A DNA stretch of 55,259 bases from Thermonema rossianum DSM 10300 (GTDB taxonomy: Bacteria; Bacteroidota; Bacteroidia; Cytophagales; Thermonemataceae), in the NCBI RefSeq assembly GCF_000426825.1, contig NZ_AUGC01000016.1, forward strand, positions 1 to 55,259. Reading direction: 5' to 3'. Below are positions 1 to 55,259 of the stretch, piece by piece. Position 1 is the first letter of the stretch. Each line of letters opens with the position of its first letter. The translations under genes and the position numbers were made by a program. The notes beneath the pieces are model-generated. The model made no database searches. It saw only the letters and a program-made list of their open reading frames with translations, and was not told the origin of the DNA.

Positions 1-78
1 AGGACGTAGATAGGTGACAGGTGTAAGCGGTGAGAGCCGTTGAGCCGAGTCATACTAATACCCCGAGAGACTTCTTTG
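1..78 (+). rRNA. 23S ribosomal RNA, 3' end (partial)
   Basis: The first bases match the conserved end of 23S rRNA, with the GAGCCGAGTCATACTAAT block that closes the last domain. The 3' end at about 78 is placed by counting 19 bases after ACTAAT, as in E. coli, so it may be off by a few bases. The rest of the gene lies upstream of the window. Confidence 0.9.
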
Positions 79-142
79 CGTGGATGTAGTCTTCGATATA
101 GACAGTATGTAGAGAGCTTAAAGGCATTGATAAAGATATTGT

Positions 143-251
<109 letters not shown>

Positions 252-264
252 TGAACACTGAAAG

Positions 265-289
265 CCCCCTTGGAAAAGGGGGTTTTTTT
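265..289 (+). terminator. rrn operon terminator
   Basis: Perfect stem CCCCCTT (265-271) / AAGGGGG (276-282) with a GGAA loop, followed by seven T. It lies 14 bp after the 5S gene, so it ends the rRNA transcript. Confidence 0.9.
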
Positions 290-385
290 GTTTTTAGGGG
301 GTGTGAGGTGTAAGCCCCAAAACAGCCGGGTTTTTATTCTTTTGTAATTGTCCTTTTTGGTTCTTTCGACTTCCTTCTTCCTTCT

Positions 386-484
386 TGTCATCTCGAACGG
401 GCGCAGCGAGTGAGAGAGCACATCAACCCAAGCCGCAAGAAGCAAAAAGCAAAAAGAGATTTCCCGCTAACGCTCGAAATGACA
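386..484. repeat. Inverted pair of a short dispersed-repeat motif
   Basis: The left end reads TGTCATCTCGAACG and the right end CGCTCGAAATGACA, whose reverse complement is TGTCATTTCGAGCG. The ends match at 12 of 14 positions and enclose about 70 bp. TGTCATTTCGAG-type sequences are frequent non-coding repeats in many Bacteroidota and Chlorobi genomes (general knowledge). No open frame here looks real. The 290-549 gap holds nothing else that I can recognise. Confidence 0.6.
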
Positions 485-549
485 AAAGGGGGCATGAAAG
501 GATGGGCTGGGTGTGTGCTTTGTTATGTTGTTAATCCATATGAGGTACC

Positions 550-1584
550 CTACTTTTGCCCGTATGTTTTGCGCTTGTACAAATTGCTTTTGATGGCTTT
601 CAACAGCAAAGAAAAAGGCGCATATCGCACACCTCGCTTATGATTGGCTACACTGATGAGGTAAAGCATCTGCCAGTGCTTAAACAAATCCCTGTAAGCT
701 TTCCATAGAGGCATGCCGGGGTCATAGATATGAGTAGGCTCTGAGTTGGCGCCGTTCAATTCTAAAATACAGATATTGCGACCGGCATATAGGTCTTCTA
801 TGGAAGGTACTTTCAAATCAAAACGCCCAAAATAAAAGCCGTCGATATGGCGGGCAATTTCGTTGATAACTCTTTGCAATTGAGGGGTAAGCAGGTAATG
901 ACCATTTCGAAAAGTGGCTCCCCTGCTGTGGTTTCCTATATGAGTGAGCTGTATTTTGCTACCGGCTTCGGGGATTTCATTCCACCGGGAAGCGTATGTT
1001 TTTTGTAAAAAATCGAGATGATAACGGCAACGCTCGTCTTTTTTAATCAACTCGCCGATTGTATGGGTCCCGTCGCCTTTTATTTGCAGAGGCTCCTTCA
1101 CTACAACAGAGGTGATTTGTCCATGTGAAGCACCGGGCATTCGACAATACATAATGCCCAGCTCTATGGGGGCATCGCACCACTCCTGAACAAGCCACTC
1201 CCAGGCGGGGTATGCTGCAAGAAAGTTACGAAGTTGTTCCTCGTTTTCGATGCGTGCCACGGCGAAACCTCGTTCCCCACGATCCGGCTTCACTGCCAAA
1301 GGATAGCGTAATTTTCTTTTCTTTATTTTATTGATGATTTCTTCAACTGGGGTATTTTCTGCTATCCATAGACTTTTAGGCACATATTGCGAAGGAATAC
1401 GGCGTAAGATGTCATATTTGGAATACATGGTGAATCCGCCGAGAAACATGCCGGGGTTGGCTGCAGTAAAAAAAGCAAAGGAGCGTGCACGTAAGCTTAA
1501 GTAAAACCAGTAAAAGTAAACGGGGATATAGAAAAACCAAAAAGGCCAAAACTCCCACTTGAGGTATTTCCACCATTTATTCAT
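550..1584 (-). CDS. ATP-grasp family protein with aromatic N-terminal segment
   Basis: A 344-residue protein of the ATP-grasp fold, resembling D-alanine-D-alanine ligases and carboxylate-amine ligases. Lys99 in AVKPDRGERG and Glu134 in VQEW fit the nucleotide pocket; Asp256 in FGRFDLK and Glu275/Asn277 in ILELNG fit the metal site. Residues 3-30 are very rich in Trp, Phe and Tyr and may sit in or on the membrane. The Bacteroidota family with this WEFWPFW start and an NPG motif (43-45) has no assigned substrate. It is the third gene of a terC-terB-ATP-grasp operon, 2 bp after terB. The fold is secure; the ligated substrates are unknown. Confidence 0.85.
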   Translation of the reverse strand: MNKWWKYLKWEFWPFWFFYIPVYFYWFYLSLRARSFAFFTAANPGMFLGGFTMYSKYDILRRIPSQYVPKSLWIAENTPVEEIINKIKKRKLRYPLAVKPDRGERGFAVARIENEEQLRNFLAAYPAWEWLVQEWCDAPIELGIMYCRMPGASHGQITSVVVKEPLQIKGDGTHTIGELIKKDERCRYHLDFLQKTYASRWNEIPEAGSKIQLTHIGNHSRGATFRNGHYLLTPQLQRVINEIARHIDGFYFGRFDLKVPSIEDLYAGRNICILELNGANSEPTHIYDPGMPLWKAYRDLFKHWQMLYLISVANHKRGVRYAPFSLLLKAIKSNLYKRKTYGQK

Positions 1585-1586
1585 GC

Positions 1587-2045
1587 TTACTCATCTTTCA
1601 ACTCAAGGCGTTCCCGTATATGTTGCAACATGTTGACCTCTTCTGCTTTGTTCTTATGGGCTGCTACTGCAAATATTTCAATAGCATTGGCTATCAGATC
1701 TTTGCTTTCGGGGTTTTGTGTCAGATGCATTTTCAATGTATCAAGGAAGGTGTCTTGCCATTCCTCCATGTGATTGAGCAGATACTCAAGTTGCGTTTTA
1801 AATTCCGTTTGCAATATTTTCAGAGCTCCTTCGGAAGAGCACTCTTCACGAAAAAGATTACTAAGGCTTACGCTTAATTTTTCGATATAGATGGCCTCTT
1901 GTTTATCAATGACACCATCGCTGTGAATAAGCAGCAAGGTAGGGAAAAAAGAAGCCAGCGCCCCAAACTGCTCATAGTTGAGCTTGGTGGGGTGCTGTTC
2001 TTTATAATGCAAATACAATTCTTTCAAACTCTTGAAGGCAGGCAT
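1587..2045 (-). CDS. TerB-like protein
   Basis: A 152-residue, all-helical, soluble protein. The segment around residues 40-57 (HSDGVIDKQEAIYIEKL) is the acidic helix-turn-helix signature of the TerB/tellurite-resistance family, with Asp43, Asp47 and Glu50 as likely metal ligands. Family knowledge: TerB domains bind divalent metals and work with the membrane protein TerC. The gene sits 12 bp after terC and 2 bp before the ATP-grasp gene, so the three are almost certainly co-transcribed. The assignment rests on one motif region and the context; the rest is diverged. Confidence 0.7.
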   Translation of the reverse strand: MPAFKSLKELYLHYKEQHPTKLNYEQFGALASFFPTLLLIHSDGVIDKQEAIYIEKLSVSLSNLFREECSSEGALKILQTEFKTQLEYLLNHMEEWQDTFLDTLKMHLTQNPESKDLIANAIEIFAVAAHKNKAEEVNMLQHIRERLELKDE

Positions 2046-2057
2046 GTCGCAACTTGT

Positions 2058-2906
2058 TTATTTCTTATTCTCTTCTTCCGGCATAAGACTGTGTACCGGT
2101 TCGTGCTTTCTCGGTGCGCTTTGATCATCTTGACTTGCTACATAACGTTGATGCAAGTGTACCGGTTTTTGGGAACGCTTGATAAGCCGCAAGTTGAGCA
2201 ATTCCACAAACAGAGAAAAGGCAATCGAGAAGTAAATATAACCTTTGGGGACTTCGTAATGAAGTGCTTCTACGGTGAGCAAAGTACCGATCATCAGCAA
2301 GAAAGCCAGTGCCAGCATTTTGATAGTGGGGTGCTCTTCCACAAAGCGGGCAATAGGGTAGGCAAACAACATCATCACAAGCATGGATAAAACTACAGCT
2401 ATAATCATGATCCACAGGTTTTCCGGTTTGTCGGCATCCACAAGACCTATGGCTGTGAGAATAGAGTCGAAGGAAAATACAACATTGATGAGCGCCACTT
2501 GTGCGATGACCTTAAAAAAGGCAGCATCTCCACTTTCTTCCCCCTTACGAACTACCTCTTCGTCGCCTTCCAGTTTTTGATGGATTTCGGTAGTGGCTTT
2601 GTAAATCAAGAAGAGGCCACCGGCCAGCAAGATTAAATCGCGTCCGCTTAGTTCGTAACTGCCTATTTGTAGCAGGCCTTGATTCAAGCCTATCATCCAA
2701 GAGAGGGCAAGCAGCAAAATCACGCGCGGAATAAGGGCAATAACCAAGCCCCAGTTAGTGCCTTTCTTTTGCTGGTGGTCCGGCAATTTGCTGGCAATGA
2801 TAGAAATGAAAATGATGTTGTCAATGCCCAGCACAATTTCCATGAATGTGAGGGTTACTAAGCTGATAAGCGACTCAGTAGTGAGCAGGTGATTCAAAAT
2901 CTCCAT
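2058..2906 (-). CDS. TerC family integral membrane protein
   Basis: A 282-residue membrane protein with seven or eight hydrophobic segments. Two acidic intramembrane motifs define the family: FMEIVLGIDN with Glu23 and Asp29, and VVFSFDSI with Asp147, both within helices. TerC/Alx/YkoY proteins are linked to metal export (manganese) and tellurite resistance. The ATG at 2906 was chosen because the family starts at this MEIL-type sequence; a longer reading from 2990 adds 28 residues and a further hydrophobic stretch. It is the first gene of the operon with TerB and ATP-grasp. A charged loop near residues 110-130 separates the two halves. Confidence 0.88.
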   Translation of the reverse strand: MEILNHLLTTESLISLVTLTFMEIVLGIDNIIFISIIASKLPDHQQKKGTNWGLVIALIPRVILLLALSWMIGLNQGLLQIGSYELSGRDLILLAGGLFLIYKATTEIHQKLEGDEEVVRKGEESGDAAFFKVIAQVALINVVFSFDSILTAIGLVDADKPENLWIMIIAVVLSMLVMMLFAYPIARFVEEHPTIKMLALAFLLMIGTLLTVEALHYEVPKGYIYFSIAFSLFVELLNLRLIKRSQKPVHLHQRYVASQDDQSAPRKHEPVHSLMPEEENKK

Positions 2907-3081
2907 GTCAGTTTTTTCTTTTAGAATGCACAATAAAAATACAAAGAAAAAGACAACTCGCAAGTTCATGTCTTTACTATTCAAAAGCAATGCCAGAGTA
3001 AGGCTTGCACCACGTGTAACTGAACACCACCATCGGGCAAATTGTTGTAAATTGCATGGTCAATGACAAAGTGAATGGACA

Positions 3082-4944
3082 ATGGAAACGAAGAAAGACG
3101 AAGAAAAAGACTTAAAGAAAAAACGACTAAGCAAAGAGGGTTTAAAAAAACTGTGGCGTATTGCCCGTTTTGCGGCTCCTTATAAAAGTTACTTCATCAT
3201 AGGCATGTTTTTCCTGGTGGTTTCTACGCTTACTGCCCTGGCATTTCCCATGCTTGCGGGCAAGATCACCGATGCTGCCAACACTTCTTTATTTGGAAAA
3301 GCCAAGCAAATCATAGAGGGAGACAGTTGGGCGCAGTGGTTCAACTCAGTGGACCGGGTGGCTATTGCTTTTTTAGTTATCCTGCTGATTCAGTCGGTGG
3401 CTTCTTATTTCCGCATTTGGCTTTTTGCTATCGTCACGGAGCGCTCTATTGCCGACATACGTGCCACTTTGTATGAAAAGATGCTGGGCTTGCCCTTGTC
3501 TTTTTTTGAAAAAAACCGTGCCGGTGACCTTACCAGCCGTTTGAGTGCCGACATCACACAGCTCGAAAGCCTTTTTTCCTTTAATCTGGCAGAGCTCTTC
3601 CGCCAAGTGATGACCCTCTTGATTGGCGTGACGGTCATCTTCTTTACCTCTGCACGCTTGGCACTGGTGATGCTGGCCACTTTTCCGGTGATGATTGTGG
3701 CAGCTATTCTCTTTGGGCGTTTTATCCGTAAATTGTCACGTCGCCGCCAAGATGCGCTGGCGCAAGCCAATGTGGTATTGGAAGAAACGCTCCAGGCCAT
3801 ACAGGTAGTAAAAGCCTTTGTCAATGAGCTGTTTGAGTTGGGGCGCTACCGTCGTCGCCTGAACGAAGTCGTACAGAGCGGACTGTATGCCGCCCGTTAC
3901 CGTGGTGTTTTTATCTCTTTTATCATCTTTGCTCTGTTTGGGGGCATTGTGTTGGTGCTTTGGTATGGAGCAACGCTTGTAGAAGCGGGCGAGTTGCAAG
4001 TGGGCGAACTGTTTTCTTTCATTCTGTACACGGTTTTCATTGGCGGCTCGCTTGGTGGCATGAGTGATTTGTACGCTCAGCTGCAAAAAAGCATTGGGGC
4101 TTCGGAGCGCATCTTGGAAATACTCGAAGAGCAAGGCGAAGTGCCTGCGCTTGAGAAAGATTTACCCGCCTTGCAAGTGAAGGGCAATATTCGTTTTGAA
4201 GACGTACGCTTTGCCTATCCTACCCGTCCGGAGGTGGAGGTACTCCGGGGCATTAGCTTCGATATACGTGCCGGTGAAAAGATAGCCTTGGTAGGGCATA
4301 GCGGGGCAGGGAAGTCAACCATTATTCAGTTGCTTTTGAAGTTTTACGCCCCTTTGAGCGGGCGTATTTTGGCAGATGGAGAAGACCTGCAGGCGCTCGA
4401 CACCCGCGCATGGCGAAACCATATAGCCATTGTGCCGCAGGAGGTCATTCTTTTTGGCGGCACCATTCGCGAAAACATAGCCTATGGTAAGCCCGCTGCC
4501 ACCGACGAAGAAATCATAGAAGCGGCGCGCCAAGCCAATGCTTGGGACTTCATTGCTCAATTCCCCGATGGACTCGATACCGTTGTGGGAGAGCGGGGCG
4601 TGAAGTTGTCGGGCGGACAGCGTCAGCGCATTGCCATTGCCCGTGCCATCTTAAAAAACCCTTCCATTCTGATTTTAGACGAAGCCACCAGCTCATTGGA
4701 TGCCGAATCGGAGCAGGCAGTGCAGCAGGCATTGGAAACACTCATGCAAGGACGCACAACCATTGTGATTGCCCATCGCTTGGCAACCGTGCGCAGCATG
4801 GATAAAATATTGGTACTGAAAAATGGGCGTATTGCCGAAGCAGGTACACACGAAGAGCTGCTTGCCCATGAAGAGGGCATTTATTACAACCTTGTACGTT
4901 TGCAGTTAGAAGACAACTATAACAGCAATTCAGCCAAGGCGTAG
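3082..4944 (+). CDS. ABC exporter, fused permease and ATPase (MsbA/lipid-drug type)
   Basis: A 620-residue half-transporter. Six membrane helices lie in residues 30-330 after a lysine-rich N-terminus. The ATPase follows with Walker A GHSGAGKS (405-412), Q-loop Gln453, signature LSGGQ (509-513), Walker B ILILDE (529-534) and H-loop His565. It would work as a homodimer in the inner membrane exporting lipids or hydrophobic compounds; the exact cargo cannot be read. The 3' end overlaps the opposing mlaE-type gene by 28 bp, so the two transcripts are complementary at their ends. Confidence 0.93.
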   Translation: METKKDEEKDLKKKRLSKEGLKKLWRIARFAAPYKSYFIIGMFFLVVSTLTALAFPMLAGKITDAANTSLFGKAKQIIEGDSWAQWFNSVDRVAIAFLVILLIQSVASYFRIWLFAIVTERSIADIRATLYEKMLGLPLSFFEKNRAGDLTSRLSADITQLESLFSFNLAELFRQVMTLLIGVTVIFFTSARLALVMLATFPVMIVAAILFGRFIRKLSRRRQDALAQANVVLEETLQAIQVVKAFVNELFELGRYRRRLNEVVQSGLYAARYRGVFISFIIFALFGGIVLVLWYGATLVEAGELQVGELFSFILYTVFIGGSLGGMSDLYAQLQKSIGASERILEILEEQGEVPALEKDLPALQVKGNIRFEDVRFAYPTRPEVEVLRGISFDIRAGEKIALVGHSGAGKSTIIQLLLKFYAPLSGRILADGEDLQALDTRAWRNHIAIVPQEVILFGGTIRENIAYGKPAATDEEIIEAARQANAWDFIAQFPDGLDTVVGERGVKLSGGQRQRIAIARAILKNPSILILDEATSSLDAESEQAVQQALETLMQGRTTIVIAHRLATVRSMDKILVLKNGRIAEAGTHEELLAHEEGIYYNLVRLQLEDNYNSNSAKA

Positions 4945-5648
4945 TCGGCAGCTAAAATGGCAATGCAACTGCTTGTAACTGCCTGGGTGCTCGATAGGCC
5001 TACTTCGAGCGCCCCGCCTTGTGTATAGTAGCCCTTAAAAGAAGATATGGTGGTAATAAGGAAAGAAAACACTACTGTTTTAATAAGTGCAAAAGTGATG
5101 TTGTAAGGAACGAATTGCTCCCGCAGCCCTTTTACATACTCATATTCGGTAACCACGCCTGTAAGTACGCCGGCAACATAGCCGCCCAACATAGACAAGA
5201 AACCCGCCATAATCACCAGGAGGGGAAAGGTAAGCAGGGCAGCAATGACTTTCGGAAACACCAAATAAGACACCGAGTTGATGCCCATCACCTCCAAAGC
5301 ATCGATTTGCTCGGTAATGCGCATGGTGCCCAGGTTGCCGGCTATGTTGGAACCTACTTTGCCGGCTAAAATGATGCTGATGATGGTGGGGGCAAGTTCC
5401 AGCAAGGTGGTATCGCGCACCAGCAGCCCTATGATATACTTAGGAATCAGTGGGCTGACCAAGTTGTAAGCGGTTTGGATGGCCGTTACCGCACCTATGA
5501 AAGTAGAAACAATTACTACAATGAATACGGAGCTAATGCCGATATAGATGCATTCGTCCAAGATGGCTTGCAGGTAAATACGAGGGCGCTCACGCAAAAA
5601 CAGCATTTTACCCAAAAAAATAAAGTAACGACCGACCAGTGCCAGCAT
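4917..5648 (-). CDS. MlaE-type ABC transporter permease
   Basis: A 243-residue membrane protein of the MlaE/YrbE family, with the typical segment LAGKVGSNIAGNLGTMRITEQIDALEVMGI split by a helix break and five or six hydrophobic helices. MlaE is the permease of the complex that moves phospholipids between the inner and outer membranes. Its usual partners MlaF (ATPase) and MlaD (MCE protein) are absent in this window, so it is an orphan here. The gene lies 66 bp after an unknown membrane-anchored protein on the same strand. Confidence 0.9.
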   Translation of the reverse strand: MLALVGRYFIFLGKMLFLRERPRIYLQAILDECIYIGISSVFIVVIVSTFIGAVTAIQTAYNLVSPLIPKYIIGLLVRDTTLLELAPTIISIILAGKVGSNIAGNLGTMRITEQIDALEVMGINSVSYLVFPKVIAALLTFPLLVIMAGFLSMLGGYVAGVLTGVVTEYEYVKGLREQFVPYNITFALIKTVVFSFLITTISSFKGYYTQGGALEVGLSSTQAVTSSCIAILAADYALAELLL

Positions 5649-5714
5649 AGCTTTGAGGTTTGTTGAATATTGTCAGTCGAAAAAAAACAAAAAATAGCAC
5701 AAAGACAAATAGCC

Positions 5715-6194
5715 TTAAGGCAGCTGTAAGAAACCGGTATCGCCTTGGTCCAGTTTCATGCGGTGCTCTCTGACCGTGTAGGTGATGCATTCAAGCAGTA
5801 GTCTTTCGAGATTCTGCCGGTCTTCGGTGTTCATTTCGGTCTTGCCGCTTGTGTATTTTTTGTAATAAAGAGGCAGCTTATGGTAGAGTGCTTCCAAATA
5901 GCGGCATTTCATGCCCGTGAGGTCCACCCCGCCGGTTTCGGATTCTATATGGGCAATGAGTACCTCGAAATCGCCACGAAGGCTGTCATAAATTTGCTTC
6001 ACAATCTGCTCCTCCTCGGTTGTATCGATGGTGCCGTCTATTAAATATTTGCCAAACAGCCCTCTGAGGCTGCTTTCTATTTTGTTTTCCATACGCCGCA
6101 TGATGGCTTTGACGCGTTTACCTGCTCGTTTTTCCAAATAAACGCCCAATAGCACCAGTGCAGAAAATCCGATGATGATAACCCAAAGCCACAT
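5715..6194 (-). CDS. Single-pass membrane protein of unknown function
   Basis: A 159-residue protein I do not recognise. Residues 2-20 form one membrane helix, followed by a basic stretch (EKRAGKRVKAIMRR), so the remainder is probably cytoplasmic. The rest is helical, with an acidic segment near residue 57 (DGTIDTTEEEQIVKQI) that resembles the acidic turn of TerB-like folds. It precedes the orphan mlaE-type permease by 66 bp and may be co-transcribed. A candidate minus-strand -7 element TATCTTTG lies at 6219-6226. No function is proposed. Confidence 0.75.
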   Translation of the reverse strand: MWLWVIIIGFSALVLLGVYLEKRAGKRVKAIMRRMENKIESSLRGLFGKYLIDGTIDTTEEEQIVKQIYDSLRGDFEVLIAHIESETGGVDLTGMKCRYLEALYHKLPLYYKKYTSGKTEMNTEDRQNLERLLLECITYTVREHRMKLDQGDTGFLQLP

Positions 6195-6286
6195 GAAAAG
6201 AAATGGTTGTCTTCAGAACAAAGATAATTATACTTCTCTGACTTTTTTATCGTTACTACGTTAAAAACAAAAAAATATCAAAGCCT

Positions 6287-8422
6287 ATGAAAAAATATCT
6301 CTATTGGCTCGGATGCTTATTTTTGGGGGCTTGTCAAACACAAGAAACTACCCAAAACAAAATGGACAAAATTGTTTACCCCGAAACCCCAACGGTTCAG
6401 CAGGTCGATAACTATTTCGGCACGGAAGTAGCCGACCCTTACCGCTGGTTGGAAAATACCGATTCGGCGGCGGTGCAAGAGTGGATAGCCGCGCAAAACA
6501 AACTTACCTTTTCTTACCTGGATAAAATTCCATTTCGTGAGGCTATTAGAAAGCGCCTCGAAGAAGTGTGGAACTTCGAGCGCATGAGTGCACCCACGCG
6601 CGAGGGGGATTATTACTATTACACCAAGAATGATGGGCTTCAGAACCAAAGTGTGATTTACCGGCGCAAAGGAATCAACGGTGCGGAAGAAGTGGTGCTT
6701 GACCCCAATACCCTTTCCGAAGACGGAACAGTGGCAGTAGGTAATTGGAGTATCTCGCACGACGGGCGTTATTTTGCTTACTCTACCTCTGCAGGTGGTT
6801 CCGATTGGCAAGAAATAAAAATTATTGATTTACAAACCAAAAAGACACTCGATGACCATTTGCGTTGGGTGAAATTCTCGGGCATTTCCTGGTATCGCGA
6901 TGGTTTCTTCTATAGCCGCTATGATGCACCGCCCAAAGGAAAAGAATACGAGGCGAAAAACGAATACCACAAGGTGTATTATCATAAAGTAGGTACTTCG
7001 CAAGATGAAGACCTGCTGGTGCATGAAGACCCCAAGCGTCCTTTGCAAAATTTCTACACTCAAACCACTGATGATGAGCAGTATTTATTCATTCATATGC
7101 CTGAAGGCACCGGCGGCAATGCCATCTGGTGGCGTCCCTTGGCACAGCCGCAGGCTGCTTTTAAACCGCTTATCAATACTACCGAATATGAAAACAGCAT
7201 AATAGGTACCTTGGGCAACAAGATTTTGCTGCTGACCAATGCCGGTGCGCCAAAATACCGCTTGGTATTGGTTGACCCCCGGCAGCCTGCACCGAAGCAG
7301 TGGCAAACCATCATTGCCGAGCCGAAAGACGAAGTCTTAAGCAGTGTGGCGCATGTGGGCAACCGCTTGATTGCCGTTTTCATGAAGGATGCAAGCCACC
7401 GGGTGCGGGTGTACAATGTCAACGGTAAGCTTGAAAACGAAATACAGTTGCCTACCCTGGGTACTGTGGGGGGCTTTACCGGCAAAGTGAGCGATAAAGA
7501 GACTTTCTTTGTTTTCAACTCTTATCTGTTCCCACCTACGGTGTATCGTTACGACATAGAAAAACAACAAACCGAAGTGTTTTTCCGTCCTAAAAGCACC
7601 TTCAACAGTGAGGCTTACGAAACGCGTGAGGTTTTTTATAAAAGCAAAGACGGCACGCCCGTGCATATGTTCTTAACTCACAAAAAGGGTCTGAAAAAAG
7701 ATGGCAACAACCCCGTCTATCTTTATGGATATGGCGGATTTAATATCAGTATCTTGCCGGGCTTCGACCCGCGCATAGTTCCTTTCTTGGAAGCCGGGGG
7801 CATTTATGCTGTAGCCAACTTGCGCGGTGGAGGAGAATATGGCGAAGAATGGCACAAAGCCGGCATGCTTGAAAACAAGCAAAATGTATTCGATGATTTT
7901 ATTGCCGCTGCCGAATATCTGATTCAAGAAAAATATACCAACCCTAAAAAAATAGCCATTTCGGGGCGTTCCAACGGTGGCTTGCTCATTGGGGCTTGCA
8001 TGACACAGCGCCCTGAGCTGTTTCAGGTGGCTTTGCCGGGCGTGGGCGTATTGGATATGCTGCGCTTCCATAAGTTTACCATCGGTTGGGCTTGGGTCAA
8101 TGAGTACGGAAGCAGTGAGGATTCCACCCAGTTTCAATATTTGCTCAAATACTCACCGGTGCACAATGTAAAAGATGCCGACTATCCGGCTACTTTGGTT
8201 TACACTGCCGAATATGACGACCGGGTGGTGCCTATTCATTCATTTAAGTTTATTGCTGCCTTACAAGCGCATCAAAAAGGCGAGCGCCCGGTGTTGATTC
8301 GTATCGATACCAAAGCCGGACACGGCGCCGGCAAGCCGGTCAGCAAGCTGATAGACGAATGGGCAGACATATGGGCGTTTACCTTCCATAACTTGGGCAT
8401 GACCTTCCCACCAAAGCAATAA
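6287..8422 (+). CDS. Prolyl oligopeptidase family (S9A) lipoprotein
   Basis: A 711-residue serine peptidase. Residues 1-16 are a lipoprotein signal ending in LGAC, so the enzyme is probably membrane-anchored outside the cytoplasm. A seven-bladed propeller (about 75-420) gates a C-terminal alpha/beta-hydrolase domain. The triad is visible: Ser562 in GRSNGG, Asp644 in the EYDDRVVP motif and His679 in AGHGAG. The family cleaves short peptides after proline. The gene stands alone and ends in a strong terminator. Full length, with no sign of damage. Confidence 0.95.
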   Translation: MKKYLYWLGCLFLGACQTQETTQNKMDKIVYPETPTVQQVDNYFGTEVADPYRWLENTDSAAVQEWIAAQNKLTFSYLDKIPFREAIRKRLEEVWNFERMSAPTREGDYYYYTKNDGLQNQSVIYRRKGINGAEEVVLDPNTLSEDGTVAVGNWSISHDGRYFAYSTSAGGSDWQEIKIIDLQTKKTLDDHLRWVKFSGISWYRDGFFYSRYDAPPKGKEYEAKNEYHKVYYHKVGTSQDEDLLVHEDPKRPLQNFYTQTTDDEQYLFIHMPEGTGGNAIWWRPLAQPQAAFKPLINTTEYENSIIGTLGNKILLLTNAGAPKYRLVLVDPRQPAPKQWQTIIAEPKDEVLSSVAHVGNRLIAVFMKDASHRVRVYNVNGKLENEIQLPTLGTVGGFTGKVSDKETFFVFNSYLFPPTVYRYDIEKQQTEVFFRPKSTFNSEAYETREVFYKSKDGTPVHMFLTHKKGLKKDGNNPVYLYGYGGFNISILPGFDPRIVPFLEAGGIYAVANLRGGGEYGEEWHKAGMLENKQNVFDDFIAAAEYLIQEKYTNPKKIAISGRSNGGLLIGACMTQRPELFQVALPGVGVLDMLRFHKFTIGWAWVNEYGSSEDSTQFQYLLKYSPVHNVKDADYPATLVYTAEYDDRVVPIHSFKFIAALQAHQKGERPVLIRIDTKAGHGAGKPVSKLIDEWADIWAFTFHNLGMTFPPKQ

Positions 8423-8448
8423 AAAAACCTAACTGCACAAAACATATC

Positions 8449-8477
8449 GCACGGGCACGCTCGCCCGTGCTTTTTTT
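8449..8477 (+). terminator. Terminator of the S9 peptidase gene
   Basis: Perfect stem GCACGGGC (8449-8456) / GCCCGTGC (8463-8470), loop ACGCTC, then seven T. It isolates the peptidase gene from clpB. Confidence 0.9.
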
Positions 8478-8513
8478 ATTTCCCGGAAAGAAGAAACTGC
8501 CTACGATTGTCTC

Positions 8514-8585
8514 AAAATCAGACACTTTGTCTTTGTTTTACAATGTTTTTATGACAAAATCTGCCACTATGTCCTTGTGTTGCCT
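8514..8585 (+). promoter_or_regulatory. Two imperfect repeats carrying GACA-N3-TGTC operators upstream of clpB
   Basis: A 28-bp unit at 8514-8541 recurs at 8557-8584 with 22 of 28 positions equal. Each copy carries a palindrome-like core: GACACTTTGTC (8521-8531) and GCCACTATGTC (8563-8573). A further half site TGACA lies at 8552-8556. The second core is centred 21 bp before the GG of the clpB promoter. The same core occurs before htpG at almost the same distance. It is probably a binding site for a shared regulator (inference). Confidence 0.6.
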
Positions 8586-8586
8586 T

Positions 8587-8602
8587 TTGGCTTGCCCTTT
8601 GT
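8587..8602 (+). promoter_or_regulatory. Sigma-54-like promoter of clpB
   Basis: TTGG (8587-8590), ten bases, then GT (8601-8602), within TTGG-CTTG-CCCTTTGT. Sigma-54 promoters have GG at -24 and GC at -12 exactly ten bases apart; here the -12 is GT, a known weaker variant. The start of transcription would be near 8614. The htpG promoter has the same TTGG-N4-CCCTTTG frame. Confidence 0.55.
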
Positions 8603-8646
8603 ATATAAAAAAGGCAAAAAACAACAATTAAAAAGGAGGATAAGAT

Positions 8647-11262
8647 ATGAACTTTGACAAGTATACCATCAAATCGCAGGAGGTCATCCAACAGGCAGTG
8701 TCTATTGCACAAGCCAATCAGACCTCTGTAGTGGAAACCGGACACCTGCTCAAGGCCGTCCTGGAAAGCGACGAAAATGTAACAGGTTTTCTGTTCAAGA
8801 AGCTGAACGTAAACCTGAACTACCTGAAAAGCAAATTAGAAGAAATTATCAGCTCTTATGGCAAGGTGAGTGGTGGCAGCCCGCATTTGTCCAACGATGC
8901 GGCACAAGCACTCAAGCGCGCTGAAGACTATCTCAAAAACTTCAACGATGAATTTGTTGCCGTTGAACATATTTTATTGGGGCTTTTGAGTGGTAAAGAC
9001 CGCGTAGCGCAGCTGCTGAAAGATATGGGCGTTGCCGAAAAGCAACTCATACAAGCCATCAAAGAGCTGCGCGGTGGCGGACGTGTAACCGACCAAAATG
9101 CTGAAGCCAAGTACCGCTCACTGGAGCGCTATTCGAAGAACCTGACCAAGCTGGCAAAAGAAGGCAAGCTGGACCCCGTCATCGGGCGCGACGAAGAAAT
9201 TCGCCGTGTGATGCAAATACTATCGCGGCGCACCAAAAACAACCCTATCTTGTTGGGTGAGCCCGGTGTGGGTAAAACTGCCATTGTAGAAGGCTTGGCA
9301 CAGCGTATTGTGGCCGGCGACGTGCCCGAAAACCTGAAAGACAAACAACTGGTAGCCCTTGACATGGGCTTGCTGGTAGCCGGTGCCAAATATAAAGGCG
9401 AGTTTGAAGAGCGTTTGAAGTCGGTGATTAAAGAAGTAACTGACTCGAATGGCCAAATCATTTTGTTCATCGACGAAATCCATACTTTGATTGGTGCCGG
9501 TGCAGGCGGCGATAGCGCCATGGATGCTGCCAACCTCTTGAAACCGGCTTTGGCACGTGGCGAGCTGCGTTGTATCGGGGCTACCACGCTCAAAGAATAT
9601 CAGAAATACATAGAAAAAGACAAAGCACTGGAGCGCCGTTTCCAACCGGTCATGGTCGATGAGCCCAGCATCGAAGATGCCATTTCCATCTTGCGTGGTT
9701 TGAAAGAACGCTATGAAGTACACCATGGCGTGCGCATTCAAGACGATGCCATCATTGCAGCCGTAGAGCTTTCGGTGCGTTATATTACCGACCGCCAACT
9801 GCCCGACAAAGCCATAGACCTGATTGACGAGGCAGCGGCACGTTTGCGCATCGAAATAGACTCTATGCCCGAAGAGCTCGACGAACTGGAACGCCGCATC
9901 ATGCAATTGGAAATTGAACGCGAAGCCATCCGTCGTGAAAACGACAAGGAGAAAGAGGCAGTCCTTTCTAAGCAAATCGCCGAGCTTTCGGAACAGCGCG
10001 ACGCACTGAAAGCCAAGTGGAAGCAAGAAAAAGAGCTTGTGCAGCAAATACAGAGCATCAAGGCAGATATCGAAAACCTGCGCATCGAGGCAGAGCAAGC
10101 CGAGCGCGAAGGCGACTACGGGCGTGTGGCTGAAATACGCTATGGGCGTATCCTCGAAGCCGAGAAGCGTTTGGAAGAACTGCGCAAGCAGCTGCATGAA
10201 ATACAGGGCGAAAAACCCATGTTGAAAGAAGAAATTACTGCCGAGGACATCGCCGAAATCGTATCGCGCTGGACCGGCATCCCTGTATCGAAGATGCTGC
10301 AAAGCGAACGGGAAAAGCTCTTGCACCTTGAAGACGAGCTGCACAAGCGTGTGGTAGGGCAAGACGAAGCCATCCGTGCTGTATCGGATGCCATTCGGCG
10401 CAGCCGTGCCGGCTTGCAGGACCCCAACCGTCCGATTGGTTCGTTTATCTTCTTAGGTCCTACCGGTGTGGGTAAAACCGAGCTGGCAAAAGCCCTTGCC
10501 GACTACCTCTTCAACGACGAAAACGCCATGGTGCGCATCGACATGTCCGAGTATCAAGAGCGCCATTCGGTGAGCCGTCTCATCGGTGCGCCTCCCGGAT
10601 ACGTAGGCTATGACGAAGGCGGACAATTGACCGAAGCAGTGCGCCGGCGTCCTTATTCGGTGGTGCTCTTGGACGAAATAGAAAAAGCGCACCCCGACGT
10701 GTTCAATATCTTGTTGCAAGTGCTTGACGACGGGCGCCTGACCGACAACAAAGGGCGCACGGTCAACTTCAAAAACACCATCATCATCATGACTTCGAAC
10801 ATGGGGGCTGAGCTCATTCAAGCCAACTTTGAAAACATCACCCCCGAGAACGAAGACGAGGTGGTGGCACAAACCAAAGAACAAGTGCTTGACTTGCTGA
10901 AACGCAACTTGCGTCCCGAGTTCTTGAACCGTGTGGATGAAATCATTATGTTCCGCCCGCTGTCGAAAGAAGACATCCGCGAAATAGTAGAAATACAACT
11001 CAAACAAGTAAACAAACGCCTCGAAGCCGAAAATATCGAATTGGTAGTGGACGACAGCATCTACGACCTCTTGGCAGACGTAGGCTTCGACCCGCAATTT
11101 GGTGCCCGTCCGCTGAAACGAGCCATTCAGCAACTCATACTCAACGAGTTGTCGAAAGAAATCATCGCGGGCAAAGTAAAAGAAGGCGACGTGGTGCACG
11201 TATCCTTCGACAGCAACGAAGAACGAGTGAAGTTCGAAGTAGTGGACAAAATAGAAGCGTAA
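8647..11262 (+). CDS. clpB: ATP-dependent chaperone ClpB
   Basis: An 871-residue disaggregase. In order: the Clp N-domain (1-145), first AAA+ domain with Walker A GEPGVGKT (204-211), coiled-coil middle domain (about 400-530), second AAA+ domain with Walker A GPTGVGKT (604-611), and the C-terminal small domain. The middle domain separates it from ClpA/ClpC. It threads aggregated protein through a hexamer with DnaK. The start is fixed by AAGGAGGA at 8633-8640, six bases before the ATG; such a site is rare in Bacteroidota. A doubled operator and a sigma-54-like promoter lie upstream. Confidence 0.98.
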
Positions 11263-11287
11263 TCATAGCCCTGAACTCTTCCACCGC

Positions 11288-11325
11288 AAGAGGCGGCTTC
11301 CTTTGGAAGTCGCCTCTTTTTTTTT
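11288..11325 (+). terminator. clpB terminator
   Basis: AAGAGGCG (11288-11295) pairs with CGCCTCTT (11311-11318), with a second inner stem CTTCC/GGAAG, followed by a long T run. It ends the clpB transcript. Confidence 0.92.
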
Positions 11326-11430
11326 GAATAAACAACCTTGTTGCAAGCTTGCAAAAAAGCCCGTCCATAAGCAGCAGACCGTATATTCGTACCATTGCCT
11401 TGGCAAGTTAAACTTAAAAAGAAAACAACT

Positions 11431-12654
11431 ATGACACGCTACACCGCTTGGACACTTGTGCTACTTACCGGTATATGGCTGCTTACTGCTTGTAAAAAAG
11501 ACAAAGACGTGGCGCCATCGGTAGTCGATCGTGGAATTGTTTCAAGTAATGCCTCAAAGAATCGCTTCGATTACATCTCCGGCAGAAGCAACTACTCATC
11601 CGCAAAGTTCTATAATGTAGGGCATGGGGCGGATTTGATAAGCTATTACAATGGCATTACTCTTTATAGGGACGCCTGGGGGATGTCTTCCCTCGTAGAT
11701 GTAAATACAGGTGACGTACTGTACACCGGTTATTATTATATTGAAGCTCCCGGGGCTCCCATCCTGATTTACAAAGACATGGCCCTGATTCATGAAAGAG
11801 TTGGAACAGGAGATGCCCGCCTGATTATGATGAAGATTGACGACAAGAGCATTGTTTGGGAGCGCAGCACCCCCGGATTATTTAGTTTACGTGGCGTTGT
11901 AGGAAAATATGCAATTGGAAATTCCAATGGCGATTGCTATATCATCGACCTGGACAACGGACAAGGCATGAGGGTGCCGGAAATAAATGCTTTTACAAAC
12001 TACTTCGTGTCGAACTATAACAGCTTTGCAGTACTGAAAGCATATGATAATGAAATCCTTTTTTACTCGTCGGACGGCACTTTAAAGAAAAGGGTCGTGC
12101 TGTCGGACAAAATAGAACTCTGGATTGGGGAATATTTTAGTTCTGCTTACAAAGACTTGGCTTTGATAGTAGTAGGCGTGAGCAATCTATCATTTAAAAT
12201 GTTTGCATTGGATATGAAGCAGGAGAAAGTATTGTGGGAAAAAACATTATCACAAGATAAACGATACGTTTCCTTTTCCAATGATGACAGATACGCATAT
12301 GCACTTCTTTACAAAAAACAAGAAGGCAAGTATTATTTGGAACTGAGCGATATAAAAACCGGAGAACTTGTTGAAACCCTCGCGGTACCGGATGGCATTT
12401 TGCCCACTAATTGGATTTCCGGTGGTTATCGTATTTCATTGAACCCGCTTATGCTGCGAAACTATTGGATGTTTTTCTATGTAAAAGAAGGAACGGCTTA
12501 TATCCGGGCTTTCGATAAAGCAAGCAGACAATGGAAACAGTGGACGGTGACGCTTCCTGTAAATGTCCTTTCTTTTGATGCAATTACATTAGATGAAAAA
12601 GGGAGGATCTATATCGATTGTGAAGGATATAATGGCTTTGTAATGATTGAGTAA
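11431..12654 (+). CDS. Lipoprotein with a predicted beta-propeller, function unknown
   Basis: A 407-residue protein. The start at 11431 gives a clean lipoprotein signal ending LLTAC, followed by a charged KKDKD linker. The remainder is a series of beta-rich repeats of the PQQ/WD-like kind (for example a GDCYIIDLDNG strand-turn at about 170 and a KIVWE-like turn), suggesting a propeller of six or seven blades. No catalytic residues stand out. The gene is visibly richer in A and T than clpB and pyk on either side, which may mean fast evolution or transfer. It has its own terminator. Confidence 0.8.
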   Translation: MTRYTAWTLVLLTGIWLLTACKKDKDVAPSVVDRGIVSSNASKNRFDYISGRSNYSSAKFYNVGHGADLISYYNGITLYRDAWGMSSLVDVNTGDVLYTGYYYIEAPGAPILIYKDMALIHERVGTGDARLIMMKIDDKSIVWERSTPGLFSLRGVVGKYAIGNSNGDCYIIDLDNGQGMRVPEINAFTNYFVSNYNSFAVLKAYDNEILFYSSDGTLKKRVVLSDKIELWIGEYFSSAYKDLALIVVGVSNLSFKMFALDMKQEKVLWEKTLSQDKRYVSFSNDDRYAYALLYKKQEGKYYLELSDIKTGELVETLAVPDGILPTNWISGGYRISLNPLMLRNYWMFFYVKEGTAYIRAFDKASRQWKQWTVTLPVNVLSFDAITLDEKGRIYIDCEGYNGFVMIE

Positions 12655-12677
12655 CCCGGTTTATTAGTATTGTACCG

Positions 12678-12706
12678 GCTGCTCGTTGTGAACGGGCAGC
12701 TTTTTT
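12678..12706 (+). terminator. Terminator of the propeller lipoprotein gene
   Basis: GCTGCTCGTT (12678-12687) pairs with AACGGGCAGC (12691-12700) with one G-T pair and a GTG loop, then six T. Confidence 0.88.
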
Positions 12707-12793
12707 ACATTTATGCGGAAACTGCCGGCTGCGTTTTTTTGCCTTCCGGTTTGATAGTGGCATGCATATCTTGAAGCAAGACAGGTCATTCTT

Positions 12794-12833
12794 GCCGTGT
12801 TCCCCCAAAGGCGTACCTTTGAAGGGACACGGC
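12794..12833. other. Long hairpin at the 3' side of pyk, with a promoter-like motif
   Basis: A 40-nt hairpin. Read on the minus strand it is GCCGTGT, CCCTT, CAAAGG, a TACG loop, then CCTTTG, GGGGG, one bulged A and ACACGGC: 18 pairs with two G-T. It begins 14 nt after the pyk stop codon but lacks a U run on the pyk strand, while on the plus strand TTTTT follows five bases later. Its plus strand also contains TACCTTTG (12814-12821), 19 bp after CTTG. It could be a 3' end stabiliser, a terminator or part of an antisense promoter. Confidence 0.5.
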
Positions 12834-12847
12834 TCGTCTTTTTGAAA

Positions 12848-14293
12848 TTAAGGTTTGGGTTTTTCCACAATATTGATTTTGAGTGTATTGGTTTTTTTCC
12901 GCGCCTTGATAGGCATACTTGCCATTTTAATGATAACATCCCCTTCGCGAATGAAGCCCCGCTCCCGTAGAATGTCTTCTATGTCTTGGAAGGTAGTGTC
13001 GGTGCTTTCGTATTTGTCGTAGTAAAAAGCCCGCACGCCCCATACCAAATTAAGGGCAGTGAGCAGCTGCCGGTTACTGGTAAAAATAAAAATATCCGCT
13101 TCGGGCCGGTGACTTGCGGTGCGAAATGCCGTAAAGCCCGAATGAGTCATGCCCACAATGGCTTTGGCATTCGTATGCTTAGCCAAAGTACAGGCTGCCG
13201 CCACCAAGCTGTGGTGAATAAAATCGGGGGACTGTTGGTTGGCTACTTCCAAGTTTTGATGATAGATGCTTTTAATGTGTGTTTCGGTGAAGTGAATGGT
13301 GCGCACCATGCTTTTGATTACCTCCAGCGGATATTTGCCTACTGCCGTTTCGGCGCTGAGCATGATGGCGTCGGCGCCGTCAATGACGGCATTGGCTACA
13401 TCGTTGGTTTCGGCACGAGTAGGGCGGGGATTCTGTATCATACTTTCCATCATTTGGGTAGCGATGATCACCGGCTTGGCTGCCCGTTTGCATTTATCCA
13501 CAATCATTTTTTGAATGACGGGCACCTCTTCGGCATAGGTTTCCACGCCCAAGTCGCCACGTGCCACCATGATGCCGTCGGCGGCTTCTATGATGCTGTC
13601 TATGTTTTTTACGGCTTCCGGCTTCTCTATCTTGGCAATGATGCGCGTATTTTTGCCTTTTTGCCGGATAAGGTGGCGTAAAAGATGCACATCGGTAGCC
13701 GTGCGCACAAACGAAAGGGCAATCCAGTCCACACCTGCTTCCAGTCCAAAATACAAATCTTCGGTGTCTTTCTCTGTAAGGCAGGGCGTGGACAGATGGC
13801 TGAAAGGCAGGTTGATGCCTTTTCTTGATTTAAGCACACCACCATAGAGCACTTCAGTGATAACTTCCTTTTCGGTGCGTTCCAGCACCTTGAGCTGAAT
13901 GTTACCGTCGTCGAGCAAGATGATTTCGCCTTCTTTGACATCCTCCGGAAGGCTTTGGTAGGTCGTGCTTACCCGTTCGGCATTGCCTGTGGTTTCTTCT
14001 ATGGTGATGACGAAGCGTTGCCCTTTTTTGAGTTCTACTTCGCCGTTTTCTATTTCGCCAATGCGTATTTTAGGACCTTGCAGGTCCTGCAATATGGCCA
14101 GGTTGAACCCATATTGTTCATTGATGGCACGAATGTGACGTACGACCTCGAGATGCTCTTCATGTGAACCGTGCGAAAAGTTGAGGCGGAAAACATCGAC
14201 CCCTTCGCGCGCCAGCGCCAAAAGCATTTCCGGGCTGCGAGAAGCCGGCCCCACGGTTGCTACTATTTTGGTTTTATTGAAGGTGTTTAGCAT
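12848..14293 (-). CDS. pyk: Pyruvate kinase
   Basis: A 481-residue enzyme converting phosphoenolpyruvate and ADP to pyruvate and ATP, the last step of glycolysis. The start at 14293 gives the canonical opening NKTKIVATVGPAS and FRLNFSHG. IAKIEKPEA (catalytic lysine region) and MVARGDLGVE are intact, and a C-terminal domain completes the usual length. A longer reading upstream has no family support. The next item upstream on the same strand is tRNA-Thr, whose terminator lies between them. Confidence 0.97.
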   Translation of the reverse strand: MLNTFNKTKIVATVGPASRSPEMLLALAREGVDVFRLNFSHGSHEEHLEVVRHIRAINEQYGFNLAILQDLQGPKIRIGEIENGEVELKKGQRFVITIEETTGNAERVSTTYQSLPEDVKEGEIILLDDGNIQLKVLERTEKEVITEVLYGGVLKSRKGINLPFSHLSTPCLTEKDTEDLYFGLEAGVDWIALSFVRTATDVHLLRHLIRQKGKNTRIIAKIEKPEAVKNIDSIIEAADGIMVARGDLGVETYAEEVPVIQKMIVDKCKRAAKPVIIATQMMESMIQNPRPTRAETNDVANAVIDGADAIMLSAETAVGKYPLEVIKSMVRTIHFTETHIKSIYHQNLEVANQQSPDFIHHSLVAAACTLAKHTNAKAIVGMTHSGFTAFRTASHRPEADIFIFTSNRQLLTALNLVWGVRAFYYDKYESTDTTFQDIEDILRERGFIREGDVIIKMASMPIKARKKTNTLKINIVEKPKP

Positions 14294-14393
14294 AAGACAA
14301 GCTTGGTTTGAAAAACAAAAGCAGTTTAATGAAATTGACCGGCATAAAAAAGTGGCAAAAGATGAATTTTGTGTAAAAAGAAACGAAAGAATA

Positions 14394-14427
14394 GATAAAA
14401 ACAAAAAGCCGCACCATGCAGTGCGGC
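14394..14427 (-). terminator. tRNA-Thr terminator
   Basis: On the minus strand GCCGCAC (14427-14421), loop TGCATG, GTGCGGC (14414-14408), then TTTTTGTTTTT. It lies just after the tRNA and before pyk. Confidence 0.88.
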
Positions 14428-14438
14428 TTTCGTTTGAG

Positions 14439-14511
<73 letters not shown>

Positions 14512-14531
14512 TTGTCATTGTTTTGACGTTG

Positions 14532-14563
14532 CAAATATAAAATACCGGCAAATAATATGCAAG
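14532..14563 (-). promoter_or_regulatory. tRNA-Thr promoter
   Basis: On the minus strand CTTG (14563-14560), 20 bases, TATATTTG (14539-14532). This fits the Bacteroidota sigma-A consensus TTTG-N19/21-TAnnTTTG. The -7 element ends 20 bp before the tRNA. Confidence 0.75.
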
Positions 14564-14592
14564 TGTTTTCTTCAAAAAAAAATGAAACGTAA

Positions 14593-14624
14593 AGAAGCAG
14601 CCGCTTTACAGGCTGCTTCTTTTA
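14593..14624. terminator. aspS terminator
   Basis: AGAAGCAGCC (14593-14602) and GGCTGCTTCT (14611-14620) form a perfect ten-pair stem with an eight-base loop. It lies 15 bp past the aspS stop codon; on the aspS strand a T-rich tract follows some 10 bp later. On the plus strand TTTT follows at once. Confidence 0.75.
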
Positions 14625-14638
14625 TCAGCCGCCCCCGG

Positions 14639-16393
14639 TTATCGAGGGTTTTTCAGGCAAAGCCCCAGTTCTTCCAACTGTTCGGGTGCAATGGGCGAGG
14701 GGGATTCTATCATTACATCACGGCCGGAAGTGTTTTTGGGGAAAGCAATAAAGTCGCGAATAGACTCACTGCCACCCATCAAAGCACACAAGCGATCAAA
14801 GCCAAATGCAATGCCCCCATGAGGCGGTGCACCATAGCGGAAGGCATTCATTAAAAAGCCAAACTGTGCTTCTGCTTCCTCTTCGCTGAAGCCTAAAATT
14901 TGGAACATCTTTTTCTGAAGCGCTTGGTCGTGGATACGGATAGAGCCGCCGCCTACCTCCACGCCATTAATGACCATGTCGTAGGCATTGGCGCGTACCT
15001 TGCCCGGTTCACTGTCAAGCAAAGGAATATCTTCGGGTTTGGGCGAAGTAAAGGGGTGGTGCATGGCATAATATCGTTGGGTTTCTTCGTCCCATTCCAG
15101 CAGTGGGAAATCAATCACCCATAAAGGACGGTAAACATTTTCGGGACGCAGCCCCAGGCGGTTGCCCATCTCCAAGCGCAGCTCGCAAAGTTGCTTGCGC
15201 GTTTTATCCGCTTCGCCGGCAAGTATGAGCAGCAGGTCACCGGCTTGAGCGCCCATAGCCTCTGCCCATTGCTTGAGGTCGTCTTGTGAAAAGAATTTAT
15301 CTACCGACGACTTAAACGAGCCATCTTCTTGGTATTTCACATAAACCAATCCTTTGGCACCTATTTGTGGGCGTCGTACAAAGTCGGTGAGCTCATCCAG
15401 CTGTTTGCGGGTATAATTGGCACATCCCGGAGCACAAATGCCCACCACCAGCTCGCTGTTGTCGAATACCTGAAAGCCTTTGCCTTTGGCCAGGTGGTTC
15501 AATTCGACGAAAGTCATGCCGAAACGGATATCGGGTTTGTCGCTGCCATACAGGCGCATGGCTTCGTCGTAGCTCATCCGCGGGAAGTCGTCCAGTTCTA
15601 TGCCTTTCACGCTTTTGAATATATGCTTGACCAAGCCCTCAAACATTTGCAAGATATCTTCTTGCTCCACGAAAGACATCTCACAGTCTATTTGCGTGAA
15701 TTCGGGCTGGCGGTCGGCGCGCAGGTCTTCATCACGGAAGCATTTCACTATTTGATAGTAGCGGTCAAAACCGGCGACCATCAATATTTGCTTGAAGGTT
15801 TGTGGCGACTGGGGCAGGGCATAGAACTGCCCGGGATGCAGCCGCGAAGGCACCACAAAATCGCGGGCTCCTTCCGGCGTTGATTTGATGAGTACCGGCG
15901 TTTCTACTTCAATAAATTGCCGGGCATCCAAATATTCGCGGGTAGCACGGGCTGCCCGGTGACGTAGCTCCAATCGGCGGCGCATGATGTCACGGCGCAA
16001 GTCCAAGTAACGGTATTTCATGCGCAGGTCCTCACCACCATCGGTTTCATCCTCTATCAAGAAAGGGGGCACATCCGAAGCATTAAGCACCTTCAGGCTA
16101 TCAACGGCCACTTCTATGTCGCCGGTGGGAATTTTGTCGTTTTTTGAAGCGCGTTCAATCACCGTTCCGCTTGCTTGCACTACAAACTCGCGCCCCAGGG
16201 TGCGTGCAACTTTGAGCAACGCTTCGGGTGCTTTGCCTTCCTCAATCAGCAATTGAGTGATGCCGTAGCGGTCGCGCAGGTCTATCCAAAGCAGGTGCCC
16301 TTTGTCGCGAATGGCACGTACCCAGCCGGATAAAGTCACTTTTTGTCCTACATGCTGTATTCGAAGTTCTCCACAAGTATGCGTTCTTAACAT
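14639..16393 (-). CDS. aspS: Aspartyl-tRNA synthetase
   Basis: A 584-residue class IIb synthetase that charges tRNA-Asp. Order: OB-fold anticodon-binding domain (1-105), catalytic core with motif 2 from [11 protein letters not shown] (219-229) and motif 3 GIAFGFDRL near 530, and the bacterial-type GAD insertion between them. Length matches the bacterial form. It has its own promoter and terminator. Whether it is strictly Asp-specific or also charges tRNA-Asn cannot be told without knowing the rest of the genome. Confidence 0.97.
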
Positions 16394-16449
16394 AAGTAAA
16401 TGCTTTTTATGAAGGCTATAAGATTACTGTCTGTTTGCTTGTTAAAAGG

Positions 16450-16480
16450 CAAAAGTATAGTTAGCATTGAAGAAGACAAA
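16450..16480 (-). promoter_or_regulatory. aspS promoter
   Basis: On the minus strand TTTG (16480-16477), 19 bases, TACTTTTG (16457-16450), matching the TTTG-N19/21-TAnnTTTG consensus. The leader would be about 50 nt. The -33 box overlaps no gene and lies just after the ruvC stop codon. Confidence 0.7.
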
Positions 16481-16484
16481 GCAC

Positions 16485-17042
16485 TCAGCGACTTTTTTTT
16501 ATGCGATCCGGGTTTTCTTTCACAAAGGCATCCCAACTTTTCGCCTTGCTGATTTGCAAGCCACTTTGCAGGTAATGACAAACAGCCACCCCCAAGGCAT
16601 CGGTGGCATCCAAGAGGGTGTCGTCTTCGAAACGTATATTGAGGAGCCTTTCCAGCATGCCGGCTACCTGCTCTTTCGAAGCATTGCCATTGCCTGTGAT
16701 CGATTGCTTTATTTTACGCGGTGCATACTCCATAATAGGTATTTCACGCACCAGTGCTGCCGCCATAGCTACGCCTTGCGCCCGCCCCAGCTTCAACATA
16801 GACTGCACGTTCTTTCCGTAAAAGGGGGCTTCCAATGCTACCTCATCCGGTGCATAGTGTTCTATTAATTGGCTGACACGCTCGTAAATACGCTTCAACT
16901 TGAGCGCCTGGCTGCTAAGCTTGTGCAACTCAATGACGCCATAGTGTATGGCTTCCAAACGATTGCCCTCTACCCGTATCAATCCATAGCCCATTACTTG
17001 GGTGCCCGGGTCAATGCCTAAAATAATTCGCTCCTTTGCCAA
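16485..17042 (-). CDS. ruvC: Crossover junction endodeoxyribonuclease RuvC
   Basis: A 185-residue Holliday-junction resolvase acting with RuvAB. The catalytic acids are visible: Asp11 in LGIDPGT, Glu71 in ALEAPF, and Asp145 and Asp148 in LLDATDALG. Start, length and fold are typical. It lies 91 bp upstream of aspS on the same strand with a promoter for aspS between them. A TATCTTTG -7 candidate lies at 17065-17072 on the minus strand. Confidence 0.96.
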
Positions 17043-17170
17043 AGGTCTGTTGTTTACTGTCTTTCAAAGATACATGTTTTGTGTCGATACATATCAATAG
17101 CTCTTTTTTGCTTTACAGGTCCTTTTTTGAACCTGTTTTTTGAAAAAACTGTGTTATTTTCTTAAATTAA

Positions 17171-17186
17171 GGTTAAATTTTTAACC
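17171..17186. promoter_or_regulatory. Palindromic operator candidate upstream of glnN
   Basis: GGTTAAA (17171-17177), TT, TTTAACC (17180-17186): perfect seven-base arms. It lies just upstream of the -33 box of the glnN promoter, a position suited to an activator or a partial repressor. The bound protein is unknown. Confidence 0.45.
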
Positions 17187-17191
17187 ATATT

Positions 17192-17222
17192 TTTGATAGA
17201 AAGTGTTTGTTTTTTAGATTTG
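17192..17222 (+). promoter_or_regulatory. glnN promoter
   Basis: TTTG (17192-17195), 19 bases, TAGATTTG (17215-17222), a full match to the Bacteroidota consensus. The ATG follows 33 bp later. Confidence 0.75.
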
Positions 17223-17254
17223 GGGTATCGAATTAAACCTAAAATTAAAAAAAC

Positions 17255-19444
17255 ATGCCAACACTTCGTTTTCGCGCCCTCCTCGACGCACAAAACCGCC
17301 CGGCCGTACAAGTGCAAGAGCCGGAGGAAAATGTAACTCGCTATTTTGCTACGCAGGTCTTCAATAAAGAAGCCATGCGCCGGTATCTCAGCCACGAGAC
17401 CTACAAAAAACTCATGTATGCCATAGAGCATGGCGAAACCATCGACCTGGAGCTGGCCGACGCCGTAGCCGCCGGCATGAAAAGCTGGGCTATCAGCAAA
17501 GGGGCTACCCATTTTACCCATTGGTTCCAGCCCTTAACCGGCCTGACCGCAGAAAAACATGATGCCTTTTTTGACATAGACAGCGAAGGGCGAGCCATCG
17601 AGAAGTTTAAAGGCTCCGAATTGGCACAGCAAGAGCCCGACGCCTCTTCGCTGCCCAGTGGTGGTATTCGCTCCACTTTCGAAGCCCGTGGCTACACGGC
17701 ATGGGACCCCAGCTCGCCGGCTTTCATTATGGAAATCAACGGCAGCAAAACGCTTTGTATTCCTACTATCTTTATTTCTTATACCGGCGAATCGCTGGAC
17801 TACAAAACGCCTCTACTCAAATCCCTGCATGCCCTTGACAAAGCTGCTACTGCTGTTTGTCAGTACTTCGACCGGGAGGTAAGCCGTGTAATGGCTACCT
17901 TGGGACCCGAGCAAGAGTATTTTGTCATAGACAAGGCTTTGTATTATGCCCGCCCCGACTTGGTAGCCTGTGGGCGCACCCTCTTTGGACACACCCCCGC
18001 GCGCGGGCAACAGCTCGAAGATCACTATTTCGGCTCTATTCCGGCACGTGTGCGTGCTTTTATGATAGACTTTGAAACCGAAGCCATCAAGCTGGGCATT
18101 CCGATACGCACCCGCCACAACGAAGTGGCACCGGCGCAGTTTGAATGTGCTGCCACTTTCGAAGAGGCCAGCGTGGCAGTTGATCATAACTTGCTGCTGA
18201 TGGACATCATGGAGAAGGTAGCCGACCGCCACGATTTAAAGGTGCTCTTTCATGAAAAGCCTTTTGCAGGGGTGAACGGAAGCGGCAAACACAACAACTG
18301 GTCTATGATGACCAACACCGGGGTTAACCTTTTGGCTCCCAGTACCAAAGCCAAGGAAAATTTGCGCTTCCTTGCCTTCTTTGTGAACGTCATCAAAGCA
18401 GTGCACGACCATGCCGACTTGCTGCGTGCCAGCATCATGTCGGCAGGCAACGAGCACCGCTTAGGTGCCAATGAAGCCCCGCCGGCTATCATTTCCGTAT
18501 TTATAGGTGACGAATTGACCAAGGTATTGGAAGAGCTGGAAGAAAAAGCTACCATCAAAATCAACAAAGGCGATAACCTTTACATGAAGGTGGGCATCAG
18601 TAAGATACCGCCTGTTTTGCGTGACAACACCGACCGCAACCGTACCTCGCCTTTCGCTTATACCGGAAACAAATTCGAATTCCGTGCCGTGGGCTCTTCT
18701 GCCAACTGCGCTTCGAACATGATTGTATTGAACACGGCAGTAGCAGCCCAATTGCAGCAATTCAAGAAGGACGTGGATGCACTCATAGAGAAGGGCGAAA
18801 AGAAAGAAGTAGCCATCGTACGCGTGCTGCGTAACTATATCAAAGCATCGAAGCGCATCTTGTTCGAAGGAAATAATTACTCGGAAGAGTGGGCAAAAGA
18901 AGCCGAAAAACGCGGCTTGACCAACATTAAATCTTGCGTGCGGGCACTGCAAGCCTTTGTGAAGCCCGAATCGGTGGCGCTTTTTGAAAGTCAAGGTGTG
19001 TTTACCAAACGCGAAGTGGAGGCTCGCTATGAAATCATGTTGGAAGATTATGTGAAGCGCATCCAGATTGAATCACGCATGATGGGCGAGCTGGCACTCA
19101 ATCACATTATTCCGGCGGCTATCAACTACCAGAACCGCCTGCTTGAGGCCTTCGAGCGCATGCAGCGTGCCGGCATTGAAGAAGAAAATCTCGAATCTAT
19201 TAAAATCACCATTCGCAAAATTGCTGAGCATGTAAACATGCTGCAGAAGAAGGTCAAAGAAATGATAGACAAGCGCAAAGAAGCCAATAAGATTGAAGAC
19301 ATACGCCGGCGCGCCGAGTTTTATACTGACGAGGTGAAGCCTTTATTTGATGAAATCCGCTATCGTGGCGACAAACTTGAGCTCATGGTGGACGACGAAC
19401 TTTGGCCACTTGCCAAATACCGCGAGCTGTTGTTTGTGCGCTAA
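17255..19444 (+). CDS. glnN: Type III glutamine synthetase
   Basis: A 729-residue enzyme making glutamine from glutamate, ammonia and ATP. The length and the motifs GPEQEYF (metal-binding glutamates), EVAPAQFE, the HKPFAGVNGSGKHNNW-type loop (here with HEKPFAG) and NRTSPFAYTGNKFEFR mark the GSIII family, which is common in Bacteroidota. GSIII lacks the adenylylation control of GSI. It has a clear promoter with a palindrome just upstream. The stop codon overlaps that of the opposing GNAT gene by 4 bp. Confidence 0.96.
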   Translation: MPTLRFRALLDAQNRPAVQVQEPEENVTRYFATQVFNKEAMRRYLSHETYKKLMYAIEHGETIDLELADAVAAGMKSWAISKGATHFTHWFQPLTGLTAEKHDAFFDIDSEGRAIEKFKGSELAQQEPDASSLPSGGIRSTFEARGYTAWDPSSPAFIMEINGSKTLCIPTIFISYTGESLDYKTPLLKSLHALDKAATAVCQYFDREVSRVMATLGPEQEYFVIDKALYYARPDLVACGRTLFGHTPARGQQLEDHYFGSIPARVRAFMIDFETEAIKLGIPIRTRHNEVAPAQFECAATFEEASVAVDHNLLLMDIMEKVADRHDLKVLFHEKPFAGVNGSGKHNNWSMMTNTGVNLLAPSTKAKENLRFLAFFVNVIKAVHDHADLLRASIMSAGNEHRLGANEAPPAIISVFIGDELTKVLEELEEKATIKINKGDNLYMKVGISKIPPVLRDNTDRNRTSPFAYTGNKFEFRAVGSSANCASNMIVLNTAVAAQLQQFKKDVDALIEKGEKKEVAIVRVLRNYIKASKRILFEGNNYSEEWAKEAEKRGLTNIKSCVRALQAFVKPESVALFESQGVFTKREVEARYEIMLEDYVKRIQIESRMMGELALNHIIPAAINYQNRLLEAFERMQRAGIEEENLESIKITIRKIAEHVNMLQKKVKEMIDKRKEANKIEDIRRRAEFYTDEVKPLFDEIRYRGDKLELMVDDELWPLAKYRELLFVR

Positions 19445-20037
19445 TCGCTATCTTGTTCATGGTCCCTGAGGGAAGGCGGCAGCAGCTCGTCTTCCCTTAT
19501 TTTTTTTCTGTAGGGCAGCAGCCATTCGTCTTTCAGGTGAATGCACACGTGCCCTTCACCATCTTCTATTTTTATTTTCAAAAAATCTGAAGGTACCAAG
19601 CGCACCAAAAGGCGCACAATCCCTTCATTGTGTCCTATGAAAGTGCCATATAGGCGGCAAATGCCTTGCGCATGTGCATGTATGCAAAGGCGCAGCATGA
19701 GCGCGTGCCCCAGTCCCTTGCCCTGCCAGTCGTCTCGCACAACAATGGCAAATTCGGCACTCTTGACTTTTTCTGAAGGGCGCATGTAGCGGGCAACGCC
19801 TATAATCTCTTCTTCTGCCTGCTGCCTCAGGCAAGCAGCCAAAGCGAAGTCATGTTGGTAATTGACTTGTGCAAATTGTTGGGCATATGCCCGTAGCGTG
19901 CTTTCATCCAGATGCTCTGTATAGGTTTGAAAACGATAAAAGCGCGACTCAGCCGACAGCCCCTCATATAGCTTTAAGAGGCGCTCCGCGTCATCGGGCA
20001 TCAGTGGGCGAAATACTACCGGCGGCGTACCGTTCAT
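19441..20037 (-). CDS. GNAT family acetyltransferase
   Basis: A 198-residue N-acetyltransferase. The start at 20037 gives the compact opening MNGTPPVVFRPL; a longer frame from 20085 adds 16 poorly supported residues. The acetyl-CoA loop is in VRDDWQGKGLGHALM (about 110-124), the Q/RxxGxG/A signature. It resembles the GNAT modules fused to acyl-CoA synthetases that acetylate lysines, but here stands alone; the substrate is unknown. A candidate small RNA or attenuator lies directly upstream on the same strand. Confidence 0.85.
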   Translation of the reverse strand: MNGTPPVVFRPLMPDDAERLLKLYEGLSAESRFYRFQTYTEHLDESTLRAYAQQFAQVNYQHDFALAACLRQQAEEEIIGVARYMRPSEKVKSAEFAIVVRDDWQGKGLGHALMLRLCIHAHAQGICRLYGTFIGHNEGIVRLLVRLVPSDFLKIKIEDGEGHVCIHLKDEWLLPYRKKIREDELLPPSLRDHEQDSD

Positions 20038-20094
20038 GTAAGTTGCAGCTGTCAATAAATAAACGACTTGATGAAAGATAATCACTTACCGGCA

Positions 20095-20183
20095 AATAAA
20101 AAACAAAGACTTACAGCATAAAGATGCTGCAAGTCTCCCAATCCTTCAACCAGCTATGAATGTTGAATGTGTGTACAAATATA
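20095..20183 (-). ncRNA. Candidate small RNA or attenuator upstream of the GNAT gene
   Basis: On the minus strand a -7 element TATATTTG (20183-20176) would start a transcript near 20170. It forms hairpin TTCAAC/GTTGAA (20167-20162 with 20150-20145), then AGACTT-N-CAGCAT / ATGCTG-N-AAGTCT (20136-20107) with a T-rich tail TTTGTTTTTTATTT. The second hairpin is a terminator, and no open frame lies within. No good -33 box is seen. It could instead attenuate the GNAT gene 60 bp downstream. Confidence 0.4.
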
Positions 20184-20259
20184 GTAAGTTTCAGGATTAT
20201 AGTTGCATCATTTGTAGAATAATCTGTATTAAACAATAAATACTCGGCAAGCATACTTC

Positions 20260-20308
20260 ATCGAGTAAAGTGGCTCCTTTATCGAGTCAAGTGTGTTCTT
20301 TATCGAGT
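20260..20308 (+). repeat. Three ATCGAGT boxes with exact 21-bp phasing
   Basis: ATCGAGT occurs at 20260-20266, 20281-20287 and 20302-20308. The first two 21-bp units agree at 17 of 21 positions. Two helical turns per repeat put all boxes on one face of the DNA. They end about 30 bp before the -7 element of the T9SS cargo gene, whose -33 box is poor, so an activator is likely (inference). Confidence 0.65.
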
Positions 20309-20336
20309 TTTTAGTTTCTGATAGTGAGTGTCTTAC

Positions 20337-20344
20337 TATTTTTG
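20337..20344 (+). promoter_or_regulatory. -7 element of the T9SS cargo gene
   Basis: TATTTTTG fits TAnnTTTG. No TTTG is found 19-21 bp upstream, only TTTC at 18 bp, which suggests dependence on the protein that binds the ATCGAGT repeats. Confidence 0.5.
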
Positions 20345-20369
20345 TAGAGTGAAAAAATGCATCGTACAA

Positions 20370-22229
20370 ATGAAAAAGTTTATTGTCGCTTTGGTTTTAA
20401 GTGTAGTGTGGACAGGGCAAGTGCTTGCACAAACCATTTTGGGAGGCGTTATCAATTCCTATGCGCGCGTTACCAATATTAGCGGCAACCAATTTGACAT
20501 GAACAATGTGTATGGCAATGTATCTGACTTCTCAGCGGGGCGTACGGTGCTAATCATTCAAATGAAGGGCGCCTCTGCCAGAAATGGAAACAACGACAGA
20601 TATGGCGAGCTCAGAGATTACGGTAATGCCGGTAATTATGAGTTTGCCACAGTAAGCAACCTCATCAACTTAGGAGGGGGTAACTACCGTGTGGTTTTTA
20701 ACACCGTAGCACGCACCTACGATGTTGCCGGGGCAGTGCAGCTGGTGTCTGTACCTTCTTACAGTAACTTGACTATTGCGGGCGACGTAACTGCCAAGCC
20801 TTGGAGTGCCGCAGATGGCACCGGTGGTGTGGTGGCTTTGGAGGTGCAAAATACGCTCACCCTGAATGCTTCCATAGATGTGAGTGGTTTGGGCTTCAGA
20901 GGGGGAAGTCCCAACTCTCAACCCAATGGCGGCTCAAATGATGAAAATACTTACCGCACCAATAATAATGGCTATGCAGCAAAGGGTGAAGGCATTGCCC
21001 TGCCCAATCAGCCCAACGGGCGTGGCAAAGTAGCCAATGCCGGTGGTGGTGGCAATCCTCATAATGCCGGTGGCGGTGGTGGTGCCAACTTGGGAAGTGG
21101 CGGAAATGGCGGCAGAGGGTGGCCCGGTGCCGGAGGCACTACAGGTGCCGGTATTGGCGGGGTAGGCTTAATGTATGATCCCATCGTAAACAAAATATTT
21201 ATGGGCGGCGGCGGTGGCGCCGGTCAACAAAATAACAACCGGGCCAGCCGTGGCGGCAATGGCGGCGGAATCATCATCCTGCGTGCCGGAACCATTACTT
21301 CTACCAATTGTGGGGCGGCACCTGCTTTGCGTGCCAATGGAGAAGATGCCCCCAACAGCACCGGCAACGACGGTGCCGGCGGAAGCGTTCTTGTAGAAGC
21401 CGGCAATATCACAATGCCTTGTTTGTTGACCATTGAAGTAAGTGGTGGAAATGGCGGCAATGTGAATCATAATGCGGCCCACGGTGGCGGTGGCGGCGGT
21501 GGTGTAGGTGCTTTCCTTAGTAACAAGGATTTTTCCGCTGCTACGAATGTGATAGCTGTTCCCGGACAAAACGGACGCGATTGCACCACTTGCAACAACA
21601 GCACTTCAACGCCGGGCAGCCCTTGCCCCGCAGGCAACTGCGCAAGTACCGGCTGGTCAATAACGGGAGGCTTTGTGCCCTTGCCGGTAGAGCTGTACGG
21701 TTTTGAGGTTGCATACATGCCCACCCGCCGGGAAGTAAAACTACAATGGTTTACTACCCAGGAAATCAACACACACAAGTTTGTGATTGAGCGCAGCATA
21801 GACATGAAAAACGTAGAGGCTGTAGGCGAAGTGGCTGCTGCCGGAGAAAGCCGTTTGTTGCGCTCTTATAGCTTCGTGGATATGCCTTGGCAGCAAGGAA
21901 CCCTTTACTACCGCTTGCGTATCGAAGACAGAGACGGCACCATAAGCCATTCGCAATGGAAAGCGGTGGAAGTGACAGAAGAAGGAGCAGCCACAGCACG
22001 CTTCAATATGAGTCCCAACCCGGCTACCGGCGGAATTGTTACTTTGCGTTGCTCGAAAGATATCGAAGCAATCCACCTATACGACACCTATGGTACATTG
22101 CAGCTTGACTTACAAGCACAGGGCAAAGAGCAGGTAGTGAATGTGGAGGCCTTGCCGCCCGGTCTTTACATAGTAAAGATAAAAACAATGGAAGGGGAGT
22201 GGCTCAGTAAGCGCTTGCTTATTCAGTAG
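20370..22229 (+). CDS. Secreted glycine-rich protein with T9SS sorting domain
   Basis: A 619-residue protein. The start at 20370 gives a signal peptide (MKKFIVALVLSVVWTGQVLA). Residues 20-150 are beta-rich, residues about 180-420 hold long Gly/Asn runs, a beta domain follows (about 430-540), and the last 75 residues are a type IX secretion C-terminal domain with the MSPNP motif, a GLYIVKI strand and a KRLLIQ end. The protein is therefore expected to cross the outer membrane and be attached to the surface. No enzymatic motif is seen; an adhesive or structural role is plausible. The upstream repeats suggest dedicated control. Confidence 0.85.
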   Translation: MKKFIVALVLSVVWTGQVLAQTILGGVINSYARVTNISGNQFDMNNVYGNVSDFSAGRTVLIIQMKGASARNGNNDRYGELRDYGNAGNYEFATVSNLINLGGGNYRVVFNTVARTYDVAGAVQLVSVPSYSNLTIAGDVTAKPWSAADGTGGVVALEVQNTLTLNASIDVSGLGFRGGSPNSQPNGGSNDENTYRTNNNGYAAKGEGIALPNQPNGRGKVANAGGGGNPHNAGGGGGANLGSGGNGGRGWPGAGGTTGAGIGGVGLMYDPIVNKIFMGGGGGAGQQNNNRASRGGNGGGIIILRAGTITSTNCGAAPALRANGEDAPNSTGNDGAGGSVLVEAGNITMPCLLTIEVSGGNGGNVNHNAAHGGGGGGGVGAFLSNKDFSAATNVIAVPGQNGRDCTTCNNSTSTPGSPCPAGNCASTGWSITGGFVPLPVELYGFEVAYMPTRREVKLQWFTTQEINTHKFVIERSIDMKNVEAVGEVAAAGESRLLRSYSFVDMPWQQGTLYYRLRIEDRDGTISHSQWKAVEVTEEGAATARFNMSPNPATGGIVTLRCSKDIEAIHLYDTYGTLQLDLQAQGKEQVVNVEALPPGLYIVKIKTMEGEWLSKRLLIQ

Positions 22230-22258
22230 GCCGAAAGTTGTTTGAGTGAACATATGAC

Positions 22259-22300
22259 GAAAGCGGGCAAGTGCGGTCTTGTACCGCTTTCTTTTGTTTT
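22259..22300 (+). terminator. Terminator of the T9SS cargo gene
   Basis: GAAAGCGG (22259-22266) pairs with CCGCTTTC (22284-22291); an alternative inner stem GCGGT/ACCGC (22273-22277, 22283-22287) is also possible. CTTTTGTTTT follows. Confidence 0.75.
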
Positions 22301-22354
22301 ATGCTCTACCGCTTCTGCAACTATATTTTTTTATATATTGCTTTCTTAAATCGA

Positions 22355-23287
22355 ATGCCTGCCTTTATGCCTGCACCTTTACTTTTCTGCACCGAGAATT
22401 ACCGCTATCTTTACGACGAAGTAGCCGATTTGATGCCTTCAGTAGAAAAAGGGGCGGTAGAGCGGCGTGTGTTCCCCGACGGCGAGCGTTATCAGTGTTT
22501 GCTCTCCGGCGTGGAGGGACGCGACGTTATGCTGATTGGCGGAACCATTTCCGATGTGGATACACTCGAGCTCTATGACTTGGCGTATGCCATTGCCAAA
22601 TATGGTGCCAAGTCTTTGCGGATTGTTATTCCTTTCTTTGGTTACTCAACCATGGAGCGTGCGGTGCGACAAGGTGAGGTCGTTACTGCCAAAACCCGTG
22701 CCCGCCTGCTGTCGGCAATCCCCAATACAGGTACTTTGGTGAAGTATTATTTGATTGATTTGCACACCGAAGGCATACCGCACTATTTTGAAGGCAATGT
22801 AACAGCATTGCATGTTTATGCCAAACCTGTGATTATAGAAGCCGCACGGCAGTATGGTGGGGCGCATTTTGTGCTGGCTTGCACCGATGCCGGCCGTGCC
22901 AAGTGGGTAGAATCGCTTGCCAATGACATGGGCGTGGAAGCGGCTTTTGTGTTTAAAAAACGACTGAGCGGCGAACAAACAGCCATTACAGGCGTGAATG
23001 CCGATGTAGAAGGAAAGACCGTCATCATTTATGACGATATGATTCGCACAGGTGGCTCGCTTATAAAAGCAGCGCAAGCCTACAAAGAGGCTGGTGCCCG
23101 TCGCATTATAGCTATTACTACGCATGGTATCTTTGTGGGGCAGTGCGTGGAACGGATTCAGCAGTCAGGTCTTTTTGAAAAAATCATAGCGACCAATACA
23201 CACCCCAATGCACTGAAATATGCCGGTCATCCATTGGTAGAGATTAGAAGCGTAGCCGCACTGATTGCCCGCCATTTAAGTATATAG
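22355..23287 (+). CDS. Ribose-phosphate pyrophosphokinase family protein, divergent
   Basis: A 310-residue PRPP synthetase relative. The PRPP-binding loop is YDDMIRTGGS (about 231-240), and FPDGERY plus the IPFFGYSTMERAVRQGEVVTA region match the family. That last region resembles the class II enzymes known from plants (the SERMEDEGDVATA type) more than the bacterial class I form (YARQDRK), so allosteric control may differ. Start 22355 was preferred to the frame opening at 22271, whose first 28 residues look non-homologous. It is followed 4 bp later by the PP2C gene and is probably co-transcribed. Confidence 0.85.
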   Translation: MPAFMPAPLLFCTENYRYLYDEVADLMPSVEKGAVERRVFPDGERYQCLLSGVEGRDVMLIGGTISDVDTLELYDLAYAIAKYGAKSLRIVIPFFGYSTMERAVRQGEVVTAKTRARLLSAIPNTGTLVKYYLIDLHTEGIPHYFEGNVTALHVYAKPVIIEAARQYGGAHFVLACTDAGRAKWVESLANDMGVEAAFVFKKRLSGEQTAITGVNADVEGKTVIIYDDMIRTGGSLIKAAQAYKEAGARRIIAITTHGIFVGQCVERIQQSGLFEKIIATNTHPNALKYAGHPLVEIRSVAALIARHLSI

Positions 23288-23291
23288 TGCT

Positions 23292-25349
23292 ATGTGGCAG
23301 CCCGGAAAAGAAGCTTTAAGGTCTTACTTATATGCCAACATATTGGGCTGGTTGCTGCTGTTTACAGCCAATACGACCGCCTATATCTTGCTGAGTGTAG
23401 GGGAAGGCTGGCTGGTGCATGTCGATGTTTATCTGCAGGGGGCATTTATCAATATTTTTTTAATAGGCTGTTATTTCTGGGCAGACTATAAGTCTGAAAA
23501 ATACCGGGAAGCGTCAGCGCTTTTTCATCTGAAGCGCCAAGCGCATTATTTGTTGCTAATCATGTTGTTTGGAGCAGCTGTGCAACTGCTGCTTACCTTG
23601 TGGCATACTTCTTTACTGTCTTGGGCAGCGCGCTATGTGTACATCAGCTATTTGATGCATATAGTTCTTTTTGCCTTGGCGAGCCATATCATGCTGTTTA
23701 CTTATCGTAACTTACTCTTCAAAAAAGCGCCCCGGCGCGTACATCGTTACTGGACAGTATTTAGTTATTTACTGCTGGCTACACTTATCTTTAATTACTT
23801 TCGCCTTCCCGTAAGTGCCCCGCCGGTGTGGATATCTTTGTTGGTATTGGGGGTACTTGCCTTCATGCTCTCGATAAACCTGCGTTGGGTTGCCTACTTG
23901 GATGTGAATGAGAAGGGAAAAGCCATTGTCATGATAGCGCTTGCCGTATTTGCATATGGCTACTTTGGTCTTTACTTTTACAATTACCATCAGCGCAACT
24001 TGCTTGAGTTCAACGTCGTTTATAACGTATATCTGCTGGCTGCTGCCGGCTTTGTGGTGCTCTATAGCATACTCGCAAGCTTGGTATTGTTGTTCAATAT
24101 TCCTATTAGCCGCATATTTGAAAGCAAACTAAAAGACATCCTTGCTTTTCAAGAGCTTACCCAGTCCTTGCAAATTAGTGATACCGAAGAAGCGCTTTTT
24201 GAAAACTTGCTGCAGCAAGCCTATCGCACAGCCCAAGCCGATGCGGTGGTTTTGGAGGCAGTGGCGCCGGATGGAATGTCCACCCATTTGTTTACAAAAA
24301 ACATTTCACTTACCGAAGCACGTAAAGTAAAAGCACATATTCAGAACCAAAAGCTTTATCACGCTTTGCTGGAAGCCCTGCCCGGCAGCAATGTGCCGAA
24401 AGAAACTTTGACAGCTATTCCCTTTAAGACGCATCACAGCATTTCCATAGTAAGCCACAGCCACAAGTTGGGCGATTTGCTGCTGTTACGCTATGCCGAT
24501 GAGCCTTTTCAGCAAGAGCAAATTGAAATGATCGATACTTTTGTCAAACAGGTAGGCGTGGCTATTGAAAACAAACGTCTTATACAAGAAATCATCAATA
24601 CAGAACGGTATAAGAGAGAGCTGGAAATTGCCAAAAACGTACAGCAGAGCTTGTTGCCTGCACGCTTCCCGGTTACCGATAAATTATCGATACAAGCCAT
24701 CTCCACGGCTGCCCATGAAGTAGGAGGCGATTACTATGACTTCCATCTCGTCGATGAAAGCCGCCTGTATTTAGCCGTAGGCGATGTTTCAGGAAAAGGC
24801 ACCAGTGCTGCTTTTCATATGGCAGAGGTGAAGGGCATTTTTCAGGGGCTTGCCCCACTCGAGCTGCCTCTTGAGGTACTGGCAAAATATATCAATCAGG
24901 CAGTGAATACTTGTGTGCCCAAGGGTACTTTTGTTGCGCTTTCGTTGCTTCATATCGACACCCGCCGGCATACGGTAGAGATACTACGGGGGGGGCATTG
25001 CTTCCCCATCTATTACAGTGCCGCCAAGCGCCGGGTCGAACTTATTAAACACCCCAGCATTGGTATGGGCATTGTGAATAGCGAGCGTTTTTTACAGCTG
25101 AACAAGACATCAACATTGACCTATCAGCCCCACGATATTTTGGTGCTATACAGCGATGGTATCACCGAAGCGCGTAATGAAAAAGGCGAAGAGTTTGGGG
25201 TAGAGCGGCTTATGGACTTGATACGCCTGCATGCAGCGGAAAGCGCGGAACAAATTATGATGGAAATCAACCGCGCAGTGAATCATTTCTTACAAAACCG
25301 TCCTTTGCGCGACGATTACACCTTGTTGGTTATTAAGTTTAAGCAGTGA
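23292..25349 (+). CDS. Membrane PP2C (SpoIIE-type) phosphatase with GAF domain
   Basis: A 685-residue protein with about eight membrane helices (15-275), a GAF-like sensor domain (about 285-435) and a C-terminal SpoIIE/PP2C phosphatase. The phosphatase motifs are NVQQSLLP (about 449), GGDYYDF (about 477), GDVSGKG (about 496), YSDGITEA (about 619) and RDDYTLL (about 672), supplying the metal-binding aspartates. Family members dephosphorylate anti-anti-sigma or related regulators in partner-switching pathways. No anti-sigma kinase or STAS protein lies nearby, so the target is elsewhere. Confidence 0.92.
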   Translation: MWQPGKEALRSYLYANILGWLLLFTANTTAYILLSVGEGWLVHVDVYLQGAFINIFLIGCYFWADYKSEKYREASALFHLKRQAHYLLLIMLFGAAVQLLLTLWHTSLLSWAARYVYISYLMHIVLFALASHIMLFTYRNLLFKKAPRRVHRYWTVFSYLLLATLIFNYFRLPVSAPPVWISLLVLGVLAFMLSINLRWVAYLDVNEKGKAIVMIALAVFAYGYFGLYFYNYHQRNLLEFNVVYNVYLLAAAGFVVLYSILASLVLLFNIPISRIFESKLKDILAFQELTQSLQISDTEEALFENLLQQAYRTAQADAVVLEAVAPDGMSTHLFTKNISLTEARKVKAHIQNQKLYHALLEALPGSNVPKETLTAIPFKTHHSISIVSHSHKLGDLLLLRYADEPFQQEQIEMIDTFVKQVGVAIENKRLIQEIINTERYKRELEIAKNVQQSLLPARFPVTDKLSIQAISTAAHEVGGDYYDFHLVDESRLYLAVGDVSGKGTSAAFHMAEVKGIFQGLAPLELPLEVLAKYINQAVNTCVPKGTFVALSLLHIDTRRHTVEILRGGHCFPIYYSAAKRRVELIKHPSIGMGIVNSERFLQLNKTSTLTYQPHDILVLYSDGITEARNEKGEEFGVERLMDLIRLHAAESAEQIMMEINRAVNHFLQNRPLRDDYTLLVIKFKQ

Positions 25350-25408
25350 TTTTCGTACCTTTACCCCTCCTTGAAGCAGACATTTAACCTAAAAAATCAA
25401 ATACGATT

Positions 25409-25738
25409 ATGGACCTGTTCAATATAATGGGCAAACTCAAAGAGATGCAAGCCAAAATGAAAGAAGCACAAGCGCACTTGCAAGAAATAGAAGCCGAAGG
25501 CGAAGCCGGGGCAGGATTGGTAAAAGCGCGTGTCAATGGTGTGAAGCAAGTATTGAAGGTAGAGATAGATCCTTCTTTGATTACCGCTGAGCAAAAAGAA
25601 GTGCTTCAAGATTTGGTGGTGGCAGCCATCAATGTAGCTATGCAAAAAGCCGAAGAAGCAGCCCAAGAATATCTTCAAAAGACAATGAAAGACAGCATGC
25701 CCAACATCCCCGGTTTGGATTTTTTGATGAATCGTTAA
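25409..25738 (+). CDS. YbaB/EbfC family nucleoid-associated protein
   Basis: A 109-residue DNA-binding dimer. The lysine/glutamate-rich coiled helix at the start (MGKLKEMQAKMKEAQ) and the core VKARVNGVKQVLKVEIDPSL are typical. It coats or bends DNA and in other bacteria lies beside dnaX or recR, which are not here. It follows the PP2C gene by about 60 bp, a gap containing a near-consensus TACCTTTA, and precedes the glycosyltransferase by 6 bp. Confidence 0.93.
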   Translation: MDLFNIMGKLKEMQAKMKEAQAHLQEIEAEGEAGAGLVKARVNGVKQVLKVEIDPSLITAEQKEVLQDLVVAAINVAMQKAEEAAQEYLQKTMKDSMPNIPGLDFLMNR

Positions 25739-25744
25739 GGGCTC

Positions 25745-26821
25745 ATGCAAAAAAAGGTCGCCATTGTTGTTTTGAACCATAACGGGTTGCACTGGCTGAA
25801 GACGTTTTTGCCGTTGGTATGCGCGCGCTCGCCACAAGCCGACTGCTGGGTGGTGGACAATGGCTCCACCGACGGCAGCCTTGCATGGCTACGGCAACAC
25901 ATGCCTGAAGTAGCTTGTGTGGCACTGGGGAAAAACTACGGCTTTTGTGAAGGCTATAACCGGGGCATCGGGGCTTTGCCCAAGCAATACGATTATTTCA
26001 TTCTGTTGAATTCCGACGCCTGCCCGGCTGAGGGATGGTTGGCGCCCATGATAGACCTGATGGATGCGTGCCCACGCATAGCAGCCTGTCAGCCCAAGGT
26101 ACTGCGTTACAATCCGGAAGCAGAGAACCCCTTTACTTCCGAATTTGAATATGCCGGGGCGGCAGGGGGCTTCATCGACCGTTATGGCTATCCGTTTTGC
26201 CGGGGGCGCCTGTTCAATACCTGTGAAATAGACAGGGGGCAGTACGATAGCCCCGCTCCGGTAGCGTGGGCAACCGGTGCCTGCCTTTGCGTGCGTGCTG
26301 CCGACTGGGAACAAATGGGAGGCTTCGACCCCTTGTTTTTTGCACATATGGAAGAAATAGACCTTTGCCTGCGTTTGTGGGCAAATGGGCGCAGTGTTTA
26401 CTGTGTGCCTGCTTCGGTGGTGTATCATGTGGGCGGTGGCACCCTGCACAAGCAGAATCCGCAAAAAACCTATCTTAATTTTCGAAACAGCTTATTTCTG
26501 CTTTACAAACATTTGCCGCCCCGCCAAAAACAATGGCAGATTTTTCTTCGCTTGCTGGCCGATGCACCGGCGGCGCTTGCATTATCTGTGCAAAGCTGTG
26601 ACCTCCGCCATCTGTGGGCAGTCATAAAAGCGCATAGAAGCTTCTATGCCCATAAAAAACGTTTGCGTGTGGTGTCTCCATCTGCATGGCAAAAAGTTAC
26701 CTATCCGGGAAGTATTGTGTGGAACTATTTCGCCCGTAAAAAAAGGCGGTTTTCTGACTTGTGTTGGCAGTTACCCTTCCCGGAAAAGCAAAGCACGGCG
26801 CCAACGCAAAAAACGACGTAA
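25745..26821 (+). CDS. Glycosyltransferase family 2
   Basis: A 358-residue GT-A enzyme of the rhamnosyltransferase-like GT2 group. Nucleotide-sugar motifs are VVDNGSTDGS (36-45) and LLNSDACP (about 92-99), with the acceptor-side motif AHMEEIDLCLRLW (about 201-213). It transfers a sugar to a cell-surface glycan; the sugar is not readable. The last 51 bp overlap the opposing pspC-type gene, and a terminator-like hairpin lies beyond that gene. Confidence 0.92.
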   Translation: MQKKVAIVVLNHNGLHWLKTFLPLVCARSPQADCWVVDNGSTDGSLAWLRQHMPEVACVALGKNYGFCEGYNRGIGALPKQYDYFILLNSDACPAEGWLAPMIDLMDACPRIAACQPKVLRYNPEAENPFTSEFEYAGAAGGFIDRYGYPFCRGRLFNTCEIDRGQYDSPAPVAWATGACLCVRAADWEQMGGFDPLFFAHMEEIDLCLRLWANGRSVYCVPASVVYHVGGGTLHKQNPQKTYLNFRNSLFLLYKHLPPRQKQWQIFLRLLADAPAALALSVQSCDLRHLWAVIKAHRSFYAHKKRLRVVSPSAWQKVTYPGSIVWNYFARKKRRFSDLCWQLPFPEKQSTAPTQKTT

Positions 26822-26992
26822 ACGGGTAATAAAAGCAATGGCAAGGTAAACGAACACTGGTGAGCCGAAGGTTAAGAAGGTAGAATAAATGAAGAAAAGG
26901 CGTACACTAAAAATAGACACACCAAGCCGCTCGGCAAGCAGCGTGCACACGCCAAAAAAGCGCCACTCAATAAAATCCCGTAACCTTTCCAT
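26771..26992 (-). CDS. PspC domain protein
   Basis: A 73-residue membrane protein. GVCTLLAERLGVSIFSVRLFF (14-34) is the PspC signature, followed by one hydrophobic helix (35-55) and a basic tail. PspC proteins are linked to envelope stress responses. Small stand-alone PspC proteins are common in Bacteroidota. It overlaps the 3' end of the glycosyltransferase by 51 bp in the opposite direction. Confidence 0.82.
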   Translation of the reverse strand: MERLRDFIEWRFFGVCTLLAERLGVSIFSVRLFFIYSTFLTFGSPVFVYLAIAFITRLRRFLRWRRALLFREG

Positions 26993-27020
26993 GCCCCATT
27001 TCGTTTAACTTGACAAATGC

Positions 27021-27041
27021 AAAAGGCTGAGCGCCTTTTTT
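27021..27041. terminator. Hairpin terminator between pspC and the OmpA/TPR gene
   Basis: AAAAGGC (27021-27027), loop TGAGC, GCCTTTT (27033-27039), followed by more T on the plus strand. It would stop plus-strand transcripts from the glycosyltransferase that have run across pspC. Confidence 0.65.
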
Positions 27042-27049
27042 GCAAAATT

Positions 27050-27082
27050 CTTGATTGAATTTAGTAAAATTGTTTATTTTTC
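27050..27082 (+). promoter_or_regulatory. Promoter of the OmpA/TPR lipoprotein gene
   Basis: CTTG (27050-27053), 21 bases, TATTTTTC (27075-27082), one base from the TAnnTTTG consensus. ATG follows 35 bp later. Confidence 0.55.
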
Positions 27083-27117
27083 GCAAAATTTGAACAACTT
27101 AAACAAACAAACGAGTT

Positions 27118-29013
27118 ATGAAACAGTATAGCAACGCTCTTATTGCCCTTGCCATTGCCGGGTCAGTAGGTTTAGCTGGTTGTAACAGCTTAAGCCAAAT
27201 GACCAAGATGGCAAAAGAACAAGACTTAAAGGTCGACCCCAATCCACTGGAACTGCACGGCGGTGTAGTAAGCTTTAAAATGTCTGCCAAGCTCCCCGTA
27301 AAAATGTTGAAAAAAGACACTGAATACGAATTGAAAGTGTTCTTTGTCAATGAGGGAGCAGCAGAAGGACAAGAGACCTTCAAAAAAGATGTAGGCTCTA
27401 TCACCTTTGTATCGAACGACTACCTGCCGCAAAGCAACGAGGAAGAGCCCCGCATCGAAAAAGCCATGAGCTTCGACTATGAAGAACAGTTCGAGCGTGG
27501 CGACCTCGTAGTAAAAGGCTTTGCCCGCAGCACCAAAAACAACAAAGAAAAATCAACGGCTCAGATGCCCGTAGCCAAAGGCGTGATTACCACCTCTACT
27601 TTGGTGAAAGACCTCTTGGATGAGCCTTATGGCTTGGGCAACGAAGGCGAAGGCACCTTCGCTGTGCTTGACCATGGCTACGGCAAGCAAGAAGTGAAGC
27701 AAGTATATGTTGACTTCAACTTCGAGCAGGGCAGTGCAAAACTGCAAAGCGCAGAAGTGCGCGACAAAGGCGCTGCCATCGATGCCTTCGTAGCTTCTAA
27801 AATGCTCGTAGAAAAAGACGGCAAATCAACCGTAAACATCAAAGGTTCGCACTCGCCCGAAGGTCGCGAAACCATCAACCGCAACTTGGCTGATCAGCGT
27901 GCTGCGGTGATGAAGAAGTACTATCTCGACCAAATGAAGAAGTACAACTACGCCAAAGAAGAACTTGACAAAGTAACTTTCGAAATTACTACCCAAACTT
28001 TGGATGAAACCTTGCCTGAGTTCTTCAGCCTCGTAGATGCCAACACTACTTTGACTGCTGAGCAAAAGCAAGAAATCAAGAGCATCATGCAAGGTGAAGG
28101 CAGCTTTGTAGAGCGCGAAAAAGCCCTGCACAACAAGCCTTACTATGATGTACTGATGGACGAGGTATATCCCAAGTTGCGTTATGCCCGTACCGACGTA
28201 TTGCAAGGTCCCAAGCAAAAAACCGATGCTGAGATTGCCTCTTTGGCTCGCCAAATTGCCAAAGGTGAAAAATCTACCGATGAGCTGACCGAAGCTGAAT
28301 TGCTCTATGCTGCTTCCATGACACCTGATATGGAAGAGAAAGTAGCCATCTATGAAGCTGCCATCAAGAAAAATGACAGCTATGTAGCTCATAACAACTT
28401 GGCTGCTATTAAGCTGGAAATGGCATTGAAAGAAACTGACAGTGCTAAACGTGAAAAACTGGTTTCTGATGCCATCACCCACTTGGAAATAGCTAAGAAC
28501 AAAAACGAAACTGCCGAAGTAAACTACAACCTTGGCTTGGCATATGCCATGAAAGGCGACAAAGCCAAAGCTGAACAAGCCATCAACCGCGCTATTGAAG
28601 TAGGCAGCGACAACCCCGCCACCATGCGTAAGTTGAATGGCGCCAAAGGTATCATGCTGATGAAGCAAGCCAAGTCTTACGACGACAATAAATACGTAGA
28701 AGCTGAGCAGGCATTTGCTGCTGCCGGCAATGGCCATAAAGTACTCTTCAACAAAGCATTGGCTCAGCTGCTGCACAGAGATTACGACAAAGCAATGGTA
28801 AGCTTCGATGCGGCTATCAAAGCTGCTCCGAACGATGGCTTGAGCTACTATGGCAAAGCTATCACCGCTGCCCGCAAAGGCAACGCGACCGAGATGCTGA
28901 AAGCCCTGAAAAAAGCCATCGAGCTGGATAGCGATCTGCGTGCACGTGCTGCCAAAGACTTGGAATTCATGAACTACTTCAACTCTACCGAGTTCCAAGA
29001 TGCTATTCGCTAA
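27118..29013 (+). CDS. Outer-membrane lipoprotein with OmpA-like and TPR regions
   Basis: A 631-residue protein. The lipoprotein signal ends LAGC (Cys22). Residues 40-150 are beta-rich (VDPNPLELHGGVV opening). An OmpA-like peptidoglycan-binding fold starts near 195 (VDFNFEQGSAKL) and continues at IKGSHSPEGRETINRNLADQRA (about 241-262), but is unusually stretched. TPR repeats fill about 400-610. The family is widespread in Bacteroidota but uncharacterised. Even, translation-friendly codon use suggests high expression. A strong terminator follows. A role linking outer membrane and cell wall is likely. Confidence 0.85.
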   Translation: MKQYSNALIALAIAGSVGLAGCNSLSQMTKMAKEQDLKVDPNPLELHGGVVSFKMSAKLPVKMLKKDTEYELKVFFVNEGAAEGQETFKKDVGSITFVSNDYLPQSNEEEPRIEKAMSFDYEEQFERGDLVVKGFARSTKNNKEKSTAQMPVAKGVITTSTLVKDLLDEPYGLGNEGEGTFAVLDHGYGKQEVKQVYVDFNFEQGSAKLQSAEVRDKGAAIDAFVASKMLVEKDGKSTVNIKGSHSPEGRETINRNLADQRAAVMKKYYLDQMKKYNYAKEELDKVTFEITTQTLDETLPEFFSLVDANTTLTAEQKQEIKSIMQGEGSFVEREKALHNKPYYDVLMDEVYPKLRYARTDVLQGPKQKTDAEIASLARQIAKGEKSTDELTEAELLYAASMTPDMEEKVAIYEAAIKKNDSYVAHNNLAAIKLEMALKETDSAKREKLVSDAITHLEIAKNKNETAEVNYNLGLAYAMKGDKAKAEQAINRAIEVGSDNPATMRKLNGAKGIMLMKQAKSYDDNKYVEAEQAFAAAGNGHKVLFNKALAQLLHRDYDKAMVSFDAAIKAAPNDGLSYYGKAITAARKGNATEMLKALKKAIELDSDLRARAAKDLEFMNYFNSTEFQDAIR

Positions 29014-29037
29014 GCCATAAGGCAACGATAAACCAAA

Positions 29038-29067
29038 CAGCGCTACCAACCGTAGCGCTGTTTTTTT
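29038..29067 (+). terminator. Terminator of the OmpA/TPR lipoprotein gene
   Basis: Perfect nine-pair stem CAGCGCTAC (29038-29046) / GTAGCGCTG (29052-29060), then seven T. Confidence 0.93.
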
Positions 29068-29120
29068 GTGCCTTTATCGGAAAGCCTATGATAAAGCGGT
29101 GTATTTATTCTGTTCAATCG

Positions 29121-29151
29121 TTTCTTTCTTTTATTCAAATACCTATATTTG
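29121..29151 (+). promoter_or_regulatory. Alanine dehydrogenase promoter
   Basis: TTTC (29121-29124), 19 bases, TATATTTG (29144-29151). The -7 element is a full match; the -33 box is one base off. ATG at 29179. Confidence 0.6.
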
Positions 29152-29178
29152 CTCACGGTTTTTAAAACAGTCAATATC

Positions 29179-30294
29179 ATGATAGTTGGTGTACCTAAGG
29201 AAATCAAGAATAACGAAAACCGCGTAGCCGTAACTCCGGCAGGAGTTACAGAATTCGTAAAGCGTGGACACACCGTGTATGTGCAAAAAAGTGCCGGTGA
29301 AGGCAGCGGCTTTGCCGATGAAGCCTATGAAAAAGCAGGAGCCATACTGCTCGACACCATCGAAGAGGTGTATGCCAAGGCAGAAATGATTGTGAAAGTA
29401 AAAGAACCCATCGAACCGGAATATAAACTGATTCGCGAGGGGCAACTTGTTTTTACTTACTTCCACTTTGCTTCTTCAGAAGCGCTGACCAAGGCAATGA
29501 TTGAGCAAAAAGGCGTTTGCCTTGCTTATGAGACCGTGGAAAAAGCAGATGGCAGCCTGCCTTTGCTTATTCCTATGTCTGAAGTAGCGGGGCGTATGGC
29601 CGTGCAAGAAGGTGCCAAATACCTTGAAAAGCCCGTAGGTGGCAGAGGTATTTTATTGGGCGGTGTGCCGGGGGTAATGCCTGCCAATGTATTGATTATT
29701 GGTGGAGGGGTAGTAGGTACACAAGCGGCTAAGATGGCGGCCGGTTTGGGTGCCAACGTGACCATCATGGATGTGAACCTGCAGCGCCTGCGTTATTTGG
29801 CTGACATTATGCCTGCCAATGTGCGCACCATGATGTCGAATGAATACAATATCCGCGAAGCTGTAAAAACAGCTGACTTGATTATTGGAGCCGTGCTGAT
29901 TCCCGGGGCAAAAGCACCCAAGCTCATTACCCGTGATATGCTTAAGACCATGCGTCCCGGCACGGTGGTGGTAGATGTGGCAGTAGATCAAGGCGGATGC
30001 ATTGAAACCTGCACACCTACTACACACGAAAACCCCACTTTTGTCATTGATGGCGTATTGCACTATTGTGTAGCCAACATGCCCGGTGCCGTGCCTTACA
30101 CTTCTACCCTGGCACTGACCAATGCCACCTTGCCCTATGCTTTGCGTTTGGCTGACTTAGGATGGCGCGAAGCTTGCCTGCGCAGCAATGAACTTAAGCT
30201 CGGCTTGAATGTAGTACATGGCAAAGTAGTTTATAAAGCAGTGGCAGAAGCTTTCAACCTGCCGTATGTGCCGGTAGAGGAAGTGCTTGCATAA
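29179..30294 (+). CDS. ald: Alanine dehydrogenase
   Basis: A 371-residue NAD-dependent enzyme interconverting L-alanine and pyruvate plus ammonia. The start at 29179 gives the canonical [26 protein letters not shown] supplies the substrate lysine, YFHFA the catalytic histidine, and [10 protein letters not shown] (about 175-184) the NAD loop. Length is that of the family. It has its own promoter and terminator and shares nitrogen metabolism with glnN, though not an operon. Confidence 0.96.
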
Positions 30295-30325
30295 GCAACT
30301 GACTTCGAAATAAATCAACAGAAGA

Positions 30326-30352
30326 GGGGCTACTAACAGCCCCTTTCTCTTT
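30326..30352 (+). terminator. ald terminator
   Basis: GGGGCT (30326-30331) / AGCCCC (30338-30343), followed by TTTCTCTTTT. Confidence 0.8.
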
Positions 30353-30359
30353 TAAAAAA

Positions 30360-31328
30360 CTACCAATGAATTTGCAACCCCCAAAAATGGCGCGGATAAC
30401 CTGCCTGATAACCACTAAGTGCATAAGAAACTTGTAGTCTCCTTAGCAAAAGGCGGAAACCCAGCGACCAGCCGGCGCGATGCGAGAAGTCCCGGTAACG
30501 CAACGATTGGTTGCGCTGTCCGTCAAAGCCCACCTGCAGCTGAAAAGCTTTGTGCAGGAGTATATCAGCCCCAACGCCTGTATGGCTGAGCCACTCGGAA
30601 GCACCTTCTATGCCTTTGGTTTGTTGCCAGTCGTGAAGGCGTGAAAGCGTCAGATAAAACCGGACCGGCATATGGGCCGGCTTGAAAATGCTGCTAATGC
30701 GCGCATCGAAGGGCAGTGGCGTAGTGCTTTGACCTACGGCGGCAGTGGCAAAACCAATATTTTTCAACAGTACGCTGAAATGAAAATCGGCGGTGGGGTG
30801 AATAAAAACCGCATTCAAATCCATGGCGAAGCCATGCGCCCCATACTCGGCAATTTGGCTGTTTACCCACTTGGCTGTAAGCCCTATGCCATAGTTTCCC
30901 ATGCGGTGGGCGCTTCCTATCTCTATGACATAGTCGGCCGCACGGAAAGTGCCGGTGCTTTGCCCGCTGGCATCGGTAGCGTCCATCTTACCATAATTCA
31001 AATACCGGATGCCTATGCCCAAAGGATACTGCCGACGCAAAGCAAGCACCATGGTGGCACTGCTGTAGGTCATGCCCTCGCGCAAACTCTGAAAGCCAAA
31101 GGCCGCCCTGCGCGTATTGTTGCCATTCAGCATGGCAGGGGCAGTCATCCAGGCAAAAAGGTCTGTGCTGTCGGCAATGGTTTGGCTTTCGCCCAGCGCG
31201 GCACCGCGAGGGTGGGAGGCAAGGTTCAGCACCTGAAATGACTGTTGGCTGTAGGCTTGGGCTGTTGCATGACGGCAAGCAGCCCAAACACAGGCAAGCA
31301 GCAAAATAAGCCGGCTAAAGGTTTTCAT
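30360..31328 (-). CDS. porQ: Type IX secretion system protein PorQ
   Basis: A 322-residue outer-membrane beta-barrel protein with a signal peptide (1-23). The pattern FQVLNLASHPRGAALG near residue 31, YLNYGKMDATDASGQSTGTF (about 110-129), VLLKNIG and PVRFYLTLSRLHDWQ follows the PorQ family closely, and the length fits. In type IX secretion PorQ works with PorU, PorV and PorZ in the attachment complex that anchors cargo to surface lipopolysaccharide. Its start overlaps the stop of the yfiR-like gene by 4 bp. Confidence 0.88.
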   Translation of the reverse strand: MKTFSRLILLLACVWAACRHATAQAYSQQSFQVLNLASHPRGAALGESQTIADSTDLFAWMTAPAMLNGNNTRRAAFGFQSLREGMTYSSATMVLALRRQYPLGIGIRYLNYGKMDATDASGQSTGTFRAADYVIEIGSAHRMGNYGIGLTAKWVNSQIAEYGAHGFAMDLNAVFIHPTADFHFSVLLKNIGFATAAVGQSTTPLPFDARISSIFKPAHMPVRFYLTLSRLHDWQQTKGIEGASEWLSHTGVGADILLHKAFQLQVGFDGQRNQSLRYRDFSHRAGWSLGFRLLLRRLQVSYALSGYQAGYPRHFWGLQIHW

Positions 31329-31876
31329 TTATTCTGAACAATAATTCCTAAGCGTAACAACTGATAAGATACTTTCAAGCCTGTTTTTTCGATGTTTTGC
31401 GGATTGATTTGAAAAAGGAGTTTTCCATTTCTTACAATGAAATTGATGCCGCTAAACTCTTGAATGTACTCTTCGTTCTCTGTGATGACAAGCAACGGCA
31501 GCTTGCTGATTTTTTGAATCAGCTGTGTTTTTCGATAGTTGTTGAGAGGGAAAGAGTTGGGAATAAATAAAATGTGGCAGTTGGATTCTATGGCGTCGAT
31601 GTCCTCATACTTGCGTATGATAAAACGCATATAAGGCGAACTCTTGGCACGCGCCATGCGGTAGAGCCCCTGCAAAATAGGCGAGTCACCAAGCACGCCA
31701 ATAATATGCAGGCGGTTGTCTTCGGGCCATTGTATGTATTTGCAAAAATTATAAATGAACACAGAATGATAGAGATAATGCGTGCCGGCTTGCCCCTGCG
31801 AATAAACACGCGGGCTTGCCAAGAGCCATATGAGCATAAGTTGCACTATGAATAATCCGGCGCGAGAGGCTTTCAT
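31325..31876 (-). CDS. YfiR-like (DUF4154) periplasmic protein
   Basis: A 183-residue protein with a signal peptide (1-26). CHILFIPNS, LLVITENEEYIQEFSGINFIVRNGKLLFQINP and the final LKVSYQLLRLG match the YfiR/DUF4154 family. In Pseudomonas YfiR is a periplasmic inhibitor of a diguanylate cyclase; in Bacteroidota the family occurs without that partner and its role is unknown. It is the first gene of a pair with porQ, overlapping it by 4 bp. Confidence 0.85.
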   Translation of the reverse strand: MKASRAGLFIVQLMLIWLLASPRVYSQGQAGTHYLYHSVFIYNFCKYIQWPEDNRLHIIGVLGDSPILQGLYRMARAKSSPYMRFIIRKYEDIDAIESNCHILFIPNSFPLNNYRKTQLIQKISKLPLLVITENEEYIQEFSGINFIVRNGKLLFQINPQNIEKTGLKVSYQLLRLGIIVQNK

Positions 31877-31961
31877 GCTTCCATTGGGTTAGACGGTAAA
31901 GGTGCTCAGTTGATTGTCTCAATATAATGAAATATTGAAAAATATAAAGTTTTTGACAAAC

Positions 31962-31985
31962 AAATAGGCCGCCTTAAAAGGCGGC
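31962..31985 (-). terminator. lon terminator
   Basis: On the minus strand GCCGCCTT (31985-31978) pairs with AAGGCGGC (31975-31968), closing on a TTAA turn, followed by a weak TATTTG tail. It starts 6 bp past the lon stop. Confidence 0.65.
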
Positions 31986-31991
31986 TTTCAA

Positions 31992-34385
31992 TTAAAGCTG
32001 TAAAGCATGCTTGAGCACTTCTTGCGCCGTGCGCACGTATTTTATCTTGAGCTTTTTGATAAGTGGCGATTTGATTTCTTCCACATCTCTTTGGTTGGCT
32101 TCACATAAAATCACCTCTTGAATGCCCGCACGTTGGGCTGCCAGTAGTTTTTCTTTGATGCCACCTACCGGAAGCACTCTGCCGCGCAAGGTGATTTCGC
32201 CGGTCATGGCCAATCCGTTGCGTACGGGTTTTTGCAGGTATAGCGAAGCCAACGAAGTAAGTATGGTGATGCCGGCCGAAGGACCGTCTTTGGGAATGGC
32301 GCCTTCAGGTACGTGAATATGTAAGTCGTACTCTTCAAAAAGACGGCTGTCGATACCTAAAGCTTCGGCTTGTGATTTTAAAAGAGTAAAAGCGGTGGTA
32401 GCTGATTCTTTCATCACCTCGCCCAAGCGTCCCGACAAGGTCAACTTACCTTTGCCGCGGGTGAGCAGCGATTCGATGTAAAGAATATCACCGCCGACGG
32501 GCGTCCAAGCCAGCCCTATAGCCACCCCATGCGGCAAATTCTCTTCGCTTAGCTCTTTGTGATAAGGTGGTTTTCCTAACAATTTATACACATCGCTTGC
32601 TTTAATAACCTTGGGGTACGCCTCTTCCATGGCTACGGCTTTGGCTACTTTGCGCATGAGGCTGCCCACCTGGCGCTCGAGTTGCCGGACACCTGACTCC
32701 CGTGTATATTCTTCAATCAGCGTAAGCAAAGCATTCTCTTGCACACGCACCTGCTTGCCGCTCAATCCGTTGGCTTCCCGTTGTTTAGGCACCAAGTACT
32801 GCTTGGCTATTTCCAACTTCTCATCTATAGTGTATCCGGTTAGTTCTATGATTTCCATCCGGTCGCGGAGGGCAGGATGCAGGGTATCCAAGGTGTTGGC
32901 AGTAGCAATGAAAAGCACTTTCGAGAGGTCAAACGGCACTTCCAAGAAGTTATCCACAAAGGCATTGTTTTGCTCGGGGTCCAGCACTTCCAACAAAGCC
33001 GATGCAGGGTCACCACGGAAGTCACTGCCTATTTTGTCGATTTCATCCAGCACAAACACGGGGTTAGATGAGCCGGCACGCCGTAGTAACTGAATGATTT
33101 TGCCCGGCATGGCACCAATATAGGTTTTTCGGTGCCCCCGTATTTCGGCTTCGTCGTGTAAGCCACCTAATGACATGCGCACGTATTGGCGTCCCAGCGC
33201 CTTGGCAATGGATTTGCCCAAGGAGGTTTTGCCTACCCCCGGAGGGCCATATAAGCAAAGAATAGGACCTTGCAGCGACGATTTGAGCTTCATCACTGCC
33301 AAAAATTCCAAGATGCGCTCTTTTACTTTTTCCAGCCCGTAGTGGTCTTGGTCTAATATCTTTTTTGCATGTTGAAGGTCCAGCTTGTCTTGCGAAAAGC
33401 GCCCCCATGGCAGGTCAAGTAGCAGTTCAAGGTAGTTGACTTGTATGCCATATTCAGGCATGCCCGGTGCCAGACGCAGTAGCTTGTTCACCTCTTTGTC
33501 GAAGTGTTTGGCTACCTCTTCGGGCCAGTCCATTTGAGCCGCCTTCTCTTTGAACTCTTCCACCAGGGCACCTTCGTGCTCATAGCCCAGCTCATGCTGC
33601 AGCACCTTGATTTGCTGACGCAAGTAGTAGTCGCGTTGCTGCTTGTCTAAGTCGCTATGTACTTTCTTTTGAATTTCATTTTTCAGCTCCAGCAGCTGTA
33701 TATTTTTGAGTAGCTGCTCGAGCAGTGCCATGCCCCGGCGAATGATGTCATTTTCTTCAAGCAGGCGTTGCTTTTCGGGCAGGCTTATTTGCAGCTGCAC
33801 CGATAAAAAATTGACCAGAAAATGAAAGCTTTCAATATTGGACAGAGTGGCGTAAGCATCTTCCGAGAGCTCCGGATGCAACTGTATCATGCGACGGGCG
33901 GCATCCATCAGGTTTTCTTTAAGTGCCAGCGCTTCGTCGCTGTGGGTGTTGGCATCTGTTTCTAAAAGAGGTTCAACCTCCGCTATGAAATAGGGTTCCT
34001 CTTGGACGTACTGTTGAATTTGAAAACGCCCTAAGCCTTGCAATACGACGGTTACCTGCCCGTTGGGGAGGTTGACACGTTTTAGTATTTGGGCGGCTGT
34101 GCCTACCTGAAAAAGGTCTTGGCTGCCGGGGTCTTCTATTTGTTCATCTTTTTGCGCTACAATGCCAATGATAGAACCTTGCTTGCCATGTTGCTGAATG
34201 AGTTGCATGGACTTCTCGCGCCCCACTGTAACCGGAATGATGACACCGGGAAACAGCACTGTGTTGCGTACGGCCAAGATAGGCAAAGGGGAGGGTATAG
34301 GGCGCTTACGAAGGCCGGCCTCTTCTTCCTCGTTGAGCAGGGGAAGCATCTCGAATCCTTCGTCTGCTTGCATATGTCTTATCAT
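31992..34385 (-). CDS. lon: ATP-dependent protease Lon
   Basis: A 797-residue LonA protease. Order: N-terminal substrate domain (about 33-230), helical linker, AAA+ domain with Walker A GPPGVGKT (380-387) and Walker [10 protein letters not shown], and the protease domain with the Ser703 (GPSAG) and Lys746 (GGIKEK) dyad. It degrades misfolded and regulatory proteins. Unlike clpB and htpG it shows no TGACA-N3-TGTC box, no sigma-54-like promoter and no Shine-Dalgarno sequence. Confidence 0.98.
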
Positions 34386-34487
34386 AAAAGTTACAAAGTT
34401 ATATGATTAGGTATCCAAAAGGGTGCTTGTTGCGTATAGTAAAGGCATGCAATGTTTGGCTTATTGCTTTAATTTCCTTTACTTAGT

Positions 34488-34500
34488 AAATAGGATGCGT
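34488..34500. promoter_or_regulatory. Palindrome in the lon/PorE-like gene divergent region
   Basis: TTTACT-T-AGTAAA, perfect six-base arms. It lies between the lon -7 candidate and the lon gene, so a bound protein could block lon transcription. Speculative. Confidence 0.3.
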
Positions 34501-34528
34501 GTTTTTGTTTACTTGTATTTACAGTTTG

Positions 34529-34536
34529 CAAAGGTA
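34529..34536 (-). promoter_or_regulatory. lon -7 element candidate
   Basis: On the minus strand TACCTTTG followed by CAAAC, identical to the -7 elements of the three rrn promoters at the other end of the window. No good -33 box is seen. The leader would be about 135 nt. Confidence 0.45.
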
Positions 34537-34583
34537 ATAAAAACTAAGTGACTGTGACTTCTCATTGAATCGGGTATACTACT

Positions 34584-36548
34584 ATGAGCAGTGTTTTTTT
34601 GCGCTTTGGAGTCGTTTTTTTCATACTTTACTTGTCAATAGTTCAGAGTTACGCACAAATTGACAAGGTAAACAAGGAGTCTTTTGTTATCAAGTCCGAC
34701 AGTGTGCTGGCTCGATATAAGGGAAGTACTTTTGCTTTCCCTTATGTGAACAAGCGTACCTACTACTACAACGAAAAGGAGTTGGAGAGTATTCGCCGGG
34801 CCTTTCGTAAGCGTGACTTTGAAGAAGCTTATAAGCTTCTTTACCGTTATGTCATGAATTTTGGAGTAGAAAACTTCTATCGCGATACCGACTTGTTGTG
34901 GCAGTTGGGCAAGCTGATGGAGCTGTTCGACGACATAGAACTTGCCAAAAGTATGTATCGCATCGTATTGAAGCACCACAGGGGGCCCAACGTGCGTCAA
35001 ATGGAATTATATTATGACTCGCTCACCATCAACGACCGGGACTATTATGTGCCTTTGGAGTATTATTATGAATTGGTAGAATACCGCAAGCTTATCGATA
35101 CCTTGCGTCCACCGCAAGGCGTTTTGCTCAATATGGGCGATTGGGTCAACTCATTGGCACCCGACTATGCCCCTGCCATCAGCCCCTCGGGCAATTTGTT
35201 GATTTTTACTTCCAAACGAAACAAAAGAAAGACGGCCACCGGCGAAGAAGTGCCCAATGAAGATATTTTCTTCTGCCGCAAGGTAGATGATTACTGGGAT
35301 ATGGCAGAAGAGTTCAAAGGCTTGAACACGATTTACAACGAAGGGTCTGCCCATATTTCCAAAGACGGTAAAACCATTTACTTCTCCCGTTGCGAAGCCC
35401 CCGATGGCTACGGCAACTGCGATTTGTATGTGGCTTATTTGCAAGCCGACAGCACTTGGCGTGTGGAAAACTTGGGGCCCAATGTAAACAGTGTGGCTTG
35501 GGATTCGCATCCCTCTTTGTCTCATAACGAAGACACTCTTTACTTCGCTTCTGACCGCATCGGTGGTTTTGGGCTTTCCGATATTTACTTTACCTATAAA
35601 CTACCGGATGGAACATGGGCACCGGCGCAAAACTTAGGCCCAACCATCAACACGCGGCGCAATGAAGTCAGCCCTTTTATGCATCCGGTGTATGACGTCC
35701 TTTACTTTAGTTCGGATGGTCATTTGGTGAACTTTGGCAGCTTCGATATTTACAAAGCTTACCGGGTAGGGGGGCGCTGGCAAGAGCCTATCAATATTGG
35801 TCCTTTGGTGAATGGGGCCGGCAGTGAGTACTACTTCGCTATAGACCCCAAAGCTGAGTATTTGTACTATGCCCGTTCCGAACCGGAGGATATAGAAAAT
35901 CTGGACCTTTACTCTTTTCCGCTGCCTATGGAAGCGCAGCCCGAAGCAACCACTTTGTTCAAAGGCTATGTGGTGGACTCTGAAACGGGCAACCCCTTTC
36001 AAGGCATTGTGGCTGTTATTGACTTAGACAACGGCATTGAAATTGCCCCAAAATATTTGCGCCCCGATGGCTCTTATGAATTCGACTTGATAAAAAACAA
36101 CAACTACCTGGTCATTATTACCGGCGAGGATTTCTTCCGCATACAACAGCGCTTCTATCTGGAAGGTGACACAACCATTACCTTGAAGGCTACTTCCCTT
36201 AAATTCCGTAAGTTCCAGTTTGCGTCTATTGAATTCGAACCGGGAAAAGCCGATATCTTGCCGGAAATGGAGCCCGACTTAGACAAGGTGGTTCTTTTCT
36301 TGGCAGATAACCCCACCGTGCGCCTGCGCATTTCCGGTCATACCGACTCGGACGGAAACGAGCAATTCAACCTGGAGCTTTCTAAGCGGCGTGCCGAAGC
36401 CATTCGTAACTATATCCTTCAAAAAGGCAATTTCCCGCCCGACCGGATCGAAGCCGTAGGCTATGGCAGCACGCGCCCCTTGGTGCCCGAAGTGACCGAA
36501 GAAGATAAGCGGCGCAACCGCAGGGTTGAGTTTGAAGTTATTAACTAA
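34584..36548 (+). CDS. PorE-like OmpA protein (TPR, PD40 propeller, CRD, OmpA)
   Basis: A 654-residue protein with a signal peptide cleaved after SYA. It has TPR-like helices (about 50-130), PD40/WD40-like blades (about 190-430; ISPSGNLLIFTSKRN, HISKDGKTIYFSR), a carboxypeptidase-regulatory fold (about 455-520; GYVVDSETGNPFQG) and a C-terminal OmpA domain from about 550 (FEPGKADILPE, GHTDSDG, LSKRRAEAI). This order matches PorE, the type IX secretion protein that holds the machine to peptidoglycan, but the P. gingivalis protein is a lipoprotein and this one is not. A paralogue lies at 52653. Confidence 0.85.
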   Translation: MSSVFLRFGVVFFILYLSIVQSYAQIDKVNKESFVIKSDSVLARYKGSTFAFPYVNKRTYYYNEKELESIRRAFRKRDFEEAYKLLYRYVMNFGVENFYRDTDLLWQLGKLMELFDDIELAKSMYRIVLKHHRGPNVRQMELYYDSLTINDRDYYVPLEYYYELVEYRKLIDTLRPPQGVLLNMGDWVNSLAPDYAPAISPSGNLLIFTSKRNKRKTATGEEVPNEDIFFCRKVDDYWDMAEEFKGLNTIYNEGSAHISKDGKTIYFSRCEAPDGYGNCDLYVAYLQADSTWRVENLGPNVNSVAWDSHPSLSHNEDTLYFASDRIGGFGLSDIYFTYKLPDGTWAPAQNLGPTINTRRNEVSPFMHPVYDVLYFSSDGHLVNFGSFDIYKAYRVGGRWQEPINIGPLVNGAGSEYYFAIDPKAEYLYYARSEPEDIENLDLYSFPLPMEAQPEATTLFKGYVVDSETGNPFQGIVAVIDLDNGIEIAPKYLRPDGSYEFDLIKNNNYLVIITGEDFFRIQQRFYLEGDTTITLKATSLKFRKFQFASIEFEPGKADILPEMEPDLDKVVLFLADNPTVRLRISGHTDSDGNEQFNLELSKRRAEAIRNYILQKGNFPPDRIEAVGYGSTRPLVPEVTEEDKRRNRRVEFEVIN

Positions 36549-36628
36549 GTGCTCAATTTTAAACAGTGGCGCTGCTATCATTCTTTCATGAAGTGCACTA
36601 AGCAATACAAACCAAAACACCTTCGGTT

Positions 36629-36820
36629 ATGGGAAAAATAGAAAAAGTCATTTATCTGATTGCAGCGGTAGCTATTATTCTGTTGGCACTCCGCTTCATT
36701 ATGGGGATTCTGAAAATAGCCATTGTACTTGCCGGTATCGGGTTTGTAGTTTTTTTGATATACAATCTGTTGCAAGACAACGACGAGGCTAAAAACAAAG
36801 CCGGAAATGATGACTTATGA
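36629..36820 (+). CDS. Small membrane protein upstream of xerD
   Basis: A 63-residue protein with two hydrophobic helices (7-24 and 28-46) and an acidic, lysine-dotted C-terminus. Not recognised. Its last four bases overlap the start of the recombinase gene (ATGA), so the two are translationally coupled and in one operon. Confidence 0.7.
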   Translation: MGKIEKVIYLIAAVAIILLALRFIMGILKIAIVLAGIGFVVFLIYNLLQDNDEAKNKAGNDDL

Positions 36821-37776
36821 CAGAAACACTTGCCAAACAGTGGGATTTATACATAGAGCGCTTTAAAAACTATCTTTCGGCCGAACGGGCGCTGTCTGCC
36901 AATTCGGTGCAGGCCTACGTGCGCGATGTGCGCAAGCTGAAGGCATATGCCGTGGAGGTGCTGAAGCCGGCAGCAGGCCCTTTCAGCTTACATACCGAGC
37001 AGCTGTCCGGCTTTTTGTACTATCTGAACCGGGAGCTACAGGTAGCCGAGCGCTCACAGGCTCGCATCTTGTCCGGCATCAAAGCTTTTTACCGCTTTCT
37101 GCAGCTCGAAGATTTGATATCGGAAGACCCCGCCGTGTTGCTTGAGGCGCCCAAGCTGGGGCGGCGCCTGCCCGATACGCTCAGTGTGGAGGAAATAGAT
37201 GCTATTTTGTCGGCTATTGACCTCTCTACTGATGAAGGCTTGCGCAATAGAGCCATGTTGGAAGTGCTCTACAGCTGTGGGCTGCGTGTCTCGGAGCTCA
37301 TCGAGCTGAAAACAGGGAACCTCTATTGGGAGATAGGCTTTTTAAAAGTGATAGGTAAAGGCGATAAAGAGCGTTTTGTGCCCATAGGCAGCAGTGCCCG
37401 CAAATACTTGAAGTTGTATTTAGACACCGTGCGCAAGCATGTAAAAGAGAAAAAGGGGCATGAAGAATATGTGTTCCTGAACCGGCGAGGCACCAAGCTA
37501 ACGCGTGTTTATGTGTTTACTATCATCAAAGAGCTGGCAAAGATTGCCGGTATTCAAAAAAAAGTGAGCCCTCACACTTTCAGACACTCGTTTGCCACGC
37601 ATCTGATAGAGGGGGGCGCCGACTTGCGTGCTGTGCAGGAGATGCTGGGGCACGAGTCCATTACCACCACCGAAGTGTATATTCATTTGGATATGGACTA
37701 TCTGCGCGATACTGTCCATCGTTTTCACCCCCGAAACCAACGACAGACAGGCGAGCGCACAAAAAAGGCAGACTAA
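36817..37776 (+). CDS. xerD: Tyrosine recombinase XerD/XerC
   Basis: A 319-residue recombinase that resolves chromosome dimers at dif. Core-binding domain (10-100), then the catalytic domain with Arg157, Lys181, His253, Arg256, His279 and the nucleophile Tyr288. The motifs HTFRHSFATHL and LGHESITTTEVYIH are those of housekeeping Xer proteins. No attachment repeats or cargo genes suggest a mobile integrase. The gene ends in a 4-bp overlap with the opposing bifunctional nuclease gene. Confidence 0.92.
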   Translation: MTETLAKQWDLYIERFKNYLSAERALSANSVQAYVRDVRKLKAYAVEVLKPAAGPFSLHTEQLSGFLYYLNRELQVAERSQARILSGIKAFYRFLQLEDLISEDPAVLLEAPKLGRRLPDTLSVEEIDAILSAIDLSTDEGLRNRAMLEVLYSCGLRVSELIELKTGNLYWEIGFLKVIGKGDKERFVPIGSSARKYLKLYLDTVRKHVKEKKGHEEYVFLNRRGTKLTRVYVFTIIKELAKIAGIQKKVSPHTFRHSFATHLIEGGADLRAVQEMLGHESITTTEVYIHLDMDYLRDTVHRFHPRNQRQTGERTKKAD

Positions 37777-38360
37777 TTGCGGCGGTTCAACTCGTCCCGT
37801 ATCTTGGCGGCTCTTTCGTAGTCTTCTTTTTCGAGCGCCTCTTCCAACATTTTTTGAAGCTGGTCGGTAGGCAGATGCTTTAGCTGCTCTTCAAAGCTTT
37901 CGGGGCGTTCGCCTGCCTCCACTTCTTCTTCCATTCCTTGCTCTTCATCTTCGGTATTGATGACAATGCCGGCTTCGTCCATAACAGATTCTTCGGCATA
38001 AATGGGGGCATTGAAGCGGATGGCAATGGCAATGGCATCAGAAGGGCGTGCATCGATTACCTCTGTTTGTCCGTCGCGCTCGCAAACCAGTTGGGCATAA
38101 AACACCCCCTCGCGAAGATCGGAAATGATGACTTCGCGCACCGATATGTCGAAAGCTTCTGCCAAACTGCGGAAGAGGTCGTGTGTCATGGGGCGGTTGG
38201 GGCGTATTTTTTCTATCTCTATGGCAATGGCTTGTGCTTCAAACATGCCAATGATAATAGGGAGGCGCCGGTTACCGTTCACTTCGCCCAAAATAAGCGC
38301 AAAAGAACCGGTTTGCGCTTGGCTGTTCGACAAACCTAATATTTCTAACTCTACTTGCAC
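37773..38360 (-). CDS. Bifunctional nuclease (BFN) domain protein with UVR motif
   Basis: A 195-residue protein. Residues 1-130 form the DUF151/BFN fold (LPIIIGMFEAQAIAIEIEK, RPMTHDLF, DARPSDAIAIAIR). The last 35 residues are a UvrB/C helical hairpin (DYERAAKIRDELN), joined by a glutamate-rich linker. In other organisms BFN proteins have DNase and RNase activity; the UVR motif is a protein-contact helix. A minus-strand TATATTTG (38427-38420) may drive it. Confidence 0.9.
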   Translation of the reverse strand: MQVELEILGLSNSQAQTGSFALILGEVNGNRRLPIIIGMFEAQAIAIEIEKIRPNRPMTHDLFRSLAEAFDISVREVIISDLREGVFYAQLVCERDGQTEVIDARPSDAIAIAIRFNAPIYAEESVMDEAGIVINTEDEEQGMEEEVEAGERPESFEEQLKHLPTDQLQKMLEEALEKEDYERAAKIRDELNRRN

Positions 38361-38460
38361 GGTTATTTTCGTTTTTTAAGGTTACAATCAAAAAAGCCTT
38401 GCCAAGCCTTTCCGGCTTGCAAATATAAAAGAGTTGGATGATTTTACGCCTAAAAATACA

Positions 38461-38492
38461 AAAAGAGGCAGCCTTCTACAAGACTGCCTCTT
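38461..38492 (-). terminator. etfBA terminator
   Basis: On the minus strand AAGAGGCAG (38492-38484) pairs with CTGCCTCTT (38471-38463), followed by TTTGTATTTT. It lies 25 bp past the etfA stop. Confidence 0.9.
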
Positions 38493-38517
38493 GAAAATAT
38501 GCTATTGAAGTGCATCC

Positions 38518-39495
38518 CTATTTGCCTAAGCGTTTTTTGAGGGCTTCGGTTAGTTTGGGCACCACTTCAAAGGCATCGCCCACAATGCCGTAGTCGGCGG
38601 CTTTGAAGAAAGGTGCTTCGGGGTCTTTGTTGATTACTACAATGCACTTCGAGGAGTTTACACCGGCCAAGTGCTGAATAGCGCCCGATATACCGATGGC
38701 TATGTAAAGGTTCGGACTTACTTTTACACCGGTTTGGCCTACGTGCTCATGGTGCGGGCGCCAGCCCATGTCCGATACAGGCTTGGAACAGCCGGTAGCA
38801 GCACCCAGCACTTTCGCCAGCTCTTCAATCATGCCCCAGTTTTCGGGTCCTTTCAGGCCGCGGCCACCCGATACCACGATGTCGGCTTCGGGCAATGATA
38901 TTTCGTCGCTGGCTTTTTCTACCTTCACTGTTTTTACACGGTTGAAGAGCGCGTCATCCAGATTGGGGCTGAAAGCTTCGATGCTTGCCTTTGCATCGGT
39001 TTTTTCTACCGGAAGAATATTTTTCTTGATGGCAATGATTTGCTTTTCGCCTTTCAAGATGGTGTAGGCAAATGCTTTGCCGGTATATACACTGCGTTTC
39101 ACTTTCAAGTAATCGCCTTCTTTGGCAGGCAACTCTACCACATTGCCGGCAAAGGCGGCTTTGAAACGGCCGGCTACACGGGCAGCTACCGGGTCGCCCA
39201 ACGACGACTTGGCCATCACGATTACCTGTGCACCGCTGGCTTCTACGGCTTGTGCCAAAGTTTCGGCATATGCCAACAGGTTCACTTGGTTGAGGCGGCT
39301 GTCGGCAGCGTGCATCACTTTCTGAGCACCATAGCCACCAATAGCTTCGAGCTCTTCTTGGGGCAGCTCGCCCAGCACCAAGGCGGTGGCACTTCCGCCA
39401 ACCATTTCGGCTACTTTAGCACCATAGGCTACAGCTTCCAAAGACGAAGGCTTTACTTTGCCTTCATTGGTTTCAACAAATATTAAAACTGACAT
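38518..39495 (-). CDS. etfA: Electron transfer flavoprotein, alpha subunit
   Basis: A 325-residue subunit carrying FAD. The C-terminal half has the FAD-binding sequences SGGRGLKGPENW, the GCSKPVSDMGW turn, GQTGVKVSPNLYIAIGISGAIQH and a DPEAPFF turn typical of EtfA. With EtfB it passes electrons from acyl-CoA and other dehydrogenases to the quinone pool. It follows etfB by 38 bp and ends at a strong terminator. Confidence 0.97.
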   Translation of the reverse strand: MSVLIFVETNEGKVKPSSLEAVAYGAKVAEMVGGSATALVLGELPQEELEAIGGYGAQKVMHAADSRLNQVNLLAYAETLAQAVEASGAQVIVMAKSSLGDPVAARVAGRFKAAFAGNVVELPAKEGDYLKVKRSVYTGKAFAYTILKGEKQIIAIKKNILPVEKTDAKASIEAFSPNLDDALFNRVKTVKVEKASDEISLPEADIVVSGGRGLKGPENWGMIEELAKVLGAATGCSKPVSDMGWRPHHEHVGQTGVKVSPNLYIAIGISGAIQHLAGVNSSKCIVVINKDPEAPFFKAADYGIVGDAFEVVPKLTEALKKRLGK

Positions 39496-39533
39496 ATTTC
39501 GTTCCGTTTTTGAGGTTCAGAAAAGAATGTAGA

Positions 39534-40271
39534 TTAGAGTACTTTGGCTTCGTTTTGCAGCAAGTCGATAAGCTCTTCCACATTGTCGGGATCGATGAGC
39601 TTGCACTCTTTGCGCGGCGGAGGCAACTCGAAGCTGTCGGTTTCGGTCAGTACATCTTCGGCAAACGGAGGCAATACTTGCAGCGGTTTGGTACGTGCCG
39701 ACATGATACCGCGCATGTTAGGTATTTTCCACTCGGCAATAGGCTCTTGGCAGCCCAATACCAACGGCAATTCGGCTTCGAGATACTCTTTACCACCTTC
39801 AATTTCACGGGCCATCTTGGCTACATTGCCTTCGATGTCGAGTTTCATTACCGGCGACAAGGCGGGAATTCCCAGCATTTCACCTACGATGCCGTGCACT
39901 ACACCGCCGTTGAAGTCGATAGACTCGCGCCCCATCAAAATCAGGTCATAGTTGTTTTGCTTGGCAACGGCTGCAATCTGCTGAGCCACAAAGTAAGAAT
40001 CGGTAGGCTCGGCATCGATGCGGATGGCATCGTCGGCACCCAAAGCCAATGCTTTGCGGATGGTAGGCTCGGTTTCGGCTGTTCCTACGTTCAGGATGGT
40101 CACCGAAGCGCCCAGTTCGTTTTTGAGGTCTATGGCACGCGAAAGTGCATAATCATCGTAAGGACCAATCACAAACTGCACGCCGTTTTTGTCGAGTTGC
40201 TTGTTGTCCGGAGTGAATTTAATTTTGGTGGTGGTGTCCGGAACATGCGTAATACACACTAATATTTTCAT
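39534..40271 (-). CDS. etfB: Electron transfer flavoprotein, beta subunit
   Basis: A 245-residue subunit that binds AMP and contacts partner dehydrogenases. The opening MKILVCITHVPDTTTKIKF, the DDYALSRAIDLK segment and GRESIDFNGG are standard. It is the first gene of etfBA. A TATTTTTG -7 candidate lies at 40354-40347 on the minus strand, touching the start of the divergent TPR gene. Confidence 0.97.
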   Translation of the reverse strand: MKILVCITHVPDTTTKIKFTPDNKQLDKNGVQFVIGPYDDYALSRAIDLKNELGASVTILNVGTAETEPTIRKALALGADDAIRIDAEPTDSYFVAQQIAAVAKQNNYDLILMGRESIDFNGGVVHGIVGEMLGIPALSPVMKLDIEGNVAKMAREIEGGKEYLEAELPLVLGCQEPIAEWKIPNMRGIMSARTKPLQVLPPFAEDVLTETDSFELPPPRKECKLIDPDNVEELIDLLQNEAKVL

Positions 40272-40356
40272 AGGTTTGCGTTTTATGTTTGTTTGTGTTG
40301 CATAACTCCTTGTGCAGCCGTGAAGTTACAGAATATAGCTTAAATACAAAAATAGT

Positions 40357-40680
40357 ATGCATGACGAACGTATAAGAAAATTGAAAGAAATGTTGGCAGA
40401 GTCGCCGGACGATCCCTTCTTGTATTATGCTTTGGCGATGGAATATCAGCAAGCAGCCCCCCAAGAAGCACTGGCTTATTTGGAGCAGCTGCGGCAGCGT
40501 TTTCCGCATTACGCACCCACCTATTATGCGTTGGCGCATCTGTATTGGGACCTGGGGCAACTGGCACAGGCACGTGCCGTATTTGAAGAGGGCATAGAGG
40601 TATGCCGGCAGGCAGGTGAATCCAAACTTTTGACCGAATTGCAAACGGCTTTCCGGACTTTCTTGTTAGAAGAAGAGTAA
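40357..40680 (+). CDS. Small TPR protein
   Basis: A 107-residue soluble protein of two to three TPR units (PDDPFLYYALAMEYQQ, APTYYALAHLYWDLGQLAQARAVFEEGI). Such proteins act as adaptors; the partner is unknown. It is followed 11 bp later by a small membrane protein and then an RluA enzyme, probably one operon. Confidence 0.85.
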   Translation: MHDERIRKLKEMLAESPDDPFLYYALAMEYQQAAPQEALAYLEQLRQRFPHYAPTYYALAHLYWDLGQLAQARAVFEEGIEVCRQAGESKLLTELQTAFRTFLLEEE

Positions 40681-40691
40681 AGTTTTTAGTT

Positions 40692-40919
40692 TTGTGGAAC
40701 TTAAACCCGGAAGCTGTGCTTAAACTTCTCATCATTCTTTTTGGCATTGGCTACCTGCTGTATTGGACAGGCAAGGTGGCTGTACAGTTTTTCATAGGTT
40801 ATCATAGCAAAGATTTTTCAGCCGGCAGGCGCAAAGAAGACATACGAATAGACTACGTGCCACCCAAAAAGCGGTCATTCGACGGCGGCGAGTATGTCGA
40901 TTACGAGGAAGTAGAGTAA
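40692..40919 (+). CDS. Small membrane protein, DUF4834-like
   Basis: A 75-residue protein with one membrane helix (9-29) and a charged tail (RRKEDIRIDYVPPKKR, DGGEYVDYEEVE) as in the DUF4834 family of Bacteroidota. The reading frame has no ATG; TTG at 40692 is the best start, with GTG at 40716 as the alternative, which would cut the helix. Function unknown. Confidence 0.7.
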   Translation: MWNLNPEAVLKLLIILFGIGYLLYWTGKVAVQFFIGYHSKDFSAGRRKEDIRIDYVPPKKRSFDGGEYVDYEEVE

Positions 40920-40943
40920 TTTAAAAAAACAAATCAAACGACA

Positions 40944-41675
40944 ATGGGAAAGTTCTTCCGTATAGAGGAGATGATTCTTTTCGAAGACGAGCATTATATA
41001 GTTATCAATAAACCACCGTTTTTATCGAGCTTAGACGAGCGCTTTGGCGTTGACAGGAAAGTGAGTGTTTTGTCTTTAGCCCGCGATTATCACGAAGGCG
41101 CGCAGTTGTGCCATCGTTTAGATAAAGAAACATCCGGAGCATTGGTGATAGCCAAACACCCCGAAGCCTATCGCCATTTGGCCATACAGTTCGAGCACCG
41201 CGAGGTAAAAAAAGAATATCACGCTGTGGCCGAAGGGGTGCACTCGTTTGAAAATCACGTGGTCAATCTGCCCATATTTCCAAAGCCGCAAAAAGGAATT
41301 GTGCGCATCGATTGGGCACAAGGCAAGCCGGCCATTACGGTATTCAATACCTTGCGTAATTATCGTGACTATACCTTGGTGCAGTGCTTCCCCGTTACCG
41401 GGCGCTTGCACCAGATACGTATTCACTTGGCAAGCATTGGCGCCCCCATCGTATGTGACGAAACTTATGGCGGGCAATGGTTGTATTTATCCCAGCTGAA
41501 ACGCCGTTATAACTTAAAGAAAGACAGCGAAGAGTTGCCTGTCATTCAGCGCTTTGCTCTGCATGCCCATAAAATAGCCTTCCGGAATATGGACGACAGC
41601 CCGGTGGAAATAGAAGCCCCTTACCCCAAAGATTTCGCTGTATTGGTGAAGCATCTTGAACGGTGGAACTCATAG
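40944..41675 (+). CDS. RluA family pseudouridine synthase
   Basis: A 243-residue RNA-modifying enzyme converting uridine to pseudouridine in rRNA or tRNA. The catalytic Asp60 lies in HRLDKETSG. Other family motifs are INKPP (21-25) and RLHQIRIHLASIG. There is no S4 domain, so it is of the RluA/TruC-like short form. The exact target site cannot be assigned. Confidence 0.92.
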   Translation: MGKFFRIEEMILFEDEHYIVINKPPFLSSLDERFGVDRKVSVLSLARDYHEGAQLCHRLDKETSGALVIAKHPEAYRHLAIQFEHREVKKEYHAVAEGVHSFENHVVNLPIFPKPQKGIVRIDWAQGKPAITVFNTLRNYRDYTLVQCFPVTGRLHQIRIHLASIGAPIVCDETYGGQWLYLSQLKRRYNLKKDSEELPVIQRFALHAHKIAFRNMDDSPVEIEAPYPKDFAVLVKHLERWNS

Positions 41676-41689
41676 CCCGCCGGCCTGCT

Positions 41690-42934
41690 TCAGTCGAAGC
41701 GGATGGCTTTGATGGGGCGGATGCGGGCAATGACGCCGGCGGCAAGCCATAGCAGCAAGAATACAATAACCAATGCCCCTATGTTTACCCCTACGATGGA
41801 GAGCCAGTTCCATTGAATGGGCACGTAATCCATGAAGTAGTGTTTGCGGTCAAGGGGCATCAGCCGGAAAAAATACTGTACCGTAGCCAGCCCTATACCC
41901 AACAGGTTGCCCCATGCCAAGCCGGCCAGGGCAATGCGTAAGCCTTGCCATACGAAAATGCTTTTGATTTGCCGGTTGCCGGCACCCATGGCTTTGAGCA
42001 AGCCAATCATGGAGGTGCGTTCTACGATAAGAATAAACAACACGGAGATGAGATTGAAGCCAATGACTGCCACGATGATGCCCAGCAACACCCACACATT
42101 GTTGTCGAGCAATATCAGCCAGTCGAACATGTCGAAATGCTTGCTTTGGGCAGTCTCCAGATAGAGGTCCATATCCAATAGTTCGTCAATGAGAGGGAAG
42201 AACCGGGGGAAGGTGTCAAAGTCTTTAAGGAACACCTCCACGCCGGTGACCGTGTGGGCATCCCAGCCATTGAGCTTTTGAAGCAATCGTATGTCTGTAA
42301 GCAGAAAATGCTCATCAAAGAGGCTCAGGCCGGTATCGTAGATGCCTACAATGACCATTTTACGGAAGCGTGGGGGCTGTTGTATGAATGCTACCAACAA
42401 GGTGTCGCCGGTTTGCACACGCAGTGTATTGGCTATATATTCACTGACCACCACTTCAAGCGCTTCTTTGGAACCATGCCGTGCCGGCAGCCGTCCGGCA
42501 ATCAAGTTCGGGGCAAAATAGGTGCTGTCAAAATCTTGACCGATGCCTTTGAGCACCACCCCCAACACTTCATCGTTGGCACGCAAAACGGCTGCCTTTT
42601 CTATATACCGTTGCGTGTGGTGTATGCCGGGCAGTTGCCTGATGGTATCGAAACAGGGGCGGCGTGTGTCGAGTGGTGGTGGCTCGAATGAGCGATTATT
42701 GCTAAATTTGATGATGCGGGCGTGGCCGTGAAAAGCAAATAGCTTTTGCTGTATTTGCGATTTGAATCCCAGCAACACAGCAAAAGAAAGCAAAGCAATG
42801 GCAATGCCTGTTGCCAATGTGGCTGTGGCAATACGTGTGGCAGTGCGGCTGAATGCATGACGGTCAGCCGCGCGCTGCTGTAAACGGGAAGCGACCCAAC
42901 GTGCCCATTGAATCGTTCGTATAGAAGGAAGCAC
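41690..42934 (-). CDS. LolC/LolE-type ABC transporter permease
   Basis: A 414-residue inner-membrane protein with the MacB/FtsX layout: one helix near 35-55, a large periplasmic domain (60-275), and three helices in the C-terminal part (about 280-305, 325-355, 375-405). The ERTSMIGLLKAMGA motif near 310 marks the FtsX domain. It probably extracts lipoproteins towards the outer membrane, with an ATPase encoded elsewhere. The start is GTG at 42934; no ATG is available. The start lies 24 bp from that of the divergent namZ gene. Confidence 0.88.
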   Translation of the reverse strand: MLPSIRTIQWARWVASRLQQRAADRHAFSRTATRIATATLATGIAIALLSFAVLLGFKSQIQQKLFAFHGHARIIKFSNNRSFEPPPLDTRRPCFDTIRQLPGIHHTQRYIEKAAVLRANDEVLGVVLKGIGQDFDSTYFAPNLIAGRLPARHGSKEALEVVVSEYIANTLRVQTGDTLLVAFIQQPPRFRKMVIVGIYDTGLSLFDEHFLLTDIRLLQKLNGWDAHTVTGVEVFLKDFDTFPRFFPLIDELLDMDLYLETAQSKHFDMFDWLILLDNNVWVLLGIIVAVIGFNLISVLFILIVERTSMIGLLKAMGAGNRQIKSIFVWQGLRIALAGLAWGNLLGIGLATVQYFFRLMPLDRKHYFMDYVPIQWNWLSIVGVNIGALVIVFLLLWLAAGVIARIRPIKAIRFD

Positions 42935-42958
42935 AAATAAAAAAAGTTATAGCTGTCG

Positions 42959-44170
42959 ATGTTGCCAAAAATACACATCTTTCCTTTCTCTCTCAAATAC
43001 CTGATGGTTTTGAGCCTTTGCTTGACTTCCTGCCGTTATGAAGGGCATGGGCAGCGTCTTACGGCAAAGGACACAGCGGTGCAAAGCCAATTACGCTTGG
43101 GCGCTGAACGCATGGAAGTCTATTTGCCTTTGCTTAAAGGCAAGAAAGTAGCCCTTGTGGTGAACCACACTTCCATGGTGGGACATATACACTTGGTAGA
43201 TACCCTTTTGAGCAGGGGCATACAGGTGGAAAAAATATTTGCGCCCGAGCATGGTTTTCGAGGTACAGCCGACGCCGGCGAGCATGTGCAAAATGAACGC
43301 GACAAGCAAACACTCATTCCCATTGTTTCGTTGTACGGGAAAAACAAAAAGCCCCGTCCCGAGCACCTGCAAGACATTGATGTGGTGGTGTTCGACATGC
43401 AGGATGTAGGTGCACGCTTTTATACTTACATCAGCACCATGCATTATGTGATGGAGGCCTGCGCAGAGCAAGGAAAAGAAATTATCATTTTAGACCGCCC
43501 CAACCCAAATGGCGACTACATCGACGGACCTGTTTTAGCCCCCCAATTTCGCTCCTTTGTAGGTATGCATCCCATTCCTGTTGTGCATGGGCTTACGGTG
43601 GGCGAGTTGGCACAGATGATTGCAGGTGAAAGATGGATACAGGCGGCTGACAGCTGCAAGCTCACGGTAGTAAAGATGGAAAACTACAAACATAGTATGC
43701 GCTATGAGCCGCCGGTGCGCCCTTCGCCCAACTTGCCAAACTACCATGCCATTCGTTGGTATCCGACCCTTTGCCTTTTCGAAGGTACGGCTATGAGTGT
43801 CGGACGTGGCACAGATTTTCCCTTTCAGGTGGTAGGTTATCCGCATCCCGGCATGGGCTCATTCCGCTTTACGCCACACCCTAATATGGGCGCCAAACAC
43901 CCGCTTTATGAAGGAAAAACATGTTATGGGCTTGATTTGCGAAAGCAGGTACCGCCCGCTTATCTTGCCATTGAGTATATCATCGATTTTTACAATCGTT
44001 TTCCTGACAAGCAGCAGTTTTTCAACCGCTACTTCGATACGCTTTGTGGCACAGACCAAGTGCGCAAGCAAATAGAAGCCGGTAAGAGTGCCGCGGAAAT
44101 CAGAAGACAGTGGGCGAAAGACTTGGAAAAATACAAGCAGTTACGGGCAAAATATGTAATTTATGATTAA
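42959..44170 (+). CDS. namZ: Exo-beta-N-acetylmuramidase NamZ (DUF1343) lipoprotein
   Basis: A 403-residue enzyme of the DUF1343 family, which releases terminal MurNAc from peptidoglycan fragments. Family motifs are FAPEHGFRG (about 97-105), VFDMQDVGARFYTYISTM (about 144-161), LDRPNPNG and GRGTDFPFQ. The N-terminus looks like a lipoprotein signal ending LTSC (Cys25). The start at 42959 retains a lysine before the hydrophobic stretch, which a later start at 43004 would lose. It overlaps the next gene by 8 bp. Confidence 0.88.
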   Translation: MLPKIHIFPFSLKYLMVLSLCLTSCRYEGHGQRLTAKDTAVQSQLRLGAERMEVYLPLLKGKKVALVVNHTSMVGHIHLVDTLLSRGIQVEKIFAPEHGFRGTADAGEHVQNERDKQTLIPIVSLYGKNKKPRPEHLQDIDVVVFDMQDVGARFYTYISTMHYVMEACAEQGKEIIILDRPNPNGDYIDGPVLAPQFRSFVGMHPIPVVHGLTVGELAQMIAGERWIQAADSCKLTVVKMENYKHSMRYEPPVRPSPNLPNYHAIRWYPTLCLFEGTAMSVGRGTDFPFQVVGYPHPGMGSFRFTPHPNMGAKHPLYEGKTCYGLDLRKQVPPAYLAIEYIIDFYNRFPDKQQFFNRYFDTLCGTDQVRKQIEAGKSAAEIRRQWAKDLEKYKQLRAKYVIYD

Positions 44171-45002
44171 GCTTTGCTTGCCGTTGGTTTGTATTTTACT
44201 CTGTGGCATGGCTGCCACAAGAGAAGACGACTTTATGAAAAGCAGTGAAAGCATGTCGAAGGATTCAATTCAAAAACACACGTTGGAAATTGCCGGGCAT
44301 AAAGTAGATGTATGGCTGCCGGGGCAGCCGCCCAAAGGCTGTATTTTACTGCTGCCCGGTTGGAACTTTTCGCGCACCGATTGGTGCGAGCGCTCGAGCA
44401 TGTGCACGCAAGCCCTGCAGCGTGGCTTTGCTTTAGTGATGCCCGAAATGGGCAAGAGCGTATATGCCGAACAGCTGTTTCCCGAAACACGTCCCGATTG
44501 GCGGCAGTACCCCACGCGTCCATGGTTGCGGGAGCAGGTCATCGAGGAAGTAAGGGCACGTTTTGGCTTGCTGAAGCCGGGGCAAAACAATTTTGTGGTG
44601 GGGCTTTCGACCGGGGCCCGCGGTGCTGCCCTTTTGTGTTTAGATATGCCCGGCTTTTGGAAAGGTGCCGCGCTGCTTTCGGGCGACTATGACCAAACCA
44701 AAATGCCTTCCGATAATCTGATGCGCGGCTATTATGGCAGTTATCAACAGTTTGCAGAGCGTTGGAAAACGGTAGATAACGTCATTTACCGTATTTTGGA
44801 ATGGCGCACCCCGGTGTACATAGGGCATGGGCGGAAAGACAAAGTAGTGCCACCGGCACAGTCGCAACACTTATGTGAAGTGTTGCGTAAGGTGTACCCT
44901 CAACTTACAGTAGAGTGTCATTTTCCGCTTGCCGGCCATGATTATACCTACTGGGACAGCGAGGTGAAGCCTATTTTGGATTTTCTGGAGTCGCTGCTTT
45001 GA
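44163..45002 (+). CDS. Alpha/beta hydrolase, secreted
   Basis: A 279-residue hydrolase with a short signal peptide. Triad: Ser149 in GLSTGARG, Asp226 in GHGRKDKVVP, His259 in LAGHDYTYW. An oxyanion-type segment LLLPGWNFS lies near 62-70. It overlaps namZ by 8 bp, so it is translated with the muramidase; the substrate may be a cell-wall or ester compound, but nothing in the sequence proves it. Confidence 0.85.
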   Translation: MIKLCLPLVCILLCGMAATREDDFMKSSESMSKDSIQKHTLEIAGHKVDVWLPGQPPKGCILLLPGWNFSRTDWCERSSMCTQALQRGFALVMPEMGKSVYAEQLFPETRPDWRQYPTRPWLREQVIEEVRARFGLLKPGQNNFVVGLSTGARGAALLCLDMPGFWKGAALLSGDYDQTKMPSDNLMRGYYGSYQQFAERWKTVDNVIYRILEWRTPVYIGHGRKDKVVPPAQSQHLCEVLRKVYPQLTVECHFPLAGHDYTYWDSEVKPILDFLESLL

Positions 45003-45015
45003 TACCCCCAAAAAT

Positions 45016-45375
45016 TTATGTCCAGTATTTGCGCCATGCCCACAACGGGCGCTGTGTCAGGTAAGCAGGGTTGTGTTCGTGGGCGTAGGCTTCGCGCTCA
45101 AAGCAAATATGGCGGTAGGCTTGCCAATGGTTACGAAAGCGCCACAGCAGCAGCAAGTAATGCAGCAAGTAAACGATATAAAAAGGAAAAATAAGCAGCT
45201 CTAATTGTTGACGCAGGTGGATGCGTTCATGCAGCATAAGACGCCGGTCATGGCGCAAGTGGGCTTGTTTCAATAGAACAAACGGATACAAAGCCATGGC
45301 GCAGTAGCCCTTGGCAAGCAACCAAGGGCACACGACAATATAAGGCGGCTTAAGCCAGTGGCTCTTCTTCGTCAT
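45016..45375 (-). CDS. Predicted mini-metalloprotease (HExxH) membrane protein
   Basis: A 119-residue protein. HERIH (His49, Glu50, His53) is followed by LRQQLE, a membrane helix (60-80), and FEREAYAHE (92-100), whose acidic residues could give the third zinc ligand, as in small gluzincins related to M48 peptidases. Similar short proteins with HExIHLRQQLE and FEREAY occur in many Bacteroidota as unnamed proteins (from memory). The start overlaps the upstream gene by 26 bp. Protease activity is inferred from the motif only. Confidence 0.7.
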   Translation of the reverse strand: MTKKSHWLKPPYIVVCPWLLAKGYCAMALYPFVLLKQAHLRHDRRLMLHERIHLRQQLELLIFPFYIVYLLHYLLLLWRFRNHWQAYRHICFEREAYAHEHNPAYLTQRPLWAWRKYWT

Positions 45376-45742
45376 GAGGATAGGGCAAGAAGACGAAGTT
45401 CATAAACTCTTTATCCACCACAAAAAGGCAGCAATACTCGTCTATGGGCTTATACACCTGCTCGAAGTCGGTAAAATGCTCATCCGTAATAAGCCCCTGT
45501 TGGCGGAAGATTTCGGCATAAGAAATATAAAAATTCCACTCGCTGTTAATTTCTCTTTTATCGAGCAGCAGCCTGCCTATCTTCAGCTCTTCTTTGCATA
45601 TGGGGAAGATGGGATAATTGGAAATTCCCCGCTTTTTCATCTGATAGGCTGCTTCTTTGAGCAAGTGGCTAATTTTTGCAAAGTCTTTGGTGATGGTACC
45701 TAAATATTTGCCTTGTATTTGTAATTCCGGATCGTTGTGCAT
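45350..45742 (-). CDS. Conserved Bacteroidota protein of unknown function
   Basis: A 130-residue soluble protein; the start at 45742 (MHNDPELQIQGKYLG) was preferred to the frame from 45787, which runs into the upstream gene. It is mixed alpha/beta with helix ISHLLKEAAYQMKKRG (about 24-39) and a hydrophobic C-terminal strand (CCLFVVDKEFMNFVFLPY). No catalytic motif. It overlaps the mini-protease gene by 26 bp and follows the DUF445 gene by 41 bp. Confidence 0.75.
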   Translation of the reverse strand: MHNDPELQIQGKYLGTITKDFAKISHLLKEAAYQMKKRGISNYPIFPICKEELKIGRLLLDKREINSEWNFYISYAEIFRQQGLITDEHFTDFEQVYKPIDEYCCLFVVDKEFMNFVFLPYPHDEEEPLA

Positions 45743-45783
45743 GCTTGTTCTTTTTTTAAAACCGTTTGCAAAGTTAGTAGTTT

Positions 45784-48700
45784 TCAATGACTAAGGGAAA
45801 GGCCTGCTTGCAGGATGCCATCCAGCAGCAAGCCGAAGACAATACCAAAACTAAAGCCGTAGTTGATAAGTTCACGGAAGTAGCGTCCGGCAAAGCTTTG
45901 GAACAGTTTTTCTATCTCTTTCGGATTCATGGACTTGATTTCTTCTACTACAATGCCGCGCAGGTTGATGCTTTGAAGCAAAGTCGGCAGGTGCACCTCC
46001 AGGCTGTTCATGGCATAGTGTGTCAGGTTTTTCACCAGAAAAGCTTTGGTTTCCAGTGGCAAGTTGCTTATCAGTTTTTCCAGCAGGCTATCGTAAATGC
46101 TTGTAAGACTCTCTTGCAATGCATGTTTGAACTCTTCCGTATGCCAAAGCTTGTGCAGTGTATTTTGGGCATCGATGCGCAGCTGTTCAGTATCAAGCAG
46201 GTCTTTAAGAGGCTTATTTTTCGATACGGCAAAAAACTCATCTACCCAAAGCTTCTGCTGCTTCTGAATGCGTGGATGCCGAATCAGCGGCACCAAAAGA
46301 GCCGGCAGCGTTTTGTCGATACGCAGGCGTTCTATCCAAACAGAGAGGCTTTCGCGCCCGTAGAGCCGGTAGAGCAGGCGGCTTATCCATTGAAAGTCTT
46401 GCATCAGTGTTGCCTGCTGTTTGTCGTCAATGGTGAGCGGTGGCGTAAGCCATTGAAAAATGGCTTGCCATTTGGTGATTTGCTCAATTGAGGTTTCTTG
46501 CACAAGTTCAGATAAGCGGATGCGCTTGCTCACTTCCACCACGGAGAGGCTGCCTATTTCGCCGGCTATGTAAAGAAACTCTTGGTTGTGCAAAAAGCTA
46601 TGCACCGTTTCCGATAAACGCTTGTGTTCAATGCCCGTATTCAATTCGCCGATGGGCAGCTTGCCTATTTGGTGTATTTCTTGGCGTAACAGCTGCCGGA
46701 AGACCGGCAGGCGACTCTCCAGATAAGCAGGGATGATATCATCGGCCAGCTCGTAAACGGTATCTTTAATTGTGCGCTTGTAAAGCACTGCCATGCCGTT
46801 TTCTTCTTTGGCTTTGGCATAGATATCTTCGGCAAGGCGGCTTTTGTTTTCTTGCATCCAGCGGATGGCTTTCTGCATAAAGTCTTGCAGTGTATGCTCA
46901 AGCAAGTGTTCGACTTCTACCATCAGGCGTCCGCCAAGCAGGCTTTCTATGGGGCGTTCGGGGCTTATTTCTTTCTGCAGGCGGGCGTGTAGTATGTCTG
47001 TTACGCGCTTCGCCAGGCGGGGCGTTTGCATCCATGCTTGAATCAGTTGTTTGCTGACAGTGGGTAACCAGTCTTTATCAGGAAAGCTTTGAATGATTTC
47101 ATGCAGGCTTGCCGCTTGGTGCTTTTGGTGCCATGCCTGCCAGCGGTTAAACAGGAACTCATGCAGCTGCCGGCTGTTGATAAAATGGTTGAACTGCTGT
47201 GCAAATATTGGAAACAGGTAAGTGTACAGGCGTTTGAAATCATCTTCGCTCCAGTGTCCTATCTGTTCCAGGCGGCGTATTGCCAAGCGGCCAAGGCGTT
47301 CGGTAAAGCGTTCACTTTGTAAATACTCTAAAATATTGCTGCGTATGGCGCTTGTATCAAACTCTTTTAGTGTGGTATTGCCCAGGCGCTCGGTGGTGTC
47401 CTTAATCAAAGGGCGCACCAATACGCCAAAATGTTGGTCTATCAGCCGCAAGCTGCTTTCGCTGAGCCATTGGCTGAGCTGTGGGCGGTTTTCTTCTATC
47501 AATTGGGTTAGCAGGCGGTAGTCATCTTTTTGAATCAATTGAACAGCCTTTTCTTCCAATTGCGTGCGGTTTTCACGGAAGCGTTCTACCAGCTTGTCTT
47601 GGTTGAGCAGCTGTTCGCCTACAAAACGCCCCATATTTTCGGCAAAGCGGGCTTGGTTCTTGGCAATGACACCGGGCGTAAATGGCAAGCGCTGCTTACC
47701 TATGTAATAGGGACGGTAGGGGCGGAATATCATTTTCAAAGCAAGCCAGTTGGTACCGTAGCCGGTGATGCCATAGGCAGCCCCCGACAGCGCCAGGTTG
47801 GCGCCCCAACCGGGCAGGGCAGGCAAGGCATATAGGCCGGCACCGGCGATGCCGCCCAGCAGTGCCCCCAAACGCGTGATGGGCTTGACTTCCTTGCCCA
47901 TAAACTCTTCCACCATATCGCGTATGCGCTCGGGGGGCAGCTTGCTAAGGTTATTGCGCACCAGCTCTTCTATGCGCCCTTTTAACAAGACCTCGGCATT
48001 GTTGACAAGCACTTGCTTGGTGCGTTCCGTAAGGGTATCTACAACTTTCTCGTTCTTCTGAATACGATTATAAAAAGGCAACAATGGCTGTCCGGCTATT
48101 TTTTCATATTCCGTGCGCAAGAGGGCAGTGGCTTGGCGGCTAAGCGAAGGAAGCCATTGCAGCCATTGCTGTGTGGGAATGAGCGTTTCAAGGTTGCGTT
48201 TTTTTACTTCAGCATACAAGGCTTGTTCTATGTCGAAAGCAAGCTGTGGCGAGTGAATACTTTTGTACCACCAGCGTGCCAGGTCTTGTATGAGTTGCCC
48301 TTGCTGATGCTCATCGAGTATTTCAATGAGCGGCTTCCCTAATAGTTGATTGACAGACAGGCGTTCTATCAACTTTTGCCATGCCGGTTCGAATTTTTCA
48401 TCGGTTAAGAAAGTGTATATCTGCTGCGGCAGGCTTTCGCTTATCCGGCGGCTTATTTGGGGGGCAAGTTTTTTCAGTGGCAGCCATTTGCGCAAAGGCT
48501 CATTCAAGTAAACATACAGCTGCTTTGCTTTGAGTTTGTCTATTTCGTCTGTGATTCCCTTTTGTATGGAAGGCAACAGCACTTCCACAAAACGGTGTTT
48601 GGGAATATGGGCTACTATGCTGCCTATGCTGTTTTTTTGCAAATAATCCAGCAAGTAGTTGGCACCTTCTTGAGCAAGTGTTTGGGCGTCGTAGGTTTCG

Positions 48701-49851
48701 AGGTAATGGATGATTTTATCGACCACTTTGGTTTCGGCACTTACGCTGCCTACGAACAGGTCGATGAGCCACTCTTGTAATAGCGTTTGTGTATTCCGGC
48801 GAAACGTTTCGTCGATCAGCTCATCAATCAAATGCTTTTCGTTCTGAATAAAAGCAATGAGCTTTTCAAGCACACCGGGCAGGCGCTGCAGCAAAAAGTC
48901 TTTGAAGTGGGCTCCCATGTTTTTATCCAGCAGCTCGAAGAGTGTGGTATCTACCTTGAGCAGCTGTTCGTAGAGAAGCTTCAGGAAGGTTTCGAGGATG
49001 CGCTTGCCGGCGGGCTCTTGCAGCAGGCCGCGTACTTTCTCACGAAACACATGAAACATGCCGGCAAATTCTGCTTCGCTGATGTAATCGGAAAGACGCT
49101 CTTCGCCCAGGCGGTAAACCAGTGTCTCTACGGTTTTGGGGGGCAACAGAGTGTGTACGGCACTTTGTAAGCTATCGCGCAAGGGGGCAGAAAAATTATA
49201 GCGCAACTCAGCCGGCACAAACAACAAAGGCTGGCGCAGGATAGCTATCCATTCGGCAACAATATCCTTTTGAATGACCTGTTCAAGAGGGGCATGCAAA
49301 ATGCCGTTGGGCGATGATGTGAACACGTAATGCAGCCACTCGGTATCGGTTTCATGTTTGGCTAAAATGCGGCGCAGGATACCGGCCAGTTGCCCCCCCA
49401 CATGCTTCACTTGTCTTTCGCTGATGAGCGTAGATAACTCTAAATGGCGGCTGACCGCAGGAAAAATACGCTTTAAAGCCAGCTCAATGGCAGGTTCCAG
49501 GTCGAAGAGTATATGCTCAACGGCAATAGCCAAGTCAGGCACTTCGTTTAAGCGTGGCGTGTGGGCAATCCATGCCGGTATTTCTTCCGTCAAAAGCTGC
49601 TCGACCGTCTTTTGCAGTTCGGCGCGAAATTGCGGTGTGTCGAACGCAGCCCCTATTGCATGATGGGTGATGATGTCTTCTTCTACCAGCCGGCTGATGT
49701 TTTCCACAAACTCGTGATGTGTTTTGAGCACGATGCCCCCCAGACCAAAGCGTTTGCGGAAAAGCATATCTATGGCCAGGTCGTTGGTGTAGTAACCAAC
49801 AATACCGCCTGTAATGCTTTTAGACAGAAGACTGAACCAATGAACGGCCAT
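45784..49851 (-). CDS. Giant double DUF445 protein
   Basis: A 1355-residue protein, about three times the usual DUF445/YheB length. The DUF445 core appears twice: residues 14-60 (GGIVGYYTNDLAIDMLF, HHEFVENISRLVEE) and about 655-765 (GALLGGIAGAG, GYGTNWLALKMIFRPY, PFTPGVIAKNQARFAENMGRFVGE). Long amphipathic helical stretches fill the rest, and a membrane helix ends the protein (1335-1352). It looks like a fused duplication spanning or lining the inner membrane. Function of the family is unknown. It is 12 bp downstream of nth. Confidence 0.85.
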   Translation of the reverse strand: MAVHWFSLLSKSITGGIVGYYTNDLAIDMLFRKRFGLGGIVLKTHHEFVENISRLVEEDIITHHAIGAAFDTPQFRAELQKTVEQLLTEEIPAWIAHTPRLNEVPDLAIAVEHILFDLEPAIELALKRIFPAVSRHLELSTLISERQVKHVGGQLAGILRRILAKHETDTEWLHYVFTSSPNGILHAPLEQVIQKDIVAEWIAILRQPLLFVPAELRYNFSAPLRDSLQSAVHTLLPPKTVETLVYRLGEERLSDYISEAEFAGMFHVFREKVRGLLQEPAGKRILETFLKLLYEQLLKVDTTLFELLDKNMGAHFKDFLLQRLPGVLEKLIAFIQNEKHLIDELIDETFRRNTQTLLQEWLIDLFVGSVSAETKVVDKIIHYLETYDAQTLAQEGANYLLDYLQKNSIGSIVAHIPKHRFVEVLLPSIQKGITDEIDKLKAKQLYVYLNEPLRKWLPLKKLAPQISRRISESLPQQIYTFLTDEKFEPAWQKLIERLSVNQLLGKPLIEILDEHQQGQLIQDLARWWYKSIHSPQLAFDIEQALYAEVKKRNLETLIPTQQWLQWLPSLSRQATALLRTEYEKIAGQPLLPFYNRIQKNEKVVDTLTERTKQVLVNNAEVLLKGRIEELVRNNLSKLPPERIRDMVEEFMGKEVKPITRLGALLGGIAGAGLYALPALPGWGANLALSGAAYGITGYGTNWLALKMIFRPYRPYYIGKQRLPFTPGVIAKNQARFAENMGRFVGEQLLNQDKLVERFRENRTQLEEKAVQLIQKDDYRLLTQLIEENRPQLSQWLSESSLRLIDQHFGVLVRPLIKDTTERLGNTTLKEFDTSAIRSNILEYLQSERFTERLGRLAIRRLEQIGHWSEDDFKRLYTYLFPIFAQQFNHFINSRQLHEFLFNRWQAWHQKHQAASLHEIIQSFPDKDWLPTVSKQLIQAWMQTPRLAKRVTDILHARLQKEISPERPIESLLGGRLMVEVEHLLEHTLQDFMQKAIRWMQENKSRLAEDIYAKAKEENGMAVLYKRTIKDTVYELADDIIPAYLESRLPVFRQLLRQEIHQIGKLPIGELNTGIEHKRLSETVHSFLHNQEFLYIAGEIGSLSVVEVSKRIRLSELVQETSIEQITKWQAIFQWLTPPLTIDDKQQATLMQDFQWISRLLYRLYGRESLSVWIERLRIDKTLPALLVPLIRHPRIQKQQKLWVDEFFAVSKNKPLKDLLDTEQLRIDAQNTLHKLWHTEEFKHALQESLTSIYDSLLEKLISNLPLETKAFLVKNLTHYAMNSLEVHLPTLLQSINLRGIVVEEIKSMNPKEIEKLFQSFAGRYFRELINYGFSFGIVFGLLLDGILQAGLSLSH

Positions 49852-49863
49852 GACAAAAAATGT

Positions 49864-50529
49864 TTATTTCAATTTATTTTCAAAAGGCGCCACTTGCTGC
49901 TCATAGTAGAGGCAGTAGGCGCGCAAGCCGCAGGCATCACACTTGGGTTTCCGGGCCAAGCACACGTAGCGTCCATGCAAGATAAGCCAATGATGGGCAC
50001 GGGCTACCAGCTCTTTAGGTATGTGTTTGACCAGTTCTTGCTCTACTTCCAAAGGGGTTTTGGCACTTTCATCCACCAAGCCGAGGCGCTTCGAAACACG
50101 GAACACGTGGGTATCAACCGCCATGGCAGGTTGGTCGTAAATGACCGACAAAATCACATTGGCGGTTTTGCGTCCTACACCGGGCAGCTTTACGAGCGCT
50201 TCCATCGTGTCGGGCACTTCGCCACCATATTGCTCTACCAGCATTTTGGCCATGCCTACCAAGTGTTTGGCCTTATTGTTAGGGTAGGAAATACTTTTTA
50301 TAAGCTCATATACATCTTCCACTTTGGCTTGTGCCAAGTCTTGCGGGCTTGGGTAACGCTCAAACAGGGCAGGGGTTACCTTATTTACTCGCTCATCAGT
50401 ACACTGTGCACTTAAAATCACGGCTACCAACAGTTGAAAGGGGGTTTCATAGTGCAGCTCGGTTTGAGCTTCGGGTTGGGTTTTCTGAAAGTAATCCAAA
50501 ACCTTTTGGTATCGCTCTTCCCGCTTCAT
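49864..50529 (-). CDS. nth: Endonuclease III
   Basis: A 221-residue DNA glycosylase/AP lyase removing oxidised pyrimidines. Helix-hairpin-helix LPGVGRKTA (115-123) with Lys121, catalytic Asp139 in VDTHVFR, and the iron-sulfur cluster cysteines 190, 197, 200 and 206. It starts the minus-strand run that continues into the DUF445 gene and is divergent from htpG. Confidence 0.96.
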   Translation of the reverse strand: MKREERYQKVLDYFQKTQPEAQTELHYETPFQLLVAVILSAQCTDERVNKVTPALFERYPSPQDLAQAKVEDVYELIKSISYPNNKAKHLVGMAKMLVEQYGGEVPDTMEALVKLPGVGRKTANVILSVIYDQPAMAVDTHVFRVSKRLGLVDESAKTPLEVEQELVKHIPKELVARAHHWLILHGRYVCLARKPKCDACGLRAYCLYYEQQVAPFENKLK

Positions 50530-50603
50530 CTAGTTTATCGTTTTCATTTAATCACAAAACAACAAGCCAAAATATACAAAATAATCAAGCCAAGAGATAA
50601 ATA

Positions 50604-50616
50604 TGACAGAATGTCA
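50604..50616. promoter_or_regulatory. TGACA-N3-TGTCA palindrome upstream of htpG
   Basis: TGACA-GAA-TGTCA, perfect five-base arms, centred 20 bp before the GG of the htpG promoter. The clpB upstream region has the same kind of core at nearly the same distance. Confidence 0.65.
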
Positions 50617-50627
50617 GAGTCTTGTGC

Positions 50628-50643
50628 TTGGAATACCCTTTGC
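50628..50643 (+). promoter_or_regulatory. Sigma-54-like promoter of htpG
   Basis: TTGG (50628-50631), ten bases, GC (50642-50643) within TTGG-AATA-CCCTTTGCT. The spacing and the GG and GC dinucleotides match sigma-54 -24/-12 elements. Transcription would start near 50655. Confidence 0.6.
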
Positions 50644-50672
50644 TTACCGAACAACAGGAGTAAAAAAACCAA

Positions 50673-50680
50673 AAGGAGGA
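50673..50680 (+). promoter_or_regulatory. Strong Shine-Dalgarno of htpG
   Basis: AAGGAGGA, seven bases before the ATG at 50688. Only clpB in this window has the same site. Confidence 0.85.
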
Positions 50681-50687
50681 CAGCACT

Positions 50688-52508
50688 ATGGCAGCAATAA
50701 AAGAGCAAGGACAAATTCAAGTAAGTACCGAAAATATTTTCCCCATCATCAAAAAGTTTTTGTATGCCGACCATGAAATATTCTTGCGTGAGCTGGTATC
50801 GAATGGCGTGGACGCCTGCCAAAAATTAAAACGCTTGGCGTCGATAGGGGAGTTTCAAGGTGAATTGGGCGAGCTAAAAGTAGAGGTCATCTTAGATAAA
50901 GAGGGCAAAAAAATCATTGTAAAAGACAACGGCATAGGCATGACCCCCGAAGAGGTGAAGAAGTACATCAACCAAGTGGCTTTTTCGGGGGCTGCCGAGT
51001 TTGTACAGCGCTATAAAGAAGCCGGCAATGACATCATAGGTAAGTTCGGATTGGGCTTTTATTCTGCCTTCATGGTAGCCGACGAAGTAGAGCTTATCAC
51101 CAAGTCCTATAAAGAGGAAGCACCGGCAGTCAAATGGCGTTGTGCGGGTGATACGCACTTTGAAATAGAAGAAGCCACAAAACAAGAGCGTGGCACAGAG
51201 GTGATTCTGCACATAGGCAAAGAAGGCGAGGAGTTTCTCAACAAATTCCGCTTGCAGGAAATACTGGACAAGTACGCACGCTTCTTGCCCGTTCCTGTGT
51301 GGTTCGATGGCAAGCAAATCAACGACACCGAGCCTCTGTGGGTAAAATCGCCCCAAGATTTAAAGGACGAAGATTATTTGAGCTTCTACAAGCAACTTTT
51401 CCCCTTTGCCGAAGACCCACTGTTTTGGATTCATCTGAATGTTGACTATCCTTTTACCTTGACGGGCATTCTTTACTTCCCGAAAATCACCAGCCAGTTC
51501 GACATACAAAAAAGCCGCATACAACTCTACTGCCGGCAGGTGTTCATTACCGATGAAGTGCGCGACATTGTACCCGAATATCTCATGTTGCTTCATGGCG
51601 TCATCGACTCGCCCGACATACCGCTAAATGTATCGCGCAGCTACCTGCAGTCCGACAGCAACGTGCGCAAAATCAATCAGTACATCACCAAGAAGGTAGC
51701 CGAAAAACTACAAGAGCTCTTCAATAAAGACCGCAAAGCCTTTGAAGAAAAGTGGGAGGGGCTTGGGCTGTTCGTAAAATATGGGATGATTACCGATGAC
51801 AAGTTTTTTGAAAAGGCGCAAAAATTCTGTTTGCTCAAAAACACCGAAGGGCAATACTTTACCATTGACGAATACAAACAAAAAATAGAAGCCGTTCAAA
51901 AAGACAAACACGGTACCATCATAGCGCTTTATGCACAAGACACCGATAAACAATATACTTACATTGAAGCAGCACGCAAGCGCGGATACGATGTGTTATT
52001 GATGGATGGCATCTTGGATGCGCATTTTATTCAGCGTTTAGAAATAAAGCTCGACGCTTTCCGCTTTAAGCGCGTGGACGCCGACTCTGTGGAGAAGCTC
52101 ATCGAAAAAGACGATACCAACGCCACGCATGCACTCACCAAAGAAGAAGAGGAAAAAATCATCAAACTCTTCAAGGAAACCCTTCAAGACGACAAGCTGA
52201 ATATCAAGGTAGAAGCGCTGTCAATACATGACCTGCCGGTAGTGATTACCTTGCCGGAGTTCATTCGCCGGATGAAAGAAATGTCACAGTTGCAGGGGCA
52301 GCCCATCAAACACTTGCCTTCCGACTGGCAAATTATTATCAATGGCAACCACTCCTTCATACAAAAAGTGCTACAAGAAGCTGATGCCGACCGCCAAAAA
52401 TTACTGCTGCGCCATGCCTACGACCTGGCACTGCTTTCGCAAGGGCAGCTGCAAGGCAAGGCGTTACATGACTTCATTGAGCGTAGCTTGGCGTTGGCTG
52501 AAAAATAA
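50688..52508 (+). CDS. htpG: Molecular chaperone HtpG (Hsp90)
   Basis: A 606-residue Hsp90. The N-terminal GHKL ATPase domain has ELVSNGVDACQKL (Glu and Asn for Mg-ATP), DNGIGM and GKFGLGFYSAF. The middle domain includes NVSRSYLQSD, and a C-terminal dimerisation domain follows. It is somewhat shorter than E. coli HtpG, as in many Bacteroidota. It helps fold and remodel client proteins with DnaK and ClpB. A strong ribosome site, palindrome and sigma-54-like promoter precede it. Confidence 0.97.
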   Translation: MAAIKEQGQIQVSTENIFPIIKKFLYADHEIFLRELVSNGVDACQKLKRLASIGEFQGELGELKVEVILDKEGKKIIVKDNGIGMTPEEVKKYINQVAFSGAAEFVQRYKEAGNDIIGKFGLGFYSAFMVADEVELITKSYKEEAPAVKWRCAGDTHFEIEEATKQERGTEVILHIGKEGEEFLNKFRLQEILDKYARFLPVPVWFDGKQINDTEPLWVKSPQDLKDEDYLSFYKQLFPFAEDPLFWIHLNVDYPFTLTGILYFPKITSQFDIQKSRIQLYCRQVFITDEVRDIVPEYLMLLHGVIDSPDIPLNVSRSYLQSDSNVRKINQYITKKVAEKLQELFNKDRKAFEEKWEGLGLFVKYGMITDDKFFEKAQKFCLLKNTEGQYFTIDEYKQKIEAVQKDKHGTIIALYAQDTDKQYTYIEAARKRGYDVLLMDGILDAHFIQRLEIKLDAFRFKRVDADSVEKLIEKDDTNATHALTKEEEEKIIKLFKETLQDDKLNIKVEALSIHDLPVVITLPEFIRRMKEMSQLQGQPIKHLPSDWQIIINGNHSFIQKVLQEADADRQKLLLRHAYDLALLSQGQLQGKALHDFIERSLALAEK

Positions 52509-52529
52509 ATCCCATTGATAGACAAGCTC

Positions 52530-52571
52530 AAGAGGCAGGCCTTAATGAAAGCAGCGCCTGCCTCTTTTTTT
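52530..52571 (+). terminator. htpG terminator
   Basis: AAGAGGCAGGC (52530-52540) pairs perfectly with GCCTGCCTCTT (52556-52566), then a T run. Confidence 0.93.
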
Positions 52572-52652
52572 GGTTGTAGGAGATGTGAGTTTTATGGAAA
52601 AATCTAAATAAAATCACTAATTTGTACCTTGTACCTTCACGAAATGGAAGCT

Positions 52653-54662
52653 ATGAAGAAAGTTATTTTGATACTTGCAGCGATTCTTTTTGGAATATCT
52701 GCGCTTCAGGCACAATCAGTAAAACGCCTGCTTAAAGAGGCAGACGAGGATTTTGCCTATGGCGAATACACGGTGGCACTGCCCAAATACTTAGACCTGT
52801 TGAACCGCTCGCAAGAACTGGACGAAGAGCAGAAAAACCACTTGTTGTTCCGCATAGGCCTGTGTTACCTCAACACATCTCATAAAGATCTGTCGCTGCC
52901 CTACCTCAAAGAACTACATGAACGCCGCCCGGATTATAAAGAGTCGTTACCCTTCTATTTGGCACAAGCCTACCAATACAATCACAAATTCGAAGAAGCA
53001 CTTCTTTTATATGAGCAGTACCTGAAAACACAAGATGCAGAAAAGAATGCTGAGCGGCACCGCACAGTGCAGAAAAAAATCCAAGAATGCAATTACGGCA
53101 TACAGTATATGCGTGATCCGGTACCCGTAGTCATAGAAAACATAGGCCCAACCATTAATTCCCGTTTCCCTGACTATGTGCCTGTTATCTCTGCCGATGA
53201 ATCTGAGCTTATCTTTACCTCGCGTCGCGACAACACTACCGGTGGCGGGATTGACCCCGCTGACGGGCATTATTACGAAGATATTTACATATCCTATAAA
53301 AAGAACGGGAAGTGGACAGTACCTGAAAAGCTGCCCCCACCCATCAATACAGACTCGCATGATGCTTGCATTGCACTTTCACCCGATGGCAACACGCTTT
53401 TTATCTATAAACCCGGGCAAAAGGGCATGGGCGATATTTATATGTCTCAAAAGAAGCCTGACGGGAGTGACGGGAGTTGGTCCGAACCGGTTGATTTAGG
53501 CAAAAATATCAATACTAAATATAGAGAGCCCTCGGTAAGCATTACGGCAGATGGCAAAACCATCTATTTCTCCAGTGATCGCCCCGGCGGATACGGTGGC
53601 TTGGATATTTATCGCAGCCATTTGCAGGCCGACGGCTCTTGGGGACCGGCCATTAACCTCGGCTCTAAAATAAACACCCCTTACGATGAAGATGCCCCCT
53701 TTATTCACGATGACACCACCCTCTATTTCAGCTCACAAGGGCATACATCTATGGGAGGGTTCGATATCTTTATGAGCACCTACAAGAATGGAGAGTGGAG
53801 TACGCCTGCCAACTTGGGGTATCCCATCAATACTGCTGACGATGATATTTATTTTGTGCTTTCTGCCGACAACAAAACCGGCTATTATGCCTCTGCCAAA
53901 GAAGGGGGGTATGGAGAAAAAGATATTTATACGATTCGAATGCCTTCGCTTGAGCGTATCAAAAAGCAAAATCAAAGTTTACAGGCAAAAGTCGAGGTGA
54001 ACATCCGGAAAATAGATGCCCCCCAACAACAAGGATTACCACCGGTGGTGGTCCTGAAGGGAATGGTGATAGATGCTTTAAGCAAACAAAAGCTGGTGGC
54101 AAAGGTGGAACTGTTTAACCTGAATGACAATCGCTTGGAAGATGAGTTCCAAACAAGTAACCCGCTTGGCTTTTTTGAGTCTGTAATGCGTGCGGGACAA
54201 CGCTACTTAATTACTGCCGAAAAAGAAGGATATCTGTTTCATAGTGAATACTTTGAAATACCGGCGGCGCAACAATATCAAGTGGTTGAACGTACCATTC
54301 CGCTCCAGCCGCTGCGCAAAGGAGCGAAGATAAACCTGATGGTGTTTTTTGACTTTGACAAGGCAGAACTGCGCCCCGAGTCTGTGCAAGAACTAAAACG
54401 CTTGGTGGAGCTGCTGCGCAGGCACCCCTCTTTGAAGCTTGAAATCGCGGGGCATACCGATGCCATAGGTACAGAAGAGAAGAACTTAGGTTTGTCCAAC
54501 AGACGGGCACAAGCCGTAGTAGATTACTTGGTGGAAAATGGCATTGCCCCTCATCGTTTAAAGGCAGTCGGTTATGGAGAGTCACGCCCTATCGCTTCTA
54601 ACGATACAGAGGAAGGAAGACAACTGAACCGCCGTACCGAGTGCATAGTTGTTGATTTTTGA
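52653..54662 (+). CDS. PorE-like OmpA protein, second paralogue
   Basis: A 669-residue protein with a signal peptide (MKKVILILAAILFGISALQA). It has N-terminal TPR helices (about 20-125), PD40-type blades (about 165-430; ISADESELIFTSRRD, SITADGKTIYFSSDRPGG), a carboxypeptidase-regulatory-like fold (about 465-545) and an OmpA domain from about 564 (FFDFDKAELRPES, GHTDAIGTEEKN, LSNRRAQAVVDYL). The order is that of PorE and of the paralogue at 34584. The start at 52653 was chosen for the signal peptide; frames from 52629 or 52644 add eight or three residues. Confidence 0.85.
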   Translation: MKKVILILAAILFGISALQAQSVKRLLKEADEDFAYGEYTVALPKYLDLLNRSQELDEEQKNHLLFRIGLCYLNTSHKDLSLPYLKELHERRPDYKESLPFYLAQAYQYNHKFEEALLLYEQYLKTQDAEKNAERHRTVQKKIQECNYGIQYMRDPVPVVIENIGPTINSRFPDYVPVISADESELIFTSRRDNTTGGGIDPADGHYYEDIYISYKKNGKWTVPEKLPPPINTDSHDACIALSPDGNTLFIYKPGQKGMGDIYMSQKKPDGSDGSWSEPVDLGKNINTKYREPSVSITADGKTIYFSSDRPGGYGGLDIYRSHLQADGSWGPAINLGSKINTPYDEDAPFIHDDTTLYFSSQGHTSMGGFDIFMSTYKNGEWSTPANLGYPINTADDDIYFVLSADNKTGYYASAKEGGYGEKDIYTIRMPSLERIKKQNQSLQAKVEVNIRKIDAPQQQGLPPVVVLKGMVIDALSKQKLVAKVELFNLNDNRLEDEFQTSNPLGFFESVMRAGQRYLITAEKEGYLFHSEYFEIPAAQQYQVVERTIPLQPLRKGAKINLMVFFDFDKAELRPESVQELKRLVELLRRHPSLKLEIAGHTDAIGTEEKNLGLSNRRAQAVVDYLVENGIAPHRLKAVGYGESRPIASNDTEEGRQLNRRTECIVVDF

Positions 54663-54725
54663 TATTTGTAATTATCTGGTAATCTTGTTTTTATGTTTGG
54701 TTTTAAAAATTTTTTCTTTCGATGT

Positions 54726-54757
54726 CTTGCGTAGAATTTGGGAGTTACCTACCTTTG
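54726..54757 (+). promoter_or_regulatory. rrn promoter P1
   Basis: CTTG (54726-54729), 20 bases, TACCTTTG (54750-54757), followed by CAGTCGC. Confidence 0.75.
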
Positions 54758-54820
54758 CAGTCGCAAATGAGGGAAACGGAGCGGCGGCAGGCGGCTTCCG
54801 AAAAAAAAGAGGGGCAGAAA

Positions 54821-54853
54821 TTTGGAGGGAATGAAAAAATAGTTTTACCTTTG
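54821..54853 (+). promoter_or_regulatory. rrn promoter P2
   Basis: TTTG (54821-54824), 21 bases, TACCTTTG (54846-54853), followed by CAATCGC. Confidence 0.8.
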
Positions 54854-54899
54854 CAATCGCTTTTGCGGGCAGCGCAGGGCGAAAAAAGTTAACAAAAAG

Positions 54900-54931
54900 T
54901 TTGCAAGGAATTAAAAGAGTAATTACCTTTG
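54900..54931 (+). promoter_or_regulatory. rrn promoter P3
   Basis: TTTG (54900-54903), 20 bases, TACCTTTG (54924-54931), followed by CAACCCGC. It lies 100 bp before the 16S gene. Confidence 0.8.
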
Positions 54932-54977
54932 CAACCCGCCTTTGGAAGGAAGGCACAAAGGCTCTTAGGAGTCAGAC

Positions 54978-54991
54978 GTTCTTTGACCTAA
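54978..54991 (+). promoter_or_regulatory. boxA-like antitermination element of the rrn leader
   Basis: GTTCTTTGACCTAA resembles the boxA sequence (GCTCTTTAACA in E. coli) bound by NusB-S10 in rRNA leaders, and the GTTCTTTGACAT version seen before Bacteroidota 16S genes. Confidence 0.55.
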
Positions 54992-55030
54992 TGAAAGAGA
55001 GTTCACGTTGTCGGGAATCAAACTTTTTTT

Positions 55031-55259
<229 letters not shown>

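Follow-up and report, generated by a model that had tools for sequence, protein, structure and literature searches.

In the HrcA-CIRCE and sigma-32 systems, one regulator serves the chaperone set, as we also propose here. The CIRCE repeat, TTAGCACTC-N9-GAGTGCTAA, lies before groES or dnaK in HrcA regulons. Upstream activating sequences of enhancer-binding proteins (EBPs) are typically located at -80 to -150. In Myxococcus xanthus, the receiver-type two-component system HsfA-HsfB includes an NtrC-type regulator linked to a heat-shock gene; to our knowledge, it has no tie to the palindrome or the chaperone core set described below. At sigma-54 promoters, transcription begins about 12 bp downstream of the -12 element and depends on rpoN. 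PspF consists of an AAA+ core and a Fis-type helix-turn-helix (HTH) domain without an N-terminal sensor, which is the same architecture as that of our candidate regulator, P0003.

In Bacteroidota, chaperone genes are enriched for predicted sigma-54 promoters, according to the part of one study available to us (PMC12316311). In Flavobacterium psychrophilum, sigma-54 motifs (SM4) are reported at the mapped starts of groESL, lon, dnaK, grpE-dnaJ, htpG and clpB (PMC9723704). The accessible part of the latter study mentions three activator-domain proteins that it does not assign; it contains no regulator assignment and no heat condition, and the word palindrome is absent from its main text. A sequence-only reading of the DNA analysed here had proposed a sigma-54 heat-shock regulon. 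Our results support the regulon; sigma-54 control of chaperone genes in this phylum was already published (PMC9723704, PMC12316311). In the open-licence literature searched, mostly at title level, we found no palindrome, phasing or regulator named for this regulon. For Bacteroidota of gut, soil and sea, with no sigma-32 found in the genome studied, we here offer a candidate regulator with its likely binding site, together with a spacing rule and the set of genes concerned.

Control elements of clpB and htpG

The window is the whole stretch of 55,259 bp that was analysed. Its source genome comprises 2.95 Mb in 24 contigs and is 97.5% complete; the closest htpG genes among named genomes belong to one Cytophagales MAG (64% identity) and one Microscillaceae MAG (60% identity), so that we assign the source genome to the order Cytophagales. 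The following features were located in the window, with palindrome centres set such that the second G of GG is -24.

8521-8531, no strand: distal palindrome core GACACTTTGTC before clpB, centre about -88
8563-8573, no strand: proximal palindrome core GCCACTATGTC before clpB, centre about -46
8587-8602, + strand: predicted sigma-54 -24/-12 element of clpB, TTGGCTTGCCCTTTGT (TTGG, GG-N10-GT), predicted start about 8614
8632-8639, + strand: strong Shine-Dalgarno stretch of clpB, with AGGAGG at 8634-8639
8647-11262, + strand: clpB, 871 aa, TIGR03346 above cut-off
31992-34385, - strand: lon, named by Pfam
34529-34536: sigma-A-type box TACCTTTG upstream of lon, found by eye
50604-50616, no strand: palindrome TGACAGAATGTCA before htpG, centre about -45
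50628-50643, + strand: predicted sigma-54 -24/-12 element of htpG, TTGGAATACCCTTTGC (TTGG, GG-N10-GC), predicted start about 50655
50672-50679, + strand: strong Shine-Dalgarno site AAAGGAGG of htpG
50688-52508, + strand: htpG, 606 aa, NF003555 above cut-off

The letters and coordinates that the sequence-only reading had given for both elements are correct by direct reading, and the GG-N10-G spacing is exact in both promoters. The gaps between palindrome and box had been noted as 13 and 12 bp. The near-constant spacing holds, and the values become 14 bp for clpB and 13 bp for htpG by a common definition, in which the gap runs from the last base of the 11-bp core GNCANNNTGNC to where TGG begins. 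The activator site had also been described as unusually close. It is indeed proximal, but this is only part of the geometry, as clpB and hsp20 have a second palindrome 42 bp upstream; at clpB, this is the distance between the proximal and the distal core. We scored the elements with a model, R1, that uses sequence only and was built from 64 elements, leaving out the source genome and its sister. The proximal palindrome and -24/-12 box of clpB together score 12.0 bits, and the -24/-12 element and palindrome of htpG score 20.2 bits. As previously noted, lon is without the composite, and clpB and htpG carry the only composites of the window. In F. psychrophilum, by contrast, lon is reported to have a sigma-54 promoter (PMC9723704, as far as available to us).

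Occurrence beyond chance and conservation in Bacteroidota

The palindrome alone, with up to one mismatch, was found 9 times in the window compared to 14.4 expected. TTGGNNNNNCCTTTGY with up to two mismatches was found 58 times compared to 45.3 expected, and 58 was reached in 3 of 100 shuffles. Palindrome and -24/-12 box are thus singly near chance, and only the combination counts. With a gap of 12-16, the composite occurs at two places in the 55 kb window, clpB and htpG. No composite was found in 200 kb drawn from other parts of the genome, although 80 lone palindromes are present there. A simple pattern for the composite, run on the own genome, matched htpG only, because the proximal palindrome of clpB is imperfect.

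Conservation was estimated from two sets of upstream regions that each include the source genome, with the start codons of relatives called mechanically. The htpG set consists of 80 loci (80 from named genomes, minus L094, which came without upstream DNA, plus the window). The clpB set comprises relatives among 59 genomes, with a first batch of 30 loci and 20 more, giving 50. Among the htpG upstreams, 72 of 80 contain the palindrome, 75 contain TGG-N8-TTG and 65 contain both with a gap of 5-30, compared to means of 2.6, 5.9 and 0 in 100 rounds of dinucleotide shuffling. For the first 30 clpB upstreams, the corresponding numbers are 25, 23 and 10, with shuffle means of 0.9, 2.0 and 0.01 (100 rounds). 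When the gap was restricted to 12-16, the 79 htpG loci gave 59 composites before htpG; the 563 kb covered contain a single further match, which lies 384 bp before a called htpG start. The elements of the model span Cytophagales, Sphingobacteriales, Chitinophagales, Flavobacteriales and Bacteroidales; the invariant columns of their alignment (A1) stem in part from selection by regular expression. We conclude that the composite is real and far beyond chance.

Promoter type and sigma factors

The spacing between TGG and TTG has a sharp peak. N8 is present in 74 of 80 htpG upstreams, N7 and N9 in 4 each, and the largest count at any other spacing is 15 (N13). For clpB, N8 is present in 23 of 30 upstreams, N7 in one and N9 in none. 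The -7 box of the phylum is TAnnTTTG (PMC9723704, as far as available to us), and it was found at the place of the -12 box in none of the 65 htpG elements and none of the 10 clpB elements.

The sequence-only reading presumes a sigma-54 factor, and rpoN is present and complete (494 aa), with the AID, core-binding and DNA-binding domains all recognised by Pfam. Eleven proteins match Sigma70_r2 in the genome (97.5% complete). Classed by length and reading, these are one primary factor (287 aa) and ten ECF-sized factors (167-223 aa), and no sigma-32-like gene was found among them. The prediction that these are sigma-54 promoters is supported by the GG-N10-G spacing in all seven heat-shock promoters of the own genome, by the presence of rpoN and by the recurrence of the element before chaperone genes.

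Heat-shock genes with the element

A search of the own genome with R1, in which 150 of 1235 first-look candidates were scored, yielded at least seven hits with E<=10. The matches listed include dnaK (E-value 1e-5), htpG (0.0018), hsp20 (2.95) and degP (6.5 and 8.3); the remaining ones are in the interior of a formyltransferase-like gene (0.3) and at the htpG palindrome on the other strand (0.37). clpB, at 12.0 bits, is absent from the matches listed. Direct reading adds grpE, with dnaJ adjoining, and groES to the genes bearing the element. groES and grpE were found by family and degP by Pfam, and dnaK, hsp20 and dnaJ were named by reading.

Six of these seven promoters (dnaK, grpE, hsp20, degP, clpB and htpG) have an exact palindrome at a gap of 13-14, and groES has a palindrome with one mismatch at a gap of 25. 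The box has the form TGG-N8-TTG at dnaK, hsp20, clpB and htpG, CGG-N8-TTG at grpE and degP, and TGG-N8-GTG at groES. A second palindrome is found not only at hsp20 but also at degP, there 31 bp upstream. The element had been anticipated before groESL, dnaK, hsp20 and grpE. This was borne out at dnaK, hsp20 and grpE; at groES the -24/-12 spacing is kept and the palindrome is degenerate.

Several model matches, L123 in the own genome as well as L167, L171, L177, L178 and L179, lie inside coding sequence and were rejected as chance. The matches L169, L180 and L186 are near contig ends. One composite is located before a gene for a DUF2911-like predicted secreted protein (L183, G012:C104:3600-3639; named by reading), which is a possible regulon member outside the chaperones.

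Spacing and helical phasing

Among the 50 clpB upstreams, 37 have an exact palindrome (missing from 13), and the -24/-12 box is found in 33 in strict and in 39 in relaxed form. The 43 gaps measured are 13-14 (12 cases), 23-24 (4), 54-56 (14) and 64-66 bp (8), with one each at 27, 33, 75, 97 and 116 bp. Gaps above 16 bp (n=31) are concentrated at one phase of a 10.5 bp period (R = 0.85, Rayleigh about 2e-10), where the p-value is a guide since the species are related and 10.5 bp was one of four periods tried. Furthermore, of 11 exact palindrome pairs before clpB, 9 are separated by 41-43 bp. Both the multiples of 10.5 bp among the gaps and this pair distance fit a protein acting from one helical face. 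For htpG, gaps of 13-14 dominate, and weak phasing is seen among those exceeding 16 (n=23, p about 0.02). Such a fixed adjacent site would be a clean case of sigma-54 activation without a long DNA loop.

A sensor-less candidate regulator

Sigma-54 activators exist in the genome, as the sequence-only reading had presumed: three proteins have a full-length activator domain. P0003 (429 aa, contig C1) contains only an AAA+ domain (PF00158, 234 bits) and an HTH (HTH_8, 56 bits). L116 has a receiver, an AAA+ domain and a Fis-type HTH, and is followed by a histidine-kinase-like gene (by reading). The third, L114 (positions 1255-2415 of this locus, on contig C6), is a receiver-AAA+ activator without a DNA-binding domain and adjoins a GH3-type-like enzyme gene (by reading).

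PspF chains match residues 18-244 of P0003 (E about 1e-60). The score of P0003 against the PspF equivalog TIGR02974 is 287.6 bits, below the cut-off of 443.55, and none of the 25 NCBIfam families among the matches listed is above its own cut-off. P0003 differs from PspF in its gene neighbourhood and in a stretch of more than 100 residues that separates AAA+ from HTH and includes a predicted helix. The predicted fold (mean pLDDT 77.5, pTM 0.56) comprises the AAA+ domain, a helix of 32 residues (286-317), a low-confidence stretch and the HTH; the linker between AAA+ and HTH is covered by no Pfam family. The G[AS]FTGA loop is present in 32 of 33 parsed orthologues and reads GAFTDA in the other one (3 of 36 loci were not parsed). 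In the HTH, the recognition-helix residues ISERxLYRKxK are invariant in 28 orthologues.

Orthologues of P0003 (E <1e-100) were found in 56 of the 59 genomes of the order, including the source genome, and were not detected in G014 (93% complete), G018 (88%) and G039 (84%). The orthologue is the sole activator match in seven small genomes (1.1-2.6 Mb), two of which are less than 90% complete. All seven contain rpoN, and six have elements at chaperone genes (by model R1, with genes named by reading).

G032: htpG
G012: grpE and clpB
G058: grpE; htpG with the -24/-12 box only
G047: dnaK, groES and hsp20, of which the groES and hsp20 elements are imperfect
G029 and G044: dnaK, where the gap exceeds the usual one by about one helical turn

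In the seventh, G020, the model found no chaperone element, and the clpB palindrome is missing in G029, G044 and G058. Across eight small genomes, 30 model matches were found at E<=2, of which 12 are before chaperone genes or miaB, some of them partial; as a 13th, L174 falls on the opposite strand of the miaB palindrome in G032. G014 has a dnaK element despite the undetected P0003 orthologue, and G018 has a clpB palindrome and -24/-12 box, yet neither the orthologue nor rpoN was detected there. Incomplete assembly is the likely reason in both cases. The sequence-only reading had called for a dedicated regulator instead of a sigma-32, and P0003 is a strong candidate for this role.

Neighbourhood and promoter of the activator gene

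We examined 20 activator loci of relatives. The gene ahead of the activator was recognised as miaB in 18 loci, and groEL is found downstream in 10 of the 20; lptE-like, TPR-like and secG-like genes, named by reading, lie between miaB and groEL. In the accessible part of the F. psychrophilum study, a probable sigma-54-dependent regulator and lptE (THC0290_0733-0732) have locus numbers close to those of groESL (0729-0728), like the cluster in the relatives here (PMC9723704). This linkage is not seen in the source genome, where the activator gene is on C1 and groES on C9. We regard this sensor-less EBP, which in relatives is linked to miaB and often to groESL, as the probable dedicated regulator.

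In 13 of the 18 loci (among L203-L221), the 200 bp upstream of miaB contain the palindrome (shuffle mean 0.45, maximum 3, 300 rounds). No -24/-12 box was found at these miaB palindromes. TAnnTTTG follows within 45 bp in 6 of 13 cases in strict and in 10 of 13 in loosened form, which is weak evidence in AT-rich DNA. In the family of the window, the palindrome precedes the EBP gene itself in all seven loci (L131-L137, source and sister included; shuffle mean 0.14, maximum 2), with a strict TAnnTTTG within 8 bp in three. In L133-L135, a stretch upstream of the EBP gene resembles a -24/-12 box but was rejected by eye, as it reads GG-N11-G. The palindrome at a putative sigma-A promoter suggests autoregulation of the EBP gene, which from this position would be negative.

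Proposed mechanism and alternative explanations

We consider it likely that these are sigma-54 heat-shock promoters, and that an EBP of the P0003 type reads the palindrome and drives the chaperone set. The sigma-54 RNA polymerase would sit closed on the -24/-12 box. The sensor-less EBP would bind the TGNCA-N3-TGNCA palindrome 13-14 bp upstream of the box, and at some promoters also a second palindrome about four helical turns further upstream, and would open the promoter through ATP hydrolysis. A single activator may in this way serve clpB, htpG, dnaK, grpE (with dnaJ adjoining), hsp20, degP and probably groES-groEL. Bound to the palindrome in its own promoter region, the EBP would probably limit its own synthesis. 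As it is without a sensor domain, the heat signal may perhaps reach it via chaperone titration. The composite, its conservation and phasing, the gene set, rpoN, the near-universality of the candidate and its neighbourhood in relatives are computed; that P0003 binds the palindrome and activates, and that heat is the signal, is what we infer.

The palindrome could be read by another protein, such as a repressor, L116 or a factor of another family, with the sensor-less EBP serving other promoters. Palindromes this near a promoter are common for repressors, and a centre at -45 is nearer than typical enhancer sites. L116, which is of the receiver type, also has a Fis-type HTH and could bind the site in the source genome, and the two genomes without a detected orthologue (G014, G018) keep the element. 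However, the sensor-less EBP is the only match of its kind in the seven small genomes, six of which keep the element before chaperones, and the same palindrome precedes either the EBP gene itself or the miaB operon to which it belongs. The multiples of 10.5 bp at clpB and the tandem copies 41-43 bp apart also fit an activator facing the polymerase. We thus regard another reader of the palindrome as unlikely.

Two further explanations would leave sigma-54 a minor role or none, and both appear highly improbable to us. Heat shock could be controlled by HrcA-CIRCE or sigma-32, which are the classical systems, with the sigma-54 box being secondary. Yet the 11 sigma-70-family matches comprise a single primary factor, the other ten being of ECF size, and a CIRCE-like repeat with up to four mismatches was found at none of eight own loci, where a single match with five mismatches lies at the far end of the grpE locus. 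As far as these searches reach, the present system differs from the classical ones in both respects. Likewise, the -12 box shares TTTG with the sigma-A -7 box (TAnnTTTG) and could be such a box, with the palindrome as the site of an ordinary regulator. Against this stand the absence of TAnnTTTG at that place in all 75 elements, the TGG peak exactly 8 bp from TTG, and the sigma-54 motif that the orthologous genes of F. psychrophilum have at their mapped starts (PMC9723704, as far as available to us).

Strong Shine-Dalgarno sites of the heat-shock genes

Besides sharing the predicted sigma-54 promoter, six of the seven heat-shock genes (clpB, htpG, dnaK, hsp20, degP and grpE, but not groES) carry AAAGGAGG shortly upstream of the start codon. 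Outside the window, these strong A-rich sites are located in L121 (1575), L125 (1592), L126 (1627) and L191 (1346). We compared this to a sample of 186 mechanically called, non-overlapping open reading frames (ORFs) of at least 120 aa from the window and the 200 kb sample. AAGGAGG before the start is found only at clpB and htpG and at none of the other 184. Plain GGAGG occurs at 12 other ORFs, in all cases at least 70 bases inside the called frame. Matches of AAGGAGG plus start in L121, L195 and L196 were not counted as genes, as their frames have 11, 19 and 52 codons. In relatives, GGAGG in the last 25 bases is present in 5 of 50 clpB upstreams and 2 of 80 htpG upstreams, with the source genome included in each count. 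GGAGG is thus rare before these genes in relatives, and the strong site is therefore a lineage trait.

According to the available part of a study on these ribosomes, the ribosomes of Bacteroidia normally hide the anti-Shine-Dalgarno sequence, and strong sites are preferred by ribosomes without bS21 (PMC9976891). The strong sites hint at a second, translational layer that may act through bS21-lacking ribosomes. Taken together, a broader picture is conceivable, although we hold it to be doubtful as a whole: the EBP would be the heat-shock master regulator of the phylum, replacing sigma-32 or HrcA, inhibited by free chaperones whose production it promotes and placed at an adjacent site face-to-face with the sigma-54 polymerase, and in this genus a regulon marked by Shine-Dalgarno sites would be preferred by bS21-lacking ribosomes. 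If true, transcription and ribosome specialisation would be joined in a single stress response.
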